A stretch of DNA of 64,000 bases from contig NZ_CP036273.1 in NCBI RefSeq assembly GCF_007747215.1, forward strand, positions 4,696,322 to 4,760,321, written 5' to 3'. The translations under genes and the position numbers were made by a program. Source of the DNA: Urbifossiella limnaea. GTDB taxonomy: Bacteria; Planctomycetota; Planctomycetia; Gemmatales; Gemmataceae. The notes beneath the pieces were generated by a model. That model was not told the DNA's origin, searched no databases, and was given only the letters and a program-made list of their open reading frames with translations. Numbering within the stretch: the first letter of the stretch is position 1; each line of letters begins with the position of its first letter. Of this stretch, positions 1-64,000 are shown piece by piece.

Positions 1-1025
1 AACGCCATCTTTCGAACCAGCGACATGTTCTCGGGGGCATGGCCCTCCCGAAGCCGATGGTCGTCCTCTCGAAACGCCACATCCAAGACCCAGTGGCAGG
101 CGTTCTCGATGCCCCAATGTCGCCGACTCGCTTCCAGGAACATCTTCCCCGAACCTCGACGACTGCTGATGTAATACTGGACCTCGGAGCCCTCCTTCCC
201 GTTGACCGACCGGCCCCTTACCACGCACACCACGGACTTCAGCCCCTTCCACAGATCCCGGTCACGGATCCCCGCCAGGTCGGTCATCACGAAGCAGAAT
301 CGGAACTCCTCCCGGCCGTGCGCCTCCTCCTCCGTCGCGCACCGGCTCAGCCCGGTGTAGTCCGCCTCCAGCGCCGCCCCGGCCATCACCCGGATGTCCT
401 CGAACAACCGCGGCTGGTTGTCCTTCACCGCCAGCAGGTAATCCCCCCGGCCGGCCACGACGCGTGCGGCGATGTCCTTCTGGCAGCCGGCCGCGTCGAT
501 GCTCACCAACGCCCCCGAAACGTCGAGCAGTTGCAGCAGTTCCGGGATCGCGGTGATCTCGTTGGACTTCTCGTCGGTCCGCACCTGGGCCAGGGTGACA
601 CCGTTCTCGGACGCCCACGCGCTCACGATCTGGACCGTCCGGTAGCCGGCCCCGGTCTTCCGCCTCGACCCCCGCATGGCCTTCCCGTCGATCGCGATCT
701 GCTTGAGCTTCAGGCGGTCCGACATCGACTCGACCCAGCCGAGGAAGCACGCCCCGAACTCGTCCGGGCGGATGGCCGCGAACACCCGGTTGAGGGTGTC
801 GTGGGACGGGATGCCGTTGTTCAGATTCAACCCGAGCCGCTCCCGGAGCCACGTCCGCTTGGCGTCGGCGAAGGTGGCCATGCTGACGAAGTCGTCGGCC
901 CCGGCGAGGGTGGCGCAGACGACGATCAGGATGATGGCCATGAAGTCGTGCTCGCACTTGAGTGCGACGCGCGGGTCGCGGAGATCCGCGAAGTAGTCGG
1001 CGAGAGGTCGGGGGGTGGTGGCCAT
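1..1025 (-). CDS. ISAs1 family transposase (3' end outside window)
   Basis: DDE transposase of the ISAs1 group that cuts and pastes its own element. Read leftward from ATG at 1025 it starts MATTPRPLADYFADLRDPR, the typical N-terminal domain of this family, and stays open to the window edge (about 341 codons; family members are usually 370-400 aa). The catalytic blocks are visible: IAIDGKAMRGSR with the first Asp, VSIDAAGCQKDIA with the second, and HWGIENACHWVLDVAFREDD with the Glu. The last visible residues, ENMSLVRKMA, correspond to the block just before the family C-terminus, so only a short tail is missing. Nothing visible is broken, so it may be functional if the missing end is intact. 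Confidence 0.9.
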   Translation of the reverse strand, partial: MATTPRPLADYFADLRDPRVALKCEHDFMAIILIVVCATLAGADDFVSMATFADAKRTWLRERLGLNLNNGIPSHDTLNRVFAAIRPDEFGACFLGWVESMSDRLKLKQIAIDGKAMRGSRRKTGAGYRTVQIVSAWASENGVTLAQVRTDEKSNEITAIPELLQLLDVSGALVSIDAAGCQKDIAARVVAGRGDYLLAVKDNQPRLFEDIRVMAGAALEADYTGLSRCATEEEAHGREEFRFCFVMTDLAGIRDRDLWKGLKSVVCVVRGRSVNGKEGSEVQYYISSRRGSGKMFLEASRRHWGIENACHWVLDVAFREDDHRLREGHAPENMSLVRKMA

Positions 1026-1185
1026 GGGATCGCTCCGGCTGCGTGGAGCGTGACATTGTCGGACCCGGCCCGCGAATGCGCCAGAGGCGTGGCGCGAGGA
1101 CCGCAGCCGTGGCGCGCGATGTTCAAGACGGAGAGGAGGCGACTCAACGGGCTCAAATCGTAAGCAATTTCATGCAATTGCCCTG
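1..1185 (-). mobile_element. ISAs1-family insertion sequence, one end only
   Basis: Right-hand part of an ISAs1-type element; the other end is beyond the left edge. The inner limit is put at 1185 because the minus strand there reads CAGGGCAATTGC, a plausible inverted-repeat tip, and because immediately outside it (from 1186) a Tn5-like transposase reading frame resumes in phase. The stretch 1026-1185 between transposase start and this tip holds no gene. The boundary is inferred; no target duplication can be tested without the other end. Confidence 0.55.
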
Positions 1186-2327
1186 CCGACGCCACCGAGG
1201 CGGTGATCCTGGTCCTGCACGACGACACCCTGCTGGACTTCTCCGGCCTCCGGGTCGAGGGCCTCGGGCCGATCGGCGACGGGAACGGCCGCGGGTTCGT
1301 GGCCCACACCTCCCTGGCCGTGACGCCCGGCGGGGCCACGATCGGCCTCGCCCACCAGATCCTGTACGTCCCACCGCCCAAGGCGGCGCGGCGGGCGAGG
1401 CCGGGGCCGGCCGGCCGCCTCTGGCTCGATGCGGCCGCCGCCGTGCCCGCCGCCCCCGACGGCAAGCGGTTCGTCCACGTCGCCGACCGGGCCGGCGACG
1501 TCCGCGAGTTGTTCGACTGGGCCGACGCCGCCGGCGGGGCATATGTGATCCGGTCCCGCCACGACCGGGCCGTCGCGGCCGACCTGGGGGCCGGGCCGGC
1601 CGATTCCCGGTTGTACGCGGCGGTCCGGGCCTGGCCCGCGGCCGGGCCGCCGCGCGACGTCCGGCTGGATGCGCGGCCGGGCCAGCCGGCGCGGACGGCG
1701 GCGCTGCGGGTGGCGTGGAAGCCGGTCACCCTTCCCCCGCCCCGGCAGATCCGGGACCGCGGGCGGCGTGTCCCCCTGGCCGTCTGGGTGGCGCGGGTGT
1801 GGGAGGCCGCGCCACCGGCCGGGGTCGAGCCAGTCGAGTGGTTGCTGGTGACGAACGTACCGGTGGCGTCGGCCGCGGACGCCTGGGAGCGGGTGGACTG
1901 GTACGCCCGGCGCGCGGTAATCGAGGAGTTCCACAAGGCGTGGAAGACGGGCACGGGGGTGGAGAGCCTCCAGCTGACGACACGGGCGCGGCTGGAGCCG
2001 GGGGTCGGCCTCCTGGCGGTCGTGGCGGTATTCCTCCTGGCCTTGCGGGACGCCGGGCGGGAGCCCGCGGCGGCACAGCGGCCGGCGACGGGCTGGGTGC
2101 CCCCGGCGTGGGTCGTGGTGCTGGCGCGGTGGCGGCACGGGGATCATGGCCGAACGGCGTGGACGGTGACCGAGTTCCTGCTGGCGCTGGGCCGCCTGGG
2201 CGGCCACCAGAACCGCCCCAGTGACGGGATGCCCGGCTGGATGACCCTGTGGCGGGGCTGGTCCCAACTCCACATCATGGTCGCGGTAGTGGCCGATCTG
2301 AAGCAGCCGAGAAGTGGGGGAACTTGA
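1186..2327 (+). pseudogene. IS4/Tn5-like transposase, 5'-truncated
   Basis: C-terminal four fifths of an IS4-family transposase resembling the Tn5 type. The frame enters at 1186 with ADATEAVILVLHDDTLLDFS and has no proper start; an in-frame TAA sits at 1161-1163, inside the neighbouring ISAs1 sequence. All three catalytic regions survive: HDDTLLD (first Asp), RFVHVADRAGDV (second Asp) and the Y(x)R...EEFHKAWKTG signature with the Glu. The N-terminal DNA-binding part is absent. The simplest reading is that ISAs1 inserted into this gene and the missing 5' part lies left of the window. The gene ends with TGA at 2325-2327, directly against an IS66 remnant. Confidence 0.85.
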
Positions 2328-2447
2328 GCGTTGAACCCGTGGGCATACCTGAGCGACGTGTTGACGCAGCTGGCCGCCAAGCCGGCCGACGTGACGCATC
2401 TGTTGCCTGACGCCTGGGCCAAACAGCACCTCCTCGTCAACCACTGA
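2328..2447 (+). pseudogene. IS66 transposase (TnpC) C-terminal remnant
   Basis: Forty codons including the stop that read ALNPWAYLSDVLTQLA followed by PADVTHLLPDAWA. This is the conserved C-terminal block of IS66 large transposases (pattern NPxxYLxDVLxRL...LLPxxW). No upstream IS66 coding sequence is attached: the preceding bases belong to the Tn5-like gene. It is therefore a scar of an older IS66 copy into which the Tn5-like element inserted. It differs in sequence from the C-terminus of the IS66 element at 9.0-11.5 kb, so it is not a piece of that copy. The 217 bases from 2448 to the sigma factor gene show no further coding sequence. Confidence 0.75.
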
Positions 2448-2664
2448 GGTCCCAACTCGCCGCGCCGCCAAAAACTCAACGCACACCACGACCGTACTGT
2501 GCACGCTTGCCGAGCAGCAGCTGGTCTTTGTCAACACAGCTAATCCCGTGCTACCACGGTACCGACCGGGGCGGAATCGCATCCCAGCCCATCATTTTTC
2601 CCAGAATGTCGCGTAAGATCGGGCCGCCCCGCCCGACTGGCCTGGTGCAGCCCGAGGTACGTGC

Positions 2665-3216
2665 ATGGCTGGTCACTCGCCCGAGCCACCCCTCCGCGAC
2701 CGTCTGGAGCGCCACCGGCCGGGGCTGCTACGGGTCGCCCGGTTGTCTCTCTTCGAGCGCGCCCGTGCCCGCCTGGACCCGGAAGACCTCGTGCAGCAAA
2801 CGTTCGAGGAAGTGCTGTTCCGCCCCGAGCGACTGGCCGGGATGTCGGATGAACGACTGCACGCGTACCTGGTGGCGGCGGTGCGAAACAACACCCGCGA
2901 CGAGAACCGGCGCGAGTCGGGCGAGGTGCCGCTCGACCTCTGCGAAGAGTCGTCGCAGAAGCTGTTGGACCGGCTCGGCGGCGACCTGACGACACCGAGC
3001 ATGCGGGCGATGCGGGCCGAGCAGTTCGCACGGCTCGCCGACGCCATCGCGGTGCTGCCGGACGCGCAGCGGGTGGCGGTCGTCCTGCGGTTCATCGACG
3101 GCCTGCGCGTCGCCGACATCGCCGCGCGGATGAACAAGAACGCGAACGCCGTCTCGCAACTCCTCCACCGCGCGCTGACCGCGCTACGAGGCATGCTCGA
3201 AGACCCGAATGCCTGA
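2665..3216 (+). CDS. ECF-type RNA polymerase sigma factor
   Basis: Alternative sigma factor of 183 aa that would direct RNA polymerase to a specific promoter set. Region 2 is visible as LDPEDLVQQTFEEVLFRPERL (about residues 37-57), and region 4 as LPDAQRVAVVLRFIDGLRVADIAARMNKN with a helix-turn-helix and the basic end LLHRALTALRGML. The ATG at 2665 is preceded by GAGG seven bases upstream. The partner gene, a membrane Ser/Thr kinase, starts 14 bases after the stop. In Planctomycetes ECF factors of this kind commonly lie next to Ser/Thr kinases rather than classical anti-sigma factors, so kinase control of the sigma factor is a reasonable inference. The target promoters cannot be told. Confidence 0.88.
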   Translation: MAGHSPEPPLRDRLERHRPGLLRVARLSLFERARARLDPEDLVQQTFEEVLFRPERLAGMSDERLHAYLVAAVRNNTRDENRRESGEVPLDLCEESSQKLLDRLGGDLTTPSMRAMRAEQFARLADAIAVLPDAQRVAVVLRFIDGLRVADIAARMNKNANAVSQLLHRALTALRGMLEDPNA

Positions 3217-3230
3217 CCAGAGGAACTCCC

Positions 3231-4871
3231 GTGCCGGACGACTCGCCCGACGCGACCCGCTCGCACCACGTCGGTTCAACTGCCGATCCCGAGGACACCG
3301 GGTTCGCGCTCGTGTTGGAAGCGGAGGACCGCGGCGACTGGGCGCCGGTCGTGGACTGGCTCGCGCGCCGGCCGGACCGCACCACGGACCTGCTCGGGTG
3401 CGTCGCCGCCGGGCGCCGGATGGGCGCTCTGCTCGGAACCCCGGTTCCGGCGCGGGCGCCCGGCGGCGCGCTGGGCGACTTCGAGATCCTGGAAGAGATC
3501 GGGCGCGGCGGGATGGGCGTCGTGTACCGCGCCCGGGACCGTCGCCTCGGGCGCGTGGTCGCGCTGAAGGTGGTGCGAGGTGCGATGTCCGCGACCGAGC
3601 GAGCGAAGCTCCGGTTCGAGGCCGAGTCGATGGCCGAGGCGAGCCACCCCAACGTCATGCCGGTGTTCGCCTCCGGCGAGGCCAACGGTGAGCCGTACCT
3701 GGTCATGCCGCTGATGACCGGCTCGCTCGCCGGATGGTTGAAGGACCGGTTCACCGCGCCGACGAAGGCCGCGGAGATCGTCCGCGACGTCGCGCGGGGC
3801 GTCCACCACGCGCACCAACAGGGACTGATCCACCGCGATCTCAAGCCGGCGAACATCCTACTCGACGCGGAGGGCACACCGCGGGTCGCCGACTTCGGTC
3901 TCGCGCGGCGTGCCGACGCGACGGCGACGGGCATCGCCGGCGCGCCGGCGTACATGGCCCCCGAACAAGCCCGCGGCGACAAGTACCTGACCGTCGCGGT
4001 GGACGTTCACGCGCTGGGCATGATCCTGTTCGAGTTGCTGACCGGGCGCACCCCGTTCGGCGGTGGGGACATCGCCGCGGTGTTGCGCCGGGTGATCGAG
4101 GACCCGGCCCCGTCGGTGCGGTCGCTGCGCCGGGACGTGGGTAAGGACCTGGCCGCGGTGTGTGCAAAGTGTTTGGAGAAGGAACCGGCCCGGCGGTACG
4201 CCTCGGCGCAGGAGTTGGCCGATGACCTCCAGCGGTTCCTCAGCGGCGAACCGGTGCGCGCCCGGCTGCCGGGCATCTGGGGCAAGGCCGTGCGCGCCGT
4301 GCTGCGGCAGCAGTTCGACAAACCCGGCGCGTGGGGGTGGGTGTCCGTCTGGAGCGGAATTCTCATCATCGCGTTCCACCTGTTTTGTGCGTGGGCCATC
4401 TCCGCCGGGCTGCCGCGCGGAACGTTTGCCGCCGCGACAGCCTTGAACGTCGCCGCGCTCGCCGTGTTGTACTGGGTGATTCTGCGCCGGCGGCGGTTCC
4501 GGGCCGGCGACCGGCACACCCTGACCGTCATGATCGGGTTGGTCGTCGCGGCCACGCTACTGCCGGTCGTGTACTGGCCGTCGGACGGTGGCGACCTGAC
4601 CGCGTACCGGCTGTCTCTCTACCCGCTGCTGGCGCTGATCACCGGCGTGTCGTACCTCGCGCTCGCGCATCCGTTTTGGGGCGGTTACCACCTTCTCGCG
4701 GCGGGCTACCTCGCCCTGGCCGTCGTGTTCAAGCTTGTCCCCGCGATCGGGCCGTGGATGTTCGCGGTCGTCCACGGCGGGGTGACGCTTCTGGTCGGGG
4801 TGTATCTGATCCGTCTGGACCGCGAGCCGGAACCGGACGGCGCAAACTCGAACCCAATGGGGAACCGATGA
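3231..4871 (+). CDS. Membrane Ser/Thr protein kinase
   Basis: Hanks-type Ser/Thr kinase of 546 aa. The kinase domain spans about residues 84-345: glycine loop IGRGGMGVVYRA, ATP-binding Lys in VALKVV (residue 113), catalytic HRDLKPANIL (201-210), DFG at 221-223 and YMAPEQ. The first 80 residues are a soluble lead-in. After the kinase domain the protein has about five to six hydrophobic stretches (from roughly residue 370 to 530) and ends in a short hydrophilic tail, so the C-terminal half sits in the inner membrane and may sense a membrane state; no extracellular WD40 or TPR sensor is present. GTG at 3231 follows an AGGA motif. The stop overlaps the ATG of the radical SAM gene (ATGA), indicating translational coupling. 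Confidence 0.92.
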   Translation: MPDDSPDATRSHHVGSTADPEDTGFALVLEAEDRGDWAPVVDWLARRPDRTTDLLGCVAAGRRMGALLGTPVPARAPGGALGDFEILEEIGRGGMGVVYRARDRRLGRVVALKVVRGAMSATERAKLRFEAESMAEASHPNVMPVFASGEANGEPYLVMPLMTGSLAGWLKDRFTAPTKAAEIVRDVARGVHHAHQQGLIHRDLKPANILLDAEGTPRVADFGLARRADATATGIAGAPAYMAPEQARGDKYLTVAVDVHALGMILFELLTGRTPFGGGDIAAVLRRVIEDPAPSVRSLRRDVGKDLAAVCAKCLEKEPARRYASAQELADDLQRFLSGEPVRARLPGIWGKAVRAVLRQQFDKPGAWGWVSVWSGILIIAFHLFCAWAISAGLPRGTFAAATALNVAALAVLYWVILRRRRFRAGDRHTLTVMIGLVVAATLLPVVYWPSDGGDLTAYRLSLYPLLALITGVSYLALAHPFWGGYHLLAAGYLALAVVFKLVPAIGPWMFAVVHGGVTLLVGVYLIRLDREPEPDGANSNPMGNR

Positions 4872-5809
4872 CGCGACCAATCGCCCAGGCCCGGATCGTC
4901 CGGGTCGCCGGGATGTGCGATCAGTGGGGCGTGGACCTCACGGCCGGCTGCGAACATCGCTGCGGCTACTGCCACTTCCATCGGTACCAGTCGATGGCCC
5001 TCCGCCACGAGGCCGGAGGAGCCGATGTCGCCCCGGCGCTGGCGCTCGACGAGTTGCTCCGCCGCGACGAGTACCCACCGGCGCTCTACCTCAGCCCGTT
5101 CACCGACCCGCTCGCGCCGGCCGCGCGGGGCAATCTGGAGGCGCTGTTGCGCCGCGTGTTGCCGCGGAATGTGAGTGTCGGCATCTCGACGAAGGGAGTC
5201 GTCCCGAGGCGTGTGTTCCGGTTGCTGGCCGAGTATCCCGAGCAGGTACTCCTGTTCGTCGGGCTAACGAATCTCGACGACGCGCGGAATCGGGCCGTCG
5301 AACCGGGGTGCGCACCGGCCCGGGCGCGGCTGGCGAATCTCATGTTGGCCCGCGAGTACGGGCTGCCGGCCCGGTTCGTGCGGCTCGACCCGGTGCTGCC
5401 CGGCGTGGACGACTCCCCAGAACGACTGGCATCGGTTCTCGACGCAATCGCCGGCGCCGGGGCGGTACAGGTGTCGGCTGCGTATCTGTTCCTCACGTCC
5501 GGCGTGAACCGGGCCCGGCTCGGCGGCGCACCGTACCTGCCAGCGGCCGCGTCGTACTGCACCGAGGCGTGCCCGATCGACGGCGGCACGGTCTACTCGG
5601 TGCCGCTGGAGCGGAAGCGGGCGACCTACGAGTGGTTGAACGCCGAGTGCACGCGTCGGGGTCTGACGTTTGGAACGTGCGGGTGCAAGGATCTGCGACT
5701 GGCGGGCAGTTCGTTCCCGACGTCGTGCAGCTACCCGCACCTTGCGGAGTGCTCGGCCGCCGGTCACAAGGAGTCGGCCTTCAGGTCACTGCCGATGGCC
5801 GGGCCGTGA
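4868..5809 (+). CDS. Radical SAM protein with extra C-terminal cysteines
   Basis: Protein of 313 aa with the radical SAM CxxxCxxC motif CEHRCGYC (Cys 28, 32, 35), which binds the 4Fe-4S cluster that cleaves S-adenosylmethionine. The middle is a typical TIM-barrel sequence (ALYLSPFTDP, VGISTKG, FVGLTNLDD, RFVRLDPVLPG). The C-terminal part holds further cysteines in CTEACPIDGG, FGTCGCKD and TSCSYPHLAEC, which could ligate a second Fe-S cluster. It recalls the spore-photoproduct-lyase-like branch, but the substrate is unknown. ATG at 4868 overlaps the TGA of the membrane kinase gene, so both products are probably made together. Family assignment is secure; function is not. Confidence 0.85.
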   Translation: MTRPIAQARIVRVAGMCDQWGVDLTAGCEHRCGYCHFHRYQSMALRHEAGGADVAPALALDELLRRDEYPPALYLSPFTDPLAPAARGNLEALLRRVLPRNVSVGISTKGVVPRRVFRLLAEYPEQVLLFVGLTNLDDARNRAVEPGCAPARARLANLMLAREYGLPARFVRLDPVLPGVDDSPERLASVLDAIAGAGAVQVSAAYLFLTSGVNRARLGGAPYLPAAASYCTEACPIDGGTVYSVPLERKRATYEWLNAECTRRGLTFGTCGCKDLRLAGSSFPTSCSYPHLAECSAAGHKESAFRSLPMAGP

Positions 5810-5909
5810 TCCGCCGAGCGCGTACGCTTCACTGGAGAGCATGACTCTACGGCGCCGGCCCGGGGAAGAAGTTGATCGCTACGCACCCAACTCAGCGGGG
5901 GGAAACGCG

Positions 5910-6866
5910 ATGAGTCGCCGGTTCGTGCGGAGCGTCGCCGTCGGACTCTGCCTGATGGGGGTCGGTGCCGCCAGTTGCGCCCTGTGGCCGTCCTCACAAC
6001 CGGTCGAAGTCGACCCGCCGCACGGCCCGAGGATGGAGCCCCCGCCCCTTGATGAAGAGTTCGCCGAGCTTGCCAGGACTGACCCGGTCGCGATACTCGC
6101 CGCCTGCATGAACCGGTACGAAAACAAGGTTAAGGGGTTTCGCGCGACGCTGGAGAAGCGGGAGTTCGTGGCAGGCGTCCTTCACGACCGGGAGATCATT
6201 CAGATCGCCGTCGCGGGAGAGGTACCCGACGAACCGGGGGTCCGGCCGAGAACACGGGTGCGCATGGTCTGGGAGAAGGGGTTCCAAAAGGCAGGGCGAC
6301 TTGGCCTCTCTTACGAGGTCCACGGGGTGTTGTACCCGTCCCCCGACAACAGCAATGAGATGCTGACCTTCCGGCCCGACGCCTTCCTGACCGACTACTC
6401 CATCGCCACCCGATCCCCCGATGCCCGGAACGCGTCTCGGTACTGCGTGACGGACTCGGGCATCTACCGCGGGATGCTCCGCACGTACACCGCGTGGAAG
6501 AATCTGAAGGACAGAAACGAGTTGACGGTCAAATACCAAGGCAAGGACCGCGTCGAGAAGGCCGGGGGCCGCGTGTGCCACATCATCCGCCGGACCTGCA
6601 CACCGGCGGAGGTGGACTCGTTTGTGATTGGCGAGAAGACACCGCCCGCGGCAGCGAACATCGACCGCGACGGCTTTTCTGAGGTAACGGTGATGATCGA
6701 CGCCGACCGGTGGCTCCAACTCGGCACAGTATTGAGGAGGGCGAACGGCGACCTGATCGGGGAGTATTACTTCCAGAACGTGGAGGTCGTGACCGAAGCC
6801 GGGCAATTCCAACCGGACACGTTCACGCCCGAGGGCATGAGGGCTGCGGCGAACAAAAAGAAGTAG
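5910..6866 (+). CDS. DUF1571 family lipoprotein
   Basis: Protein of 318 aa. The N-terminus MSRRFVRSVAVGLCLMGVG followed by AASC is a signal peptide ending in a plausible lipobox Cys near residue 23, pointing to a lipid-anchored envelope protein. The body has the planctomycetal DUF1571 pattern: DPVAILAACMNRYENKVKGF, KREFVAGV, VRMVWEKG, LQLGTVLRRANGDLIGEYYF and the ending QFQPDTFTPEGM. This domain is related to outer-membrane lipoprotein sorting or carrier folds, but its role is not known. The ATG at 5910 has a GGGGGGAAA purine run just upstream. The 100-base gap from the radical SAM gene leaves its operon membership open. Confidence 0.8.
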   Translation: MSRRFVRSVAVGLCLMGVGAASCALWPSSQPVEVDPPHGPRMEPPPLDEEFAELARTDPVAILAACMNRYENKVKGFRATLEKREFVAGVLHDREIIQIAVAGEVPDEPGVRPRTRVRMVWEKGFQKAGRLGLSYEVHGVLYPSPDNSNEMLTFRPDAFLTDYSIATRSPDARNASRYCVTDSGIYRGMLRTYTAWKNLKDRNELTVKYQGKDRVEKAGGRVCHIIRRTCTPAEVDSFVIGEKTPPAAANIDRDGFSEVTVMIDADRWLQLGTVLRRANGDLIGEYYFQNVEVVTEAGQFQPDTFTPEGMRAAANKKK

Positions 6867-6987
6867 CCGGTCGTCGGTGGGAGAGCGACTCCGGGGTCAC
6901 ATCAGACATTTGCCCGAGTGTACCGGATGCGGGCAGCATGGCGCGGGAAATCCCACTGCCGATGCCGCCATCAAGCCTTTCACCGTT

Positions 6988-7718
6988 TCACCGGACGCTT
7001 ACGATGGACGCGTGGTTGCGGGCCACGTCGAAGATGCCGTGGGGGATCAGCTTGCCGGACCCGGCCCGGGGGAAGTCGTGGTCGAAGGTCTCCACCGTCT
7101 GGGACGTATACGTCTCCCCGCCGCGGTGGAAGTTCCCCAGCAGTTCCTTCTTCTTCGTGTCCACGCTGATCACCGGGTCGCCGGCCGCCTCGTACCCCCG
7201 CCGGAGGTCCGCGATGTTCTCGAACTGGGCGTTCCGGTCGGGGTGGTGGCCCATCGACTTCTTCTTGCGGGCCGTCCGGCGGCCGATCTTGAGGGCCCGC
7301 AACGCCCGCCGGATCGTCCGGCGACTGGCCGGGGTGCCCATCGCCGCCAACCGCCGCGACAGTTCCCGCAGCGACAAGTTGGTCCAGAGTACGCCGTCCC
7401 GCATCGGGTCCCCGGCGGTGAACTCCGGGAGCAGGTGCCGGAGGTTGTCGCCGAGGGACGGTCGGGCCGCCATCAGCGGGCGACGTCCGCCCCCTTTTTT
7501 CGGACCCGGCCGTCGGCCGGGTCGTCGGGTTGTTCCAGATCCTGCAGGCCTTGTCGGATGGTCTTCGGATCGCAGGCCAGCAGGCGGGCGATGTATTCGA
7601 CGCCGCCGTGCCCGAGTTTCGCCGCTTCGACGGCGGCGTACCGGCGGCGGTCCTTCTCGGACAACCAGCCCGCCAGCCGCTTCATCATCGCCTCGACTTC
7701 CGCCGGATAGGCGTCCAT
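6988..7718 (-). pseudogene. ISAzo13-type transposase, 3'-truncated, -1 frameshift architecture
   Basis: N-terminal half of an ISAzo13-like transposase written in two overlapping frames. The first frame starts at ATG 7718 and gives WLSEKDRRRYAAVEAAKLGHG and a helix-turn-helix (IARLLACDPKTIRQGL), ending at 7473. The second frame continues with NLRHLLPEFTAGDPM, LSLRELSRRLAAMG, HPDRNAQFENIADLR and the DDE block PVISVDTKKKELLGNF, then stops after FDVARNHASIVSVR at 6988. The C-terminal half with the remaining catalytic residues is missing. The two frames meet at a slippery A_AAA_AAG run in the correct phase. From 7002 leftward the minus strand reads GTAAGCGTCCGG, possibly the tip of another IS66 end that cut the gene; that is a guess. 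Confidence 0.8.
7494..7500 (-). other. Slippery heptamer for -1 ribosomal frameshifting
   Basis: The minus strand reads A AAA AAG (7500 down to 7494). The phase is exactly X XXY YYZ relative to the upstream frame that begins at 7718 (codons CGA AAA AAG). Slipping back one base joins GRVRKK to GGGRRPLMAARPSLGDN, which is the downstream transposase frame without loss of residues. Five G follow. This is the classic signal used by many insertion sequences to make a fused transposase. Confidence 0.7.
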
Positions 7719-7857
7719 GCCCGCCTCCCGAAATCGGGTTCGCCAGGCCCGAGATTCTACCCGCCATCAACGAAACCGGGAACTTGAAGTGGGCCAGATC
7801 CTTAGTCCTTAACGAAGCGCGATCTCTGCCTTGTTGATGGGCCTGCTTCTCAAAATG

Positions 7858-8933
7858 TTACGCCTTACGCAGTTGACCGAGGTTGATCTTGCGCAACCCC
7901 GTTCCGGCGGTTAGGTTCGGCGGGATGAACGCCGCCCGCTCGACCGCCGAGGACTACATCCAGTTTCTCATCGCCTCGCCGGTCGTGGTCTCGGCCACCG
8001 AGGCCGCCCGGGTCCAGCCGGATCGCCCGGCGGCACCGGCCCACGACTCGTTCACCCGACTCCTCCACCGCCTCGAGCCCGACCCCGAGGCCCTGTGGGC
8101 CGAGGTCCGGCCGCTGATCGGGCGGGGGACCGGGGTGCTGGTCATCGACGACTCGACCCTGGACAAGCCGCGGGCCAAGCACATCGGGCTGGTCGCCCAC
8201 CACTGGTCCGGGAACCACCACGCCGTGGTCCGGGGGATCAACCTGATCACCGCCCTGTGGTCGGACGGGGATCGGGTGTACCCGTGCGACTACCGGGTGT
8301 ACCACAAGGACGGGGACGGGAAGACCAAGAACGACCACTTCGCGGACCTGCTGGTGGCGGCCCGGGACCGGGGCCTCCGCCCCCGGGCGGTGCTGTTCGA
8401 CGGGTGGTATGCGAGCGTCGAGAACCTCAAGCGGGTCCGGGACTTCGGGTGGGTGTTCGTGACCCGGTTCAAGGGGAACCGGAAGGTGCGAATCGACCAC
8501 GGGGAGACGATGGCGTTGGACCGCCAGCCGATCGCCGGGTCGGGGACGGTGGTGTGGGTGCCGGGGTACGGGGAGGTGCGGGTGTTTCGGGTGGTCGCCC
8601 CAGACGGCGACACGACGCACTGGGCCACCAACGACCTCGGGATGGACGAGCCGATGCGGCTCGTGTTCGGCGAGTTGTCGTGGGGGATCGAGGAGTACCA
8701 CCGGGGGCTGAAGCAGTACACCGGGGTCGAGCGGTGCCAGGTCCGGGCGGCGCGCGGGCAGCGGAACCACATCGGTTGTGCGATCCGCGCGTTCGTCCGG
8801 CTGGAGTACCATCGGTTCACCACCGGGGTGAGTTGGTTCGCCGCCAAGTGGGCCGTCATCCGGGACGCCGTCCGCGCGTACCTCGAACACCCGCTCTACC
8901 GTCTGCCAGACCCGATAACTGCGTAAGGCGTAA
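7858..8933 (+). mobile_element. IS701-like insertion sequence, complete
   Basis: A 1076-bp element bounded by perfect 17-bp inverted repeats: TTACGCCTTACGCAGTT at 7858-7874 and its reverse complement at 8917-8933. It contains one transposase gene whose stop codon lies inside the right repeat. ATG occurs directly outside both ends (7855-7857 is ATG if the flank reads outward as AATG|TTACG; 8934-8936 is ATG), a possible 3-bp target duplication that could be chance. Everything needed for transposition looks present. Confidence 0.8.
7925..8926 (+). CDS. IS701-like family transposase
   Basis: DDE transposase of 333 aa. The catalytic regions are GVLVIDDSTLDKP (first Asp), RAVLFDGWYASVENL (second Asp) and LSWGIEEYHRGLKQ (Glu), with the usual accessory blocks HWSGNHHAVVRGINL and RGQRNHIGCAIRAF. 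The end, WAVIRDAVRAYLEHP, matches the family C-terminus. ATG at 7925 is chosen because it gives a normal N-terminus MNAARSTAEDYIQFL; a TTG 42 bases upstream lies close to the inverted repeat. The TAA (8924-8926) falls in the right inverted repeat. No frameshift or internal stop is seen, so the copy looks active. The family name is by recalled resemblance to cyanobacterial and planctomycetal IS701 proteins. Confidence 0.83.
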   Translation: MNAARSTAEDYIQFLIASPVVVSATEAARVQPDRPAAPAHDSFTRLLHRLEPDPEALWAEVRPLIGRGTGVLVIDDSTLDKPRAKHIGLVAHHWSGNHHAVVRGINLITALWSDGDRVYPCDYRVYHKDGDGKTKNDHFADLLVAARDRGLRPRAVLFDGWYASVENLKRVRDFGWVFVTRFKGNRKVRIDHGETMALDRQPIAGSGTVVWVPGYGEVRVFRVVAPDGDTTHWATNDLGMDEPMRLVFGELSWGIEEYHRGLKQYTGVERCQVRAARGQRNHIGCAIRAFVRLEYHRFTTGVSWFAAKWAVIRDAVRAYLEHPLYRLPDPITA

Positions 8934-9098
8934 ATGTATGAAATCCTCAGCAGTTTCCAGGGTTTGTGGAGGTAGCCGCTTACCATTCGCCCGGAACCGA
9001 CCGAGGAGTTCAAGTGAAGCGTAACGGCCCGGCGGATCACGTGATTGACGGGTCGTGTATGGTCGGTGGCATCCGCCCCCTTCTCGGAGAATGCCACC

Positions 9099-9443
9099 GT
9101 GCCCGACGTGCCCACCCACTCCCCGTATGACCCGGCCGCCACCCGGCGGTGGGTCGAACGCCTCGGCCGGTTCGCGGCCGGCGACCTCACCGTCGCCGGG
9201 TTCTGCGCCGCCGAGGGCGTGTCCGAGTCCAACTTCTACCTGTGGCGGCGACGCCTCGGACAACCACCCACGCCCGCCTCAAACCGACCGACGGTCGTGC
9301 GCCTCCGGGTCACACCACCCCACACGCCCCCGACGCCCATCGAACTGGTCCTCCCGTCGGGAGCCGCCCTCTGCTTCCCGCCCGACGCCCGCCCGGAACT
9401 CGTCGTCGCCGTCGTCCGCGGGGTGGAGGGCCGGCCGTGCTGA
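9099..9443 (+). CDS. tnpA: IS66 accessory protein TnpA
   Basis: Small DNA-binding protein (114 aa) of the IS66 family. It begins with YDPAATRRWVERLGRFAAGD and has the helix-turn-helix VAGFCAAEGVSESNFYLWRRR, followed by the usual C-terminal part with ELVLPSGAALCFPPDARPE. GTG at 9099 is preferred because GGAG lies about nine bases upstream and the protein then starts just before the conserved block. Its stop TGA overlaps the GTG of tnpB (GTGCTGA), a typical coupled arrangement. It looks intact. Confidence 0.8.
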   Translation: MPDVPTHSPYDPAATRRWVERLGRFAAGDLTVAGFCAAEGVSESNFYLWRRRLGQPPTPASNRPTVVRLRVTPPHTPPTPIELVLPSGAALCFPPDARPELVVAVVRGVEGRPC

Positions 9444-9787
9444 CCGTCCCGCCCACCACCAAGCTCTGGTTCGCGGCCGCCGTCGATCTGCGGCTCGGGT
9501 TCGACGGGCTGGCCGGCCTGGTCCGCACCCAGCTCGCCGCCGACCCCTTGAGCGGACACCTGTTCGTCTTCACCAATCGATCCGCGAACCGCGTCAAAGT
9601 CCAGTACTGGGGCGGCCACGGCCTCTGCCTCTGGTGTCAGCGGCTGGAAGCCGGGCGGTATCACTTCCCCGAAGCCACCGCCGCCGGGATCGAGCTGACC
9701 GCCGCCCAGTTCGCCATGATCCTCGACGGCATCGACCTGTCCCGCGTCCGCCGGTTCAAGCGGTTCGAGGCGCCGACCCGGGCGTGA
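9437..9787 (+). CDS. tnpB: IS66 accessory protein TnpB (Orf2)
   Basis: Protein of 116 aa of the IS66 Orf2 family, required together with TnpA for transposition although its activity is unknown. Family hallmarks are all there: TKLWFAAAVDLRLGFDGLAG, DPLSGHLFVFTNRSANRVKV, QYWGGHGLCLWCQRLEAG and the ending GIDLSRVRRFKRFEAP. GTG at 9437 overlaps the end of tnpA. It looks intact. The next gene, tnpC, starts about 46 bases downstream. Confidence 0.88.
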   Translation: MLTVPPTTKLWFAAAVDLRLGFDGLAGLVRTQLAADPLSGHLFVFTNRSANRVKVQYWGGHGLCLWCQRLEAGRYHFPEATAAGIELTAAQFAMILDGIDLSRVRRFKRFEAPTRA

Positions 9788-9833
9788 CCGTTTTATGCTA
9801 GCGCGAGGCCGCCGGCCGCGTCATCATCCGGGC

Positions 9834-11407
9834 ATGGACGCCCCGCCGCCCGACCCCACGGCCCCGCTCCCGACCGACGTTCCCACCCTCCAGGCGATGG
9901 TCCGGGAGCTGCTGGCCCGGAGCCAGCAACTCGAAGCCCGGGTCGCCGAGCTGACGGCCAAGCTCGACGCCGCCCTCAAGCACCGGTTCGGCCGCCGCAG
10001 TGAGCGCCGCCCGCCGCCGCCCGCCGCCGACAAGACGAAGCGGCGGCGTGACGAGCACGGCCGGTCGCCGCTGCCCGCGCAGCTCGAGCGCCGCGAGGTC
10101 GTCACGACCTGACGGCGGCCGAGCAGCTGTGCCCGTGTTGCGGCCGGCCGCGGGCGTGCATCGGCGAGCAGACGGCCGAGCAGCTCGACCTGGACCCCGC
10201 CCGGTTCTTCGTCCGCCGCACGATCCGGAAGAGCTACGCCTGCCGGCACTGCGACCCCACGACCGTGCCGGTGGAGCAGCGGCTGGCCACCGCCGAGCCG
10301 ACGCAGGTCGGGCCGATCGCCAGGGGGCTGTGCGGCCCCGGGCTGCTGGCCCACGTCGTCACCGCCAAGTTCGCCGACCACACGCCCGTGCACCGCCTCG
10401 CCGGCCAGCTGGCCCGGTCGGGCGTGACGATCGCGTCCGCGACCCTGGGCGACTGGCTCTTCGGCGCGTCGGAATTGCTGACCCCGCTGTACGACCTCAT
10501 GCACACGCGGGTGCTCCTGTCGCGGGTGATCCACGGCGACGACACCGGGGTGAAGTTGCGGGTGCCGGGGTGCCCCCGGACGAAGAAGGCGCACCTGTGG
10601 GCGTGCGTCGGGGACGCCGACTACCCGTACGCGGTGTTCGACTTCACGACCGACCACACGGCCGACGGGCCGACCCGCTTCCTCGCGGGGTTTGCGGGTT
10701 ACCTCCAGGCCGACGCCCTGGCCCAGTACGAGGGGCTGTTCGGCGACGACCGGGTGACGCACGTGTGCTGCGTGGCCCACGCCCGCCGCAAGTTCGTGGC
10801 CGCGAGCGACGCCGGCGACGAGCGGGCGGCCACGGCGTTGGAGTGGATCGGCCGGGTGTACGCCGTCGAGCGGGGGTTGCCGCCGCTGCTGCCGCCGTCG
10901 GACGATCCGGCGCACCAGGAACGGCGTCGGCACCGCGAGGACGAGCGCCGGGCGGTGCGGCACCGCGACGCCGGGCCGGTGTAGGACGACCTGGAGAAGT
11001 GGCTGGTGGAGGCCCGACCGGGTGCGCTACCGAAGTCGCCGCTCGGGACCGCGATCGGGTATGCGTCGAACAACTGGGTCGCCCTGAAGCGATACCTGGA
11101 GGAGAGCTTCCTGGCGATCGACAATAACCTCGCCGAGCGGACGCTGCGGGCGATCGCGTTGGGGCGGAACAACTGGGGCGTGATCGGGAGCGAGGTGGGC
11201 GGCCAGACGGCGGCGGTGCTGTACTCGGTGGTCGGGACGTGCAAGCACCTGGGGATCGACTCGTTCGCGTACCTGCGGGAGGCGCTGCCGGGGCTGTTCG
11301 CGCTGGGCGACAAGCCGACCGCCGAGCACCTGTCGGACTGGCTCCCCGACCGCTGGCTGCTGAACCGTACCCGCGATCACCCGATCCCGGCGACGGCGGC
11401 CGGGTAA
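9834..11407 (+). pseudogene. tnpC: IS66 transposase TnpC, broken by a 1-nt deletion and an amber codon
   Basis: DDE transposase of IS66, which would be about 525 aa. The N-terminal coiled coil (LQAMVRELLARSQQLEARVAELTAKLDAAL) is read from ATG 9834 but the frame closes at 10110-10112. The sequence continues one frame over as DLTAAEQLCPCCGRPRACIG, the zinc-ribbon region; one missing C near 10103 restores REVVHDLTAAE. The catalytic parts follow: VIHGDDTGVKL, GYLQADALAQYEGL and NNLAERTLRAIALGRNNW with the Glu. A second lesion, in-frame TAG at 10982-10984, separates RHRDAGPV from DDLEKWLVEARPG. Both lesions are simple point events, so decay is recent. Confidence 0.88.
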
Positions 11408-11513
11408 ACCACCACACCGATCAACTCCCGTCGAGCCCGCCGACCCCCGAATCCGGGGGACGCGCCGCGTTACGCGCCCACCCAACCCTCAACGTGATTC
11501 GCCGGGCGGTTAC

Positions 11514-12088
11514 TCAGCAGTTCGACGGCCGCGGCCGCGGCAATCAAGTTCCGCGACGGCACCCGCCAGTCGTCAACTGGAGAAACGCAGTAGTTCACGG
11601 GGGATCCAGCTTGTGGCGGTTTTGTGGCGGTCGGGAACACCGCAGGATGCAGCCTGTGAGCCGACAGCCGTTGACCGTGGAGCAGCAGGAGGCTAAAAAG
11701 CTAGGAGTTGCCACTGATCAGGCTGGGCAACAGGACCGCGGTCAGAGAATCCCTCCCTCTCCGCTCGATTCGCCGACGAGGGCCGCTCCCCACGGCCCTC
11801 GTCCCTTTTCCGCGACATCAACAGCGGCACGCACGCGTCCGGCCTGTCGGCCAAGCCGCCGCAATCGCTTATTCTATTGCACGATAATTATTCCGATGCC
11901 AGCGCAACTTCTCTGACCATGCGACTTTTACACCTCACAACGGACGGAATTTCTGATTCGTCGTTGCCGATCGATTGCAGTGCGTCGGGCATCTGTTAAG
12001 AAGGTTTTAGATCCGCATTCGTTCATGGAAGAGTCACCGACACGCACCCGGGTGGGATGCACCCCGCGGGGCGTGCGAGAATCGCACC
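11514..12088. other. Gene-free stretch upstream of cheA
   Basis: About 575 bases with no convincing gene. It contains a tandem TTGTGGCGGT-type repeat (about 11611-11631), a short piece ending CCTCTCCGCT that resembles the 3' end of a tRNA-Ser but does not fold, and a strong hairpin at 11775-11809. An unusually A/T-rich patch with TTGCAC and the palindrome ATAATTAT (11884-11891) is the best promoter-like candidate for the chemosensory operon. A small GC-rich near-palindrome (12059-12076) lies just before the cheA start. The stretch marks the border between the transposon area and the chromosome backbone. Confidence 0.6.
11775..11809 (+). terminator. Rho-independent terminator-like hairpin
   Basis: Perfect 11-bp stem GACGAGGGCCG / CGGCCCTCGTC (11775-11785 and 11793-11803) with a 7-base loop, followed by CC and TTTT. 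It has the form of an intrinsic terminator reading rightward, but no intact plus-strand gene ends just before it. It may be left from a lost gene or insulate cheA from transcription out of the IS66 element. Confidence 0.6.
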
Positions 12089-14278
12089 GTGAACGACATC
12101 ATCCGCGACTTCCTCCTCGAAACGCACGAGAGCCTCGCACAACTCGACCTCGATCTCGTCGCGCTCGAAAAGACTCCGCGGGACCGCGAGACCCTCGACC
12201 GCGTGTTTCGCGCGCTCCACACGGTCAAGGGGACGGCCGGGTTCCTCGGACTCGACCGACTCCAGGCCGTGTCCCATGCCGGCGAAAACCTCCTGAGCCG
12301 ACTGCGTGCCGGTGAGATCATCTTCAACCCCGAGATCGCCACCGCGATGCTCGCCGTGGTCGACGCGGTTCGCAGGATTCTTGCCGGGCTGGAAGCGACC
12401 GGGCAGGAGGAAGAGGCGGACTTCTCCGACATCATCCGCCGCCTCGAAGCGCTCACGAAAGGGGCGGCGAGCAACCGAGCGCAGCCCGCCGCGCCCCCCC
12501 CGCCCGTCGTCGTCGGGCCGACGCGCGTTACCGTCCTTCCGCCCGAACCGCCGCCGGCCCCGGTGCTCGCGGCCGTGTCGATGGCCGAGCCCGCTGAAGG
12601 GCGACACTCGGCGGTGTCCGACGGTAGCATCCGTGTGGACGTCGGACTCCTCGACAAGCTCATGACGCTGGTCGGCGAGCTCGTGCTGGCACGGAACCAA
12701 CTCGTCGGCTTCCGGGCGGCGCGCGAGGACCCGGCGCTACACGGCCCGGTGCAGCGGCTCGACCAGCTCACGACCGAGCTCCAGGCCGGCGTGATGAAGA
12801 CGCGGATGCAGCCGGTCGGGTCGCTCTGGGGGAAGTTCCCACGGGTCGTGCGTGACCTTGCCGCGGCGTGCGGAAAGCAGGTCCGGCTCGACCTCGATGG
12901 CGGCGACACCGACCTCGACAAGTCCGTCGTCGAGGCCATCCGCGACCCGCTCACGCACATCGTCCGCAACGCCGTTGACCACGGCATCGAGCCGCCTGCC
13001 GACCGCCTCTCCCGCGGCAAGCCTGCCGAGGGGCGGCTCCACCTCCACGCCGCGCACGAGGGCGGCAAGGTGGTCATTCGCGTCAGCGACGACGGCGGCG
13101 GCATCGACCCCGGCAGGGTCCGCGCGAAGGCGGTCGCCGCCGGCCTGCTGTCCGCCGACCTGGCCGCCCGCCAGTCGGACCGCGAGGCGGTGAACCTCGT
13201 CTTCCTCCCCGGGTTCTCGACCGCCGACAGGGTCACCCACTTCTCCGGCCGCGGCGTCGGTATGGACGTGGTCCGCACCAACGTCGAGAAGATCGGCGGC
13301 ACCGTGGATCTGGAGAGCCGGCCCGGCGGCGGCACGACGGTGAGCATGAAGATCCCGCTCACCCTCGCCATCATCCCGGCGCTCACCGTGACGTGCGGCG
13401 GCGACCGCTACTGCATCCCGCAAGTGAGCCTCCTCGAACTGGTGCGGCTCGACGGCGATCAGGCCCACACGGGCGTCGAGTATGTCCACGGCGCGCCGGT
13501 CTACCGCCTCCGCGGCAACCTGCTGCCGCTCGTCCACCTCGACCGGCTGCTGCGCGTGGACCCGACGCGGCCGGCCGACGGCGGCGCGACCGTGGTCGTG
13601 ATCCAGGCCGACGACCGGCCGTTCGGGCTGGTCGTGGACGACATCCACGACACCGGCGAGATCGTGGTAAAGCCCTTGCGGAAGCAGTTAAAGGGAGCGG
13701 CGGCGTTCTCCGGCGCGACGATCCTCGGCGACGGCCGGGTGGCACTGATTCTCGACGTACTGGGCCTGGCACAGCGGGCCGGTGTGGTGTCCGGGCCGCG
13801 CGATCGCGCCGCGGCGGAGCGGCCGTCGGCCGTCGCGGCCGCTCAGGCGCGCGAGACGGTGCTGCTGGTCGCGTCCGGCGGCGGGCGGATGGCCATCCCG
13901 CTCGCCGCGGTCGACCGGCTGGAAGAATTCCCGCGCGCGTCGGTGGAGCGAGTCGGCGGGCGGAGCGTGGTGCAGTACCGCGGCGAGATCCTGCCGCTCG
14001 TCCGTGCCTCCCGGCCGAGCCGCCACAAGCGCGCGGCGAAGCGTCGGCCCGACGAGCAGCGTAGGTTGCAAGTGGCGGTGTGCGCGGCCGACGGGCGTCG
14101 CGTCGGGCTGGTGGTGAGCCGACTGCTGGACGTCGTGGAGGAGGCGGTGACCGCCCGCGCCCCGGCCGGCCGCGCGGGGGTGCTGTTCACGGCCGTCGTG
14201 CAGGACCGGGTGACGGAGTTCCTGGACATCGCGGCGGTCGTGAAGGCGGCGCACCCGGCCGCCGTATCGCCGGAGTAG
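12089..14278 (+). CDS. cheA: Chemotaxis histidine kinase CheA with two CheW-like domains
   Basis: Sensor kinase of 729 aa that would autophosphorylate under receptor control and pass phosphate to CheY and CheB. The Hpt domain carries the phospho-His at residue 44 (RALHTVKGTAGF). A proline/alanine-rich linker of about 50 residues follows, leaving no room for a normal CheY-binding P2 domain. The dimerisation helix pair starts at IRVDVGLLDKLMTLVGEL. The ATPase domain has DPLTHIVRNAVDHGIE (N box) and GRGVGMDVVRTNVEKIGG (G boxes). A first CheW-like domain begins at LTVTCGGDRYCIPQVS, and a second is repeated at the C-terminus (RETVLLVASGGGRMAIPLAAV). Start is GTG at 12089. It heads an operon in which genes follow with very small gaps. 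Confidence 0.93.
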   Translation: MNDIIRDFLLETHESLAQLDLDLVALEKTPRDRETLDRVFRALHTVKGTAGFLGLDRLQAVSHAGENLLSRLRAGEIIFNPEIATAMLAVVDAVRRILAGLEATGQEEEADFSDIIRRLEALTKGAASNRAQPAAPPPPVVVGPTRVTVLPPEPPPAPVLAAVSMAEPAEGRHSAVSDGSIRVDVGLLDKLMTLVGELVLARNQLVGFRAAREDPALHGPVQRLDQLTTELQAGVMKTRMQPVGSLWGKFPRVVRDLAAACGKQVRLDLDGGDTDLDKSVVEAIRDPLTHIVRNAVDHGIEPPADRLSRGKPAEGRLHLHAAHEGGKVVIRVSDDGGGIDPGRVRAKAVAAGLLSADLAARQSDREAVNLVFLPGFSTADRVTHFSGRGVGMDVVRTNVEKIGGTVDLESRPGGGTTVSMKIPLTLAIIPALTVTCGGDRYCIPQVSLLELVRLDGDQAHTGVEYVHGAPVYRLRGNLLPLVHLDRLLRVDPTRPADGGATVVVIQADDRPFGLVVDDIHDTGEIVVKPLRKQLKGAAAFSGATILGDGRVALILDVLGLAQRAGVVSGPRDRAAAERPSAVAAAQARETVLLVASGGGRMAIPLAAVDRLEEFPRASVERVGGRSVVQYRGEILPLVRASRPSRHKRAAKRRPDEQRRLQVAVCAADGRRVGLVVSRLLDVVEEAVTARAPAGRAGVLFTAVVQDRVTEFLDIAAVVKAAHPAAVSPE

Positions 14279-14280
14279 CC

Positions 14281-14727
14281 ATGCCCGTCGACCGCCAGTT
14301 CTGCACGTTCCTCCTCGCCGGCCACCACTTCGGGGTGGACGTGACGAGCGTGCAGGAGATCATCCGCGCGCAGGAGATGACCCGCGTCCCGCTCACCGCG
14401 CCGGTCGTCCGCGGGCTCATCAACCTCCGCGGCCAGATTGTGACCGCCCTCGACCTGCGCCGCCGACTCGGTCTCCCCGACCGGCCGGACGGCGACCCGC
14501 CGGTGAACGTCGTCGTACGGACCGACGACGGGGCCGTCAGCCTTCTTGTGGACGAGATCGGCGACGTGCTGGACGTGCCCGAGAGTGCGTTCGAGCAGTC
14601 ACCCGAGACGCTCACCGGCCCCGCACGCGGGCTCATTCGCGGGGCGTACAAGCTCGACGGGCGGTTGCTCCTGATCCTCGACACCGACCGCACGGTGGAC
14701 CTCGCCGACGCCCGCGCCCCCGACTGA
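14281..14727 (+). CDS. cheW: Chemotaxis coupling protein CheW
   Basis: Adaptor of 148 aa linking receptors to CheA. It shows the complete CheW pattern: FCTFLLAGHHFGVDVTSVQE, the conserved TRVPLTAPVVRGLINLRGQI and the second subdomain VVVRTDDGAVSLLVDEIGDV. ATG at 14281 is two bases after the cheA stop. The receptor gene follows 18 bases downstream. A stand-alone CheW together with two CheW-like domains on CheA gives three copies of this fold in the signalling array. Confidence 0.93.
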   Translation: MPVDRQFCTFLLAGHHFGVDVTSVQEIIRAQEMTRVPLTAPVVRGLINLRGQIVTALDLRRRLGLPDRPDGDPPVNVVVRTDDGAVSLLVDEIGDVLDVPESAFEQSPETLTGPARGLIRGAYKLDGRLLLILDTDRTVDLADARAPD

Positions 14728-14745
14728 CCCCCAACCGAGCCGCCC

Positions 14746-16356
14746 ATGCCGCCGCCGAAGAAGCCCCGCACCCGGCCCGCCGCGAAACCCGCCGCGAGCC
14801 TCGACACCGTGGAGTTCCTGCGGGCGGCGTTCGACGCCGTCCAGACCAACGTCTTCTTCGCCGACCCGGGGCTCAACCTCGTCTACGCCAACGGCCGGGC
14901 GCTGGAGACGCTCCGCGGCATGGAGAGCGAGTTGCGGAAGGTGTTCGGGGTCGGCGTGGACGACCTCCTGGGCGGGTCGATCCACCGGTTCCACCGCGAC
15001 CCGCGGGCCATCGAGCGCATCCTCCACAACCGCGCCGCCCTGCCGCACGAGGCCGAGTTCACGTTCGGGTCGATCACCCTGCACGCCCGCATCAACGCCG
15101 TGCCCGGCGCCGGTGGGGCGGTGGCGGGCTACGTTGTCCACTGGGACGACGTGACAGCCGCCCGGCAGGAGCAGGCCCGGCTCTCGGCCATGCTCGACGC
15201 CATCGACAAGTCCCAGGCGGTGATCGAGTTCAAGATGGACGGCACGATCCTGGTGGCGAACGACAACTTCCTGCGGCTGATGGGCTACACTCTCGACGAG
15301 GTGAGGGGCCGGCACCACGGGATGTTCGTGGACGACGCGACCCGCACCGGCGCGGGCTACACCGAGTTCTGGGCGCGCCTCGGCCGGGGGGAGTACCAGG
15401 CGGGCGAATTCCGCCGCGTCGCCAAGGGCGGCCGGGAGGTGTGGATTCAGGGGAGCTACACCCCGGTGATCGACCGGTCCGGGAAGCCGGTGAAGGTGGT
15501 GAAGTACGCGTCCGACGTGACCGCACAGGTGCGGTTGCGGCTCGACGTGGAGGGCGTGCTGCGGCGGGTGGCCGAGAGTGCCACCGCCCTGGCCGCGGCG
15601 TCGCGCCAACTCGGCGGGGTGAGCCAGCAGATGGCCGCGAACGCCGAGGAAACGGCGGCGCAGGCGGGGGTGGCGTCGGCGGCCGCGGAGGAGGTGAGCA
15701 CGAGCGTCGCCACCGTCGCCACCGGGGCCGAGGAGATGGGGGCGAGTATCCGCGAGATCGCCCGCAGCGCGCACGAGGCGGCCAAGGTGGCCACGTCCGC
15801 GGTCAAGGTCGCCGACCGCACGAACGACACGGTGGCAAAGCTCGGCGAGAGCAGCGCCGCGATCGGGAACGTGGTGAAGGTCATCACGTCGATCGCCCAG
15901 CAAACGAACCTGCTAGCGCTGAACGCGACGATCGAGGCAGCGCGGGCCGGCGAGGCCGGGAAGGGGTTCGCGGTGGTGGCCAACGAGGTGAAGGAACTGG
16001 CGAAGCAGACGGCGCGGGCGACCGAGGACATCGGCCGGAAGATCGAGGCGATCCAGGGCGACACCCGCGGGGCGGTCGAGGCGATCGGCCAGATCGGCAA
16101 GGTGATCACCGAGATCAACGACATCCTGAACACCATCGCCAGCGCCGTCGAAGAGCAGACGGCGACGACGGGGGAGATCAGCCGGAGCGTGACGGAGGCG
16201 GCGAAGGGGAGTAACGAGATCGCGCGGAACATTACCGGCGTAGCACAGGCCGCCCGCGGCACCACGGAGGGCGCCGGCGAGACGATGCGCTCGGCCGACG
16301 CCCTGTCGCGGATGGCGAACGAGTTGCAGCAGTTGGTGAGCGGGTTCAAGCATTGA
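14746..16356 (+). CDS. Soluble methyl-accepting chemotaxis protein with two PAS domains
   Basis: Receptor of 536 aa with no membrane segment or signal peptide, so it should sit in the cytoplasm. A basic start ([14 protein letters not shown]) is followed by one PAS-like domain (about 22-135) and a clear second PAS domain (about 145-260, [49 protein letters not shown]). From about residue 270 there is the long helical signalling domain with the conserved hairpin tip [20 protein letters not shown] and [18 protein letters not shown] domains usually bind haem, flavin or small ligands, so a redox or energy signal is plausible. It ends LVSGFKH without a CheR-docking pentapeptide. Confidence 0.93.
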
Positions 16357-16440
16357 CCGGCGAGCCGGGGGCGTCAGCCCCCGGATTCTCCCCCGCGCCG
16401 TTCGCACAGAATCCGGGGGCTGATGCCCCCGGCTCGCCGG
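16357..16440. repeat. Nested long palindrome between receptor and cheY genes
   Basis: Two 33-base arms (16357-16389 and 16408-16440) are reverse complements with one mismatch that is a G-U pair in RNA, around an 18-base spacer. Each arm also contains its own smaller hairpin (CCGGGGGC-GTCA-GCCCCCGG type). It starts right after the receptor stop codon. The last two bases are part of the GGAGG ribosome-binding site (16439-16443) of cheY. The shape is that of REP/BIME-like elements; a role in mRNA processing or in lowering cheY translation is possible. Confidence 0.85.
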
Positions 16441-16451
16441 AGGATCCGCGC

Positions 16452-16823
16452 ATGCACGCGCTCGTGATCGACGACTCCCGGACCGTCCGGGCCATCATCG
16501 GCAAGACGCTCCGCGACGAGGGGTTCGCCGTGTCCGAGGCCGGCGACGGCCGCGCCGGGCTCGCCGCGCTCGCCCGTACGCCCGACGTCGGCCTCATCCT
16601 CGTGGACTGGAACATGCCCGTGATGGACGGGCTTGAATTCATCACCGCGGTTCGCGCCGACCGCAGCTACGACGGCGTCCGGGTCGTGATGGTCACCACC
16701 GAAACCGAGCAGGCGCAGGTCGCCCGCGCCATGGCGGCCGGCGCGGACGAGTACGTGATGAAGCCGTTCACCCGCGACATCCTCGTCGCCAAGCTCAGCC
16801 TCCTCGGCGTCCTCGGGGAGTAG
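16452..16823 (+). CDS. cheY: Single-domain response regulator CheY
   Basis: Receiver protein of 123 aa. The acidic pair is D7-D8 (LVIDDSRT), the phospho-acceptor is D52 in ILVDWNMPVMDG, the conserved Thr lies in VMVTTETE and the Lys is in EYVMKPFT (K104), so it should be phosphorylated by CheA. No output domain is attached. ATG at 16452 is chosen over earlier in-frame codons because GGAGG at 16439-16443 precedes it by eight bases and upstream codons fall in the palindrome. The cheB gene starts two bases after its stop. Confidence 0.93.
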   Translation: MHALVIDDSRTVRAIIGKTLRDEGFAVSEAGDGRAGLAALARTPDVGLILVDWNMPVMDGLEFITAVRADRSYDGVRVVMVTTETEQAQVARAMAAGADEYVMKPFTRDILVAKLSLLGVLGE

Positions 16824-16825
16824 CC

Positions 16826-17872
16826 GTGCCCGCGATCCGCGTCCTGATCGTCGACGACTCGGCCGTGTTCCGCCGCGCGGTGGCCGGGGAGCTGTCCGCC
16901 GACCCGACCCTTGAAGTCGTCGGCACCGCGGCCAACGGCCGCATCGCCCTCGCCAAGCTGGCGCAGGTCGTGCCGGACCTCGTCGTCCTCGACGTGGAGA
17001 TGCCCGAGCTAGACGGGCTGGCGACGCTCCGCGAGATCCGCAAGACGTACCCGAAGCTGCCGGTCATCATGTTCAGCGCGGTGACCGAGCGCGGCGCGGC
17101 CGCGACCCTTGACGCACTCGCCCTCGGCGCCACCGACTACTTCCCGAAGCCGGCCGGCGGAGGGCTCGACGCTTCACTTCGAGTCATCCGTGAGGAGTTG
17201 ATCCCGGAAATCAAGGCGCTCTGTACCCGCCCCGCGGCGCTCCCCCCTACCCCGCACGTCGGACCGGTGCCCGTGTCCGGTCGCGTGGACGTGGTCGCGG
17301 TCGCGGCGTCCACCGGCGGGCCGAACGCCCTCGCCGACCTGTTCGCCGGCCTTCCCGTCGACTTCCCGGTGCCGGTCGTAATCGCCCAGCACATGCCGCC
17401 CATGTTCACCCGCCAACTCGCCGAGCGGCTGTCGGCGCGGTTCGCCGTGCGGGTCGAGGAGGGCCGAGCCGGTGCGGCACTCGCCCCCGGACACGCCTGG
17501 ATCGCGCCTGGGGATTATCACCTGGTACTCGCCCGCGACGCCGCGGGGGTGCGCGTGGTGTTGAACCAGGAGCCACCCGAGAACTCGTGCCGCCCGGCCG
17601 CGGACGTGATGTTCCGCTCGGTCGCCAAGGCGTACGGCCCGGCGGCGCTCGGCGTCGTCCTGACCGGCATGGGGCAGGACGGGCTACGCGGCAGCGAGGC
17701 GATTCGTGCCGCCGGCGGGCGGGTGATCGTCCAGGACGAGGCGACCTCGGTGGTGTGGGGGATGCCGGGGGCGGTGGCCCGCGCCGGGCTCGCCGACCGC
17801 GTTCTGCCGCTGGCCCAGCTCGCGCCCGAGGTCGTGCGGCGGGTCCGCGTCGGCCGGGAGGGCGGCCGATGA
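16826..17872 (+). CDS. cheB: Chemotaxis methylesterase CheB
   Basis: Protein-glutamate methylesterase/deamidase of 348 aa that resets receptors. An N-terminal receiver (VLIVDDSAVFRRAV, phospho-site LVVLDVEMPELDG, FPKPAGGG) is joined by a short linker to the esterase domain. The catalytic triad is visible: Ser in VAASTGGPNAL, His in IAQHMPPMFT and Asp in LTGMGQDGLRG. GTG start at 16826. The end overlaps the ATG of cheR by four bases (ATGA), so the adaptation enzymes are made together. Confidence 0.94.
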   Translation: MPAIRVLIVDDSAVFRRAVAGELSADPTLEVVGTAANGRIALAKLAQVVPDLVVLDVEMPELDGLATLREIRKTYPKLPVIMFSAVTERGAAATLDALALGATDYFPKPAGGGLDASLRVIREELIPEIKALCTRPAALPPTPHVGPVPVSGRVDVVAVAASTGGPNALADLFAGLPVDFPVPVVIAQHMPPMFTRQLAERLSARFAVRVEEGRAGAALAPGHAWIAPGDYHLVLARDAAGVRVVLNQEPPENSCRPAADVMFRSVAKAYGPAALGVVLTGMGQDGLRGSEAIRAAGGRVIVQDEATSVVWGMPGAVARAGLADRVLPLAQLAPEVVRRVRVGREGGR

Positions 17873-18684
17873 CCGCCCAGGACTTCGAGTACGTGTGCCG
17901 GTTCGTCCGCGACCGCAGCGCCATCGTGCTGGACGCGGGGAAGGAGTACCTCGTCGAGTCGCGCCTAAGCCCGCTCGCCGCGCAGCTCCGGCTCGGCTCG
18001 GTAGGCGACCTGATCGGGCAGCTGAGGACCGGCCGCGACGCCGGGCTCGGCACCCGCGTCATCGAAGCGATGGTGACGAACGAGACGCTGTTCTTCCGCG
18101 ATGTGCAGCCGTTCGACACCCTTCGGCGGGTCGTGCTGCCGGAGTTAATCCGCCGCCGCGAGGCGGAGCGGCGGCTGTCCGTCTGGTGCGCCGCGTGCTC
18201 GACCGGGCAGGAGCCGTACAGTCTTGCAATGCTGATCCGCGAGTACTTCCCGGCTCTCGTCACGTGGCACGTCAACATCCTGGCTACGGACCTGTCGGCG
18301 GAGGTTTTAGCTCGGGCGCGTGACGGTCGTTACAGCCAGCTTGAGGTGAACCGCGGGCTGCCGGCGGCCTTCCTCCTGAAATACTTCCGCCAGCAGGGCG
18401 GCGTGTGGGAATTAGCCGACGACATGCGGCGCATGGTCGAATTCCGGGAGCTGAACCTCGTCCGCGAGTGGCCGTCGCTGCCGCGGTTCGACCTCGTGTT
18501 CCTGCGGAACGTGATGATCTACTTCGACGTGGGCACGAAAAAGGCGATCCTCGATCGCGTGGCCCGCGTGCTGCGACCCGACGGTTACCTCCTCCTTGGA
18601 GCGGCCGAATCGACGATCAACCTGGCGGACAGTTTTCGCCGGGCGGAGGAATTAAAGGGCGGCTTTTACCAGTCCGTTGGCTGA
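17869..18684 (+). CDS. cheR: Chemotaxis methyltransferase CheR
   Basis: S-adenosylmethionine-dependent protein-glutamate O-methyltransferase of 271 aa, acting on receptor glutamates. The N-terminal helical domain ends at VTNETLFFRD. The SAM-binding site is VWCAACSTGQEPYSLAM, followed by ILATDLSAEVL, and the C-terminal part has DLVFLRNVMIYFD and LRPDGYLLLGAAES. No TPR extension is present. ATG at 17869 overlaps the cheB stop. The receptor gene in the same cluster is the obvious substrate. Confidence 0.94.
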   Translation: MTAQDFEYVCRFVRDRSAIVLDAGKEYLVESRLSPLAAQLRLGSVGDLIGQLRTGRDAGLGTRVIEAMVTNETLFFRDVQPFDTLRRVVLPELIRRREAERRLSVWCAACSTGQEPYSLAMLIREYFPALVTWHVNILATDLSAEVLARARDGRYSQLEVNRGLPAAFLLKYFRQQGGVWELADDMRRMVEFRELNLVREWPSLPRFDLVFLRNVMIYFDVGTKKAILDRVARVLRPDGYLLLGAAESTINLADSFRRAEELKGGFYQSVG

Positions 18685-18698
18685 CCACGGGGGCGAGG

Positions 18699-19160
18699 GT
18701 GGACACGCGGGACGAGTTACTCGGTGCGTTCGACACCGGCGTCGTGACCTCACTGCGGGAGTTGGCCGGCGTCGAGGCGGTCCGGTGCGGCGGGTGTGTC
18801 GGCGACGCCGACGTCGCGGCGGCGCTCCGGTTGGACGTCGGAGCGGGGTGGTGGGCAGCCCTCGCGTTCCCGTACGCCACCGCCGCCGCGCTCGCGCGCC
18901 GGGTGCTGGCGGGTGTCGCGGACGAGCCGGATGCCGCGTTGGTCCGCGACTGCGTGGCCGAGTTCCTGAACGTGGCGGCCGGGCAGGCCAAAACCCTACT
19001 CTATGGCACGCCGCACCACTTCACGTTCGCCACCCCGACCACGCCGCCTGACACGGCCGCCGGGGACGGGGTCGGATTCGAATCCGAGTGCGGCACGTTC
19101 CTCCTGTACCTGTTCCCGGCGGCCGCAACTGCAGCGCCGACCATCTGCCAGGGGGCCTGA
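18699..19160 (+). CDS. CheX/CheC-like chemotaxis phosphatase
   Basis: Protein of 153 aa that resembles CheX, which removes phosphate from CheY. The signature helix is DCVAEFLNVAAGQAKTLLYG, containing the ExxN pair (E-F-L-N) that inserts into the CheY active site in this family. The following strand HHFTFATPTTP also fits. Only one ExxN helix is seen, as in CheX rather than CheC. GTG at 18699 is chosen because a GGGGGCGAGG purine stretch precedes it; homology does not fix the start. It sits between cheR and the kinase-receiver gene, with two bases before the latter. Confidence 0.72.
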   Translation: MDTRDELLGAFDTGVVTSLRELAGVEAVRCGGCVGDADVAAALRLDVGAGWWAALAFPYATAAALARRVLAGVADEPDAALVRDCVAEFLNVAAGQAKTLLYGTPHHFTFATPTTPPDTAAGDGVGFESECGTFLLYLFPAAATAAPTICQGA

Positions 19161-19162
19161 CG

Positions 19163-20722
19163 ATGACCAGAGCGACCCGTGGAGTGGTTTCCGCCGCCGA
19201 GTTCGCACAGCGCGTTACCCTCAGTGGACTACTCGACCCGGCCGACATCCCCCCGGCTGCCGACGGCGCGACGGCCGCGCGTATGCTCGTCGAGGCCGGG
19301 AAGCTGACCGCCTTCCAGGCCGAAGCGATCCTCGGCGAGCGGTTCGAGGAGTTGCGGATCGGGAACTACGAGGTTCTCGACCGACTCGGGGCCGGCGGGA
19401 TGGGTGCGGTGTTCAAGGCCCGGCACCGACGGATGAAGCGCGTCGTCGCCCTCAAGGTGCTGTCCCGCGAGGGCGCGCGCTCGGGCACGCTGGCCGAGCG
19501 GTTCCAGCGCGAGGTGGAGACGCTCGCCCGGCTCGCCCACCCCAACATCGTGATGGCTTACGACGCCGACGAGGCGGAGGCCGGGCCTTTCCTGGTGATG
19601 GAACTCGTGACCGGCCGCGACCTGGCCTCCGAGGTCGCCGACCGCGGGCCGCTCCCGGTCGAGGACGCAGTCGACCGCATCCTTCAGGCCTCCCGCGGGC
19701 TCGAGTACGCCCACGCCCAGGGGATCGTTCACCGGGACATCAAGCCGGGGAACATCCTCCGCGATACCGAGGGGCTTGTGAAGGTGGCCGACCTCGGGCT
19801 GGCCCGGTTGAACGAGCCCGCCAATCCGGCCGCGAACCTGTCACTGACCCAGGCCGGCACGGTCGTCGGCACGGCCGAGTACATGCCGCCCGAACAGGCC
19901 GTCGATTCTGGTGAGGTAGACCACCGGGCGGACGTGTACAGCCTCGGCTGCACGCTGTTCTTCCTGCTGACCGGCCGGGCACCGTACCAGGCTGCTTCGA
20001 TCATGTCGATGTTCTTGAAGCACCGTGACGAGCCGGTGCCGAGCGTCCGTGCCCTACGGCCGGCGGTGCCGGCCGAGCTCGACGCCGTGTTCCAGCGGAT
20101 GGCCGCGAAGGCGCCCGCCGACCGCTACCAGTCGATGACGGAGGTGGCTGCGGCACTGGAACGAGTCCGGGCGAACCTCTCGCCGGCCAACGTTGGGACT
20201 GGTGAGTGGTCGGCGATGCCGCCTGCGTCGGCCGTGCCTCCCGGCAAGACCCGCGTCATCGACCGAAACTCCCCCGCGGGGTCCAGCGAGTCGACTGGGG
20301 AGTTCGCGCTGTCACCACCGTCCACCGCCACGGCCGCGCCGGCGAGCGGCGTCGCAGGACGAACCGTCGTGCTGGCGGAGCCGTCGCGGACGCAGGCCGG
20401 GATCATCCGCCGCTACCTCCAGCAACTCGGCGCCGCGAACGTGCACGCGGCCGAGTCGGGGGCCGAGGCACTCGCGCTCGCGAAACGCGAGGGAGCGGCA
20501 GTGGTCGTTTCGTCGATGCACCTGAAAGACATGACCGGGGCACAACTCGCGACCGCGTTACTGGCTGACCCCTCGTGCGCCGGAGTCGGGTTCGTGTTGG
20601 CGACCAGTGAGGCCGACGGCCAAGCCCCCGGCGCCGTCCCCACCAGCCCGCGAGTCGTGGTGATGCCGAAGCCCTTCGACGCCGAGCGCCTCGCCCGATC
20701 GGTCGCCGCCGTCGTACGCTAA
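19163..20722 (+). CDS. Ser/Thr kinase fused to a degenerate receiver domain
   Basis: Hybrid of 519 aa that closes the chemosensory operon. The kinase domain (about residues 68-335) is complete: LGAGGMGAVFKA, Lys 98 in VALKVL, HRDIKPGNIL at 190-199, DLG at 210-212 in place of DFG, and EYMPPEQ. A low-complexity linker (about 340-398) leads to a receiver fold (400-519). In that receiver the acidic pair is replaced by EP (406-407) and the phospho-acceptor position reads VVSSMHLKDMTG, Ser where Asp is expected, while the Lys of MPKPF (503) remains. No membrane segment is seen. It probably takes a docking cue from the Che proteins rather than a phosphate; this is inference. Confidence 0.9.
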   Translation: MTRATRGVVSAAEFAQRVTLSGLLDPADIPPAADGATAARMLVEAGKLTAFQAEAILGERFEELRIGNYEVLDRLGAGGMGAVFKARHRRMKRVVALKVLSREGARSGTLAERFQREVETLARLAHPNIVMAYDADEAEAGPFLVMELVTGRDLASEVADRGPLPVEDAVDRILQASRGLEYAHAQGIVHRDIKPGNILRDTEGLVKVADLGLARLNEPANPAANLSLTQAGTVVGTAEYMPPEQAVDSGEVDHRADVYSLGCTLFFLLTGRAPYQAASIMSMFLKHRDEPVPSVRALRPAVPAELDAVFQRMAAKAPADRYQSMTEVAAALERVRANLSPANVGTGEWSAMPPASAVPPGKTRVIDRNSPAGSSESTGEFALSPPSTATAAPASGVAGRTVVLAEPSRTQAGIIRRYLQQLGAANVHAAESGAEALALAKREGAAVVVSSMHLKDMTGAQLATALLADPSCAGVGFVLATSEADGQAPGAVPTSPRVVVMPKPFDAERLARSVAAVVR

Positions 20723-21046
20723 CGGTTGCGCGTCGCTCGCCCCTGGCCCCAGCCACCCGGAGCGGCACCCCGGCGTTGCGAGAACGCTCCCGGCCGAGTC
20801 GAAGGCGGTCGCCGACACACCCCTGGAAGCGGGTGGTGCCGTGATTCAAGGGCGAGTGCTGGATCGGCCATCAGGCCACCCTGCCCCCGTGTCATCCGAG
20901 GGCGCTCAGCCCTTGGCAGCTTCTCGCGCTTGGCCCTCGACGCACTCGGTAGAATCCGAGCGCGGCTGAGCGTGCTCGGCGCGAGGGCCGGGCTCGGGGG
21001 AGCGAGCCCGTCTCGTAGGGACTACCCCCTTGTCGTGCCGCTGCGG
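20723..21046. other. Gene-free stretch between convergent genes
   Basis: 324 bases between the end of the kinase-receiver gene and the end of glgX. No coding sequence of known type is seen. It holds a hairpin at 20989-21010 (8-bp stem CGGGCTCG / CGAGCCCG, loop GGGGAG) that could end either transcript but has no T-run on either side. The remainder shows no recognised repeat or RNA gene. Confidence 0.5.
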
Positions 21047-23095
21047 CTACCGCGTCTCCGCGAAGAGCATGACGACCGACCGCGCGCCGGCCCGGTAGCT
21101 CACGCCCGGTATTGCGGGCGCCGCGGTCCACTCGCAGATATCGTCCGGCGACGGCAACGCGGTGTCGATCCAGCGCCGCCATCCCCTCCCACCCGGCAAC
21201 TCGAACTCGAGCGGCTCCCAGTAGCCGTTCAGGATCATGTGGAACGTCAGCCCCTCGCCCGGGAGCTCGCCCCCGAACGCGATGCTGCGGGAGTTCTCGC
21301 CCCAGTCGGGCTGGTTCAGTCGCGTCCCGTGCCAGGCCTTGTTCGCCCGGGCGATCAGTTCCGTGAGGCTCAGCCGCTGCTCCTCGTGCCACACGTCCCG
21401 GAGTACCCGGCGGGCGAGCAGCAGTTTCACGAACCGGTGGACGTCGGCGTGCTTCTGCACCAACGCCCAGTCGAACCAGTTGGCCTCGGTGTCGTGGCAG
21501 TAGAAGTTGTTGTTCCCGCCCTGCGTTCGCCGCACCTCGTCGCCCATCAGGATCATCGGCAGCCCGATCGACATCAGCGTGGTGGCGTGAGCGTTCTTAA
21601 CCTGCCGGTTCCGCATCGCCTCCACCGCGGGGTCGTCGGTCGGGCCTTCGGCGCCGCAGTTCCAGCTCCGGTTGTCGTTCGCCCCGTCGCGGTTTTGCTC
21701 CCCGTTGGCCTCGTTGTGCTTCTCGTTGTAACTCACGAGGTCGTTGAGCGTGAACCCGTCGTGGCAGGTCACGAAGTTGACGCTCTGCTCGGCCTCGCGC
21801 CCCTTGTGGCCGTACACCTCGTGGCTGCCGAGCATCCGGTCGGCGAACCGCCCGACCGAGCCGGGGGCGCCGCGGAGGAAGTCGCGCGCGTCGTCGCGGA
21901 ACCGGCCGTTCCACTCCTTCCAGGCGTCGCCGACGAAGCTCCCCACCTGGTACAACCCGGCCGCGTCCCACGCCTCGGCGATCAGCTTTATCCCGGCCAG
22001 CGCCGGGTCCGACTCGATGTCCCACAGCACAGGCGCGTTCGGCAGCGGGCGGCCGTCCGGGGCGCGGGACAGGATCGACGCGAGGTCGAACCGGAACCCG
22101 TCCACGTGCATCTCGGTCACCCAGTAGCGCAGGCTGTCCACAATCAGCCGGCGGGCGACCGGGTGGTTGGCGTTGAACGTGTTGCCGCACCCGGAGTAGT
22201 CGGCGTACCGGCTCCCGCCCTGTTCGAGCATGTAGTACGTCGGGTTGTCGATCCCCTTGTACGAGAGCGTGGGGCCGTCGTGGTTCCCCTCGGCGGTGTG
22301 GTTGAACACCACGTCGAGGATCACCTCGATGCCGGCCCGGTGGAGCGCCTTGACCATGTCGCGGAACTCGTCCACCGCGCCGAGCGGGTCGCGGCGGGAG
22401 CTGTACTGCGGGTGCGGCGAGAAGTAGTTGACCGACTGGTAGCCCCAGTAGTTAACGAGCCCGGCCGGGCAGGCGAACGGGTCGAAGGCGTGGACCGGCA
22501 GCAACTCGACCGCGGTAACGCCGAGGTCGCGCAGGTAGTCCACCTTCTCGGCCAGCCCGACGTACGTCCCGCGGACGGCGTCCTTCAGCCCCGAGTTCGG
22601 GTGGCGGGTAAAGCCGCGGACGTGCATCTCGTAGACGACGGTCCGAGCCGACGGTCGGCGGAGCGGGGCGTCGCCCTCCCAGTCGTAAGCGCCGCTGTCC
22701 ACGACGACACTCTTCATCGCGGTCGCGGCGTTGTCGCCGGGGCGGCGGGCCGGCTCCGGGGAGTACCCGGGCGGGATGACGACGCCGCGGCCGTAGGGGT
22801 CGAGGAGAACCTTCTCGGGGTCGAACCGCAGCCCCCGGTCGGGGTCAACCGGCCCGCGCACCCGGTAGCCGTAGAGCTGTCCGGCCTTCACCCCCGGGAC
22901 GAACGTGTGCCAGTAGTGGTAGGTGCGGTTCGAGACGGGGTCGAGGGGCACGACGCGGGCCGCGGCGCCGTCCTCGCGGTCGAACAGGAGCAGGTCCACG
23001 CCGCCCGCGGTGCGCGAAAACAGGCTGAAGTTGCAGCCGCCGTCGGCGACGGTCGCGCCGAGGGGGGCGGGTTGACCGGTGATCGTGGGGTTCAT
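21047..23095 (-). CDS. glgX: Glycogen debranching enzyme GlgX
   Basis: GH13 isoamylase-type enzyme of 682 aa that hydrolyses alpha-1,6 branches of glycogen limit dextrin, a cytoplasmic partner of glycogen phosphorylase. An N-terminal CBM48-like domain (PAPLGATVADGGCNFSLFS) precedes the barrel. Catalytic sites are visible: nucleophile in VDGFRFDLASIL, acid/base Glu in KLIAEAWDAAG and the third carboxylate in VTCHDGFTLND. ATG at 23095 has GGGAG five bases upstream. The phosphorylase gene it should work with lies 17 kb away in the minus-strand cluster. The 233 bases upstream, before the divergent antiporter, must carry both promoters. Confidence 0.94.
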   Translation of the reverse strand: MNPTITGQPAPLGATVADGGCNFSLFSRTAGGVDLLLFDREDGAAARVVPLDPVSNRTYHYWHTFVPGVKAGQLYGYRVRGPVDPDRGLRFDPEKVLLDPYGRGVVIPPGYSPEPARRPGDNAATAMKSVVVDSGAYDWEGDAPLRRPSARTVVYEMHVRGFTRHPNSGLKDAVRGTYVGLAEKVDYLRDLGVTAVELLPVHAFDPFACPAGLVNYWGYQSVNYFSPHPQYSSRRDPLGAVDEFRDMVKALHRAGIEVILDVVFNHTAEGNHDGPTLSYKGIDNPTYYMLEQGGSRYADYSGCGNTFNANHPVARRLIVDSLRYWVTEMHVDGFRFDLASILSRAPDGRPLPNAPVLWDIESDPALAGIKLIAEAWDAAGLYQVGSFVGDAWKEWNGRFRDDARDFLRGAPGSVGRFADRMLGSHEVYGHKGREAEQSVNFVTCHDGFTLNDLVSYNEKHNEANGEQNRDGANDNRSWNCGAEGPTDDPAVEAMRNRQVKNAHATTLMSIGLPMILMGDEVRRTQGGNNNFYCHDTEANWFDWALVQKHADVHRFVKLLLARRVLRDVWHEEQRLSLTELIARANKAWHGTRLNQPDWGENSRSIAFGGELPGEGLTFHMILNGYWEPLEFELPGGRGWRRWIDTALPSPDDICEWTAAPAIPGVSYRAGARSVVMLFAETR

Positions 23096-23328
23096 CGCGG
23101 CTCCCTGTCGGGTTGGTTCGGATGCGCGTCACCCGCCCGGTTCAGGCGAACCTGGCGAACGTATCGAAAAGTGCTTCCCTGCCGGTCTCCCGTGCGGATA
23201 CTTCCGCGTGAGCCGCCGGCCGCACTTGCCTATTTTCCTTCGCCGTGCCTTGATGGAGGTAACACGTCCCGCCCGCGGGGTGCCGTGACCACCCGTCTCC
23301 GATAACCCCTGCAGCGGGGCTCGCACTC

Positions 23329-24603
23329 ATGTTCGACACCATTCTCGCACAGGCCCACAGCCTGCCGCCGCTGGCCCGGTTCTCGGTGGCGATGCTAATC
23401 CTCTTCACCGTCCCGCCGCTGTGCCGCCGCGCGCGCGTCCCTGGCGTGGTCGGGCTGCTGGTGGCCGGGGTACTGATCGGGCCGCACGGTCTTGAGGTCG
23501 CCCCCAAGCACGGGGAGGTCGCCAACTTCTTCGCCGAGCTCGGCAAGCTCCTGCTCATGTTCTTCGCCGGGCTGGAGATCGACCTCGTCATGTTCAACCG
23601 GTCGCGGAACCGGTCGCTCGGGTTCGGCGCGCTCACGTTCACCCTGCCGCTCGCTGGCGGCTTCCTGGTCGGGTTCTGGGCCGGGTACCCGTGGGTCGGC
23701 GCCCTGCTCATCGGGTCCCTGCTGGCGTCCCACACGCTGATCGCGTTCCCGATCGTGGAGAAGCTCGGCCGCGTGCGGAACGAGGCGGTCACGGTGACCA
23801 TCGGCGCGACCGTGTTCACCGACGTCGCCGCCCTGCTCGTTCTCGCGGTGTGCATCCCGATCCACGCCTCGGGGTTCTCCCCGGAGTCGTTCGCGATCCA
23901 GTTGCTCCAGCTCGCCGTCTACGTCCCCGCCGTGGTCCTCGGGCTGGGGTGGGTCAGCCGCAAACTATTTGCCTACAAGCCGGCCAAGGAGGGGCAGTTC
24001 GCCCTGATGCTGCTGATGGTCGCGGTGGCGGCGGTCGCGGCCGAGGCGATCCACCTGGAGGGGATCATCGGCGCCTTCCTGGCCGGACTGGCCGTGAACA
24101 CCGCGACCCGGAACAGCGAGGCCAAGCACGAACTGGAGTTCATCGGGAACCACCTGTTCATCCCGGTCTTCTTCCTGACGATCGGGTTCCTGATCGACCT
24201 GAAAGCGTTCGCCGACACCCTCGTATCCAACTTCTGGCTCGTCTTCGGGATCGTCGGCGGGCTGATCGGGTCGAAGTTCGTCGCCGCCGAGATCGCCCGC
24301 CGCATGTACAGCTACACCCGCGACGAGGGGCTGACGATGTGGTCGCTCTCGCTCCCGCAGGTCGCCGCGACCCTTGCGGCCGCGCTGGTCGCGTACGACA
24401 CGAAGAACGCGGCCGGCGAGCGACTGATCGACGAGCCGGTGCTGAACTCGGTGATCGTGCTGCTCGTCGTCACCTCCGTTCTCGGTCCGGTTCTCACCGA
24501 GCGGTTCGCCCGGCGGCTGCCGCCCCCGGGCGGCGGGGTCGAGCCGGCAGCCCCGCCGACCGCGACGGTGGTGGCCGTCGGGGAGCACCACAGCTTGGTG
24601 TGA
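23329..24603 (+). CDS. CPA2-type cation/proton antiporter
   Basis: Inner-membrane protein of 424 aa with about 12 hydrophobic segments, of the KefB/NapA-like CPA2 group exchanging Na+ or K+ for H+. Family features are VVGLLVAGVLIGPHGL, LLLMFFAGLEIDL, the conserved acidic helix TIGATVFTDVAAL and EGIIGAFLAGLAVN. There is no C-terminal RCK/TrkA nucleotide-binding domain, only a 30-residue tail, so gating by NAD(H) is unlikely. It is the only plus-strand gene inside a long minus-strand block; its stop codon lies at the edge of a hairpin shared with the convergent HlyD-type gene. Confidence 0.9.
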   Translation: MFDTILAQAHSLPPLARFSVAMLILFTVPPLCRRARVPGVVGLLVAGVLIGPHGLEVAPKHGEVANFFAELGKLLLMFFAGLEIDLVMFNRSRNRSLGFGALTFTLPLAGGFLVGFWAGYPWVGALLIGSLLASHTLIAFPIVEKLGRVRNEAVTVTIGATVFTDVAALLVLAVCIPIHASGFSPESFAIQLLQLAVYVPAVVLGLGWVSRKLFAYKPAKEGQFALMLLMVAVAAVAAEAIHLEGIIGAFLAGLAVNTATRNSEAKHELEFIGNHLFIPVFFLTIGFLIDLKAFADTLVSNFWLVFGIVGGLIGSKFVAAEIARRMYSYTRDEGLTMWSLSLPQVAATLAAALVAYDTKNAAGERLIDEPVLNSVIVLLVVTSVLGPVLTERFARRLPPPGGGVEPAAPPTATVVAVGEHHSLV

Positions 24604-24622
24604 CCCGGGCATCCCGGGGTCA
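24601..24622. terminator. Hairpin embracing both stop codons of a convergent pair
   Basis: The sequence TGACCCGGG-CAT-CCCGGGGTCA forms a 9-bp stem with one bulged G and a 3-base loop. Its left edge is the TGA of the antiporter (24601-24603) and its right edge is the complement of the TGA of the HlyD-type gene (24620-24622). It is symmetric, so it could stop transcription from both sides, though no T-run follows. Confidence 0.45.
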
Positions 24623-25915
24623 GAAGACGAAGTTCTCCCAGCTGTGAATCCGCAGGATGATCTTCCGCAGGATCGACAGGGCGTGCGCCCGCTCGGTGTA
24701 GATCGCCACGCTCGCCGCGGCCCCGACCGGCAGGTTCAGGTTCGACACGTCCTCGGCGTAGTCGAAGACCACCGGCACGTACCCCGGCGCGGTCACCGGC
24801 GTGCCGGTGACCATCTGCCCGCCGGTGTCCAGCTCGCCCTCGCGGATCGCCGTCAGCGTCCGCCGCACCTTCACCTTGAACGACCGCCCCGGGTACGCGT
24901 CGAACACGGCCTCCGCATCGAGACCCGGCTTGATGTCCGACAGCACCCGCTGGTGGAAGCTGGCGACGAGAAGCGGCTTCTCCCCGGTCACGAAGGCCAG
25001 CAGCGGCTTGACGCCCAGGGCGGTGGCCATCTGCCCGGGGCGGAGGAGCTTCTGCGGGACGTACCCGTCTGACGGGGCGCGGACCACCGTCTGCTCCAAG
25101 TCCCACCGCGCCCGCTCCAGCAGCGCCGTCGTCTCGCGCACCTCGGGGTTCTGGCCGTCTACCTGGGTGGTGAACTCGGTCCGCACCTTCCTCTCGGCCG
25201 CTTCGGCCGCGGCCAGCGCCTGCCGAACCGACTCCAGGCTGGCACTGCCGCCTCGCAGCTTCTCGGCCGCGAGGCGCTCGTTCGCCTCGGCCTGACTGTG
25301 CTCCTGTTGCGTAGTCTTGAAATTCGCCTCGGCCCGGTCGAACTCCCCTTGGCTCATCGCCGCTTGCGCGAGCGAGTTCTTGGCTCGACCGAACTGTGCC
25401 GTCGCGAGTTCGAGCCGTTCCTTCAGCTCGACCACCTTGCTCTTGGCGCCGTCGTGCTCCTCGCGCAGCTGCCGGTCGTAGGACGACTCGGACGCCAGCA
25501 GCGTGGCACGGGCCTGCCGCGTCGTCGCCTCCGCGGCGGCAAGCTGCTCGGCGAGCTGTGCGAACTTGCTGTTCTTGACGGCCAAGGAGGCCCGCAGCCG
25601 GTCGACCTCGATCTGGAACGGCTTGGCGTCGAGCTTGAAGAGCACGTCGCCCTGCTTGAGCGGCTGGTTCGCCTCGAACGGCACCTCCACGACGACGCCG
25701 CGGACCTGCGAGACGACCTGGACGACCGGCGCGTACAGCCGGCCGTCGTGACTGACCGGGTGGAAGATCGACAGGGCGACGAACAACACCCCGAGGATCG
25801 ACGCCCCGATCAGCATGGCCGTGCAGACCGTGTACGTCGTCACGGGGAGGAGCTTGTACTTCTTGAAGATCAGCCAGCAAATGAGGGCGTAGACCCCGAC
25901 GAGTGATTCGACCAC
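24620..25915 (-). CDS. HlyD-family membrane fusion protein
   Basis: Periplasmic adaptor of 431 aa. It begins with a short helix (ALICWLIFKKYKLL) and one transmembrane segment (about residues 32-52). Then come a first barrel/lipoyl half (VSQVRGVVVEVPFEANQPLKQGDVLFKLD), a long alanine/glutamate-rich coiled coil (about 95-250), the second lipoyl half (VRAPSDGYVPQKLLRPGQMA) and a beta-barrel. GTG at 25915. The upstream DUF3302 gene makes this the same two-gene layout as E. coli yiaW-yiaV and yibI-yibH, whose role is not established. No ABC or RND pump gene is adjacent, so the partner transporter is unknown. Confidence 0.9.
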   Translation of the reverse strand: MVESLVGVYALICWLIFKKYKLLPVTTYTVCTAMLIGASILGVLFVALSIFHPVSHDGRLYAPVVQVVSQVRGVVVEVPFEANQPLKQGDVLFKLDAKPFQIEVDRLRASLAVKNSKFAQLAEQLAAAEATTRQARATLLASESSYDRQLREEHDGAKSKVVELKERLELATAQFGRAKNSLAQAAMSQGEFDRAEANFKTTQQEHSQAEANERLAAEKLRGGSASLESVRQALAAAEAAERKVRTEFTTQVDGQNPEVRETTALLERARWDLEQTVVRAPSDGYVPQKLLRPGQMATALGVKPLLAFVTGEKPLLVASFHQRVLSDIKPGLDAEAVFDAYPGRSFKVKVRRTLTAIREGELDTGGQMVTGTPVTAPGYVPVVFDYAEDVSNLNLPVGAAASVAIYTERAHALSILRKIILRIHSWENFVF

Positions 25916-25945
25916 GGCGTGCCTCGGGTGCGGGGTGTGCGGGGG

Positions 25946-26269
25946 TTACTTGGGGTCGGCGTCCGGGTTGCGGAGCCGCTCCTCGAGGACGGCCAGGCGC
26001 CGGGCCAGTTCGTCGGTCGTACCCCCAGCGGAGACCAGCGTGAGGTGGGGCTGCCCCTTCTTGTGCGACACCGCCCAGATGAACACGATCGGCCACATGG
26101 CGTGGAGGGTGATCAGGCTCAGCCAGCAGGCGACGTGGATCGCCTCCACGTGGGGGTGGTCCCGCCCCTCGGCGATCTTGTGCGGCAGGTCGTGAATATA
26201 AATGAACAGGTAAAAGACTGCCGTCAGACTCAACAGGAGCAGGGCAAGGGCCAGATAATCCAGGAACAC
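25946..26269 (-). CDS. DUF3302 inner-membrane protein (YiaW/YibI-like)
   Basis: Small membrane protein of 107 aa with two transmembrane helices (about 3-25 and 46-68), the pattern FLDYLALALLLLSLTAVFYL, IYIHDLPHKIAEGRDHPH and ITLHAMWPIVFIWAVSHK, and a hydrophilic C-terminal coiled region (TDELARRLAVLEERLR). These are the features of DUF3302. GTG at 26269 has GGAGA eight bases upstream. It precedes the HlyD-type gene by 30 bases, and the two most likely form one envelope complex, as suggested by their repeated pairing in other bacteria. Confidence 0.85.
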   Translation of the reverse strand: MFLDYLALALLLLSLTAVFYLFIYIHDLPHKIAEGRDHPHVEAIHVACWLSLITLHAMWPIVFIWAVSHKKGQPHLTLVSAGGTTDELARRLAVLEERLRNPDADPK

Positions 26270-26320
26270 GAGTCGGTCTCCGGTCGGTACGTCAAGCTTA
26301 CGTCGCGGGCCGCCGCGGCG

Positions 26321-27103
26321 CTAGTGTGCGTCCGCCCGCATTCCGGCTTGCAGGTCAAGCATAGGCTGCTGGCCGATCGTCAGGAACCCCTGTTGCGGGC
26401 GATCCATATCGGCGATCATGAATAGCACCCCGGAGAACGCCAGCACCAGTGCCAGCATGGCCGGCGACCGCCGGGTGGCCGCGATGCCCGCCTGGTAGCC
26501 GACGGCGGCCATCGCCAGGGCACCCACGGCCAGGAGCCCACCCCAGATGCTCGTCGGGATGCGGTTCCGTACCCCGACCTGGACGCGGACGGCGTGTATG
26601 TCGATCACCTGGTTCAGTGAGCTGACGTACAGCGCTGTTATCGGCCCAGGCTGCCGCTCCGCCCCGAGCAAGGCCTGCGCCCACAGCTTCCGCTGGAGTT
26701 CGTCCGTGCGGGCGAGCCCCTCGGGGAGCCGCCCGTCCTGAACCATCGCCAGCCGCACGTCCACGTATTCCCGCAGCAGCCGGGCACTCTCGCCCCGCAC
26801 CGGCTCCGGGAGGAGCCCGGCCCGCAAGTACGTCGTGCCGATGGCGTTCGCCTCGTCCAGTACGGCCTGGCGGCGGGCCTCGAACCAGTTGGCCGCGAGG
26901 CCGAACGTGAACGCCAGCACGAACGCGAACAGGGCGAGGATCGACCCGACCATCGCGCCGACCGGCGCTTCCTTTTCCTCGATGGTCTGGGAGAGTCGGT
27001 ACCTGCCGAGCCGGTACCCGCCTTCAACGGCCAGGGCCGCACCGGCGACCACGGCGAGGAACAGCAGCCCCAGCGGCAGGGTATCGAGCAGCGCGGCACC
27101 CAT
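26321..27103 (-). CDS. Bestrophin-like (DUF4239-type) membrane protein
   Basis: Membrane protein of 260 aa. Two hydrophobic segments at the N-terminus (about 8-30 and 50-75, AMVGSILALFAFVLAFTFGLAANWFEARRQAV) are followed by a helical soluble part, then two more segments near the C-terminus (IWGGLLAVGALAMAAVGYQ, PAMLALVLAFSGVLFMIADM). The block ANAIGTTYLRAGLLPEP is typical of the DUF4239 bestrophin-like family, proposed to include anion channels. ATG at 27103 has GGAG a few bases upstream; an ATG at 27127 overlaps the stop of the upstream glucosidase gene (ATGA) and is the alternative start, adding eight residues. Confidence 0.72.
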   Translation of the reverse strand: MGAALLDTLPLGLLFLAVVAGAALAVEGGYRLGRYRLSQTIEEKEAPVGAMVGSILALFAFVLAFTFGLAANWFEARRQAVLDEANAIGTTYLRAGLLPEPVRGESARLLREYVDVRLAMVQDGRLPEGLARTDELQRKLWAQALLGAERQPGPITALYVSSLNQVIDIHAVRVQVGVRNRIPTSIWGGLLAVGALAMAAVGYQAGIAATRRSPAMLALVLAFSGVLFMIADMDRPQQGFLTIGQQPMLDLQAGMRADAH

Positions 27104-27123
27104 CAGACTCTCCGGTAGATGCC

Positions 27124-29850
27124 TCATCTGGCCCCGGCGGCGGCCGGGGGGCCGGTGCGGGCGGCGGCCTGGAAGTAGCTCATCTTCCCCGCGCCGCGGA
27201 GTTGCTCGGCGTCGGCGGTCGCAAACAGGTGCATCACCCGGGCGACCACCCCGGTCCAGCCGGTCTGGTGGCTGGCCCCGAGCCCGGCCCCGTTGTCGCC
27301 GTGGAAGTACTCGTAGAAGAGGATCAGGTCGCGCCAGTGCGGGTCGGCCTGGAACGCCTCCGCCCCGCCGTACACCGGCCGCTTCCCGTCCGCGCCGCGG
27401 AGGAACGTCGCCGCCAGCCGCCGGCCGATCTCCTCGGACACCTGGTACAGCGTCATCCGCCGGCCCGAGCCGGTCGGGCACTCGACCGTGAAGGCGTCGC
27501 CGTAGTAGGAGTAGTACTGGAGCAGCGCCCGAATGATGAGGACGTTTACCGGCATCCACACCGGCCCGCGCCAGTTCGAGTTCCCGCCGAACATCCCGGT
27601 GTCCGACTCGGCCGGAAGGTACCCGACGCGGTACTCGCGCCCCCCGGCGTGCATCACGAACGGGTGCGCCTCGTGCTCCTTCGACAGCGACCGGATGCCG
27701 TACGGGCCGAGGAACTCGTCCTCGTCCAGCATCCGCTCCAGCACCCGGCGGAGCTTCGCCTCGTCGAGGACGGACGTGAGCCGCCGGCCAGTTGGGCCGA
27801 CAGCCCGCGGGTCGTGGATGGCCGCGCACAGTTCCGGCCGCTGGTCCAGGAACCGCCCCACCCGCTCGGCGATCTCGGGGTACGAGGCGAGTAGCTTCCC
27901 GTCGAATACGGTGGCCGCGCACAGCGGCAGCAGCCCGACCATCGACCGCACCTTGAGCCGCTCGGCCCGGCCGTCCGGGTGGCGGAGTACGTCGTAGAAG
28001 AAGCCGTCTTCCTCGTCCCACATCCCGGTGTCGCCGCCGACGTGCGTCATGGACGACGCGATCCACAGGAAGTGCTGGAAGAACTTGAGCGCCATGTCGG
28101 CGTAGTCGGCGTCGGTCATCGCCAGCTCGGCCGCGATCTGGAGCATGTTCTGGCAGAACAGCGCCATCCACGCGGTGCCGTCGGCCTGCTCCAGGTAGCC
28201 GCCGGTCGGCAGCGGCGAGCTGCGGTCGAACACGCCGATGTTGTCCAGCCCCAGGAACCCGCCCTCGAACACGTTCTTCCCGGACCGGTCCTTGCGGTTC
28301 ACCCACCAGGTGAAGTTCAGCAGCAGCTTCTGGAAGCTCGCCTTAAGCCACTCGCGGTCGCCCTCGCCGGTGCGGCCCTTGTCCAGCAGGTAAGTGAAGA
28401 TCGTGGACCAGGCGTGGACCGGCGGGTTCACGTCGCCGAAGTTCCACTCGTAGGCCGGGATCTGCCCGTTCGGGTGCATGTACCGCTCGCGGAGCATGAG
28501 CGACAACTGCTGCTTGCCGAAGTCGGGGTCCACGAGGGTGAGGGCGAGGACGTGGAACGCCAGGTCCCACGCCGCGTACCACGGGTACTCCCACTTGTCC
28601 GGCATCGAGATGACGTCGCCGTTGTACATGTGGTGCCAGTGGTCGTTCCGCGGCGACTGCTTGCGCGACGGCTTGAACGGGTCGCTCCCCCGCTCCTCCA
28701 GCCACTGGTCCACGTCGTAGTGGTAGAACTGCTTGCTCCACAGCATCCCGGCCAGCGCCTGCCGCATCACGTTCGCCCCGTCCGGCCCCACGGCCGCGGG
28801 GATGATCGTCGCGTAGAACTCGTCCGCCTCTTTGGCGCGTGCAGCGAACACGGCGTCGAACGCGGCCCCGAACGGCGCGGCCGGGGGCGCGTCGGTCAGC
28901 CGCAGTCGCACGACGCGGCTTTCGCCCGGGGGCACGGTCAGCTGATAGTGGGCGGCCACCTTCGTCCCCACGCCCGCGGGGTTCACCGTGCCGGCCCGGC
29001 CGTGGACGACGTGGTCGTTGATGCCGTCCTTGACGAACGGGGTGAGGTTCGGGACGCCGAACACGCGCTCGGTGTTGGTCTCGTTCTCGGTGAACAGCAG
29101 CGGCACGTCGCCGTCGATGGACAGGAACCGCTCCCCGAGCTTCGGGTGGGTGGCGCGCACGGCCGGCCGGGCCGCCGGGCCGGGCACCCGCTGAAGGGCC
29201 GGCCGTTCCGGCCCGGTGTGCCACGACCACTCGTTGCGGAACCACAGGGTCGGGAGGACGTGCAGCCCGGCCGCCTCGGGGGCGCGGTTGTGGACGGTGA
29301 TGCGGACGAGCAGGTCGTCCGGCGCCGCCTTGGCGTACTCGACGAACACGTCGAAGTAGCGGTCCTCGGCGAACACGCCGGTGTCGAGGAGTTCGTACTC
29401 GTACTCGGTCCGGGAGCGGGCCTTGCTGGTATCGACCAAGTTCGCGTACGGGAACGCGGCCTGGGGGTACTTGTAGAGGTACTTCATGTACGAGTGCGTC
29501 GGCGTGCTGTCGAGGTAGAAGTAGTACTCCTTCACGTCCTCGCCGTGGTTCCCCTCGCTGTTCGTGAGGCCGAACAGCCGTTCCTTCAGGATCGGGTCCT
29601 TCCCGTTCCACAGGGCCAGCGCGAAGCACAAGCGCTGGCGGTCGTCGGATACGCCGGCGAGGCCGTCCTCGCCCCAGCGGTAGGCGCGGCTGCGCGCGTG
29701 ATCGTGGGAGAAGTACGCCCAGGCGTCGCCGCCGTCGCTGTAGTCCTCGCGCACCGTCCCCCACTGGCGCTCGCTGAGGTACGGCCCCCAGCGGCGCCAC
29801 GGGGTGTCCTTGTCGCGGGCCTCGTCGAGCCGGGCGTGTTCGGCGGTCAT
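27124..29850 (-). CDS. GH63-like glucosidase (MGH1-type)
   Basis: Glycoside hydrolase of 908 aa with an (alpha/alpha)6-barrel type sequence similar to the family often labelled glucosidase or mannosylglycerate hydrolase-like. Recognisable blocks are WGPYLSERQWGTVREDYS and DAWAYFSHDHARSRAYRWGE at the start, KQFYHYDVDQWLEERGSDP, WEYPWYAAWDLAFHVLAL with an Asp that fits the general acid, and DTGMFGGNSNWRGPVWMPVN near the end. There is no signal peptide, so it acts in the cytoplasm, likely on a glucose-containing oligosaccharide or compatible solute; the substrate cannot be told. It lies between hdeD-like and bestrophin-like genes in the minus-strand block. Confidence 0.82.
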   Translation of the reverse strand: MTAEHARLDEARDKDTPWRRWGPYLSERQWGTVREDYSDGGDAWAYFSHDHARSRAYRWGEDGLAGVSDDRQRLCFALALWNGKDPILKERLFGLTNSEGNHGEDVKEYYFYLDSTPTHSYMKYLYKYPQAAFPYANLVDTSKARSRTEYEYELLDTGVFAEDRYFDVFVEYAKAAPDDLLVRITVHNRAPEAAGLHVLPTLWFRNEWSWHTGPERPALQRVPGPAARPAVRATHPKLGERFLSIDGDVPLLFTENETNTERVFGVPNLTPFVKDGINDHVVHGRAGTVNPAGVGTKVAAHYQLTVPPGESRVVRLRLTDAPPAAPFGAAFDAVFAARAKEADEFYATIIPAAVGPDGANVMRQALAGMLWSKQFYHYDVDQWLEERGSDPFKPSRKQSPRNDHWHHMYNGDVISMPDKWEYPWYAAWDLAFHVLALTLVDPDFGKQQLSLMLRERYMHPNGQIPAYEWNFGDVNPPVHAWSTIFTYLLDKGRTGEGDREWLKASFQKLLLNFTWWVNRKDRSGKNVFEGGFLGLDNIGVFDRSSPLPTGGYLEQADGTAWMALFCQNMLQIAAELAMTDADYADMALKFFQHFLWIASSMTHVGGDTGMWDEEDGFFYDVLRHPDGRAERLKVRSMVGLLPLCAATVFDGKLLASYPEIAERVGRFLDQRPELCAAIHDPRAVGPTGRRLTSVLDEAKLRRVLERMLDEDEFLGPYGIRSLSKEHEAHPFVMHAGGREYRVGYLPAESDTGMFGGNSNWRGPVWMPVNVLIIRALLQYYSYYGDAFTVECPTGSGRRMTLYQVSEEIGRRLAATFLRGADGKRPVYGGAEAFQADPHWRDLILFYEYFHGDNGAGLGASHQTGWTGVVARVMHLFATADAEQLRGAGKMSYFQAAARTGPPAAAGAR

Positions 29851-29871
29851 GGCAGGCGAAGTCCCAGGAGG

Positions 29872-30465
29872 TTAAGGTTTCGGGGACGTGGTGGCGGCCT
29901 TCACGGCCAGCCCGAGCATGACCCACGACCAGCCGGCGAAGGCCAGGTCGATGCCGGCGAACGTGCCGATCACCCACAGGCTCGCCTCCGGCCAGTCGCG
30001 CCAAATCATCACCCCCAGGGCGATGCTGACGAGCCCACTGACGACGGTCCAGCCGCGGCCGTGGTAGCGGTGCGTTGCCGCGAACAGCACCCGGGCCGCG
30101 CCGCCGACCAGGAGCATGACGGCAATCACCAGCGTCAGCACGGCCGCGGCCCGCAGCGGGTGCTCGACCATGATGCCGCCGACGAGGATGTGCAACACGC
30201 CGACCAGCGCCGAGACGAAGAACCCCTGCCACGTCCGGGCGACGAACGCGCCAATGATCTGGACGGTGCCGGCGGCAAGGAGCAAGGCTCCGATGACGAT
30301 CACGGTGGTGAGCGTCGCCAGGAGGCTGAAGGCGACGGCACCGATGCCCGCCGCTGTGACGACGGCGCCGAGAGCGACGATCCAGCCCCAGTTCGAGCCG
30401 AGTCGGTGCAGCTCCTCGGCGTGCGGCGGGTGCCCGTGGGGGGGGGCGTCGGTCGTGTGACTCAT
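29872..30465 (-). CDS. HdeD-family acid-resistance membrane protein
   Basis: Membrane protein of 197 aa with six hydrophobic helices and the HdeD/DUF308 repeat pattern (GALLLAAGTVQIIGAFVART, GVLHILVGGIMVEHPLRAA, WTVVSGLVSIALGVMIWRDWP). In E. coli HdeD supports survival in dense acidic cultures. A His-rich hydrophilic N-terminus (PPHGHPPHAEELHRLG) is added here. ATG at 30465 has GGAG upstream. Its place in a block with acetate- and lactate-producing enzymes would fit an acid-stress role; that link is inferred. Confidence 0.88.
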   Translation of the reverse strand: MSHTTDAPPHGHPPHAEELHRLGSNWGWIVALGAVVTAAGIGAVAFSLLATLTTVIVIGALLLAAGTVQIIGAFVARTWQGFFVSALVGVLHILVGGIMVEHPLRAAAVLTLVIAVMLLVGGAARVLFAATHRYHGRGWTVVSGLVSIALGVMIWRDWPEASLWVIGTFAGIDLAFAGWSWVMLGLAVKAATTSPKP

Positions 30466-30478
30466 GTCGCTCTCCGGG

Positions 30479-30685
30479 TCAGTAGGGTAGGCCGAGTAGG
30501 CCCCGGTAGTGCCCGGGGACGGGCTCCAGGTCCGAGTCGTCCGCAGGCTCGAACGGCCGGCGGTCCCGCCAGGGGTTGTCGGTGTGCGGCAGGAGCCAGA
30601 ACTCGCCGGCCCCGTCGCGTACGACCCACTGCCCGCCCGCGCGGTCCGCGTACACCGCCACCGCGTGCGTCCGTTCCGTGAGCAT
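30479..30685 (-). CDS. Conserved 68-aa hypothetical protein
   Basis: Small soluble protein starting MLTERTHAVAVYADRAGGQ and continuing WVVRDGAGEFWLLPHTDNPW, with an acidic middle (PADDSDLEPVPGHYRGLLGLPY) and no signal peptide. A very good ribosome-binding site (AGGAGGGG) lies six bases before ATG 30685, which supports that the gene is real. It resembles small proteins I recall from other Gemmata-type genomes, always without a known function. It is placed 14 bases before hdeD. Confidence 0.7.
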   Translation of the reverse strand: MLTERTHAVAVYADRAGGQWVVRDGAGEFWLLPHTDNPWRDRRPFEPADDSDLEPVPGHYRGLLGLPY

Positions 30686-30752
30686 CTTCGCCCCTCCTGT
30701 GTACCTCCGAGCCGTCCCCGGAGTCGTTCGTCCTGATACCGGCGTGCCGGGG

Positions 30753-32657
30753 TCACCCGACGTACGCGCCCCCAAGGAAGCTCGAGTCGAACACCAGGAA
30801 GCGGTGGTAGGGCGCCGGCGTGCCGGACGGGGTGATGGTGGTCCCGAGGTAGGTGGTCACCACCGCCTGCCCCCCGGCCCCGGCCCCGGCCACGATGTCC
30901 GCCCGCTGGTCGCCGTCGATGTTCTTGACCGCCACCGGCACCCCGCCGCGGTTGTTGGTGTCGCCGGCGAAGAAGTTGCAGATCACCGTCTGGGCGCCGT
31001 TCTGCTGGGTCAGGCCGAACCCGGACAGCCCGTACACCCGCGGGCCGCCGCCCGGGCCGCCGCCGCCGATCAGGTCGCCGTACCCGTCCCCGTCCACGTC
31101 CCCGACGGCCACGTACGCGCCGTTGCGGAGTTCCTGCTCGAACAGGAAGAAGTCGTTGATGAGCTTGGTCGGAGTGCCCCCCGGGCGGAGCGACTTGCCG
31201 TCGAAGACCGCCACCCGCGGGCCGCCGCCGAACCCGGCCGCCACCACCAGGTCCACGTTCCCGTCGTTGTTCAGGTCGCCGACCGCGGTGCGGGCGCCGC
31301 CGCGGAAGCTGGCGTCGTCGATCCCGAGGAAGTCGGCGATGATCGTCCGGTCCTTCCCGCTGACGATCCGCACCCGCGGCCCGCCCCCCTCGTCCGGGGT
31401 CACGACCAGGTCCGGGACCCCGTCCTTGTTGACGTCGCCGACCGAGACGAACACGCCGCCGAGGAACGAGGTCTCGAACGCGTACCCGCTGGCGATAAGC
31501 GACGTGTCCGGGCTGGTGGGGAAGTTGGCCCCGCTGTAGACCTTGATCTCGGCCGCCGTGCCCGGCCCGGGGCCGACGATGATGTCCTCGACGCCGTCCA
31601 GGTTGACGTCGGCGGTCGCCACCCGGACCCCGCCGGTGAACCCCGCCCCGCCGGCGTAGCTCGGGTACGGGTTGAACGCGGCGAGTTGGGTGAACGAGGC
31701 GGCGGCGTTGACGGTGAACTGCGTCGGCCCGCCGGCCCCGCTCCCGACGGCGAGCAGCGCCGTACCCGGGGCGATCGGGGCCGGGGCGGCGATCGGCGGC
31801 GGCGGGGCGGCCGGCGGCGGCGGGCTGGTGCTCTGGAGCTTCCACCCGATGTCCGTCATCGCGGCCAGGTCCAGGGTGGTCGGGGCGATCCGCTCCCCGT
31901 CCTCCAGGTTCGCGTCCATCAACGTCCGCTGGCCCTGGGAGAGGGTGTCCTCAGCCCACACGTAGTTGGGCTCGCCGTCGTCGCCGGTCACCAGCGGGAC
32001 CGGGGCGCCGCCGTTCACGGCGACCGCCTGGGGGCCGAAGAACTGGCCGCCCGAGGCAATGCGGCTCCACGCCTCGCTCTCGCCGAACCCGAGGATGTGG
32101 AACAGCGCCTTCTGGGTGGCCATGTAGAGGTCGTACTCGGTCGACCCGCCGGGGGGGTCGATGCCGAAGTGCCAGTTCGCGATCAGGTCGTAGGTGATCG
32201 ACCCGCCCCACGGGCTGTGGTCGGTTGCCCCGGCGCCGTAGCTGTTCGCCTGCCCGCGGCCAAACACCTGATCGTACCAGATCGGGGAGCCGGTCGCCAC
32301 CCGCTCGCTCGACTCCTCGGTCAGCTCGCCGAGGAGGTCGCGGGCCCCGACGAACACCACGATCGTGTTCGCCGGGACGATCAGGTTGGTGACCTCCTCC
32401 TGGTCGAGTGCGCTCGGGTCGTCGAACCGGGCGGTCCACGTGTCGCCCGGGGCGGTCGGGAACGGAATGGCGTTCAGGGTGTCGGTGAACCGGGCCCCGA
32501 GGTCGGCCGCGGCCGCCTGGATGGTGGCGATGCGGTCGGGGTTGTTGGTGAAGAACCCGGTGGCGTCGAACCGGAAGTCGTAAAGGACGTTGATGGCCGG
32601 GACCACCCGGTCTTCGAGCCAGGTAACGGTGGGGCGATAGGCGTTGCGGGGAGTCAT
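30753..32657 (-). CDS. FG-GAP repeat surface protein with degenerate zincin-like domain
   Basis: Protein of 634 aa. It opens with TWLEDRVVPAINVLYDF, the LEDR.VPA motif found at the start of many planctomycetal extracellular proteins. Residues about 20-280 resemble a secreted metalloprotease-like module, but where HExxHxxG is expected the sequence is QKALFHILGFGESEAW: the first His and the Glu are gone. A proline linker (PPPPAAPPPPIAAPAP) leads to five FG-GAP/VCBS-type repeats with calcium-loop motifs (DVNLDGVEDIIVG, DVNKDGVPDLVV, DLNNDGNVDLVV, DVDGDGYGDLIG, NIDGDQRADIVA), likely a beta-propeller. It probably works as a surface binding protein, not as an enzyme. Confidence 0.8.
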   Translation of the reverse strand: MTPRNAYRPTVTWLEDRVVPAINVLYDFRFDATGFFTNNPDRIATIQAAAADLGARFTDTLNAIPFPTAPGDTWTARFDDPSALDQEEVTNLIVPANTIVVFVGARDLLGELTEESSERVATGSPIWYDQVFGRGQANSYGAGATDHSPWGGSITYDLIANWHFGIDPPGGSTEYDLYMATQKALFHILGFGESEAWSRIASGGQFFGPQAVAVNGGAPVPLVTGDDGEPNYVWAEDTLSQGQRTLMDANLEDGERIAPTTLDLAAMTDIGWKLQSTSPPPPAAPPPPIAAPAPIAPGTALLAVGSGAGGPTQFTVNAAASFTQLAAFNPYPSYAGGAGFTGGVRVATADVNLDGVEDIIVGPGPGTAAEIKVYSGANFPTSPDTSLIASGYAFETSFLGGVFVSVGDVNKDGVPDLVVTPDEGGGPRVRIVSGKDRTIIADFLGIDDASFRGGARTAVGDLNNDGNVDLVVAAGFGGGPRVAVFDGKSLRPGGTPTKLINDFFLFEQELRNGAYVAVGDVDGDGYGDLIGGGGPGGGPRVYGLSGFGLTQQNGAQTVICNFFAGDTNNRGGVPVAVKNIDGDQRADIVAGAGAGGQAVVTTYLGTTITPSGTPAPYHRFLVFDSSFLGGAYVG

Positions 32658-32716
32658 GGTGAGCCTCACGGTGAGTGGTCGGGGGCGGCCGGCGCCGGGG
32701 CGCCGGCCGCGGGGGG

Positions 32717-34081
32717 TTACTTCTTGTCGGCCGCCGGCGCCTCGCCGGGCGGCTGCTCGATGCGGACGAGCGTGAACTGCTTGGAGTTGTCCGCGGCGTA
32801 GTGGACGAGCATCGTCGTCTCGTCGCGGGTCAGGTTGGCAATGCCGGCCTCGTAGACCGGCGACTTGGTGTCGCCGACGGTCCACGCGGCCCGCTGCGTC
32901 TTCTGGTCCACCGACCCGTACACCGGGTCGGTCTTGTCGGTGAGCGCGTTGTAGTAGTTGCCGCGGATCACCCCGGCCTTGCTGACCGCGAGCTGGAACA
33001 GGTTCGTGGACTTCGTCTCCCCCTCGCCGACCATGGCGAACACCCCGAGCGGCTGGAAGTCGTCGGCGTTCGGCTCGACCTTGGCGTCGCGGCCGGCCTG
33101 CGCGAACTGGGCCGCGCCCTGGTAGTAGTCCGCGGCCGGGTACTCTTGTTCGCCGTTGAAGACGACCTGGTCGCCGGTGTACACGACGGTCTCGCCGTAG
33201 TCGTAGTAGATGGGCTCGGCCGGGTAGCTGCAGTACGACGACACCGCCCCCCACGCCGGGGCCGACCAGATGCGCGCGGCCGTCCATCCGGCGGCGACCC
33301 ACGCTCCGGGGTAGCGGGCGTACCAGTTGGGGGTGAAGGCAGAATAGTAGCCGAAGTTCGACCGCACCACACCGCCTGTACCGGCGAGGTTTGTGCGGGA
33401 GGCGTAATACGTGCCGCCTGTACCGCGTGCGACGGTTGTGCGGCCCGCGGCGGCCCCGTACGGGCCGACGGCCGCCGCACCGCGGGTGCCGCCGGCGACA
33501 GTGCCGCCCGGCCCGGTCGCCGTGCCGACCCGGCCGCCGGCCGCTGCCGCGCCTTGCGGGCCGATTGCGACTCCGCCGTGATACGCCGAGCCGAACGACC
33601 CGCCGGGGCCGCTCCCGGTGGTCACCCCGGTCCGGCCCCCGACCGCGTTCCCGCCGGGTCCGGCGATGCCTCCCGCGGTGCCGACCTTGTTCACCTCCCG
33701 GCCGCCGGCCGTGGTCACTTGAGCCGCCCCAACGCCCCGGCCGGCGCTCACCCCGCCGGGCGTCGTTCCGCCGCGAGCGGCCCCGGCGTAGTCGATCGTC
33801 CCCCCCCGCTGAGTCGTGTACGACCCGCTGCCGGTCCCCGCGCTGCGGGTGCCGCCGGCGGGGCCGACGACCGTGCCACCGGAGCGCGTGCCGGCCCCGG
33901 CGCCGCTGTACGTGCCGGCCACTGCGCCGCCCCCAACGCGTGCGCCGCCGCCGCCGCCGACTGCCCCGCCGCGGGCCCCGCCGCCCCCGCCCCCGCGGCC
34001 GCCCCGCTGGGCCGAGGACTCGTCCGACGCCGCGAGCAGAACTGCGGCCGCCACCCCGAATGCCAGTGATGTCCGTCGCAT
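32717..34081 (-). CDS. Secreted glycine-rich protein with C-terminal globular domain
   Basis: Protein of 454 aa with a signal peptide (RTSLAFGVAAAVLLAASDES) and then about 200 residues made almost only of Gly, Ala, Thr, Val and Ser (GGRGGGGGGARGG, GSGSYTTQRGG). A tyrosine/tryptophan-rich segment follows (FGYYSAFTPNWYARYPGAW) and a compact domain of about 140 residues (FQPLGVFAMVGEGETKSTNL, VYGSVDQKTQRAAWTVG). The domain order is that of proteins annotated in Planctomycetes as protocadherin-like cell-surface proteins; the name says nothing about function. ATG at 34081 follows an AGGA site. Low-complexity sequence can make the glycine part variable in length between strains. Confidence 0.72.
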   Translation of the reverse strand: MRRTSLAFGVAAAVLLAASDESSAQRGGRGGGGGGARGGAVGGGGGARVGGGAVAGTYSGAGAGTRSGGTVVGPAGGTRSAGTGSGSYTTQRGGTIDYAGAARGGTTPGGVSAGRGVGAAQVTTAGGREVNKVGTAGGIAGPGGNAVGGRTGVTTGSGPGGSFGSAYHGGVAIGPQGAAAAGGRVGTATGPGGTVAGGTRGAAAVGPYGAAAGRTTVARGTGGTYYASRTNLAGTGGVVRSNFGYYSAFTPNWYARYPGAWVAAGWTAARIWSAPAWGAVSSYCSYPAEPIYYDYGETVVYTGDQVVFNGEQEYPAADYYQGAAQFAQAGRDAKVEPNADDFQPLGVFAMVGEGETKSTNLFQLAVSKAGVIRGNYYNALTDKTDPVYGSVDQKTQRAAWTVGDTKSPVYEAGIANLTRDETTMLVHYAADNSKQFTLVRIEQPPGEAPAADKK

Positions 34082-34110
34082 GGTTCGTCCTACAGGTGTG
34101 GTGGGGGTGG

Positions 34111-35085
34111 TCACTGCTTCGCCTTCACGCGGGTGACCTTCACCGGCACCAGGTCCGGAAGCGCCTCGCCGTCGAGCGCCCGCTGTACCGGGTGCCACAG
34201 GAACGAGTCGGCGTCGATCGGCGTGAGGAGGTTCGTGGCCGTCAGCACATGGCCGTCGGCGGTCGTGCCGCGGGCGGCGAACACCCACTTCTTCCCGTCG
34301 CGCGTCACCTCGATGTCGCCGACGCCGCCGTTGTCCTCGAACGTCCACACGCGCAGCGTGTTGGTGCCCGGGTCGCGGCCGATCATCTGAACGCCGCCGA
34401 CGGACTTGCCGTCGTGCGCGACCGAGAAATGGCAGCGGATGAACGACTTGTTCGCCGTCCACTCGTAGCGCGTGGTGACGGTCGTGCCGGGCTGCTTCGT
34501 CTCCCAGGTGCCGATGAGGAACTCGAGGTCGCGGAGCGAGAGGCCGTCGCCGCCCCACTCGCGGAGGATGGCGACGAGCCATTTGCCGTCCTCGCGGGCG
34601 TACAGGATGCTGCCGCGGCTGACGACCAGTTCCCCCTTCGCGCGGCGGACCTTGAAGTGTGCGTCGACGACGGCCGTGTCGCGGGACGGGAACCGCACGG
34701 CGTCGATCTCCACCTCCACGGTGGCGCCGGGGTTCTTGGTGAAGAACTCGGCGTAGTCCTTCTCCAGTGCCGCGCGGCCGCGAACGGTGGTGCCGTCGTC
34801 GTCGGCGTACTCGCCCTCGGCGGTGAACAGGGCGGCCACGGCCTTGGCGTCGCCCTTGCCGAAACTCGCGGCGAGCGAGGCCACGGCGGCCTTGACGCCG
34901 CCCTGGTCCGCCGGCCGATCCGCTGCGGGTTGTGCCGCGGACACGGCGGCGGGCTGCGCGGCCGCGGCGGCCGTGACGGGCGGCTGGCCGGCCGCTTCGT
35001 GTCGGCCGCCGGCGACCACGGCCGCGAGGCCGAGCGCGGCGACGGCCGTGATGGCGACACGGCGCCGCGTGGGGGTCGGGATCAT
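34111..35085 (-). CDS. Exported SnoaL/NTF2-like protein with extra C-terminal domain
   Basis: Protein of 324 aa with a signal peptide-like start (RRRVAITAVAALGLAAVVAG), then an alanine-rich spacer. An NTF2-like cone domain occupies about residues 62-180 (VKAAVASLAASFGKGDAKAV, LFTAEGEYADDDGTTVRGR, GSILYAREDGKWLVAILREW), as in the SgcJ/EcaC group. The remaining 140 residues resemble a small beta-barrel that senses or binds a ligand (LEFLIGTWETKQPGTTV, VWTFEDNGGVGDIEV). Enzyme activity is not evident. ATG at 35085 has GAGGAG upstream. It begins 62 bases after the PPK2 gene in the same direction. Confidence 0.75.
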   Translation of the reverse strand: MIPTPTRRRVAITAVAALGLAAVVAGGRHEAAGQPPVTAAAAAQPAAVSAAQPAADRPADQGGVKAAVASLAASFGKGDAKAVAALFTAEGEYADDDGTTVRGRAALEKDYAEFFTKNPGATVEVEIDAVRFPSRDTAVVDAHFKVRRAKGELVVSRGSILYAREDGKWLVAILREWGGDGLSLRDLEFLIGTWETKQPGTTVTTRYEWTANKSFIRCHFSVAHDGKSVGGVQMIGRDPGTNTLRVWTFEDNGGVGDIEVTRDGKKWVFAARGTTADGHVLTATNLLTPIDADSFLWHPVQRALDGEALPDLVPVKVTRVKAKQ

Positions 35086-35146
35086 GGTGCGTCTCCTCGG
35101 TTAGGGCGAATCCGTTCGGTGCGTGCGGCCACGTTCGCGGCGGGGG

Positions 35147-36052
35147 TCACTCCTCGGCGTTCAGAGCGGCGCGCGCCGCGTCGAGCCGCTTGCGCTCGTC
35201 GTCGGTCAACTCCGGGACGCGCAGGTCCAGCCCGCGGATCGCGGTCGTCACCACGTCGGCGACCACGGCGCGCGTCACCCACTTGTGGTCCGCGGGGACG
35301 ACGTGCCACGGCGCTTCCGGCGTGCTCGTCGCCCCGATGGCGTCCTCGTAGGCGGCCATGTAGTCGTCCCAGTAGCCGCGCTCGGCGAGGTCGGACGGGG
35401 AGAACTTCCAGTTCTTTTCCGGCCGGTCGAGCCGCTCCAGGAACCGCCGCTTCTGCTCGTCCTTCGACACGTTCAGGAAGAACTTCAGCACCACCGTGCC
35501 GTTGCGCACGAGGTGCCGCTCGAAGGCGTTGATGTCCTCGTACCGCTTCTTCCAGAACGCCTTCCCGAACGTCTCCTTCTTCCGCGGCAGCTGCCGGCCG
35601 ATCAGCTCGGGATGGACCTTCACCACCAGCACGTCCTCGTAGTAAGAGCGGTTGAAGATGCCGATCCGGCCGCGCTCCGGGAGGCAGCGCTGGTAGCGCC
35701 ACAGAAACGTGTGATCGAGCTCCTCGGCCGACGGCTTCTTGAAGCTGTACACCTGGCAGCCCTGCGGGTTGACGCCGCTCATGACGTGCTTGATGGTGCC
35801 GTCCTTTCCCGCCGCGTCCATCGCCTGGAAGACGACCAGGACGGCGTGGCGGTCGTCCGCGTACAGGAGGTCCTGCGCCTGAGCGAGGTCGGCCAGGTTC
35901 GCGTCGAGAATCGCCTTCGCCTTCTCCTTCAGCGCGTCCTTGCCCAACTCCTCGAACTCGTCTGTCTGCTTCCAGCCGGGGTTGCAGTCCTTCAGCCGGA
36001 ACTTCTTCCCCGGCTTGACGCGGAGCAGGTCGATGATGTCGGGGCGAATCAT
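35147..36052 (-). CDS. ppk2: Polyphosphate kinase 2 family protein
   Basis: Kinase of 301 aa that transfers phosphate between polyphosphate and nucleotides, usually to recharge AMP, ADP or GDP. Motifs are the Walker A VVFQAMDAAGKDGTIKHVM, the PPK2 block GCQVYSFKKPSAEELDHTFL, RYQRCLPERGRIGIFNRSYY with Walker B acidic residues, and RFLERLDRPEKNWKFS. Single-domain length matches class I or III enzymes. ATG at 36052 with GAGGA upstream replaces an earlier in-frame codon. Polyphosphate would be a second non-respiratory energy store alongside the glycogen and phosphoketolase genes of this cluster. Confidence 0.92.
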   Translation of the reverse strand: MIRPDIIDLLRVKPGKKFRLKDCNPGWKQTDEFEELGKDALKEKAKAILDANLADLAQAQDLLYADDRHAVLVVFQAMDAAGKDGTIKHVMSGVNPQGCQVYSFKKPSAEELDHTFLWRYQRCLPERGRIGIFNRSYYEDVLVVKVHPELIGRQLPRKKETFGKAFWKKRYEDINAFERHLVRNGTVVLKFFLNVSKDEQKRRFLERLDRPEKNWKFSPSDLAERGYWDDYMAAYEDAIGATSTPEAPWHVVPADHKWVTRAVVADVVTTAIRGLDLRVPELTDDERKRLDAARAALNAEE

Positions 36053-36071
36053 GTGCGGTCCTCGGTCGCGG

Positions 36072-37118
36072 TTAGCGGAAGCACCGGGCAAGCCGGGCGT
36101 CGTCCGTCAGGTGCCGGTCCACCTCCGGGAGCACGTCCCGGGCGGACAGCACGGTGTAGAAATTCGCCTTCACCGCCGGACCGGCGCGGACCGCGGCCAG
36201 CCACTCGGCCCGCGAGAACGGGTCGGCGGCGATCGCGTCCCAGAACCCGGTGGCGTCGAACAGCGCGGCGATCTGGTCGGCGTGGGTCCCCTGCACCAGC
36301 GCCATCAGGTACGTCGCCACGCCGACCTGCAAGCCGTGCAGCCGCGGCCGCGCCGAACTCGCGTCGAGGGCGTGCGAGATCAGGTGTTCGCTGCCGCTCG
36401 CCGGCCGCGACGACCCGCACACCTCCATCGCCACGCCGTTCATCAGCAGCGCCGTCGCCAGCAGCCGCACCCCCTCCGCGTCGAGCGCCGGGTGGCTGAG
36501 GACGGCGTGGACCGAGCCGTCGGACATCAGCGCGGCGAAGTCGTCCACCGGCTCGCCGACGGCGTGGAACGCCAGCTTCCAGTCGGCGATGGCGGTGAAC
36601 TTCGCCACCAAGTCGCCGACCCCGGAGAGGGTGAGCAGCCGCGGGGCGTCGCGGCACACGGCCGTGTCCACGACCACGCCGAACGGCAGCGCGGCCGGCA
36701 GCGACCGCCGCTTGCCCCGCACCGTCAGGCTGGACTGCGGGCTACAGAACCCGTCGTTCGACAGCGACGTGGGCACCGCGTAGTACGGCAGCCGGCCGAG
36801 GAACCCGACGTACTTGGCAACGTCGAGCGCCTTTCCGCCGCCGACCCCGACCACGGCCGACGCCTTCGGCAGGTCGGCGAACAGTCGCGCCGCCGACTCC
36901 ACGTCGTTGTCCGCCACCTCGACCCACGCCGCCGCCTCGACGCCGTGCCCGGCCAGCGCCGCGGCCGCGCGATCCGGCAGCGGCGCCGACAGCCCCTTGC
37001 TCACCAGCACCGCCACCCGCTTGTGCCCGCCGCGCGACAGGTACAGGCCGAGGCGATCGAGCGCCCCGTCCTTCACACGGACGAGCGTCGGGATGGCGAT
37101 CTGCGTCGGCCGCTGCAT
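36072..37118 (-). CDS. Glycerol-1-phosphate dehydrogenase-like, iron-containing ADH fold
   Basis: NAD(P)-dependent metal enzyme of 348 aa. The nucleotide-binding loop is VVGVGGGKALDVAKYVGFL. The block PTSLSNDGFCSPQSSL and the metal ligands Asp in LSGVGDLVAKFTA, His in GSEHLISHALD and His in RLHGLQVGVATYL match sn-glycerol-1-phosphate dehydrogenases (EgsA/AraM group). It may therefore reduce dihydroxyacetone phosphate to sn-glycerol-1-phosphate, or act on a related polyol phosphate. Its start is one base after the stop of the HAD phosphatase gene, so a phosphatase acting on its product is an attractive but unproven idea. Confidence 0.78.
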   Translation of the reverse strand: MQRPTQIAIPTLVRVKDGALDRLGLYLSRGGHKRVAVLVSKGLSAPLPDRAAAALAGHGVEAAAWVEVADNDVESAARLFADLPKASAVVGVGGGKALDVAKYVGFLGRLPYYAVPTSLSNDGFCSPQSSLTVRGKRRSLPAALPFGVVVDTAVCRDAPRLLTLSGVGDLVAKFTAIADWKLAFHAVGEPVDDFAALMSDGSVHAVLSHPALDAEGVRLLATALLMNGVAMEVCGSSRPASGSEHLISHALDASSARPRLHGLQVGVATYLMALVQGTHADQIAALFDATGFWDAIAADPFSRAEWLAAVRAGPAVKANFYTVLSARDVLPEVDRHLTDDARLARCFR

Positions 37119-37119
37119 G

Positions 37120-37770
37120 TCAGCCCCCCCGCGGGACGAGGACGCGGGCGATGTCAGACCACACCTCGAACGGGTGGAACGGCAGCCCCTCGCGGGTCAG
37201 AACGTCGGCCAGGTCGGCGCGGGCGAAGCGAAGCCCGTCGGGTACCAGCCGCGCCGCCTCAGAGTCCGGGAAGCCGTCGCCGGCGAAGGCGACGGTCCGC
37301 CCCGCGGCCAGGTGGTCGCGCACGACGCGGGCCTTGTCCACGCCGAGGTTCTCGCAGTAGTACGGCGAGCCGACCGGCTTCTCCATCAGCACCCCCGCGC
37401 CGGCCTCGAACCGCCCGGGGTTGGCATGAACCTCCACGGAGACCTCTGCCGCGGCCAGCAACCGGCCAATGTACCACCCGCACCCGGCCGAGGTGACCAC
37501 GACCACCCACCCGGCTTCGGCCAGCGTCGTGACGGCGGCCTTCAACCCCGGGTCGAGTTCCATCCGGTCCACGACCGCCAGCACCTCGGCCTCCGGGGCG
37601 CGGATGGCGGCGAAGTACCGCCGCAGCGCCTCGAAGTGGGTGATCTCGCCGGCCCGGTACGCGGCCCACTGGTCGGGCACGTCCGGCGGCAACAGGTCCG
37701 CCAGCGCCAGCTTGTAGAAGTCGTGGCGCGTCATCGTTCCGTCGAAGTCGCTGACCAGGACGCGGGTCAT
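37120..37770 (-). CDS. HAD-family phosphatase (MtnX/PSP-like)
   Basis: Protein of 216 aa of the haloacid dehalogenase superfamily subclass IB. Motif I is LVSDFDGTMTRHDF, motif II lies in VVVVTSAGCGWYI, and motif IV is FAGDGFPDSEAA. The cap region is small and helical, as in phosphoserine phosphatase or MtnX. The substrate is a small phosphorylated metabolite that cannot be named from sequence. ATG at 37770 overlaps the TGA of the transporter gene (ATGA), and the next gene begins one base after its stop, so it is tightly coupled on both sides. Confidence 0.83.
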   Translation of the reverse strand: MTRVLVSDFDGTMTRHDFYKLALADLLPPDVPDQWAAYRAGEITHFEALRRYFAAIRAPEAEVLAVVDRMELDPGLKAAVTTLAEAGWVVVVTSAGCGWYIGRLLAAAEVSVEVHANPGRFEAGAGVLMEKPVGSPYYCENLGVDKARVVRDHLAAGRTVAFAGDGFPDSEAARLVPDGLRFARADLADVLTREGLPFHPFEVWSDIARVLVPRGG

Positions 37771-38618
37771 TGGCCCACCTCCGCCGCCGGACGTGCCCAC
37801 ACCCGCGCGGCGGGGAGCAGCACGGCCAGACCGGCGAACGTCGCGACGAGGAGCATCACCACGACCCCCGGGTCGGTGAAGTTCTGGGTGGCGATCACCA
37901 GCGCCGCGGCCACGTTCCGCTGCCCGGTCCCCACGCCGAGGACGGCACGCGTCTCGCGGGCCGGCCCACCGAGGGCGTACCCTGCGAGCGCCGCCCCCGC
38001 CACGAACGCCATCGCGGTCAACGTCGCGCCGCTGCCGAAGGTGCCGAGCATCGGCCCGGCGTTCAGCCCGGCGAGCAGCAGCACGGCGGAGACCATGAAC
38101 ACCGTGGCGACCCGCTCGACGACCGGCCGCACGAGCGCCGCCTTCGCCGGCGTCCACCGCCGCACCGCCATCCCGGCCGCGATCGGCAGGAGCATGGTGA
38201 GCAACAGCGGCCGGAGGAGCGGCCACGGGTCGGCCTCCACGCCCGGGATCATCAGTGGCAGCGCGAGCGGTAGGAACGCCACACTCCCCACCATCAGCAG
38301 CAGCATCAGCCCGACCGCGAACGCCGCGTCCCCCCGCGCCGCGGCGGCGAGCCGCGGCAGAAACGGCGCGCCGGCCGCCCCGCCGAGGAGAATCAACCCG
38401 GCCGCGTGCGCCTCGACCAGCGGCACGACCCGCGTCAGCCCGTATGCGACAGCCGGGGCGATCACGAAGTTCGCCACCAGCGACCCCGCCACGAGCCGGC
38501 CGCGCCGCAGCGGGGCGACCACGGCGGCGGTCGTGAGCCCGAGCCCGGCCCCGGCCATGCTGGCGACCACGAACACCAAGACGGCCAGCCGCGCGACGGT
38601 GTCTAGAGCCTCGCCCAC
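37767..38618 (-). CDS. SBF/BASS-family transporter
   Basis: Integral membrane protein of 283 aa with about nine helices of the bile acid:sodium symporter superfamily. Typical sites are GSLVANFVIAPAVAYGLTR, GLILLGGAAGAPFLPRLA and the second crossover GVGTGQRNVAAALVIATQNF. Members import organic anions with sodium, or export arsenite in the ACR3 branch; the ACR3 hallmark cysteine is not evident. GTG at 38618 has GGAGG seven bases upstream and sits two bases after the stop of the DUF2254 gene. In this setting export or import of an organic acid is plausible. Confidence 0.83.
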   Translation of the reverse strand: MGEALDTVARLAVLVFVVASMAGAGLGLTTAAVVAPLRRGRLVAGSLVANFVIAPAVAYGLTRVVPLVEAHAAGLILLGGAAGAPFLPRLAAAARGDAAFAVGLMLLLMVGSVAFLPLALPLMIPGVEADPWPLLRPLLLTMLLPIAAGMAVRRWTPAKAALVRPVVERVATVFMVSAVLLLAGLNAGPMLGTFGSGATLTAMAFVAGAALAGYALGGPARETRAVLGVGTGQRNVAAALVIATQNFTDPGVVVMLLVATFAGLAVLLPAARVWARPAAEVGQ

Positions 38619-38620
38619 GG

Positions 38621-39889
38621 TCAGCCCTCCGACCCGCCGACGCCCTGCTGGTCGCCGACGGCCGCGCGCCGCCGGTCGGTGTCGTCCTGGAAGCCGCGCT
38701 CGACCGCCCGGCCGAGCAGCACCAGTTCCTCCCGCAGCGGCGCGTGCCGGGCCGCGGGCAGTTCGCCGATCAGGTGATCGAGCAGCGCCCGAAGCCGGCG
38801 GTCCACCTGGATGCTGCCGCCGCCGTAGTGCCGCACCTCGCTCACCGCCAGAGTCACGAAGTCCGGCCAGTCCGGGGTGCCGTACACCACCCGCACCGCT
38901 CCGGCGGCGTCGCGGACGAGACCCTCGTCGAGCCGCCGGCGGCCGACGAGCAGGAGCAGGCTGGCGATCTGGTCCAGCGCCATCACCGCCGTCGTCGGGT
39001 CGTTGACGGCGGGCGACAGCGCGCGGGCCGCCACGTCCACCAGGATGCGAAACGCGAACCGCGGGTCCTGCTCCAGCGTCCGCTCGGGCCCGACCGCGAC
39101 GCACCCCCGCACCGCGGCCTCGTCTGCCGGCTTCCCCCCGACCACCCGTACTAGCGGGTCGCCGGGGGCGACGAAGTCCCCCACCTGCGGCACCAGTTCA
39201 ACGACCGAGTCGGCATCTCGCGCGGCACGAGACAGGCCGGCGGCGTCGAACGCCAGCACCGACCCGGACCGGCCGGCGTACTCGACAACCCGTACGGGGC
39301 CGGCCGGCAGCGTCGCCCGGGTCGGCCCCTCGGGGCGGGCCGGGTCGTAGGCGGTCGGGTACACCTCATCGATCACCGCGCGCCCGCGGTCGGCGACCAG
39401 CTGCATCATGGTGCTCGGCCGGAGCGCCCCCGACAGCTCTTGCACGAACACGAAGAACAGCACGATGCACAGCAGGTTCAGCACCACGGCCACGCCGACG
39501 TGCAGGTCCGGCACCGCCGTCTCGACGCGGGACAGAGCCGCCAGTGTGTACACGAGCGTGAACGTGAACGCGGCGAGCGTTACCTTGACGAGCCGCATGG
39601 CGAACACGAGGGCGATCACCCGCGGGGTGAGCTGGCCGGCGGCGAGCTGCACCACGATGAGCACCGACGACAGCACGAACACGAGGAACGTGAGCATCGA
39701 CCCGGCGAGCGCCCCGAGCACGGCCCGCGCCCCGTCGGTGGTGAAGCCGAACACCCGCCACCCGGTGGCCGCGTCGAGCGCGCGGACGGCCGGGTTCGCG
39801 ACCAGCGCCGCGGCGAGGGCGGTGACGGCCCACGGCACCAGCGAGGTGCGGACGGTCAGCCGTAGCCGGTAGCGCTGCTCCCACGTCAC
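38621..39889 (-). CDS. DUF2254 membrane protein
   Basis: Protein of 422 aa. Four hydrophobic segments lie in the first 160 residues (SLVPWAVTALAAALVANPAV, SMLTFLVFVLSSVLIVVQLA, TPRVIALVFAMRLVKVTLA and FTFTLVYTLAALSRVETA on to a further helix). A cytoplasmic part follows with GRSGSVLAFDAAGL, VELVPQVGDFVAPGDPLVRV and DPRFAFRILVDVAARALSPAVNDPTTAV, the core DUF2254 signature. Its role is unknown. GTG at 39889 is chosen because it gives the normal start MTWEQRYRLRL and leaves 11 bases after glgP; a longer start would overlap glgP. Confidence 0.85.
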   Translation of the reverse strand: MTWEQRYRLRLTVRTSLVPWAVTALAAALVANPAVRALDAATGWRVFGFTTDGARAVLGALAGSMLTFLVFVLSSVLIVVQLAAGQLTPRVIALVFAMRLVKVTLAAFTFTLVYTLAALSRVETAVPDLHVGVAVVLNLLCIVLFFVFVQELSGALRPSTMMQLVADRGRAVIDEVYPTAYDPARPEGPTRATLPAGPVRVVEYAGRSGSVLAFDAAGLSRAARDADSVVELVPQVGDFVAPGDPLVRVVGGKPADEAAVRGCVAVGPERTLEQDPRFAFRILVDVAARALSPAVNDPTTAVMALDQIASLLLLVGRRRLDEGLVRDAAGAVRVVYGTPDWPDFVTLAVSEVRHYGGGSIQVDRRLRALLDHLIGELPAARHAPLREELVLLGRAVERGFQDDTDRRRAAVGDQQGVGGSEG

Positions 39890-39900
39890 AGCGGCTCTCG

Positions 39901-42402
39901 TTACGCCGGCCGGCACGGGCCGGCCCTCCACACGTCGCGGCAGTACTCGAAGATCGTCCGGTCGCTCGAGAACTTCCCCGACCGGGCCACGTTGTGGACC
40001 GCCTTCTTCGCCCAGGCGTCGCGGTCGGCGTACAGCGCCATCACGCCCCGCTGCGTCTCCACGTACTCCGTCAGGTCGGCGAGGTGCATGTAGTAGTCGC
40101 CCTTCCCCAGCAGCGTCTCGCGGATCGCCTCGAACGCCCCCGGCTCGTCCGGGCAGAAGTGGTTGTCGAAGATCAGGTTCAGCGCAGCCCGCGTCTCGGG
40201 CTCATTTTCGTAGTGCCATTGCGGGTTGTACCAGCCGCGGCCGCCGAGCACCTGGTCGGCGGTCAGGCCGAACATGAACACGTTCTCCTGCCCCGCCTCC
40301 TCGGCGATCTCGATGTTCGCGCCGTCCCGGGTACCCACCGTCAGCGCCCCGTTCATCATGAACTTCATGTTGCTCGTGCCGCTTGCTTCGTACCCTGCGG
40401 TCGAGATCTGCTCCGACAGGTCGGCCGCGGGGATCAGGTGCTCGGCGAGGGTGCAGGAGTAGTTCGGCAGGAACTCGACCCGCAACTTACCCCTGGTGGC
40501 GGGGTCGGCGTTGACCACCTTCCCGATGGCGGCCACGAGCTTGATGATGACCTTCGCCAGGTGGTACGCCGGAGCCGCCTTGCCGGCGAACAGCACCGTC
40601 CGGGGCGGCACCGCGAGTGACGGGTTCGCGCGCAGCCGGTTGTACCAGACGACGACCTGAATCGCGTTCAGCAACTGCCGCTTGTACTCGTGGATGCGTT
40701 TGATCTGCACGTCGAACAGCGTGTCGGGGTCGACGGCGATCCCCGCGGTCGCCTTCAGCCAATCCACGAAGCGCAGTTTCGCCGCCCGCTTGGCGACAAG
40801 GAACTTCGCGCGAAACGCGGGGTCGTCGGCCAACCCGTCAGCCTTCCGCAGGTGCGCCAGGTTTGTCACCCACTCGGGGCCGACGGCGTCCGTCAGCAAC
40901 GCGGCGAGGTCGGGGTTGGCGAGCAACAGCCAGCGCCGCGGGGTGACGCCGTTGGTCTTGTTGTTGAACCGCTCGGGGAACACTTCTGCGAAATCGGGTA
41001 CGGTCGCCGTCCGGAGCAACTCCGAGTGGATCGCGGCGACGCCGTTGGTGCTGTGGGTGCCGACGATGGCCAGGTTCGCCATCCGCACCTTCCGCGCCCC
41101 GCCCTCTTCGATGAGGCTCACCCGCGCCAGCCGGCCCTCGTCGCCGGGGTGCTTCGCGGCCACGTCGCCGAGGAAGCGGCGGTTGATCTCGTAGACCAGT
41201 TCCAGGTGCCGCGGCAGGAGCGCTTCGAACAGCTCGACCGGCCACTTCTCCAGCGCTTCCGGCAACAGGGTGTGGTTCGTGTACGCCAGCGTGCGGACGG
41301 TGAGGTCCCAAGCCTGATCCCAGCCGAGGCCCGCCTCGTCGAGCAGGATGCGCAACAACTCCGGGACGGCCATCGCGGGGTGGGTGTCGTTCAGCTGGAT
41401 CGCCACCTTGTCGGGCAGAGCCGCCCAGTCGTTGCCACGGCGGCGGAAGCGCTTCACGATGTCGTCGAGCGAGCAGCGGACGAGGAAGTACTCCTGGAGG
41501 AACCGCAGCGAGCGGCCGCGGGCGGTCGAGTCGTCGGGGTACAGGACGCGCGTGACGGACTCGGCCAGCACCCGGTCGCCGACCGCGCCGAAGAAGTCGC
41601 CGCCGCTGAACTCGCCGAAGTCGAAGACGTTCGGGGACGCGGCGCGCCACAGCCGGAGGGTGTTGATCGTCCGCCCGCCGTACCCCACGACCGGCCGGTC
41701 GTAGGGGACGCCGAGTATGTTCATCGGCTGGGCGTGTTTGACGCGGACGTCGCCGTGGCGGACCTCGAACGTACATCCGACGGGGACCGTGACCTGCTCG
41801 CCGGGGCGGGCGACCTCCCACGGGTCCGGTTCCGTCAGCCACGGGTCCGGTTGCTCGACCTGATTCCCGTCGCGGAGCTCCTGGCGGAAGATGCCGAAGT
41901 CGTACCGCAGGCCGTAGCCGACGGCGGGCACGTCGAGGGTGGCGAGGGAGTCGATGCAGCACGCGGCGAGGCGACCGAGGCCGCCGTTGCCGAGGCCGGC
42001 GTCCGGCTCCTCCTCGATCAGCCGTGCCAGGCTCACCCCCTTCGACTTTTCGAACCACGCGCCGAGCGGCGACAGCAGCAGGTTGGCGACGTTGTTCGCC
42101 AGCGACCGGCCGATCAGGAACTCCATCGACAGGTAGTAGACCTGCTTCGGGTTCGCCGTGTCGTGGCGGCGCGAGGTCTCGACCCAGCGCTGGGCGAGTA
42201 CGTCGCGGACGGCCGCGGACAGCGCCTCGAACTGCTCGCGCGGCGTCGCCGTGGCCGGCTCGATGACGTGGTCGAACACGAGCCGCCGCTCGTACAGGGC
42301 GTCGTTCGCACCGGAGAACGGGACCGACCCGCACCCGTACTCCTGGAGGATTTCCAAGGGACCTTTCGCCGAGGGCGCGGCCGCCGGCTTCGCCTTCCCC
42401 AT
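39901..42402 (-). CDS. glgP: Glycogen/starch phosphorylase
   Basis: Alpha-glucan phosphorylase of 833 aa that releases glucose-1-phosphate from non-reducing ends of glycogen. Conserved blocks include YYLSMEFLIGRSLANNV, DAGLGNGGLGRLAACCIDSL, QLNDTHPAMAVPELLR, FDVQIKRIHEYKRQLLN and the pyridoxal-phosphate lysine site YEASGTSNMKFMMNGALT. Regulatory insertions of animal enzymes are absent, so it is likely unregulated by phosphorylation. ATG at 42402 is preceded by GAGGAA. It works with GlgX encoded at 21-23 kb; the released sugar phosphates can feed the phosphoketolase encoded upstream in the same direction. Confidence 0.95.
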   Translation of the reverse strand: MGKAKPAAAPSAKGPLEILQEYGCGSVPFSGANDALYERRLVFDHVIEPATATPREQFEALSAAVRDVLAQRWVETSRRHDTANPKQVYYLSMEFLIGRSLANNVANLLLSPLGAWFEKSKGVSLARLIEEEPDAGLGNGGLGRLAACCIDSLATLDVPAVGYGLRYDFGIFRQELRDGNQVEQPDPWLTEPDPWEVARPGEQVTVPVGCTFEVRHGDVRVKHAQPMNILGVPYDRPVVGYGGRTINTLRLWRAASPNVFDFGEFSGGDFFGAVGDRVLAESVTRVLYPDDSTARGRSLRFLQEYFLVRCSLDDIVKRFRRRGNDWAALPDKVAIQLNDTHPAMAVPELLRILLDEAGLGWDQAWDLTVRTLAYTNHTLLPEALEKWPVELFEALLPRHLELVYEINRRFLGDVAAKHPGDEGRLARVSLIEEGGARKVRMANLAIVGTHSTNGVAAIHSELLRTATVPDFAEVFPERFNNKTNGVTPRRWLLLANPDLAALLTDAVGPEWVTNLAHLRKADGLADDPAFRAKFLVAKRAAKLRFVDWLKATAGIAVDPDTLFDVQIKRIHEYKRQLLNAIQVVVWYNRLRANPSLAVPPRTVLFAGKAAPAYHLAKVIIKLVAAIGKVVNADPATRGKLRVEFLPNYSCTLAEHLIPAADLSEQISTAGYEASGTSNMKFMMNGALTVGTRDGANIEIAEEAGQENVFMFGLTADQVLGGRGWYNPQWHYENEPETRAALNLIFDNHFCPDEPGAFEAIRETLLGKGDYYMHLADLTEYVETQRGVMALYADRDAWAKKAVHNVARSGKFSSDRTIFEYCRDVWRAGPCRPA

Positions 42403-42444
42403 CGCCGTTCCTCGTGTGGTGCTGCGTCTCGGGTGTCGTCGGGG

Positions 42445-43173
42445 CTACGCCGGGGCGCCCTGCCGGGCCAGCCAGCGGGCGTGGTGGTCACGGATTGCGG
42501 CAACAATTGCCGGGCCGTCGGTCAGCACCACCGGGATGTCCAGGTCGCCCGGGCTCACCAGCGGGATGTCGGGCCGCAGCATCGCGTCCTTCGCCCACGC
42601 CAGCAGCCCGTCCCAGAAGTGGCCCGCGAGGATGAGCGGAGTGTCGCGCAGGTGCCGCACCTGGAGCAGCTGCCACACCATCAGCGCTTCCAGCGCCGTG
42701 CCGATGCCGCCGGGTGTCACCACGAACGCGTCCGACACCAGCACGAAGTGGTGCAGCCGCGTGAAGAACGTCTTGTGCTCGTAGGAGTCGGTCACGAACG
42801 CATTCACGTTCTGCTCGAACGGCAGCTCGACGCGAATGCCGACGGACTTCTGGTGCGTGCCGTCCGGGTCGGAGAGCTTGACGCCCTCGTTGGCCGCCTG
42901 CATCAGCCCGGGACCGCCGCCGGTCACGATGTCGCACCCGAGCCGCGTCAACTCGGCGGCCAGGTCGCGGATGGCGCCGTACACCCAGTGGTCGGCGGCG
43001 ACCCGGGCCGACCCGAAGATCGTCACCCGGTACCGCTCCCGCCGCGTCGGCCGCAGGCGGGTGAGCGTGTTCACCGTGTCCCACAAGCCGAGGACGGCCT
43101 TGCCGATCACGTTCAGAGCGGCCCGCTCGTCGGACAGCGGGATGAGACCATCCTGGGGCGAGGCGGGAGTCAT
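42445..43173 (-). CDS. LOG-family (lysine decarboxylase-like fold) protein
   Basis: Protein of 242 aa of the Rossmann-fold LOG family, nucleoside 5'-monophosphate phosphoribohydrolases that in plants and some bacteria release cytokinin bases. The signatures are TIFGSARVAADHW, VTGGGPGLMQAANEG and TPGGIGTALEALMVWQLLQ (the PGGxGTxxE motif). Enzymes of this type in bacteria may act on AMP and related nucleotides. ATG at 43173 overlaps the stop of ackA (ATGA), so it is translated with acetate kinase. The physiological reason for pairing with ackA is unknown. Confidence 0.87.
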   Translation of the reverse strand: MTPASPQDGLIPLSDERAALNVIGKAVLGLWDTVNTLTRLRPTRRERYRVTIFGSARVAADHWVYGAIRDLAAELTRLGCDIVTGGGPGLMQAANEGVKLSDPDGTHQKSVGIRVELPFEQNVNAFVTDSYEHKTFFTRLHHFVLVSDAFVVTPGGIGTALEALMVWQLLQVRHLRDTPLILAGHFWDGLLAWAKDAMLRPDIPLVSPGDLDIPVVLTDGPAIVAAIRDHHARWLARQGAPA

Positions 43174-44228
43174 GGTGTTGCTCCTGGCCGGACGAGGAGC
43201 CGGCGGGTGTGGTCGGCGATCATTCGCTCCTCGTCGGTCGGGATCACGTGCGTCCTCACCGGACCGAGCCACGCGGCCGCAGCGCACACGCGGTCGCGAA
43301 CGACGGCCGAGTTCTCGCCGATGCCGCCGGTGAAGACCAGCGCGTCTAGCCCGCCGATGGCCGCGGCCAGTGACCCGATCTCACGCCCGATGCGGTACAC
43401 GAACAACTCCACCGCCTCGGCCGCGTGCGGGTCGGCGCTCGCCAGCAGCTCACGCATGTCGGCCGAGAGACCGGACACGCCCAGAAGTCCCGACTCGAAG
43501 TCGAACAGGTGCCCGACGTGGTCCACACGCATGCCGTAGTGGTTCATCAGGTAAATCGGTACGCCGGGGTCGATGGCCCCGCAGCGGGTGCCCATCAACA
43601 AACCGTCGGTGGGGGTGAACCCCATCGTCGTAGCCACGCTTCGCCCGCCGAGTAGCGCACACAGACTGGCGCCGTTGCCGAGGTGAGCCACGATCGTTCT
43701 GCCGGCGGCTGCACCCGGATCGACGCCGGGCAGGACGGACGCGACGTATTCGTACGACAGGCCGTGGAACCCGTACCGCCGGACACCCGCGTCGTGGAAC
43801 CGCCTCGGCAACCCGAATCGCTGTGCGACCTCCGGCTGCGCGCGGTGGAACGCCGTGTCGAAGCACGCGACCTGCGGCAAGTCCGGGGCGAGCCGGGTCA
43901 CCGCCCGGACGGCGGCGAGGCCGTGCGGCTGGTGGAGCGGGGCGAGCGGGGTCAGGCCGTCGAGTTCGGCTAACACCGCGGCGTCGATCCGGGCCGGTGA
44001 CGAATGCTTGACACCGCCGTGAACCACCCGGTGGCCGACGCCAATCAGGCGGTGGTCGCGGAGGTCGGTTTTGCAGCGGTCCAGCGCCACGGTCAGTGCC
44101 TGGTCGTGACCGTCGGCGGGGAGTCGGTCCACCGTTCCGCGCATGAGGGCGTCACCGCCCGCGGCCGGGAACGCCGCGAACTTCAGGCTGGACGAACCGG
44201 CGTTGATGACGAGAACCGCGTCGGCCAT
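43170..44228 (-). CDS. ackA: Acetate kinase (short form)
   Basis: Acetate/propionate kinase of 352 aa that makes ATP from acetyl-phosphate. It opens with VLVINAGSSSLKFAAF (phosphate loop), and has GHRVVHGG, FDTAFHRAQPEVA, RRYGFHGLSYEYV, HLGNGASLCALLGGRSV and VFTGGIGENSAVVRDRV. It is about 45 residues shorter than the usual 400-aa enzymes, with the loss spread over loops; the catalytic Arg and His are kept. It follows the phosphoketolase gene by 90 bases, the expected source of acetyl-phosphate. The stop overlaps the LOG gene. Confidence 0.94.
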   Translation of the reverse strand: MADAVLVINAGSSSLKFAAFPAAGGDALMRGTVDRLPADGHDQALTVALDRCKTDLRDHRLIGVGHRVVHGGVKHSSPARIDAAVLAELDGLTPLAPLHQPHGLAAVRAVTRLAPDLPQVACFDTAFHRAQPEVAQRFGLPRRFHDAGVRRYGFHGLSYEYVASVLPGVDPGAAAGRTIVAHLGNGASLCALLGGRSVATTMGFTPTDGLLMGTRCGAIDPGVPIYLMNHYGMRVDHVGHLFDFESGLLGVSGLSADMRELLASADPHAAEAVELFVYRIGREIGSLAAAIGGLDALVFTGGIGENSAVVRDRVCAAAAWLGPVRTHVIPTDEERMIADHTRRLLVRPGATP

Positions 44229-44318
44229 CGTTGCCCGTGGGCTGAGGTCGGAGGACTCGGGGACAGGGAGTATCGATCGCAGATTGCCGTACCCGTCTCC
44301 CGGTCCCCGGATTGCGAG

Positions 44319-46745
44319 TCAGTACGGCCACTTCCAGCCAGCCGCGTCGGGCTTGTCCACGCCGTGCTCGTGGGAGTAGTTCACGCACGCGATCTGCTCG
44401 TTGCGGAACTTCTCCTTGGCGTGCGCGCCGGCGATCTTGAGCCGCGGTACGCGGTCGATCACGTCCATCGCCAGGGTGAACCGGTCGAGCTGGTTCTGGA
44501 TCGCCAGCTCCAGTGGGGTGTTGATGTTCCCCTTCTCCTTGTACCCGCGGACGTGCAAGTTCGGGTGGTTCTTGCGGCGGTAGGCCAGCCGGTGGATCAG
44601 CCACGGGTAGCCGTGGAAGGCGAAGATCACCGGCTTGTCGGTGGTGAACAGGCTGTCAAAGTCCTTGTCGCTCAGCCCGTGCGGGTGCTCGGTGTCGGGC
44701 TGGAGTTTGAACAGGTCCACCACGTTCACGAACCGCAGCTTCAGGTCCGGGAACTCCTGCCGGAGCAGGTCCACGGCGGCCAGCGCCTCCTTCGTCGGGA
44801 TGTCGCCGGCCGACGCCATCACCACGTCCGGCTCGTGGCCCTGGTCGGTGCTGGCCTTCGCCCAGATGCCGACGCCCTTCGTGCAGTGGACGATCGCGTC
44901 GTCCATGCTCAGGTACTGGAGGTGGTTCTGCTTGTCGGACACGATCACGTTGAAGTAGTTCTCGCTCCGCAGACAGTGGTCCGCGACCGACAGGAGCGAG
45001 TTCACGTCCGGCGGCAGGTAGATGCGGGTGACGGCCGCGCTCTTGTTCACCACCAGGTCGAGGAACCCGGGGTCCTGGTGGGTGAACCCGTTGTGGTCCT
45101 GCCGCCACACGGTGCTGGTGATGAGCAGGTTCACCGACGGCACCTTGGCCCGCCACGACAGGTGGTTGCAGATCGTCAGCCACTTGGCGTGCTGGTTGAA
45201 CATCGACCCGATGACGTGGGCGAACGCCTCGTACGTGCTGAAGAACCCGTGCCGGCCGGTCAGCACGTACCCCTCGAACATCCCCTCCAGGGTGTGCTCC
45301 GAGAGCATCTCGATGACCCGCCCGTCCACCGCCAACTCGGTGCCGTCGGCGTCCTCGGGGAAGTACTCTTCGAGCCACAACTTCTTCGACACCTCGTAGA
45401 CAGCCTGGAGCTTGTTCGACGTGTTCTCGTCCGGGCCGAACACCCGGAAGTGCTGCATGTTCGCCTTCATCACGTCGCGGAGGAACACGCCGAGCGGCTT
45501 GCAGTTCTCGGCCTCAGTCGTACCCGGCTTCTCGACCTTCACCCCGTACTGCCGGAAGTCCGGCATGAGGAGCGCCTTTTTCAGCAGCCCGCCGTTGGCG
45601 TGCGGGTTGGAGCCGATCCGCCTGGTACCCACGGGGGACAGTGCCTTGATCTCGGGGCTGAACCGCCCCTTGTCGTCGAACAGTTCCTCCGGCTTGTAGG
45701 CGCGGAGCCAGTCTTCCAGCTGCTTGAGCCGGCCCTTGTCCTTCTTCACGTCGGCCATCGGCACCTGGTGCGACCGCCAACTCCCCTCCAGCTTGTGCCC
45801 GCCGGACTCGCCCGGGCTGGTCCACCCCTTCGGCGTGCGGAGCACGATCATCGGCCACCGCGGGCGGAACGCCTGGCCGGACGTGCGGGCCTGCTTCTGG
45901 GCGGCGCGGATCTCGGCGACGCACTTGTCGATCGTGGCGGCCATCGCCTGGTGCATCGTGGCCGGGTCGGAGCCCTCGACGAAGTACGGGGTCCAGCCGG
46001 TGCCACGGAAGAAGGCCTCGATCTCGTCGTGCGGCACCCGCGCCCAGATGGTCGGGTTGTTGATCTTGTACCCGTTCAGGTGCAGGATCGGCAGCACCGC
46101 CCCGTCGCGGATCGGGTTGAGGAACTTGTTGATGTGCCAGCTCGTCGCCAGCGGGCCGGTCTCGCTCTCGCCGTCGCCGGCCACGGCCGCGACGATCAGG
46201 TCCGGGTTGTCGAACGCCGCGCCGCAGGCGTGCGAGAGGACGTACCCGAGTTCGCCGCCCTCGTGGATGCTGCCCGGCGTCTCGGGCGTGCAGTGGCTGC
46301 CGATCCCGCCGGGGAAGGAGAACTGCCGGAAGAACTGGAGCAGGCCGGCCTCGTCCTCGGAGCAGTCGGGGTAGACCTCGCTGTAGCTCCCCTCCAGGTA
46401 GCACGGGCCGAGCACTCCGGGGGCGCCATGGCCGGGGCCGGCCATGAACACCACGTCCAGGTCGTGCGCCTTGATCGCCCGGTTCAGGTGGATGTAGCAG
46501 AACGCTAGGCCGGGGCTCGCGCCCCAGTGACCGAGAAGGCGGTCCTTGATGTGCTCGGGCTTGAGCGGCTCCTTGAGCAGGGGGTTGGCCTTCAGGTACG
46601 TCATCCCGAGCGCGAGGTAATTACACGCCCGCCAGTAGGCGTCGATCTTGCGAGCCTCGTCGGCCGAGAGCGGCGTGCCGGCGACGGTGGCCCGGGCCGG
46701 GCCGAAGGCGCTGATCGAGGCCGGCGCCGCGGGGGTCGGGGGCAT
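44319..46745 (-). CDS. xfp: Phosphoketolase (xylulose-5-P/fructose-6-P)
   Basis: Thiamine diphosphate enzyme of 808 aa that splits xylulose-5-phosphate or fructose-6-phosphate with phosphate to acetyl-phosphate plus glyceraldehyde-3-P or erythrose-4-P. Family blocks are [59 protein letters not shown], the cofactor site [34 protein letters not shown] and [20 protein letters not shown] 46745 is preferred: a GAGAGG site is nine bases upstream, whereas the next ATG upstream (46754) touches that site. Downstream is acetate kinase, together a short ATP-yielding branch. This is the central enzyme of the fermentation part of the cluster. Confidence 0.95.
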
Positions 46746-46779
46746 CAGTTGCATCCTCTCGGTGGTGTCGGTGAGGGGG

Positions 46780-47046
46780 TCAGACCCCGCTGGTGACCCG
46801 GAGCTCGTTGCGCAGACCCGGTACGTCCGGGAGCGCCAGCACGGCCACTTGCGCGAGTTGCTTCAAGTAAAAGCTCGGGACCTCGCCCCGGAGGACGAGG
46901 CGGCCGGCTTCCAGGACGACCTCGACCCGCTGGAGCCAGCCGTAGCTGGTCTGCGCGAGCGCCTGGCGGGCGGCGGTCACTGCCGGTTGAAGGTCCACTA
47001 TAACGGAGCAGTCGTTCATTGTCCTTACCCCCGCGGTGCCGGTCAT
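46780..47046 (-). CDS. BON-domain-like small protein
   Basis: Protein of 88 aa without signal peptide. It has the BON-type pattern of an alpha helix followed by a strand turn: [40 protein letters not shown] and [20 protein letters not shown] domains bind lipids or glycans, and single-domain proteins like this are frequent beside stress or fermentation genes. ATG at 47046 overlaps the stop of ldh (ATGA). An inner ATG (47019) with AAGGA before it is a possible alternative start. It lies between ldh and the phosphoketolase gene. Confidence 0.75.
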
Positions 47047-47990
47047 GGTTGACTCCCGAGTTCGTCGAGCGCCTGCCGGATGACCGCGGCGCTGGCCTGG
47101 AGTCGGGCGTGTTCGTCGGGAGTCAGTGGGAGCGGGAAGGTCTCTGCCACCCCCGCCCGGCCGACCAGGCGCGGGAGCGACACGGTCACGTCGGCGACAC
47201 CGGCAACCTCCGCGGCCGGAGTGCACACCGTCAGGATGGAACGCTGGTCGTGGATCACCGCCTCGACCACCCGGGCCAGGGCGCTCCCGACGCCGTAGTA
47301 CGTCGCGCCCTTGCCCGAGATGATTGTGTACGCGGCCCGGCGCACCTGGGAGTCGATTTCGCACCGGAGCGGCTCGGAAAGGTCGACGCCGCGGAGCTGG
47401 GCGAACGCCTCGAGTGGCATCCCGCCGACGGTCACCAGCGACCACGTCAGCACCTCGGAGTCGCCGTGCTCGCCGATGACGTACCCGTGAACGTGGTGCG
47501 GGTCGACGCCGCAGTGACCCCCGAGGAGCGACCGGAACCGGGCGGTATCGAGCGTGGTGCCCGACCCGAGCACCCGCCCGGCTGGCACACCCGCCGCGGC
47601 CGCGGCCCGCGCGGCCAAGTGGGTCATCACGTCCACCGGGTTGGTTGCGACGACGAGCACCGCGTCCGGGGCGGCGGCGAGCACGGCAGGGACGACCTCG
47701 GCGAAGACGGCCGCGTTCCGCTGTAACAGGCTTAGCCGCGTCTCACCCGGCTTCTGCCCGACTCCGGCGCAGAGCACGACGGCCAGGCATCCGGCCAGGT
47801 CGGCGTAGCCGCCGGCACGAACCTCGTGGGCGTGCGCGAACGGGACAGCGTGGCGGATATCGGCCGCCTCGGCTTCGGCGCGGGCCGCGTTCATGTCGAC
47901 CAGCACGATCTCGCGGCCGACACCGCGCATCACCATGGCATACGCCGCGGTCGATCCGACCAGCCCACTCCCGACGATTCCGACCTTCAT
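47043..47990 (-). CDS. ldh: L-lactate dehydrogenase
   Basis: NAD-dependent dehydrogenase of 315 aa reducing pyruvate to L-lactate and so regenerating NAD+ in fermentation. The NAD site is [20 protein letters not shown] with the acidic LVDMNAARA. Catalytic and substrate residues are in [31 protein letters not shown] and [14 protein letters not shown] with the active-site His. The Gln of the substrate loop ([16 protein letters not shown]) favours lactate over malate specificity. ATG at 47990 has GAGGAG upstream. It is the first gene of the 20-gene minus-strand block. Confidence 0.93.
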
Positions 47991-48093
47991 GCGTCGCTCC
48001 TCGGCCGCCACCCGATCGGCTCACTAACGCAACCCTCGGGCCGGCACGTAAACTCTCTTCGAACGGCCGCCACCCGCCTGAACTCCAGGCATT

Positions 48094-48849
48094 TCAAATG
48101 ACACACCGCAGCCGACTCAGTCGCGGGTTGTGCCACCTTGACACGCCACCGCAGCCATGTGTCGTGGCCGCACACTGACGAGCGCCCCGCTGGACGCTCC
48201 GCCAGTGACAGCCCACAGGGGCAACCCGAGCCGACCTATTGGCATTGTCGAGCCCGCCCTTGATCTTCGCGGCGGGGAGCAGGTCGGTGGTGTCGAACGC
48301 GAGTACGGCTGGGGTCTGAAGGCCGACCAGGGCGGCAGCCTGCTTCAGGTACGGGGACATGCCTGGGCCGGCCTTCCCGGTCGCCGCCCGGAGCCACCGC
48401 CCGGACTCCTGGCGGTTCGGCGGCTGGTGCGCGGTCACCACGCCCGGGGCGAGGGTCGCTGCGATGCCGTGCTTCTCGATGACGACCACCGACTTGCCTC
48501 CGACGGTGGCGTGTTTGCCGCCGTTGGCCTTGGCGAACTCGGCGTCGGTGGTCCGCTTCCGCTGGGCAGCGACACCCATCTCCCAGTCCATCCCTCCGTT
48601 CAGGTCGATCTGACAGCCGACAACCAGCCGTGCGGCGATTGGCGGGAGGGACTCGAGGCCGTACGTCGGCCCCATCTGGCCGGCCCACTTCAGCCGGACG
48701 ACCATGTCCGTCTTCTGAATCGCGTTGGCGTCGATGAACAGTGCGGCGTTGGCCCGATCCGGCACCCACCCGAGCAAGTCGGCGACGGTGTCGTCCACGG
48801 CCGCGGCTGGTGCAAGAATGAGAAGGAGGGCGGCGATTCCGACCGAGAC
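48094..48849 (-). pseudogene. Decayed planctomycetal secreted-protein gene
   Basis: The frame reads a clear signal peptide core (VSVGIAALLLILAPAAA) then DDTVADLLGWVPDRANAALF, IDANAIQKTDMVVRLKWAGQ and KHATVGGKSVVVIEKHGIAA. That is the start of a family of planctomycetal exported proteins I recognise only by pattern. Between an in-frame TGA at 48919-48921 and the GTG at 48798 there is no ATG, GTG, TTG or CTG, so the signal peptide has no start codon. After KIKGGLDNAN (about 48240) the frame becomes unlike protein (WRSVQRGARQCAATTHGCGG) and stops at 48094. Both ends therefore look lost. An unusual ATT start with a truncated product is the alternative. Confidence 0.55.
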
Positions 48850-48921
48850 GTGCGTGGGACACCACGGGGTGGTGTGAGTTCGGACGGGTCGGCCGGTGAG
48901 GCCAATGCTACAGATCCGTCA

Positions 48922-49387
48922 CGGCGGATGCACGTGATAATTCGAAGTGGAGGCCGTGAAAAGGCAGCGTACAGTCGCGTCGGTCAGCCTCGCCACCTGA
49001 CCCCGCGTGCGGCGGCGCGATACTCGCGCCAACTCGAGCGATTCGCCTCGCGGCAGTAATTGTCCTCAGGGCCGCGGTTCTCGGTGGTGATTCTCCGGCA
49101 CCAGGCGCGGACAGGCACAAACTGGTCGTCGTGGTTTTTCCCGAACGAGTCGAAGAGGGTGCCCGGTACGTTTCTCGTCGATCGCGCCGGAGGTCGGTCG
49201 CGGGACGATCGGAGATTCGGAGCGAGTTCGTCGACGTGTCTCCGCTCGACGATGCTTCTTACCAGGCTGCCCAGCTAGATCTGCTACGGACACGCCGGGC
49301 GGCCTGCGCCCGACGTAGCCCCGAGCCCCCGCTGCCCACTGGGAGGAGGTTCGGGGCGAGTGTCGATCGCGCGACCCCAGGGGGGGT
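48922..49387. other. Stretch without a recognised gene
   Basis: About 470 bases between the decayed secreted-protein gene and the end of the G8 protein gene. Open frames exist on both strands but none has a family signature or a good ribosome-binding site. No long repeat or RNA gene was found. It may be residue of a gene eroded together with its neighbour. Confidence 0.4.
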
Positions 49388-51676
49388 TCACTTCACCGCC
49401 AGGATCATCGGTGTCGGCTCCACGTTGGCGGCAGCGTCTTCGGCGCGGGCTTCCACCCGCTGCGTGCCGGGCTCCAGTTCGACTTCCCACTCGGCGAAGT
49501 TCGGCGTCGTCGCCCGCGCCGGCCGGCCGTTGACCGTCACCTTCGTGACCACGCCGTTGTCGGTGCAGGAGCCGCGGACCAGCAACCGGCCGCTCTCGCG
49601 GATCACCCGGGTGACGACCGTCGCGGGCGGCAGGTCGTCCACGACCGCGGGCGGCTCCGGGAACGCCACCCCGCTCACCTCCGCGACTCGCGACTCATTG
49701 CCAGTCAGCGGCGGTTCCGAGCGGAACGCCGACTCGTCCGCCTTGTACTCGCCCGACTTCACGCTCACGACCTGCGCCGTGCGGCCGGGTCCGAACCAGT
49801 CGTGCAGGTACACCGACACGCCCTTTTCGGATTTCGGCACCGGACGCGGCCCGCCGCCGAGGTTCACCAGCGACCGCTGCCGACTGGTGTCGGTCCAGTT
49901 CCGCGTCCGAACGTTCCGCAGGTGCGTGACCGCGGCACCGGTCGGGTTGTCGTCCGAGATCTGCACGAGCGGCATCCCGCCGGAGCGGCACGAGTCGAAC
50001 GTCAGGCCGTCCACGACGAGCCGGCCGTACTGCACGCTCAGGTCGTCGTGGCCGCGGTTGAACGGCTCCGTGTTCGTGTGGCTGATCAGCACGTTCCTGT
50101 AGTAGTGGCCGTCGTAGTTCGGGTGGTACACGCCGTAAGCGACCTTGTGGAGCGTCAGGTTCTCGACGCGCAGGTTCGGCACTTGCGGACGGAACCCGTA
50201 GTGGACGTCCCAGACCTTCAGGTTCTTGACCACGAACGGGTGCCGCTCGTCGGGGCCGACGCGGTTGACCCCTTCGCCGAGGTTTACGCCGTACAGGCCG
50301 TTCGTGCTGTGGACCTCGTTGTCCTCGAAGCGCACGAACGGCAGCGTCCGCGGGTCTGTGAGCCTGCGCGAGCCGTCGGCCTGGCGGATCGGGAAGGACA
50401 GCTTGAGCGCGCTCGTCGGGGTGGCCTCGTAGCGAAAGCCGTACTCCCCGCACTCGGTCGCCACGTTGCGGGTGAAGCTGTTGAGGCTACACGTCCACCA
50501 GAACCCGGCCCCCTCGTTGGCGTCGAACGGGAGCACCTGTTGCGGCAGCCGCTTGCCGCGCTTGACGCCGACGGCCAGGTTGCGGTCGATCACGTTGTAG
50601 ACCTCGGTCCCGTCCTCCAGAAAGTAGCCGTGGCCGACGCTCTTGTACCCGACGTTGTCGCGGACCACGAGGTAGTCGGTGCCGTGAATCGTGAGCCAGC
50701 GGTTCTGACTGTCCCAGATCGAATTCCCGACGACGAAGCTGCCGCGCATCGTCTCGCGGCAGAGGTGGAAGTGGAGCGCGTACTTCCCGAGTACGCCGGG
50801 CTTGCCGAGGTGGCGGAACTCGGCGTAGCTCAGCGAGCCGGTGCTGCCGCGGTGGTACATCGTGTGCCCGCGCACGCCCTCCGGCGCCGCGCTCTCGACG
50901 ATCACGTTGCGGCTCAGGTTCGCCACCTCACCGCGGTAGTCGCCGCCGCCGAGGTGGGCCATCGTCAGCGGCTCGTTCAGCGTGATGCCCGAACCGTCGT
51001 TCGACGTGATGGTCCGTTCCTCAGTCGTGGACTGCGTCTTGGCCGGGCCGTGGGTGCTGGTGCCGGTCACGATCACACGGTCCCCTGCCTTCCATCCGGT
51101 CACGGGCGTTTCGAGTGTCACCCTGGTGTCACCGACCTTCGCGTTCGCGCCGAGTCGCACCCAGGCGAGGTTCAGCGGCTGGCCGTGAAGATCCATCCGC
51201 CCGCCGCAGTTCACCACCGCCGGGCACTTGTCCTTGTCCATTCCGGCAACGTAGTGCAGGCGCACCAGCGCCGTCTTCCCCTTGGCGACGGGCCGGTCGG
51301 GCGTGCCGATCACCAGTTCCGGGCGGACGGCGGTGGGGTCGGCGGGCGGGGCGTGGTCGCAGTCGAATCCGTCCTCGCTGTACTCGTCGCCGGCCTGAAT
51401 CTTGATGAGGCCGACGTTCAGCACCGTGTCGCGATCGGTGGCGAACACGACGGAGCCCGAGACGTTCAGGCCGCGGACCACAGCGTCGGAGCGCACGTCG
51501 TAGGTGACCGTGTGGCCGGCGCGGACCACGACGCGGCTGCCGGCACCGGGCACGACGTTGCCGATCCACGTGGCGGGGTCGGACCAGTTGCCGGACCGAG
51601 CCGATCTCAGGATTGGTGTCTCTTGCGCGAGCGAGACGGACGGAAGAAGAAGCACGAGGAGGGCGGCGAGGCGCAC
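49388..51676 (-). CDS. Secreted G8-domain / right-handed beta-helix protein (CEMIP-like)
   Basis: Exported protein of 762 aa with signal peptide RLAALLVLLLPSVSLAQE. Residues about 25-150 form a G8 domain (SARSGNWSDPATWIGNVVPG, RVVVRAGHTVTYD). A parallel beta-helix follows (about 200-620), with strings of short turns such as YAEFRHLGKPGVLGKYALHF, VVGNSIWDSQNRWLTIHGTD and DNVGYKSVGHGYFLEDGTE. The last 100 residues are an Ig-like cap (VTKVTVNGRPARATTPNFAE, RVEARAEDAAANVEP). The same G8 plus helix order occurs in animal CEMIP/TMEM2 hyaluronan-degrading proteins, so binding or cleavage of a polysaccharide is plausible. GTG at 51676 has GGAG seven bases upstream. Confidence 0.82.
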   Translation of the reverse strand: MRLAALLVLLLPSVSLAQETPILRSARSGNWSDPATWIGNVVPGAGSRVVVRAGHTVTYDVRSDAVVRGLNVSGSVVFATDRDTVLNVGLIKIQAGDEYSEDGFDCDHAPPADPTAVRPELVIGTPDRPVAKGKTALVRLHYVAGMDKDKCPAVVNCGGRMDLHGQPLNLAWVRLGANAKVGDTRVTLETPVTGWKAGDRVIVTGTSTHGPAKTQSTTEERTITSNDGSGITLNEPLTMAHLGGGDYRGEVANLSRNVIVESAAPEGVRGHTMYHRGSTGSLSYAEFRHLGKPGVLGKYALHFHLCRETMRGSFVVGNSIWDSQNRWLTIHGTDYLVVRDNVGYKSVGHGYFLEDGTEVYNVIDRNLAVGVKRGKRLPQQVLPFDANEGAGFWWTCSLNSFTRNVATECGEYGFRYEATPTSALKLSFPIRQADGSRRLTDPRTLPFVRFEDNEVHSTNGLYGVNLGEGVNRVGPDERHPFVVKNLKVWDVHYGFRPQVPNLRVENLTLHKVAYGVYHPNYDGHYYRNVLISHTNTEPFNRGHDDLSVQYGRLVVDGLTFDSCRSGGMPLVQISDDNPTGAAVTHLRNVRTRNWTDTSRQRSLVNLGGGPRPVPKSEKGVSVYLHDWFGPGRTAQVVSVKSGEYKADESAFRSEPPLTGNESRVAEVSGVAFPEPPAVVDDLPPATVVTRVIRESGRLLVRGSCTDNGVVTKVTVNGRPARATTPNFAEWEVELEPGTQRVEARAEDAAANVEPTPMILAVK

Positions 51677-51781
51677 GGGCGGCTCCGAAAAAGGGAGAGC
51701 GGGGCGGGATGCCGCCAGTGTCCACCGAGACTGTGAGACGGTCAACCCGTAATCTGGAAGGCGCACAATAGAGGCGGCGCG

Positions 51782-52270
51782 ATGCCGGACGACAACATCT
51801 ACGACATCCCCGTGACGGCGCTGGACGGTACCCCCGGCACGCTCGCCCCGTACCGCGGGCACGTGATGCTGGTCGTGAACGTGGCCAGCAAGTGTGGCTT
51901 CACGCCGCAGTACGCCGGGCTCGAAGAACTGTACCGCCGCTACAAGGACCGCGGGTTCGTCGTCCTCGGCTTCCCGTGCAACCAGTTCCTGTGGCAGGAG
52001 CGCGGCGACCCCGGCGAGATCGCCGGATTCTGCTCGACGACCTACGGCGTGACGTTCCCGCTGTTCGAGAAGGTGAAGGTGAACGGCCCCGGCACCCACC
52101 AGCTGTTCCGTCATCTGAAGGCCGCCCGCCGCGGGTTATTGTGGACGAAGGCGATCAAGTGGAACTTCACCAAGTTCCTCGTGAGCCGTGACGGCGAGGT
52201 GGTAGCGCGCTACGGCACGTCCACGAAGCCGGAGAAGCTGGTGGGGGCGATCGAGAAGCTGTTGGCGTGA
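51782..52270 (+). CDS. Glutathione peroxidase-like thiol peroxidase
   Basis: Peroxidase of 162 aa reducing hydroperoxides. The active-site Cys is C38 in VVNVASKCGFTPQY (cysteine, not selenocysteine). The other tetrad residues are Gln 68 in FPCNQFLWQE, and Trp 127-Asn 128 in IKWNFTKFLV. A second Cys at 66 and one in AGFCSTTYG could be the resolving residue, so thioredoxin may be the real electron donor, as in most bacterial members. No signal peptide. The stop overlaps a GTG of the following gene, and three genes here appear to form one operon. Confidence 0.93.
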   Translation: MPDDNIYDIPVTALDGTPGTLAPYRGHVMLVVNVASKCGFTPQYAGLEELYRRYKDRGFVVLGFPCNQFLWQERGDPGEIAGFCSTTYGVTFPLFEKVKVNGPGTHQLFRHLKAARRGLLWTKAIKWNFTKFLVSRDGEVVARYGTSTKPEKLVGAIEKLLA

Positions 52271-52284
52271 CACCGGAGGGAACC

Positions 52285-53052
52285 GTGTCGGTGGTGGCCC
52301 GTCATTTGAACTGCGGCTGGCTCCACGCCCCCCCGAACCCGCGGGCGTCGTGCCACTGCCTGCTGCTCGAAGCGCCCACCGGCCTGGCGCTGATCGACAC
52401 CGGGGTCGGCCTCCACGACGTGCGCGACCCGGAGGGACGCATCGGCCGCGAACTCATCGAGCTGGTCGGCTTCCAGTTCCGCGAGGAAGACACGGCGCTC
52501 CGCCAGGTGGAACGGCTCGGCTTCCGGGCCGACGACGTGCGCGACATCGTGCTGACGCACGCCGACCCAGACCATGCCGGAGGGCTCGCCGACTTTCCCT
52601 TCGCCCGCGTCCACCTCGCCGCGGAAGAGCTCGACGCCCTGAGTGCCGGAAACGCTCGGTACCTCCCGGCGCAGTTCGCCCACGAGCCGCGCTGGGAGCC
52701 GCACGCTCACTCCGGCATGACGTGGTTCGGCTTACCCGCCCGGCCGCTGAACCTGGGGGCGGAGGTGCTGCTCGTCCCACTGTTCGGCCACACGAGTGGG
52801 CACTGCGGCGTCGCGGTCCGAACCGGTGGGCGGTGGCTGCTCCACGCCGGGGACGCGTACTACCTCCGCGTCGAGTTGGAGCGAGACGATCACCCGGTGT
52901 CGGCGCTCGCGGCCGCGCGGGCCGAGGACGACGTCGCGCGGCGGCGCGCAGTAGCGGCGTTGCGCCGCCTGACGCGCGACCATGCATTGGAGCTCGACGT
53001 CATCGGCTACCACGACGTGGGCGAGTTCCCGCCCGGGTGGGTTCAGCCGTGA
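52285..53052 (+). CDS. Metallo-beta-lactamase fold hydrolase
   Basis: Metal-dependent hydrolase of 255 aa. The metal motif HxDxDH is seen in IVLTHADPDHAGGLADFPF, with further ligands in LFGHTSGHCGVAV, LLHAGDAYYLRVE and IGYHDVGEFP. The fold is that of lactonase or glyoxalase-II-like enzymes; the substrate is unknown. GTG at 52285 is chosen because GGAGGG lies five bases before it; the GTG at 52267 that overlaps the peroxidase stop (GTGA) is the alternative and would add six residues. Its stop overlaps the start of the acetyltransferase gene. Confidence 0.85.
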   Translation: MSVVARHLNCGWLHAPPNPRASCHCLLLEAPTGLALIDTGVGLHDVRDPEGRIGRELIELVGFQFREEDTALRQVERLGFRADDVRDIVLTHADPDHAGGLADFPFARVHLAAEELDALSAGNARYLPAQFAHEPRWEPHAHSGMTWFGLPARPLNLGAEVLLVPLFGHTSGHCGVAVRTGGRWLLHAGDAYYLRVELERDDHPVSALAAARAEDDVARRRAVAALRRLTRDHALELDVIGYHDVGEFPPGWVQP

Positions 53053-53783
53053 CGCCGCTCTACCGTGACTCGCGTTACACCTTCCGCTTCGCCGACGACC
53101 GCCGCATCGACCGCGTCCGCGTCGAGGGCGTGCCCTCGGGCAGCCGCGTCACCGTCTACCGGCTGGTCGGCGAAGAACCGGGCGACGTGCTGACCCGCAG
53201 CCTTGCTGGTGCCGACGGGTGGGTCGAGTTGCCGGAGCCGATCTTGGTCCGGGCCGGTGACGGGTTTGTCGCTGTCGCCGGCGCGCTGATCCGCGACGAG
53301 ACGCCGGCGGACGAGCCCGCGGTCCGCGCCGTCGTCCGCGCGGCGTTCGGTCGAGGCGACGAGGCGGACCTCGTGGACTCACTCCGCTCCGGCGGGTACG
53401 TCCGCGCGGCCTTCGTGGCGGAACTCGACGGCGAAGTGGTGGGCTACGTCCTGTTCACTCGCTTGCCGGTCGAATCAGCGACTGGCGTGATCGAAGCGCT
53501 GGCCCTCGCGCCGATGGCCGTCGCCCCGGGCCGGCAGCGCCAGGGCGTCGGCGCCGACCTGCTCCGCGCCGCCCTCGACGCATGCCGAGGGCGCGGCCAC
53601 CGGGCGGTCGTGGTGCTCGGGCACGCCGACTACTACCCGCGGTTCGGCTTCTCGGCCGCGCTCGCGGAGCGGCTGCGGTCTCCGTTCCCGGGGCCGCACT
53701 TCATGGCACTCGAACTCGTGCCGGGGGCGCTGGCCGGCTTCGAGGGGCAGGTGTTCTACGCGCCGCCGTTCGGTGTCGGGTGA
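53049..53783 (+). CDS. GNAT acetyltransferase with an N-terminal beta-rich extension
   Basis: Protein of 244 aa. From about residue 78 it is a YhbS-like N-acetyltransferase: ALIRDETPADEPAVRAVVRA, AAFVAELDGEVVGYVLFTRL, the acetyl-CoA loop VAPGRQRQGVGADLLRAAL and VVVLGHADYYPRFGF. The first 77 residues (RYTFRFADDRRIDRVRVEGV, SRVTVYRLVGEEPGDVLTRS) are not part of the GNAT fold and look like a small beta-sandwich of unknown role. GTG at 53049 overlaps the stop of the metallohydrolase gene (GTGA). The acceptor is unknown. Confidence 0.85.
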   Translation: MTPLYRDSRYTFRFADDRRIDRVRVEGVPSGSRVTVYRLVGEEPGDVLTRSLAGADGWVELPEPILVRAGDGFVAVAGALIRDETPADEPAVRAVVRAAFGRGDEADLVDSLRSGGYVRAAFVAELDGEVVGYVLFTRLPVESATGVIEALALAPMAVAPGRQRQGVGADLLRAALDACRGRGHRAVVVLGHADYYPRFGFSAALAERLRSPFPGPHFMALELVPGALAGFEGQVFYAPPFGVG

Positions 53784-53796
53784 CGCCTCGACCGGA

Positions 53797-53827
53797 CGTG
53801 GTAGGCACGTGGGGTGTGCGTACCACG
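53797..53827. terminator. Hairpin between convergent genes
   Basis: Stem CGTGGTA / TACCACG (53797-53803 and 53821-53827) extended inward by GCAC / GTGC after one mismatch. It lies in the 58-base gap between the acetyltransferase and PQQ-propeller stop codons and could end both transcripts; no T-run is present. Confidence 0.4.
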
Positions 53828-53841
53828 GTTCAACCCCGTGC

Positions 53842-55122
53842 TCACTTCCCGACGGTGAAGCACGCCAGGGTTCCTTCGCGGTCCCGGCAGAACACGCGCC
53901 CGCCGGCCAACGCCACGTGCGGCCACGCCACGGCCCCGACGACGCGGTCGCGCACCGCCAGTTCGGTGTACGCCGTCGGGGACCGTGCCGCGCCCTCCAC
54001 CAGCGCGAGTTTACCAGTGCCGCCGTACACCACCAGCCGGCCGTCGGCGGTCGCCACACACGAACCCGCGTCGCCAAACGCCCCGCCCTCCCACCTCTGC
54101 TCGCCGGTTTCCCAGTCGAGGCACCGTAGCCGCTGCCACGCCAGGTAGAGGTGCCCGCCGACGACCACCGGGGTGCACACCTTCGACGGGAACCGCTTCC
54201 GCCACACCTCCGTCGCCCCCGTCAGCGTCACGCGCAGCTTGCTGATCGCGTTCTGGTTGTACGCCGAGGTGACCACCACAAAGTTGTCCCGCACCGCCGG
54301 CGAAGCCACGTTGTTGGCGAACTCCGTCTCCCACGGGACGGCGGCCACTGTCTTTCCCGCTCGCCCGGCGTCGAGCCGGATCACGGCCAGGTGCCGCATC
54401 GTGAGGACGGCGACACACGGCACGCCCTCGACGGTGATCGGCACGGGACCCGCGGTGTGGCCGGCCTCATCGGTCAGTTCGGACCGCCACGCTTCCGTCC
54501 CGGTGCGCTTGTCGAACGCGACAAGTGTGCCGCGAGGCGACCCGACCTCGACCAGGAGCCAGCCGCCATGAACGAGTGGGCTCGACGTGTACCCGTAGTC
54601 GCGGACGGGTGAGCGGCCGACACGCGGCCGCTGCTTGGCTCCGTAGGCGTCGTACAGGTTGACGGCCCACACGTGCTTGCCGGCCGCGGCGGCATCGCGG
54701 CAGCGGAGGTCGCCGTCCGGGGCGAGGGTGTACAGGAACTTCGTCTGCGGGTCGTACTCGGGCGTGGCCGACGGGCCGGAATAAAAACCCTCGTCGCCGG
54801 CGTGGAACCGGCCGTAGAGCGGGCCGGGATGTTGAGCCGTCCACAGCGTCTTGCCGTCGCGCACGTCCAGGCACCGGAGTGCGTCGTGACCGCTGGTCCG
54901 ACCGAGGACGTAGACGCTGTCGCCGACAACAAGCGGGGAACTGGCCCCGGCACCGACATTCGCCGTCCACGCGGGTCGGTCCGGGAGCCAGCGTCCGTCG
55001 GCCCATCCGGACGACTCGCCGGTATGGCCGTCGCGCGTCGGCCCGCGCCAGTGCGGCCAGTCCGCCGCTAATAGCGGCGTGCTCAAGGCGAACAAAGTGA
55101 CGACGACGGACGAGCGCGGCAT
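53842..55122 (-). CDS. Exported PQQ-like beta-propeller protein
   Basis: Protein of 426 aa with signal peptide MPRSSVVVTLFALSTPLLA. It begins mature sequence with DWPHWRGPTRDGHTGES, the common opening of planctomycetal PQQ-repeat proteins. Propeller blades are recognisable by repeats of the type LRCLDVRDGKTLWTAQ, LVAFDKRTGTEAWRSE and LRCLDWETGEQRWEGG. It likely forms an eight-bladed structural or binding propeller in the periplasm or outside. No catalytic residue set for PQQ enzymes is evident, so enzyme activity is doubtful. It is followed in the same direction by nothing close; its upstream neighbour, 40 bases away, is the BBP7 barrel gene. Confidence 0.85.
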   Translation of the reverse strand: MPRSSVVVTLFALSTPLLAADWPHWRGPTRDGHTGESSGWADGRWLPDRPAWTANVGAGASSPLVVGDSVYVLGRTSGHDALRCLDVRDGKTLWTAQHPGPLYGRFHAGDEGFYSGPSATPEYDPQTKFLYTLAPDGDLRCRDAAAAGKHVWAVNLYDAYGAKQRPRVGRSPVRDYGYTSSPLVHGGWLLVEVGSPRGTLVAFDKRTGTEAWRSELTDEAGHTAGPVPITVEGVPCVAVLTMRHLAVIRLDAGRAGKTVAAVPWETEFANNVASPAVRDNFVVVTSAYNQNAISKLRVTLTGATEVWRKRFPSKVCTPVVVGGHLYLAWQRLRCLDWETGEQRWEGGAFGDAGSCVATADGRLVVYGGTGKLALVEGAARSPTAYTELAVRDRVVGAVAWPHVALAGGRVFCRDREGTLACFTVGK

Positions 55123-55162
55123 GGGGTGGCTCGGGTGGGGGGTCGGCGACCACGCACCGCTA

Positions 55163-56452
55163 TCAGTACCGCAGTTCCAGCCCCAGCGACAGCCCCTGCG
55201 CCCAGAAGTCGGTCGTGGGGTTGGCGGCGAAGCCGCCCAGGTCGAAATGCTCCTGCGCCCGGCGGACGCGGCTCCAGTACTGGAACGAGTAGCCGGCCGT
55301 CAGGTGCAGCGCGTCCGCCGCCCGCCAGCCGAACTTGAGGCCGAACTCCGGGGCGACCGCGAAGTCGCTCTGCTGGTCCCGCGCGCCCACGTTCACGAGC
55401 GTCACCGGCGTCAGGCCCGCGAGGCCGCCGTTCGTCAGGCCCGGCACCACGACGCGCGTTCGGGTCACGTCGCGCTCGCTGGTCGTGGTGCCGAGAGCGA
55501 CCGCCATCCGACCGGTGACCGAGAAGCGGCCGAAGTTCGCCGTCGGGGCCAGACCCAGCAGCCCGCCGTTGAAGTCGTTTCGCGTGCGGACGCCGTCGTC
55601 GGCCATGACGCGGCCGCCGAGCGGCGGCGGGGCCGTCGGGCCGAACACGTCCCACGACGACGCGATCCGATCACCGAGGTGCAGGTAGCGGTAGCCGAGG
55701 ACGCCGTCGAGGCGGACAGTGTCGCCGGCCCACAGGTTCCGCCGCAGGTGAACGTCACCGCCGAGGTAGTTCGTGTGCGTCGAGGCCGTCACCGTGCCGG
55801 CGGTCTGGCCCGGGAAGCCGACGTACACCGGCACCGGGAGCCCGCCCACCGACTGCGGGACGTTCAGCACCGTGGTACCGTCGGCGACCGCGGCGAGCGA
55901 GTCGGCCGAGGCGCCGAGCATCTCGAACCGCGTGCCCACGCCCCACCGGCCGTCGGCCGCGACCGGGAGGAAGAAGTCGAAGCGGAAGCCGGGCCGCACG
56001 TCGTTCAGCACCCGCGACCCGCCGAACAACGCGACCGTCCCCGGCACCCCCGGCGTGCCCGCGAACCCGGGCCCGAGTACGGCCGGCCCGGTGGTGACGA
56101 CGGCCGGCGCGCCCGGCCCCTGCGTTGCCCACAGCAGGAAGTCGAGCGCCACGAAGCCGACGGCCGAGCACTGCACCGGCGAGTCACAGGCGTTCGACGT
56201 GTACCGGCCCGGGTCGCGGGTGAAGAACGGCTCGCGCTCCCACCCCGCGGGGATGAGTTCGAACTCCTGACGGCCGAAGTGCGTGGTGCCAGTCGGCGTG
56301 ATGGCCGGCGCCACGAGCGGCCCGCCGCCGGGGACGACGGTCGCGGTCGAGGACCGCGTCGGGGCGGCGAAGATGGCGTTCCCGAAGTCGGCGGCGGTGC
56401 CGGTCGTAGCGGTCGCGCAAACGGCGGCGACCAGGAGGGCGGTGTGGCGCAT
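55163..56452 (-). CDS. BBP7-family outer-membrane beta-barrel protein
   Basis: Protein of 429 aa with signal peptide RHTALLVAAVCATATTGTAA. It has a patterned series of amphipathic strands ending in aromatic residues, for example FVALDFLLWATQGPG, FRFDFFLPVAADGRWGVGTR, RLDGVLGYRYLHLGDRIAS and the last strand WAQGLSLGLELRY with a terminal aromatic residue, a typical barrel assembly signal. The LLWW-like start and GYRYL block are marks of the planctomycetal BBP7 family. It is probably an outer-membrane porin or anchor. ATG 56452 chosen as it opens the signal peptide. Confidence 0.82.
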   Translation of the reverse strand: MRHTALLVAAVCATATTGTAADFGNAIFAAPTRSSTATVVPGGGPLVAPAITPTGTTHFGRQEFELIPAGWEREPFFTRDPGRYTSNACDSPVQCSAVGFVALDFLLWATQGPGAPAVVTTGPAVLGPGFAGTPGVPGTVALFGGSRVLNDVRPGFRFDFFLPVAADGRWGVGTRFEMLGASADSLAAVADGTTVLNVPQSVGGLPVPVYVGFPGQTAGTVTASTHTNYLGGDVHLRRNLWAGDTVRLDGVLGYRYLHLGDRIASSWDVFGPTAPPPLGGRVMADDGVRTRNDFNGGLLGLAPTANFGRFSVTGRMAVALGTTTSERDVTRTRVVVPGLTNGGLAGLTPVTLVNVGARDQQSDFAVAPEFGLKFGWRAADALHLTAGYSFQYWSRVRRAQEHFDLGGFAANPTTDFWAQGLSLGLELRY

Positions 56453-56660
56453 GATCGATCCCCCGGAGAGGCGGCGGTGCCGGTAGAATCGGCGGCCGCG
56501 GCAAGCCCGGACGACTCCGGACAACCGGAACCCGCCGAACGCGCGCGAAACTGGGCAAACCCGCCGCGGCGTAACGGTCACGCCGGAATGTCCGCCGCCG
56601 GCCGGCGTCCATACGCTGCCGACGATCCTGTCCCGCGGTTCCGCTCACCGAGGCACTCCA

Positions 56661-57101
56661 ATGCTCCGCGTGTTCACGACGTTCGCGCTCGCCGCCGTGC
56701 TGGTCGCCGCCGGCGGCTCCCAGGCACAGGACGCCAAAACCGACAAGAAGGCCGACGGCCCTGCCGGCGTGTGGACCCGCGAGGCCGGCGGCCTGGAACT
56801 GAAGTTCGACTTCACCGACGCCAAAGCGGGCTCCCTGAAGCTGACCGTGATGAACGGCGACAACGGCGTCGTGGCCGGGTGCAAGGTCGAGGTCAAGGGC
56901 GGGGTCGTGACGGCACAGATCAAGGACGTCGAGGAGAAGGGGAACTTCCCGAACAAGCCCCCCGTGGGCTTCGAGTTCAGCTTCAAGTGGAAGGCGGCCG
57001 GTGACACGGCCGAGCTGTCCGACCTACAGGGCGACAACATCGACAACGTGAAGCCCGTGGTCGAGGGCGAGTACAAGCGGGTGAAGGGGAAGAAGGAGTA
57101 G
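56661..57101 (+). CDS. Small exported hypothetical protein
   Basis: Protein of 146 aa with signal peptide RVFTTFALAAVLVAAGGSQA. The mature part is a single beta-rich domain (GVWTREAGGLELKFDFTDAK, SLKLTVMNGDNGVVAGCKVE) and ends with a lysine-rich tail VEGEYKRVKGKKE. No family is recognised; the pattern suggests a small barrel like those used for ligand carriage. ATG 56661 has GAGG eight bases upstream. The DUF58 gene begins 15 bases after its stop, so the two are probably transcribed together. Confidence 0.72.
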   Translation: MLRVFTTFALAAVLVAAGGSQAQDAKTDKKADGPAGVWTREAGGLELKFDFTDAKAGSLKLTVMNGDNGVVAGCKVEVKGGVVTAQIKDVEEKGNFPNKPPVGFEFSFKWKAAGDTAELSDLQGDNIDNVKPVVEGEYKRVKGKKE

Positions 57102-57116
57102 CCGTACAATGCCGGC

Positions 57117-58076
57117 ATGAGCAGCGCCGAGAAGTACCTCCGCCCGGAGGTCATCCGCCAGGTGTCGCGGCTGGACCTGCGGGCGAAGTTCATTGTGCAG
57201 GGTTTCCTCACCGGGCTGCACGCCAGCCCGTTCCACGGGTTCAGCGTCGAGTTCTCCGAGCACCGCAAGTACACGCCCGGCGACGACCTGAAGACGCTGG
57301 ACTGGAACGTCTACGCGAAGACCGGCCGGTACTACGTCAAGAAGTACCAGGCCGAGACGAACATGACGGGCTACCTCGTCATGGACCTGTCGAAGTCGAT
57401 GGACTGGAACGGCCGGGCCGCCGCAAAGGCGGCCGGCGTCCGCCTCGACCGCACCTCTCCCGGCCCCGCCGACGAGACACTCACCAAGTTCGACTACTGC
57501 GTCTGCCTCGCCGCCGCGCTCGGCTACCTGATGATCCTCCAGCAAGACCCGGTGGGTCTTGTCGCGTTCGACACCAAACTCGCCACCGTGGTGCCGCCGA
57601 AGAGCAAGCGGACTCAGCTCGGCACCATCCTGTCGGTGCTCGCCAACCTGAAGCCGACCGGCGACACCGACATCGCCGGCAGCCTGACGCAGCTGGCCCC
57701 GATGCTGCGCGGCAAGAGCCTGGTCATGGTGTTCAGCGACCTGATCACCGACCCGGAGCCGGTGCTGCGGAGCCTGTACCGCCTCCGCTACAGCGGCCAC
57801 GAGGTCATCCTGTTCCACGTGCTCGACGAGCTGGAGGCGAACTTTCCGCTGACGGGCCTCGTGGACTTCGCCGACGTGGAGGGACCGGAGCGGCACCTGG
57901 AGGTGGACGCCGCCGGCATCCGCGACGACTACCTGAGCGCCGTCCGCGAGCTGCGCGAGACGTACCGGCGGGAGTGCGCCGGGGCGAACGTGGACTACGT
58001 GCCGATCGACACGTCGGTGGGCTTCGACAAGGCCCTGCTGGACTACTTGCAGATGCGGCAGCGACGGTTCGGGTGA
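57117..58076 (+). CDS. DUF58 (vWA-like) protein
   Basis: Protein of 319 aa of the DUF58 family, which contains a degenerate von Willebrand A-like fold and usually works with MoxR-type AAA ATPases. The core signature is SVEFSEHRKYTPGDDLKTLDW followed by VYAKTGRYYVKKYQAET, and the MIDAS-like region is GYLVMDLSKSMDW. The C-terminal part, GHEVILFHVLDELEANFP, completes the fold. No MoxR gene or membrane CARF partner is present in the window, so it is an orphan copy here. No transmembrane segment is seen. Confidence 0.88.
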   Translation: MSSAEKYLRPEVIRQVSRLDLRAKFIVQGFLTGLHASPFHGFSVEFSEHRKYTPGDDLKTLDWNVYAKTGRYYVKKYQAETNMTGYLVMDLSKSMDWNGRAAAKAAGVRLDRTSPGPADETLTKFDYCVCLAAALGYLMILQQDPVGLVAFDTKLATVVPPKSKRTQLGTILSVLANLKPTGDTDIAGSLTQLAPMLRGKSLVMVFSDLITDPEPVLRSLYRLRYSGHEVILFHVLDELEANFPLTGLVDFADVEGPERHLEVDAAGIRDDYLSAVRELRETYRRECAGANVDYVPIDTSVGFDKALLDYLQMRQRRFG

Positions 58077-58109
58077 CGGTTCGGGGCTCGATTCGGAAGG
58101 GGGCCGGCC

Positions 58110-58469
58110 GTGGCTGACCGAAACGGAAGCGAGTTCGACGCGCTGATCGCAGACAACGACCGGATCGACGCCGCCCTGAAGGGTGCGGCCCGAGAGGCCG
58201 CCCTGACCCACGCCCGGCTCGGCCGACCGCTCCCGGCTTGGACTGAGAGCGGTGTCGTGTGGCGGACGCCTGCCGAGGTGTTCGCCAGGCTACGGGCTCG
58301 ACGAACACGGCAACCCGCCGGCTACTTTCCCTCGACCGTCAACTTGAGCGGAACACTCGTCAGCGTCACCACGCCAAAGCCGTCGTTGTCCGTCGCACCC
58401 TTCGGCACCGGCTGCACGCCGGTCCGCAGCGACGCCGTCAGCTCGTACTCGCCGGGGCCGGTCCAGTAG
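58110..58469 (+). CDS. Small hypothetical protein, tail antisense to neighbour
   Basis: Frame of 119 aa from GTG 58110. The first 66 residues (DRIDAALKGAAREAALTHAR, LPAWTESGVVWRTPAEVFAR) match a pattern of small planctomycetal proteins I recall (AALKxAxREALxxHxxxGxP...W..G.VVW). The last 50 residues are the complement of the opposite-strand gene and look non-native, so the original stop codon was probably lost, lengthening the frame by about 150 bases. Function unknown. Confidence 0.5.
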   Translation: MADRNGSEFDALIADNDRIDAALKGAAREAALTHARLGRPLPAWTESGVVWRTPAEVFARLRARRTRQPAGYFPSTVNLSGTLVSVTTPKPSLSVAPFGTGCTPVRSDAVSSYSPGPVQ

Positions 58470-58981
58470 CTGTAGTGCGTCGCGCCGCGCATCCCGCTCT
58501 TCAGCTGCTTCACCGGCCACGAGTACGACTTGCCCGGCTCCAGCTTCGTCTCCTGCGGGATTCGGAACTCCTGCGTCATGGCGATCGGCGGGTCCAGGTT
58601 CGCCGAGCCCGCGCCCGCCAGGTTCAGCGTCAGCACCACCGGGTCGCCCTTCGTCCACACCGTCAGCGCCTTGTCGGACGTGTTCTTCAGCTCGACCGTC
58701 AGGTCCACCACCGGCGGGTTCGGCAGCTTGCCGCCGAAGCCGAGCCCCTTCTTGCCTGGCTTGGCGGCGTTGTCGATCGCCTTCTTGTATGCGTCGGCCG
58801 TCAGCGGCGCCGGGTCGAACGTGTACTTCACCTTTCCCGACACCGTAAGCACCAGCGGCACGCCCGGCGGCACCGACTTCGGCGGCGCCTTCGCCTCGTC
58901 GGCCGAGGCCCCGGTCGTCAGCACCGCCGCCGCAGCGAGCCCCGCCGCCGTCATCGCCGCGCGAATCGATCGGACCATCAC
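58322..58981 (-). CDS. Exported hypothetical protein, Ig-like
   Basis: Protein of 219 aa with signal peptide AAMTAAGLAAAAVLTTGASA. The mature part alternates short strands consistent with one or two Ig-like sandwiches: LVLTVSGKVKYTFDPAPL, VVDLTVELKNTSDKALTVWT and YELTASLRTGVQPV. No catalytic motif or cysteine is seen. ATG at 58981 (MMVRSIRAA) fits the signal peptide; the next Met is one codon inside. Its 3' end overlaps the tail of the small plus-strand gene by 148 bases. Function unknown. Confidence 0.72.
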   Translation of the reverse strand: MMVRSIRAAMTAAGLAAAAVLTTGASADEAKAPPKSVPPGVPLVLTVSGKVKYTFDPAPLTADAYKKAIDNAAKPGKKGLGFGGKLPNPPVVDLTVELKNTSDKALTVWTKGDPVVLTLNLAGAGSANLDPPIAMTQEFRIPQETKLEPGKSYSWPVKQLKSGMRGATHYSYWTGPGEYELTASLRTGVQPVPKGATDNDGFGVVTLTSVPLKLTVEGK

Positions 58982-59172
58982 ACGCCTCCAAACTGGGTCG
59001 GGCGACCTGTACCCCCTTCAGACTATGGAGCCGGCCCGGCCGATTGTCACGAGCTCGTCACGACCGCGGCCGGGGCGGTTCGGCCGTTCCCGGTGTCCCG
59101 CCCGGTCGGGCTGCTCTATAGTGACGGGGCGGGCGCTCGCACCCGGCCGCACGTCCCTCACCCGGCGGTGAC

Positions 59173-60789
59173 ATGGCCGATCTGTACCACGAATGCGGCG
59201 TCGCGGCTCTCTACCGGCTCTCCGGTCCAGCCGACGACGACCATCCGGTCTGGGCCGGCCACCCCGATCAAGTGTCGCGGCTCATGCCGCGGCTGCTCCT
59301 CGACCTGCAGAATCGCGGCCAGCTCGCCGCCGGCATGAGCACGTATAGCCCCGGCCGCGAGCAGCTCGTCTCCACGTACAAGGAGATCGGCACGGTCATC
59401 GAGGCGTTCAGGATCAACCACCCGGGCAAGTTCGCCGACATCATGACCGAGCACGCCGGGCGGGCGGCCATCGGCCACACGCGGTACGCCACGTGCGGCC
59501 CGACGACCCGGCGCTACGCTCAGCCGTTCGAGCGGCGGCACGGCTGCATGTGGAAGTGGTTCGCGTTCGGGTTCAACGGCCAGCTCACGAACTTCAAGAG
59601 CCTCCGCGACCAGCTCCTGCAGAACCACAGCTACCACCTCGCCAAGGACAACGACACCGAAGTCATCATGCACTACCTCGCCCACGAGGTACGGGCCGAC
59701 GATCGGCCGGACCTCGTGGAGGTGTTCCGCCGGCTCAGCCAGAAGTTCGACGGGGCGTACAACATCGTGTTCCTGAACGCCCTCGGCGAGATGGTCGTGC
59801 TCCGCGACCCGACCGGCCTGCGGCCGATGACGTACTCGGTCGAAGGGAACATGTTCGGGGCCGCGAGCGAGAGCGTGGCCCTTCAAAACCTCGGCTTCCG
59901 CAACATCCAGTCGCTGGCCCCCGGCGAGATGATCCTGATCCGCGACGGCAAGCTGACCACGCACCGGTTCGCCCCGGAGCGGCGGCCGAGTCACTGCTTC
60001 TTCGAGTGGATTTACTTCGCCAACGTGGCCAGCACGCTGGACGACCGCAGCGTCTACCTCAGCCGTGCGCGGCTGGGGCAGGAGCTGGCGAAGCAGGAGC
60101 GTGCCCTCGGCCGCGTGCCGCTCGACCCCGAAGATACGGTGGTGGTACCGGTACCGGACACGGGGAAGGCGGCGGCCGACGCGATGGCCTTCGCGCTGGG
60201 CATCCCGAGCGTCGAGGGGTTGATCCGCAACCGCTACATCGGCCGGACGTTCATCGAGGGCGGCAACCAGCGGGCGGACAAGGTGAAGCAAAAATTCACG
60301 CCGCTGCGCGAGGTGATGCAAGGCAAGCGGGTGCTGCTGGTGGAGGACTCGATCGTCCGCAGCACGACGCTGCAGAGCCTGTTGCGGCACGTCCGCGAGC
60401 AGGGTGGGGCGAGAGAGGTTCACGTGCGGGTAGCGTGCCCGCCCATCCTGGCGCCGTGCTTCTACGGCATCGACATGAGCACGGTGCGGGAGCTGTTCGC
60501 GCCGAAGTTCATGGCCGGGCTGGTGCCCTCGGTGACGGAGCAGGACGCGATGGCGGCCGAACTGGGGGCGGACAGCCTGTTTTACCTGCCGGCCGAGTCG
60601 ATCGCCCGGTGCATCGACCTGCCGGCGGAGAAGCTGTGCCGGGCGTGCATCACCGGCGAGTACCCGACGGCGCACGGGCAGCAGCTGTACCAGCTCGCGC
60701 TGCGGACGCACGCCACCGGGGCGACGCCAGCCGGACGGACATACGAGGCCACCACGGGAACGTGCCCGCCGGAGCGCGTCAGCGTGTAA
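59173..60789 (+). CDS. purF: Amidophosphoribosyltransferase
   Basis: First enzyme of de novo purine synthesis, converting PRPP and glutamine to phosphoribosylamine; 538 aa. The glutaminase domain starts with the catalytic Cys at residue 8 in [13 protein letters not shown], which implies a seven-residue propeptide that must be removed. It has [37 protein letters not shown] and [16 protein letters not shown]. The PRPP loop is [20 protein letters not shown]. The Cys pair RACITGEYP near the end hints at the Fe-S-binding class, but not all ligands are assigned. A long perfect hairpin follows. ATG 59173 gives the short propeptide. Confidence 0.93.
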
Positions 60790-60800
60790 CAGGCCCGCCC

Positions 60801-60859
60801 GAGCCGGGCCCGTGAGGGGTCGGAGCATTCGGCACTCCGACCCCTCACGGGCCCGGCTC
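60801..60859. repeat. 25-bp perfect inverted repeat after purF
   Basis: Arms at 60801-60825 and 60835-60859 are perfect reverse complements (begin GAGCCGGGCCCGTGAGGGG) with a 9-base loop CATTCGGCA. It lies 11 bases after the purF stop and 14 bases before the next start. No T-run follows, so it is not a standard terminator; the arm start GAGCCGGG is shared with the palindrome at 16357, suggesting a common repeat family. Confidence 0.85.
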
Positions 60860-60873
60860 AGAAGGTAATCGTC

Positions 60874-62094
60874 ATGCCCGCCCCTACCCGCCGCGAGTTT
60901 GCCGCCGTCGCCGCGGCGTCCGCCTGCGCCGCTGCCGCCGCAGAGCCCCCTGCCCCACCGCCGGCCCGGCCCTTTCTCACGCCCGCCGCCGAGTTCCGCG
61001 ACGTGTCGCGCGGCAACCCCGTGCCTCACACCCTCCGCGGCCCCGCGCTCGAAGCCGCCCGCCTCACACCCGAGACGTGGCGCCTCGAACTCACCGCCGA
61101 CCCGACCGTCGAGGAGCCGCACACGAAGCAACCGGCGGCGATCGCCAAGCCGCTCACCATCGCCGCCGGCACCGCGCTGGACCTGCCGATGCTGCTCAAC
61201 CTCGGCAAGTCGCACCAGGTTCACTTCCTCAAGGCGATGCAGTGCCTGAACATCGACACGCCGCTCGGCCAGGGGTTGTGGACTGGCGTGCCGCTGCGTG
61301 AGGTGCTGAAACTCGCCGGCCGCATGAACAACGTGCGCCGCGTGTTCTTCTACGGCTTCCACAACAACGACCCGAAGCAGCGCTTCCAGTCGTCCGTGGA
61401 CTACACCCACGCGATGGAGACGCCGCCGGGCGAGTTGCCGGCGTTTCTCGCTTACCGGCTCAACGGCGAGCCGATCCCGCTCGAGCGCGGCGGGCCGGTG
61501 CGAATGGTCGTGCCGTGGAGCTACGGGTTCAAGTCGATCAAGTGGCTGCAACAAATCGTCGTGACGAACATCCCCCGCAACACCGACACTTACGCCGAGG
61601 GGAACAACGACCCCGAAGCGTATCTAAAATCGGCGGCGTTCAGTGACCGCGTTCCGGAGAAGCTGCCGGCCGACCGGCCGCTGACGTTCCGCGGGGTCGT
61701 GATGTGCGGCCCCTCGGGCGTACGGCGTGTCGAGTTCTGGGTGCGACCGGTGACCGCCGACAGCCCGCCGCTGGCCGATGACTCACCCGAACTGCTGCGG
61801 GCGCCTTGGGCCGAGTGCCAGCTCGACCCGCAGCCGGATTGGGGAGCGGTGATGCCGGCCGGGGTGCGGCCGCAGGAGGTACTCGGCTTCGATCGCACAA
61901 CGGGGCGACCGCGGGAGTGGCCGCTGCGATACAGCTCGGCGCCATTCACGGCGACGGTCCACGGGCTCGCGGCTGGGCGGTACGAATTCCGCGCCCGCAC
62001 CGTGGACTTGAACGGCTTCGCACAGCCGGAGCCGCGCCCACTCCAGAAAACGGGCAAGAACGGCATTCAGGTACGGCGCTTCGAAGTGGGGTGA
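60874..62094 (+). CDS. Sulfite-oxidase-like molybdopterin enzyme, Tat-exported
   Basis: Oxidoreductase of 406 aa of the sulfite oxidase fold. The start TRREFAAVAAASACAAAAAE has the twin Arg and hydrophobic stretch of a Tat signal. The Mo ligand is probably Cys 124 in HFLKAMQCLNIDTPLGQGLW, followed by GVPLREVLKLAGRMNNVRRV. The core has PVRMVVPWSYGFKSIKWLQQ as in this family. The C-terminal third (LTFRGVVMCGPSGVRRVEFW, TATVHGLAAGRYEFRARTVD) is the dimerisation Ig domain. No haem domain is attached. The electron acceptor gene is not nearby. ATG 60874. Confidence 0.88.
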   Translation: MPAPTRREFAAVAAASACAAAAAEPPAPPPARPFLTPAAEFRDVSRGNPVPHTLRGPALEAARLTPETWRLELTADPTVEEPHTKQPAAIAKPLTIAAGTALDLPMLLNLGKSHQVHFLKAMQCLNIDTPLGQGLWTGVPLREVLKLAGRMNNVRRVFFYGFHNNDPKQRFQSSVDYTHAMETPPGELPAFLAYRLNGEPIPLERGGPVRMVVPWSYGFKSIKWLQQIVVTNIPRNTDTYAEGNNDPEAYLKSAAFSDRVPEKLPADRPLTFRGVVMCGPSGVRRVEFWVRPVTADSPPLADDSPELLRAPWAECQLDPQPDWGAVMPAGVRPQEVLGFDRTTGRPREWPLRYSSAPFTATVHGLAAGRYEFRARTVDLNGFAQPEPRPLQKTGKNGIQVRRFEVG

Positions 62095-62140
62095 ACCGGC
62101 GGCGACACTCCAACAAACTTTCTTGTCATTGACTCATTGC

Positions 62141-62172
62141 TTCTCCTGACCCCCCGGGGGGAGGGCGGAGAA
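62141..62172. terminator. Imperfect hairpin between convergent genes
   Basis: TTCTCC (62141-62146) pairs with GGAGAA (62167-62172) around an inner perfect palindrome CCCCCCGGGGGG (62150-62161). It lies between the stop codons of the molybdoenzyme and lipoprotein genes and may act in both directions. Confidence 0.35.
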
Positions 62173-62205
62173 ACAATGCCAACGGGCAGAGGGACGGGCG
62201 TCAGA

Positions 62206-63168
62206 TTACGGCCCGGCGACGCGGAATTCGGCCGCCTGACTGCGGGCCGCGCGGCCGGTCAGCGGGTCGCGCACTTCGACCGTGACCGTGTACACGCCGA
62301 CCTGCGGCGGTATGCGAATCTGGTACGGCTGGAAATAGTCGCGGACAGGCGACTGCGAGCGCTCGTCGTGCTGGAACCGTACCACCTGCACCCGCTGACG
62401 GTAGTCGGCGGGATCGACCTGCTCCACCAGTTGCCCCTTCGCGTCGCGCACCTCCAGGAGCGTGACCGCACGAGTGACGTACCCGTCGGCCGCGGCCTGG
62501 CAGCCGAGGTTCCGCACCTCGACGTACAGCCGGGCCAGGTCGCCCGGGCGGTACGGCTGGGCCTGCGGCCACGGCTCGAATTTGCCGAAGCCGCCGATCT
62601 TCCGGCAAAACGCTACCTTCTCCACCCGCAGCGCCGCCTTCGCCTCCAGCTTCGCCGCCGCCCCGCTGAGTTGGTCGGCGAGGTGGCCGGCCTCCTGCGG
62701 GTCGGGGGCACTCAGGTTCATCGCCGCGCCGCGGGCCAGGACCGGCATCACTGCCAGGGCGAAGTCCTGGTTCGGCTTGTCGAGCTTTTCGAGGTGTCGG
62801 ATGGCGTCCTCGGGCCGGTTTTCGACGTACGCCCGCATCGCGGCCAGCAGCGGCGGTTCCGGCAGCGGTGCAACGCCGGGCAGCGGGAACGGGCCGGGTT
62901 CTGCCTTCACCGTCAGCACGCTCTCCGGCGGCGGCACGAGCGGGTCGGGTTCGACCGTGGCCAACTTCGGCGCTGCCGGCGTGTCGGCGATCGGCTTCGG
63001 CTCGCTCGCCGGCCGGGCCACGATCGACTCACCCGGCTTCAGGCTGGCGAACCCGTCGGCCCTTGCAGGCGGCTTGTGGTCGGGGTGCGCAACGTCGCCG
63101 TGGACGTGGAGGCAGCCGGGGGCGAACCCGATCGCCAGCGCCGCGAGGAGCCGGGGGGAGACGGCCAT
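62206..63168 (-). CDS. Lipoprotein with helical repeat-like middle
   Basis: Protein of 320 aa. The N-terminus SPRLLAALAIGFAPGC ends in a lipobox (APGC) so it should be lipid-anchored. A proline-rich spacer (PDPLVPPPESVLTVKAEPGP) is followed by a helical segment with PLLAAMRAYVENRPEDAIRH and LEKLDKPNQDFALAVMPVLA, resembling a TPR-like unit. The C-terminal half is a beta-sandwich (YRPGDLARLYVEVRNLGCQA, VGVYTVTVEVRDPLTGRAAR). A second cysteine lies in each half. No enzyme family is recognised; such proteins may scaffold outer-membrane complexes. ATG 63168. Confidence 0.75.
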   Translation of the reverse strand: MAVSPRLLAALAIGFAPGCLHVHGDVAHPDHKPPARADGFASLKPGESIVARPASEPKPIADTPAAPKLATVEPDPLVPPPESVLTVKAEPGPFPLPGVAPLPEPPLLAAMRAYVENRPEDAIRHLEKLDKPNQDFALAVMPVLARGAAMNLSAPDPQEAGHLADQLSGAAAKLEAKAALRVEKVAFCRKIGGFGKFEPWPQAQPYRPGDLARLYVEVRNLGCQAAADGYVTRAVTLLEVRDAKGQLVEQVDPADYRQRVQVVRFQHDERSQSPVRDYFQPYQIRIPPQVGVYTVTVEVRDPLTGRAARSQAAEFRVAGP

Positions 63169-63308
63169 CCGTGACCTCGAAACCCTATTCGGCCGCAACC
63201 CGGCCCCCTGCCGTATAAGCGGGTCGCGGCGCGGCGCCAAGCCGACCCGTTGCCGATTGCGACCGCTGCGGGCAGGATAAGCCCGCCCCCCTCTCCCGGA
63301 GCTCGCCA

Positions 63309-64000
63309 ATGCCCCGCCTCCTCGCGGCCGCCGCACTCGTCGCCGCCCTCGCACTCCCCGCCGTCAGCCAGCCGACGCCCGACGCCGTGACCGTCGAGCG
63401 CGGCGTCGAGTACGGCAAGGCCGGCGGCGTGAGCCTGCAACTGAACCTGGCCCGGCCGAAGGGCGACGGCCCGTTCCCGGCGGTGGTATGCATCCACGGC
63501 GGTGGCTTCCGCGCCGGCAAGCGCGAGAGCTACGACCCGCTCACGGTGAAGCTCGCGCAGCGCGGCTACGTCGCCGTCACGGTCAGCTACCGGCTGGCGC
63601 CAGCGCACCCGTTCCCGGCCGCGGTCCACGACGTGAAGGCGGCGGTGCGGTGGGTGCGCACCAACGCCGCGAAGCTGAAGATCGACCCCGACCGTATCGG
63701 CGTCACCGGCGGGTCGGCCGGCGGGCACCTGGCGCAGTTCCTAGGAGTCACCGGTGACGTAGAGGAGTTCGAGGGCGACGGCGGCAATCCCGGCGTGTCG
63801 AGCAGGGTGAAGTGCGTGGTGAACGTTTACGGCCCGAGCGACTTCACCAAGAGCTACGGCAAGAGCGTGGACGCGGCCGAAGTGTTGCCGCTGTTCCTCG
63901 GCGGCAACCTGGAAACGGCCCGCGCCGCGCACGTCCGCAGCAGCCCGCTGAACTGGGTGACGCCGAACGCCGCCCCGACGCTGTGCATCCACGGCACCGA
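63309..64000 (+). CDS. Exported alpha/beta hydrolase (3' end outside window)
   Basis: Partial gene of 230 codons running off the right edge. A signal peptide (RLLAAAALVAALALPAVSQP) precedes a hormone-sensitive-lipase/BD-FAE type hydrolase. The oxyanion block is VVCIHGGGFRAGKRESYDP, then YVAVTVSYRLAPAHPFPAAV and the nucleophile elbow IGVTGGSAGGHLAQFL (GxSxG). The sequence near the edge (TPNAAPTLCIHGT) is the strand before the catalytic Asp, so Asp and His are off-window. It likely hydrolyses an ester such as an acetylated sugar. ATG 63309. Confidence 0.87.
   Translation, partial: MPRLLAAAALVAALALPAVSQPTPDAVTVERGVEYGKAGGVSLQLNLARPKGDGPFPAVVCIHGGGFRAGKRESYDPLTVKLAQRGYVAVTVSYRLAPAHPFPAAVHDVKAAVRWVRTNAAKLKIDPDRIGVTGGSAGGHLAQFLGVTGDVEEFEGDGGNPGVSSRVKCVVNVYGPSDFTKSYGKSVDAAEVLPLFLGGNLETARAAHVRSSPLNWVTPNAAPTLCIHGT

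Follow-up and report, generated by a model that had tools for sequence, protein, structure and literature searches.

The window analysed here, a stretch of 64,000 nucleotides from Urbifossiella limnaea, raises the question of what a Ser/Thr kinase fused to a receiver without a phosphorylation site is doing at the end of a chemosensory operon, and whether this receiver is a working part of a signalling pathway or the remains of one. The gene in question (19163-20722, plus strand) is an intact open reading frame of 519 amino acids with an ATG start, encoding a Hanks-type Ser/Thr kinase (STK) followed by a receiver (pREC), and the fusion is referred to as STK-pREC. Pfam recognises the kinase at residues 69-323 (Pkinase, E 7.7e-50), corresponding to positions 19367-20131, and its catalytic residues are complete (K98, E117, D192, K194, N197 and D210). 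The receiver is matched at residues 402-513 (Response_reg, E 1.7e-7) with 31.9 bits at a cut-off of 30.2, and residue alignment and a structure model place the pseudo-receiver at 20357-20719.

STK-pREC is the last gene of an operon with the order cheA-cheW-mcp-cheY-cheB-cheR-cheX, in which all seven che genes lie on the plus strand and are matched by Pfam. In detail, these are cheA (12089-14278), which encodes Hpt, dimerisation, HATPase and CheW-like domains and was also placed in a CheA tree, cheW (14281-14727, E 9.3e-35), a PAS-containing chemoreceptor with an MCP signalling domain (14746-16356), cheY (16452-16823, E 1.9e-26), cheB (16826-17872), cheR (17869-18684) and cheX of the CheY-P phosphatase family (18699-19160, Pfam CheX E 2.3e-6). 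The start codons of cheW, cheY and cheR are our own choice and the GTG start of cheX is uncertain. With CheA, CheW, an MCP and CheR/CheB within one operon, the locus qualifies by its Pfam matches as a chemosensory pathway. CheY is a stand-alone receiver whose acidic pair and phospho-Asp are retained, as judged from the translation, and CheX contains a DxxxExxN-like stretch. The cheX stop codon (TGA, 19158-19160) is followed by CG and then by the ATG of STK-pREC at 19163, and AGGGGG at 19150-19155 could serve as its ribosome-binding site. Just upstream of cheA, at 9795-11407, there are pieces in more than one frame that presumably derive from an IS66-type transposase, and on the other side a minus-strand gene (21047-23095), which we take to be glycogen debranching enzyme-like, converges on the STK gene.

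The initial annotation had described the gene as a Ser/Thr kinase with a pseudo-receiver that closes a chemosensory operon and starts two bases after cheX, and the Pfam matches and the junction sequence bear this out. It had also described the receiver as carrying Glu-Pro instead of the acidic pair and Ser-Ser at the phospho-Asp site while keeping the Lys, which agrees with E406-P407, with S450-S451 at beta3, where S451 occupies the phospho-Asp column, and with the retained K503-P504-F505; the stretch T481-S482 lies between them.

For the identification of relatives, a profile of seven full-length proteins was searched against 95 genomes of the window's family, which gave 24 genomes at 529 bits or more, set apart from kinase-only matches at 492 bits or less. 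Sampling 297 genomes across the class brought in four more, from three other families (G150, G259, G265 and G294), and none of 294 genomes sampled across the phylum yielded an additional STK-pREC case at E 1e-140. Altogether STK-pREC was found in 28 genomes of four families within one class, including one genome (G024) that was counted by its kinase alone, as the contig ends before the receiver, and one (G108) in which the receivers lie in a second frame. These two were left out of the residue counts, which refer to 26 readable copies including the window, several of them close relatives of one another. A CheA search across wider contigs returned at least 80 loci, mostly of other phyla; among the loci listed, two of 80 hold an ORF matching the kinase profile, neither of them with a pREC among the 40 of 157 receiver matches listed, and therefore this search adds no member to the group and gives it no name.

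The phospho-Asp column of pREC holds Ser in 14 copies, Ala in seven, Thr in four and Gly in one, so that the canonical Asp is absent from all 26. The first acidic position is acidic throughout (Glu 23, Asp 3) and the second is occupied by Pro (23) or Ser (3). The switch position is Thr or Ser and the next residue Ser in 26/26, and the Lys is kept in 24. In the two exceptions (L014 and L015, from genomes G096 and G097 of one genus) the Lys is replaced by Asn and the second receiver described below is still canonical. All catalytic residues of the kinase are present in 25 of the 26 copies, and the remaining one is truncated by a contig end. Ser451 itself is disfavoured as a conserved kinase target because 12 of the 26 copies have a residue other than Ser in its column.

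pREC was modelled with AlphaFold from an alignment that combined receivers of the window with receivers of the named loci; the model adopts the receiver fold, with a mean pLDDT of 92.8 and Z against solved receivers reaching 18.1, and its alpha4 region is a low-confidence loop. By sequence, the closest solved relatives are CheY proteins, and the absence of ShkA, a kinase considered below, from the matches listed in the comparisons with solved structures excludes nothing. Folding the whole protein from its single sequence gave a poor model (pLDDT 46.2), which was set aside. With a receiver fold and no Asp at the phosphorylation site, pREC would belong to the aspartate-less receivers (ALRs), which signal without Asp phosphorylation. 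The first acidic residue is retained in 65% of Asp-less receivers, according to a survey (PMC4395418), and the Glu of the window's pREC, read from its alignment column, keeps this position acidic as in most of them. In a comparison of the window with G001, the NG86 omega is lowest in pREC (0.11), followed by the kinase (0.16), the linker (0.26) and the N-terminus (0.28), the regional comparison being that of one pair by this simple method only; YN00, applied to the kinase region only, gives 0.045.

Most copies do not end with pREC. A canonical second receiver (REC2) follows it in 21 of the 26 readable copies, and the acidic pair DD, the Asp and the Lys of REC2 are retained in all 21. A Pfam scan of seven relatives agrees with this, finding two receiver stretches in each of five REC2-bearing proteins and one in each of two proteins whose genes lie behind their che operons. 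The five copies without REC2 are those of the window, G001, G075, G150 and G265. No REC2 remnant was found by tblastn with five REC2 queries downstream of the STK stop in four of these five genes, where the only matches, all outside the window, spanned 9-16 residues at E no lower than 2.7. Loss of REC2 from these copies is the simpler reading of the sequences, because REC2 is present in both main STK clades, with the proviso that quick trees cannot separate gain from loss and that the five rows form no single clade in the STK or the CheA tree. It was also considered that the window's stand-alone CheY is a split-off REC2; this is disfavoured because CheY is nearer to the separate CheY of another locus (L002, 60% identity) than to a REC2 (about 36%, L003:11884-12210). 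In four Nitrospirae-type che loci (L122, L124, L127 and L131), cheA is preceded by a tandem pair of separate, canonical CheY-like genes, and such genes are a possible source of tandem receivers.

STK-pREC is linked to cheA in 19 of the 28 genomes, in two arrangements. In 14 genomes (12 of the window's family, G259 and G294) STK-pREC-REC2 lies directly upstream of cheA, a front type that takes in G113 and G111, where cheA is a fragment at a contig end. In the five of the back type, the gene follows cheX, as in the window's genome (G000), in G001, G075 and G150 and, inverted, in G265, and all five operons carry a separate cheY and cheX. In eight genomes (G019, G030, G034, G104, G105, G108, G109 and G110) cheA was not seen in the stretch around STK, the contig stopping 0.6 to 4.7 kb beyond the STK gene in five of them (G034, G110, G109, G108 and G030), and contig ends leave the linkage in G024 undecided. 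In four front-type operons (G006, G112, G114 and G259) no receiver beyond those of cheB and STK was found from STK to cheR, the scanned stretch breaking off within cheR in G006 and reaching some 1.2 kb past it in the other three. If no cheY exists elsewhere in these genomes, REC2 would be the natural acceptor of CheA phosphate there.

Two other kinases were met near che genes. In one locus (L032, genome G088, 8060-9442) an ORF right after cheR, cut by the contig end, combines what we read as an HDOD-like part with the start of a Ser/Thr kinase, and may represent another type of che-operon kinase in the family. Another locus (L037, genome G092) has, on the minus strand at 12674-15010 and roughly 1.6 kb upstream of its cheA, a distinct Ser/Thr kinase joined to another receiver, which seems to lack the Asp, and to a tail that we read as HD-GYP-like, with a CheY-like gene between kinase and cheA.

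The initial annotation had suggested a physical link between the Che pathway and eukaryotic-type phosphorylation, and a lasting association of che genes and kinase is supported by the 19 linked genomes and by the conserved fusion. With the Asp absent from 26 of 26 readable copies and che linkage in 19 of 28 genomes, the pattern exceeds what chance would give. The search for the order cheX-kinase-receiver that it called for recovered this order in three further genomes, with the inverted case as a variant, and the check on the Asp found it lost throughout. Of the two outcomes that it had named as arguing for simple decay, neither occurred, as no relative carries a canonical Asp and the fusion is not confined to the window.

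The history of the kinase resembles that of CheA. A quick tree of STK-pREC shows two clades with support of 97 and 99, and a quick CheA tree of the same genomes shows two matching groups, both with support of 99. Rows from the three other families nest among those of the window's family in both trees. The distances in the two trees correlate (Mantel r 0.83 over 21 pairs, p 0.0001; within clade I r 0.62 over 11 pairs, p 0.0001), in a test that cannot tell shared vertical descent from coupling. The likeness of the trees fits with inheritance or transfer of the kinase and cheA as a unit and is no proof of function by itself. The first CheA group also holds five rows without STK-pREC (G064, G065, G067, G072 and G081); these genomes match the STK profile at best in the kinase-only range, and therefore this Che lineage can do without STK-pREC. 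At the level of sequence, a module of kinase, Asp-less pREC and usually a canonical REC2 is thus established in one bacterial class, with a tree like that of its cheA genes.

The next point concerns the motor. Searches with FliG and FlhA mark the same 16 of 40 genomes, and neither gave a match in the window's genome, which consists of one contig and is 97% complete; the FliM model, with a match in only three of the 40 and missing most flagellated genomes, is too insensitive as a flagellum marker. Within the window's family, flhA was found in one of 24 STK genomes (G001) versus 33 of 71 others (Fisher p 1.3e-4), and in none of the 15 STK genomes that are at least 90% complete. Among family genomes with a strong CheA match and no STK gene, 12 of 14 have flhA versus one of the 24 (Fisher p 4e-7), with the cut for a strong match (E below 1e-150) set post hoc and the next two genomes below it (G013 and G023, E near 1e-121) lacking flhA, which makes 12 of 16 at a looser cut. 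In a kinship-aware contrast test on the CheA tree, which provides two to three independent pairs, the association with flagella is not significant. Outside the family all four STK-pREC genomes contain FlhA, and G001 also has both. Matches to the PilT family above the cut-off occur in 36 of the 40 genomes, that of the window included, and pili may therefore serve as an output.

The explanation that we favour, with a probability slightly above one half (about 0.55), is that STK-pREC is a Ser/Thr kinase arm of the chemosensory pathway in which pREC acts as an adaptor. The two-receiver form is taken as the older design, in which CheA would hand its phosphate to REC2, and pREC, situated between REC2 and the kinase, would convert the state of REC2 into a change in kinase activity. 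In the window's form REC2 would have been lost, and the signal would reach pREC in trans, from CheY-P (which CheX switches off) or directly from CheA or CheX. The input of the window's kinase is the least certain step because this form has no REC2; activated CheY is our preferred candidate, at about one in three, with docking of CheA or CheX as the alternatives. The output would be the phosphorylation of Ser/Thr targets and, because FliG and FlhA gave no match in the window's genome, probably not the flagellar motor. Competition of pREC with CheY, which had been proposed initially, is not the simplest ancestral role, because most copies carry a canonical REC2 and most linked ones precede cheA. 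A comparable division of labour exists in PleD, where one phosphorylatable and one adaptor receiver are coupled to an enzyme, as proposed here for REC2 and pREC; PleD differs in having a diguanylate cyclase as output and a reversed domain order.

Another model for the adaptor role is ShkA from Caulobacter, in which a catalytic core, a pseudo-receiver and a phosphorylatable receiver follow one another, an order shared by the front-type relatives; in ShkA the pseudo-receiver is the input domain that controls the kinase, and REC2 restrains the kinase, which becomes free once this last receiver is taken away (PMC7010744). The same order of kinase, pseudo-receiver and canonical receiver is present in 21 of the 26 copies, but not in the window's protein, which ends after pREC. 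ShkA is a histidine kinase, and the available part of the report (PMC7010744) mentions no che linkage, whereas here a Ser/Thr kinase core is found in a che operon.

A different possibility is that the kinase acts on the chemosensory array, with pREC docking on CheA, CheX or CheY and the kinase phosphorylating Che proteins on Ser/Thr, thereby setting gain or adaptation. The likeness of pREC to CheY among solved structures, the shared operon, the persistence of pREC in the window's form while REC2 is absent, and the presence of CheX and CheY in all five back-type operons are consistent with such a role. However, the commoner form has its own phosphorylatable receiver in 21 of 21 cases, suggesting that CheA acts on the kinase, and in eight of the 28 genomes a nearby cheA was not seen. 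We therefore regard an action on the array as rather unlikely.

Less probable still, pREC could serve an input other than Che, as a sensor or dimerisation domain responding for example to a small ligand, with the linkage to cheA as a historical relic. In ShkA, c-di-GMP binds to the pseudo-receiver (PMC7010744), and the copies of STK-pREC without a cheA nearby also keep an Asp-less pREC. On the other hand, the DDR linker motif of ShkA was not seen in the linkers between pREC and REC2 in an alignment read by eye, and linkage in both front and back arrangements together with the similar trees of STK and CheA speaks against this reading. Finally, simple decay of a receiver on an ordinary kinase, for which the weak Pfam score, the poorly defined alpha4 and the lack of REC2 in the window could be cited, was rejected as very improbable, as the Asp is absent from every readable copy while other positions are fixed, the Asp-less state is common to four families with no canonical Asp in any close relative, and the NG86 omega of pREC is the lowest of the protein.

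Parts of this arrangement have precedents. Like pREC, the ALRs RitR and FrzS have a receiver fold without phospho-Asp and keep the first acidic residue and the Lys, and in the available part of the survey that describes them (PMC4395418) no tandem of STK, ALR and REC and no link to a che operon was found. In Shewanella oneidensis, the Che1 system with CrsR/CrsA likewise has a chemosensory cluster whose output is not a motor, in this case a partner switch controlling RpoS; CrsR carries an anti-sigma factor domain, as stated in the report on this system (PMC9855816), whereas STK-pREC is a Hanks-type kinase, and no Pfam match to an anti-sigma factor domain was found in the window's protein or in the seven relatives scanned. 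Non-motor chemosensory outputs such as that of Shewanella Che1 and, in aggregate, Asp-less receivers with Ser/Thr kinase domains are therefore already known. In a search of the open-access literature with partial coverage, none of the papers listed was recognised as describing a che operon whose Ser/Thr kinase carries a pseudo-receiver and a true receiver in tandem, or a system with the window's arrangement, in line with the initial annotation, which knew of none.

Taken together, STK-pREC appears to be a conserved signalling part rather than a gene in decay, and most of the bacteria that carry it lack flagellar genes. Tentatively, it may define a chemosensory class in which a hybrid Ser/Thr kinase replaces the flagellar motor as output, CheA signals to a receiver placed behind an Asp-less adaptor, and a His-Asp relay is thereby turned into a Ser/Thr one; the window's lineage would have dropped the phosphorylatable receiver, leaving the dead receiver as the entry for stand-alone CheY. 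The family would also offer a natural series for dissecting the role of an Asp-less receiver, comprising kinase-pREC-REC2 from operons where a separate cheY was not seen, kinase-pREC-REC2 alongside a separate cheY, and kinase-pREC without REC2. For many bacterial Ser/Thr kinases the input, and for many non-flagellar chemosensory pathways the output, has yet to be identified, and STK-pREC, which joins the two, would allow a direct test of both.
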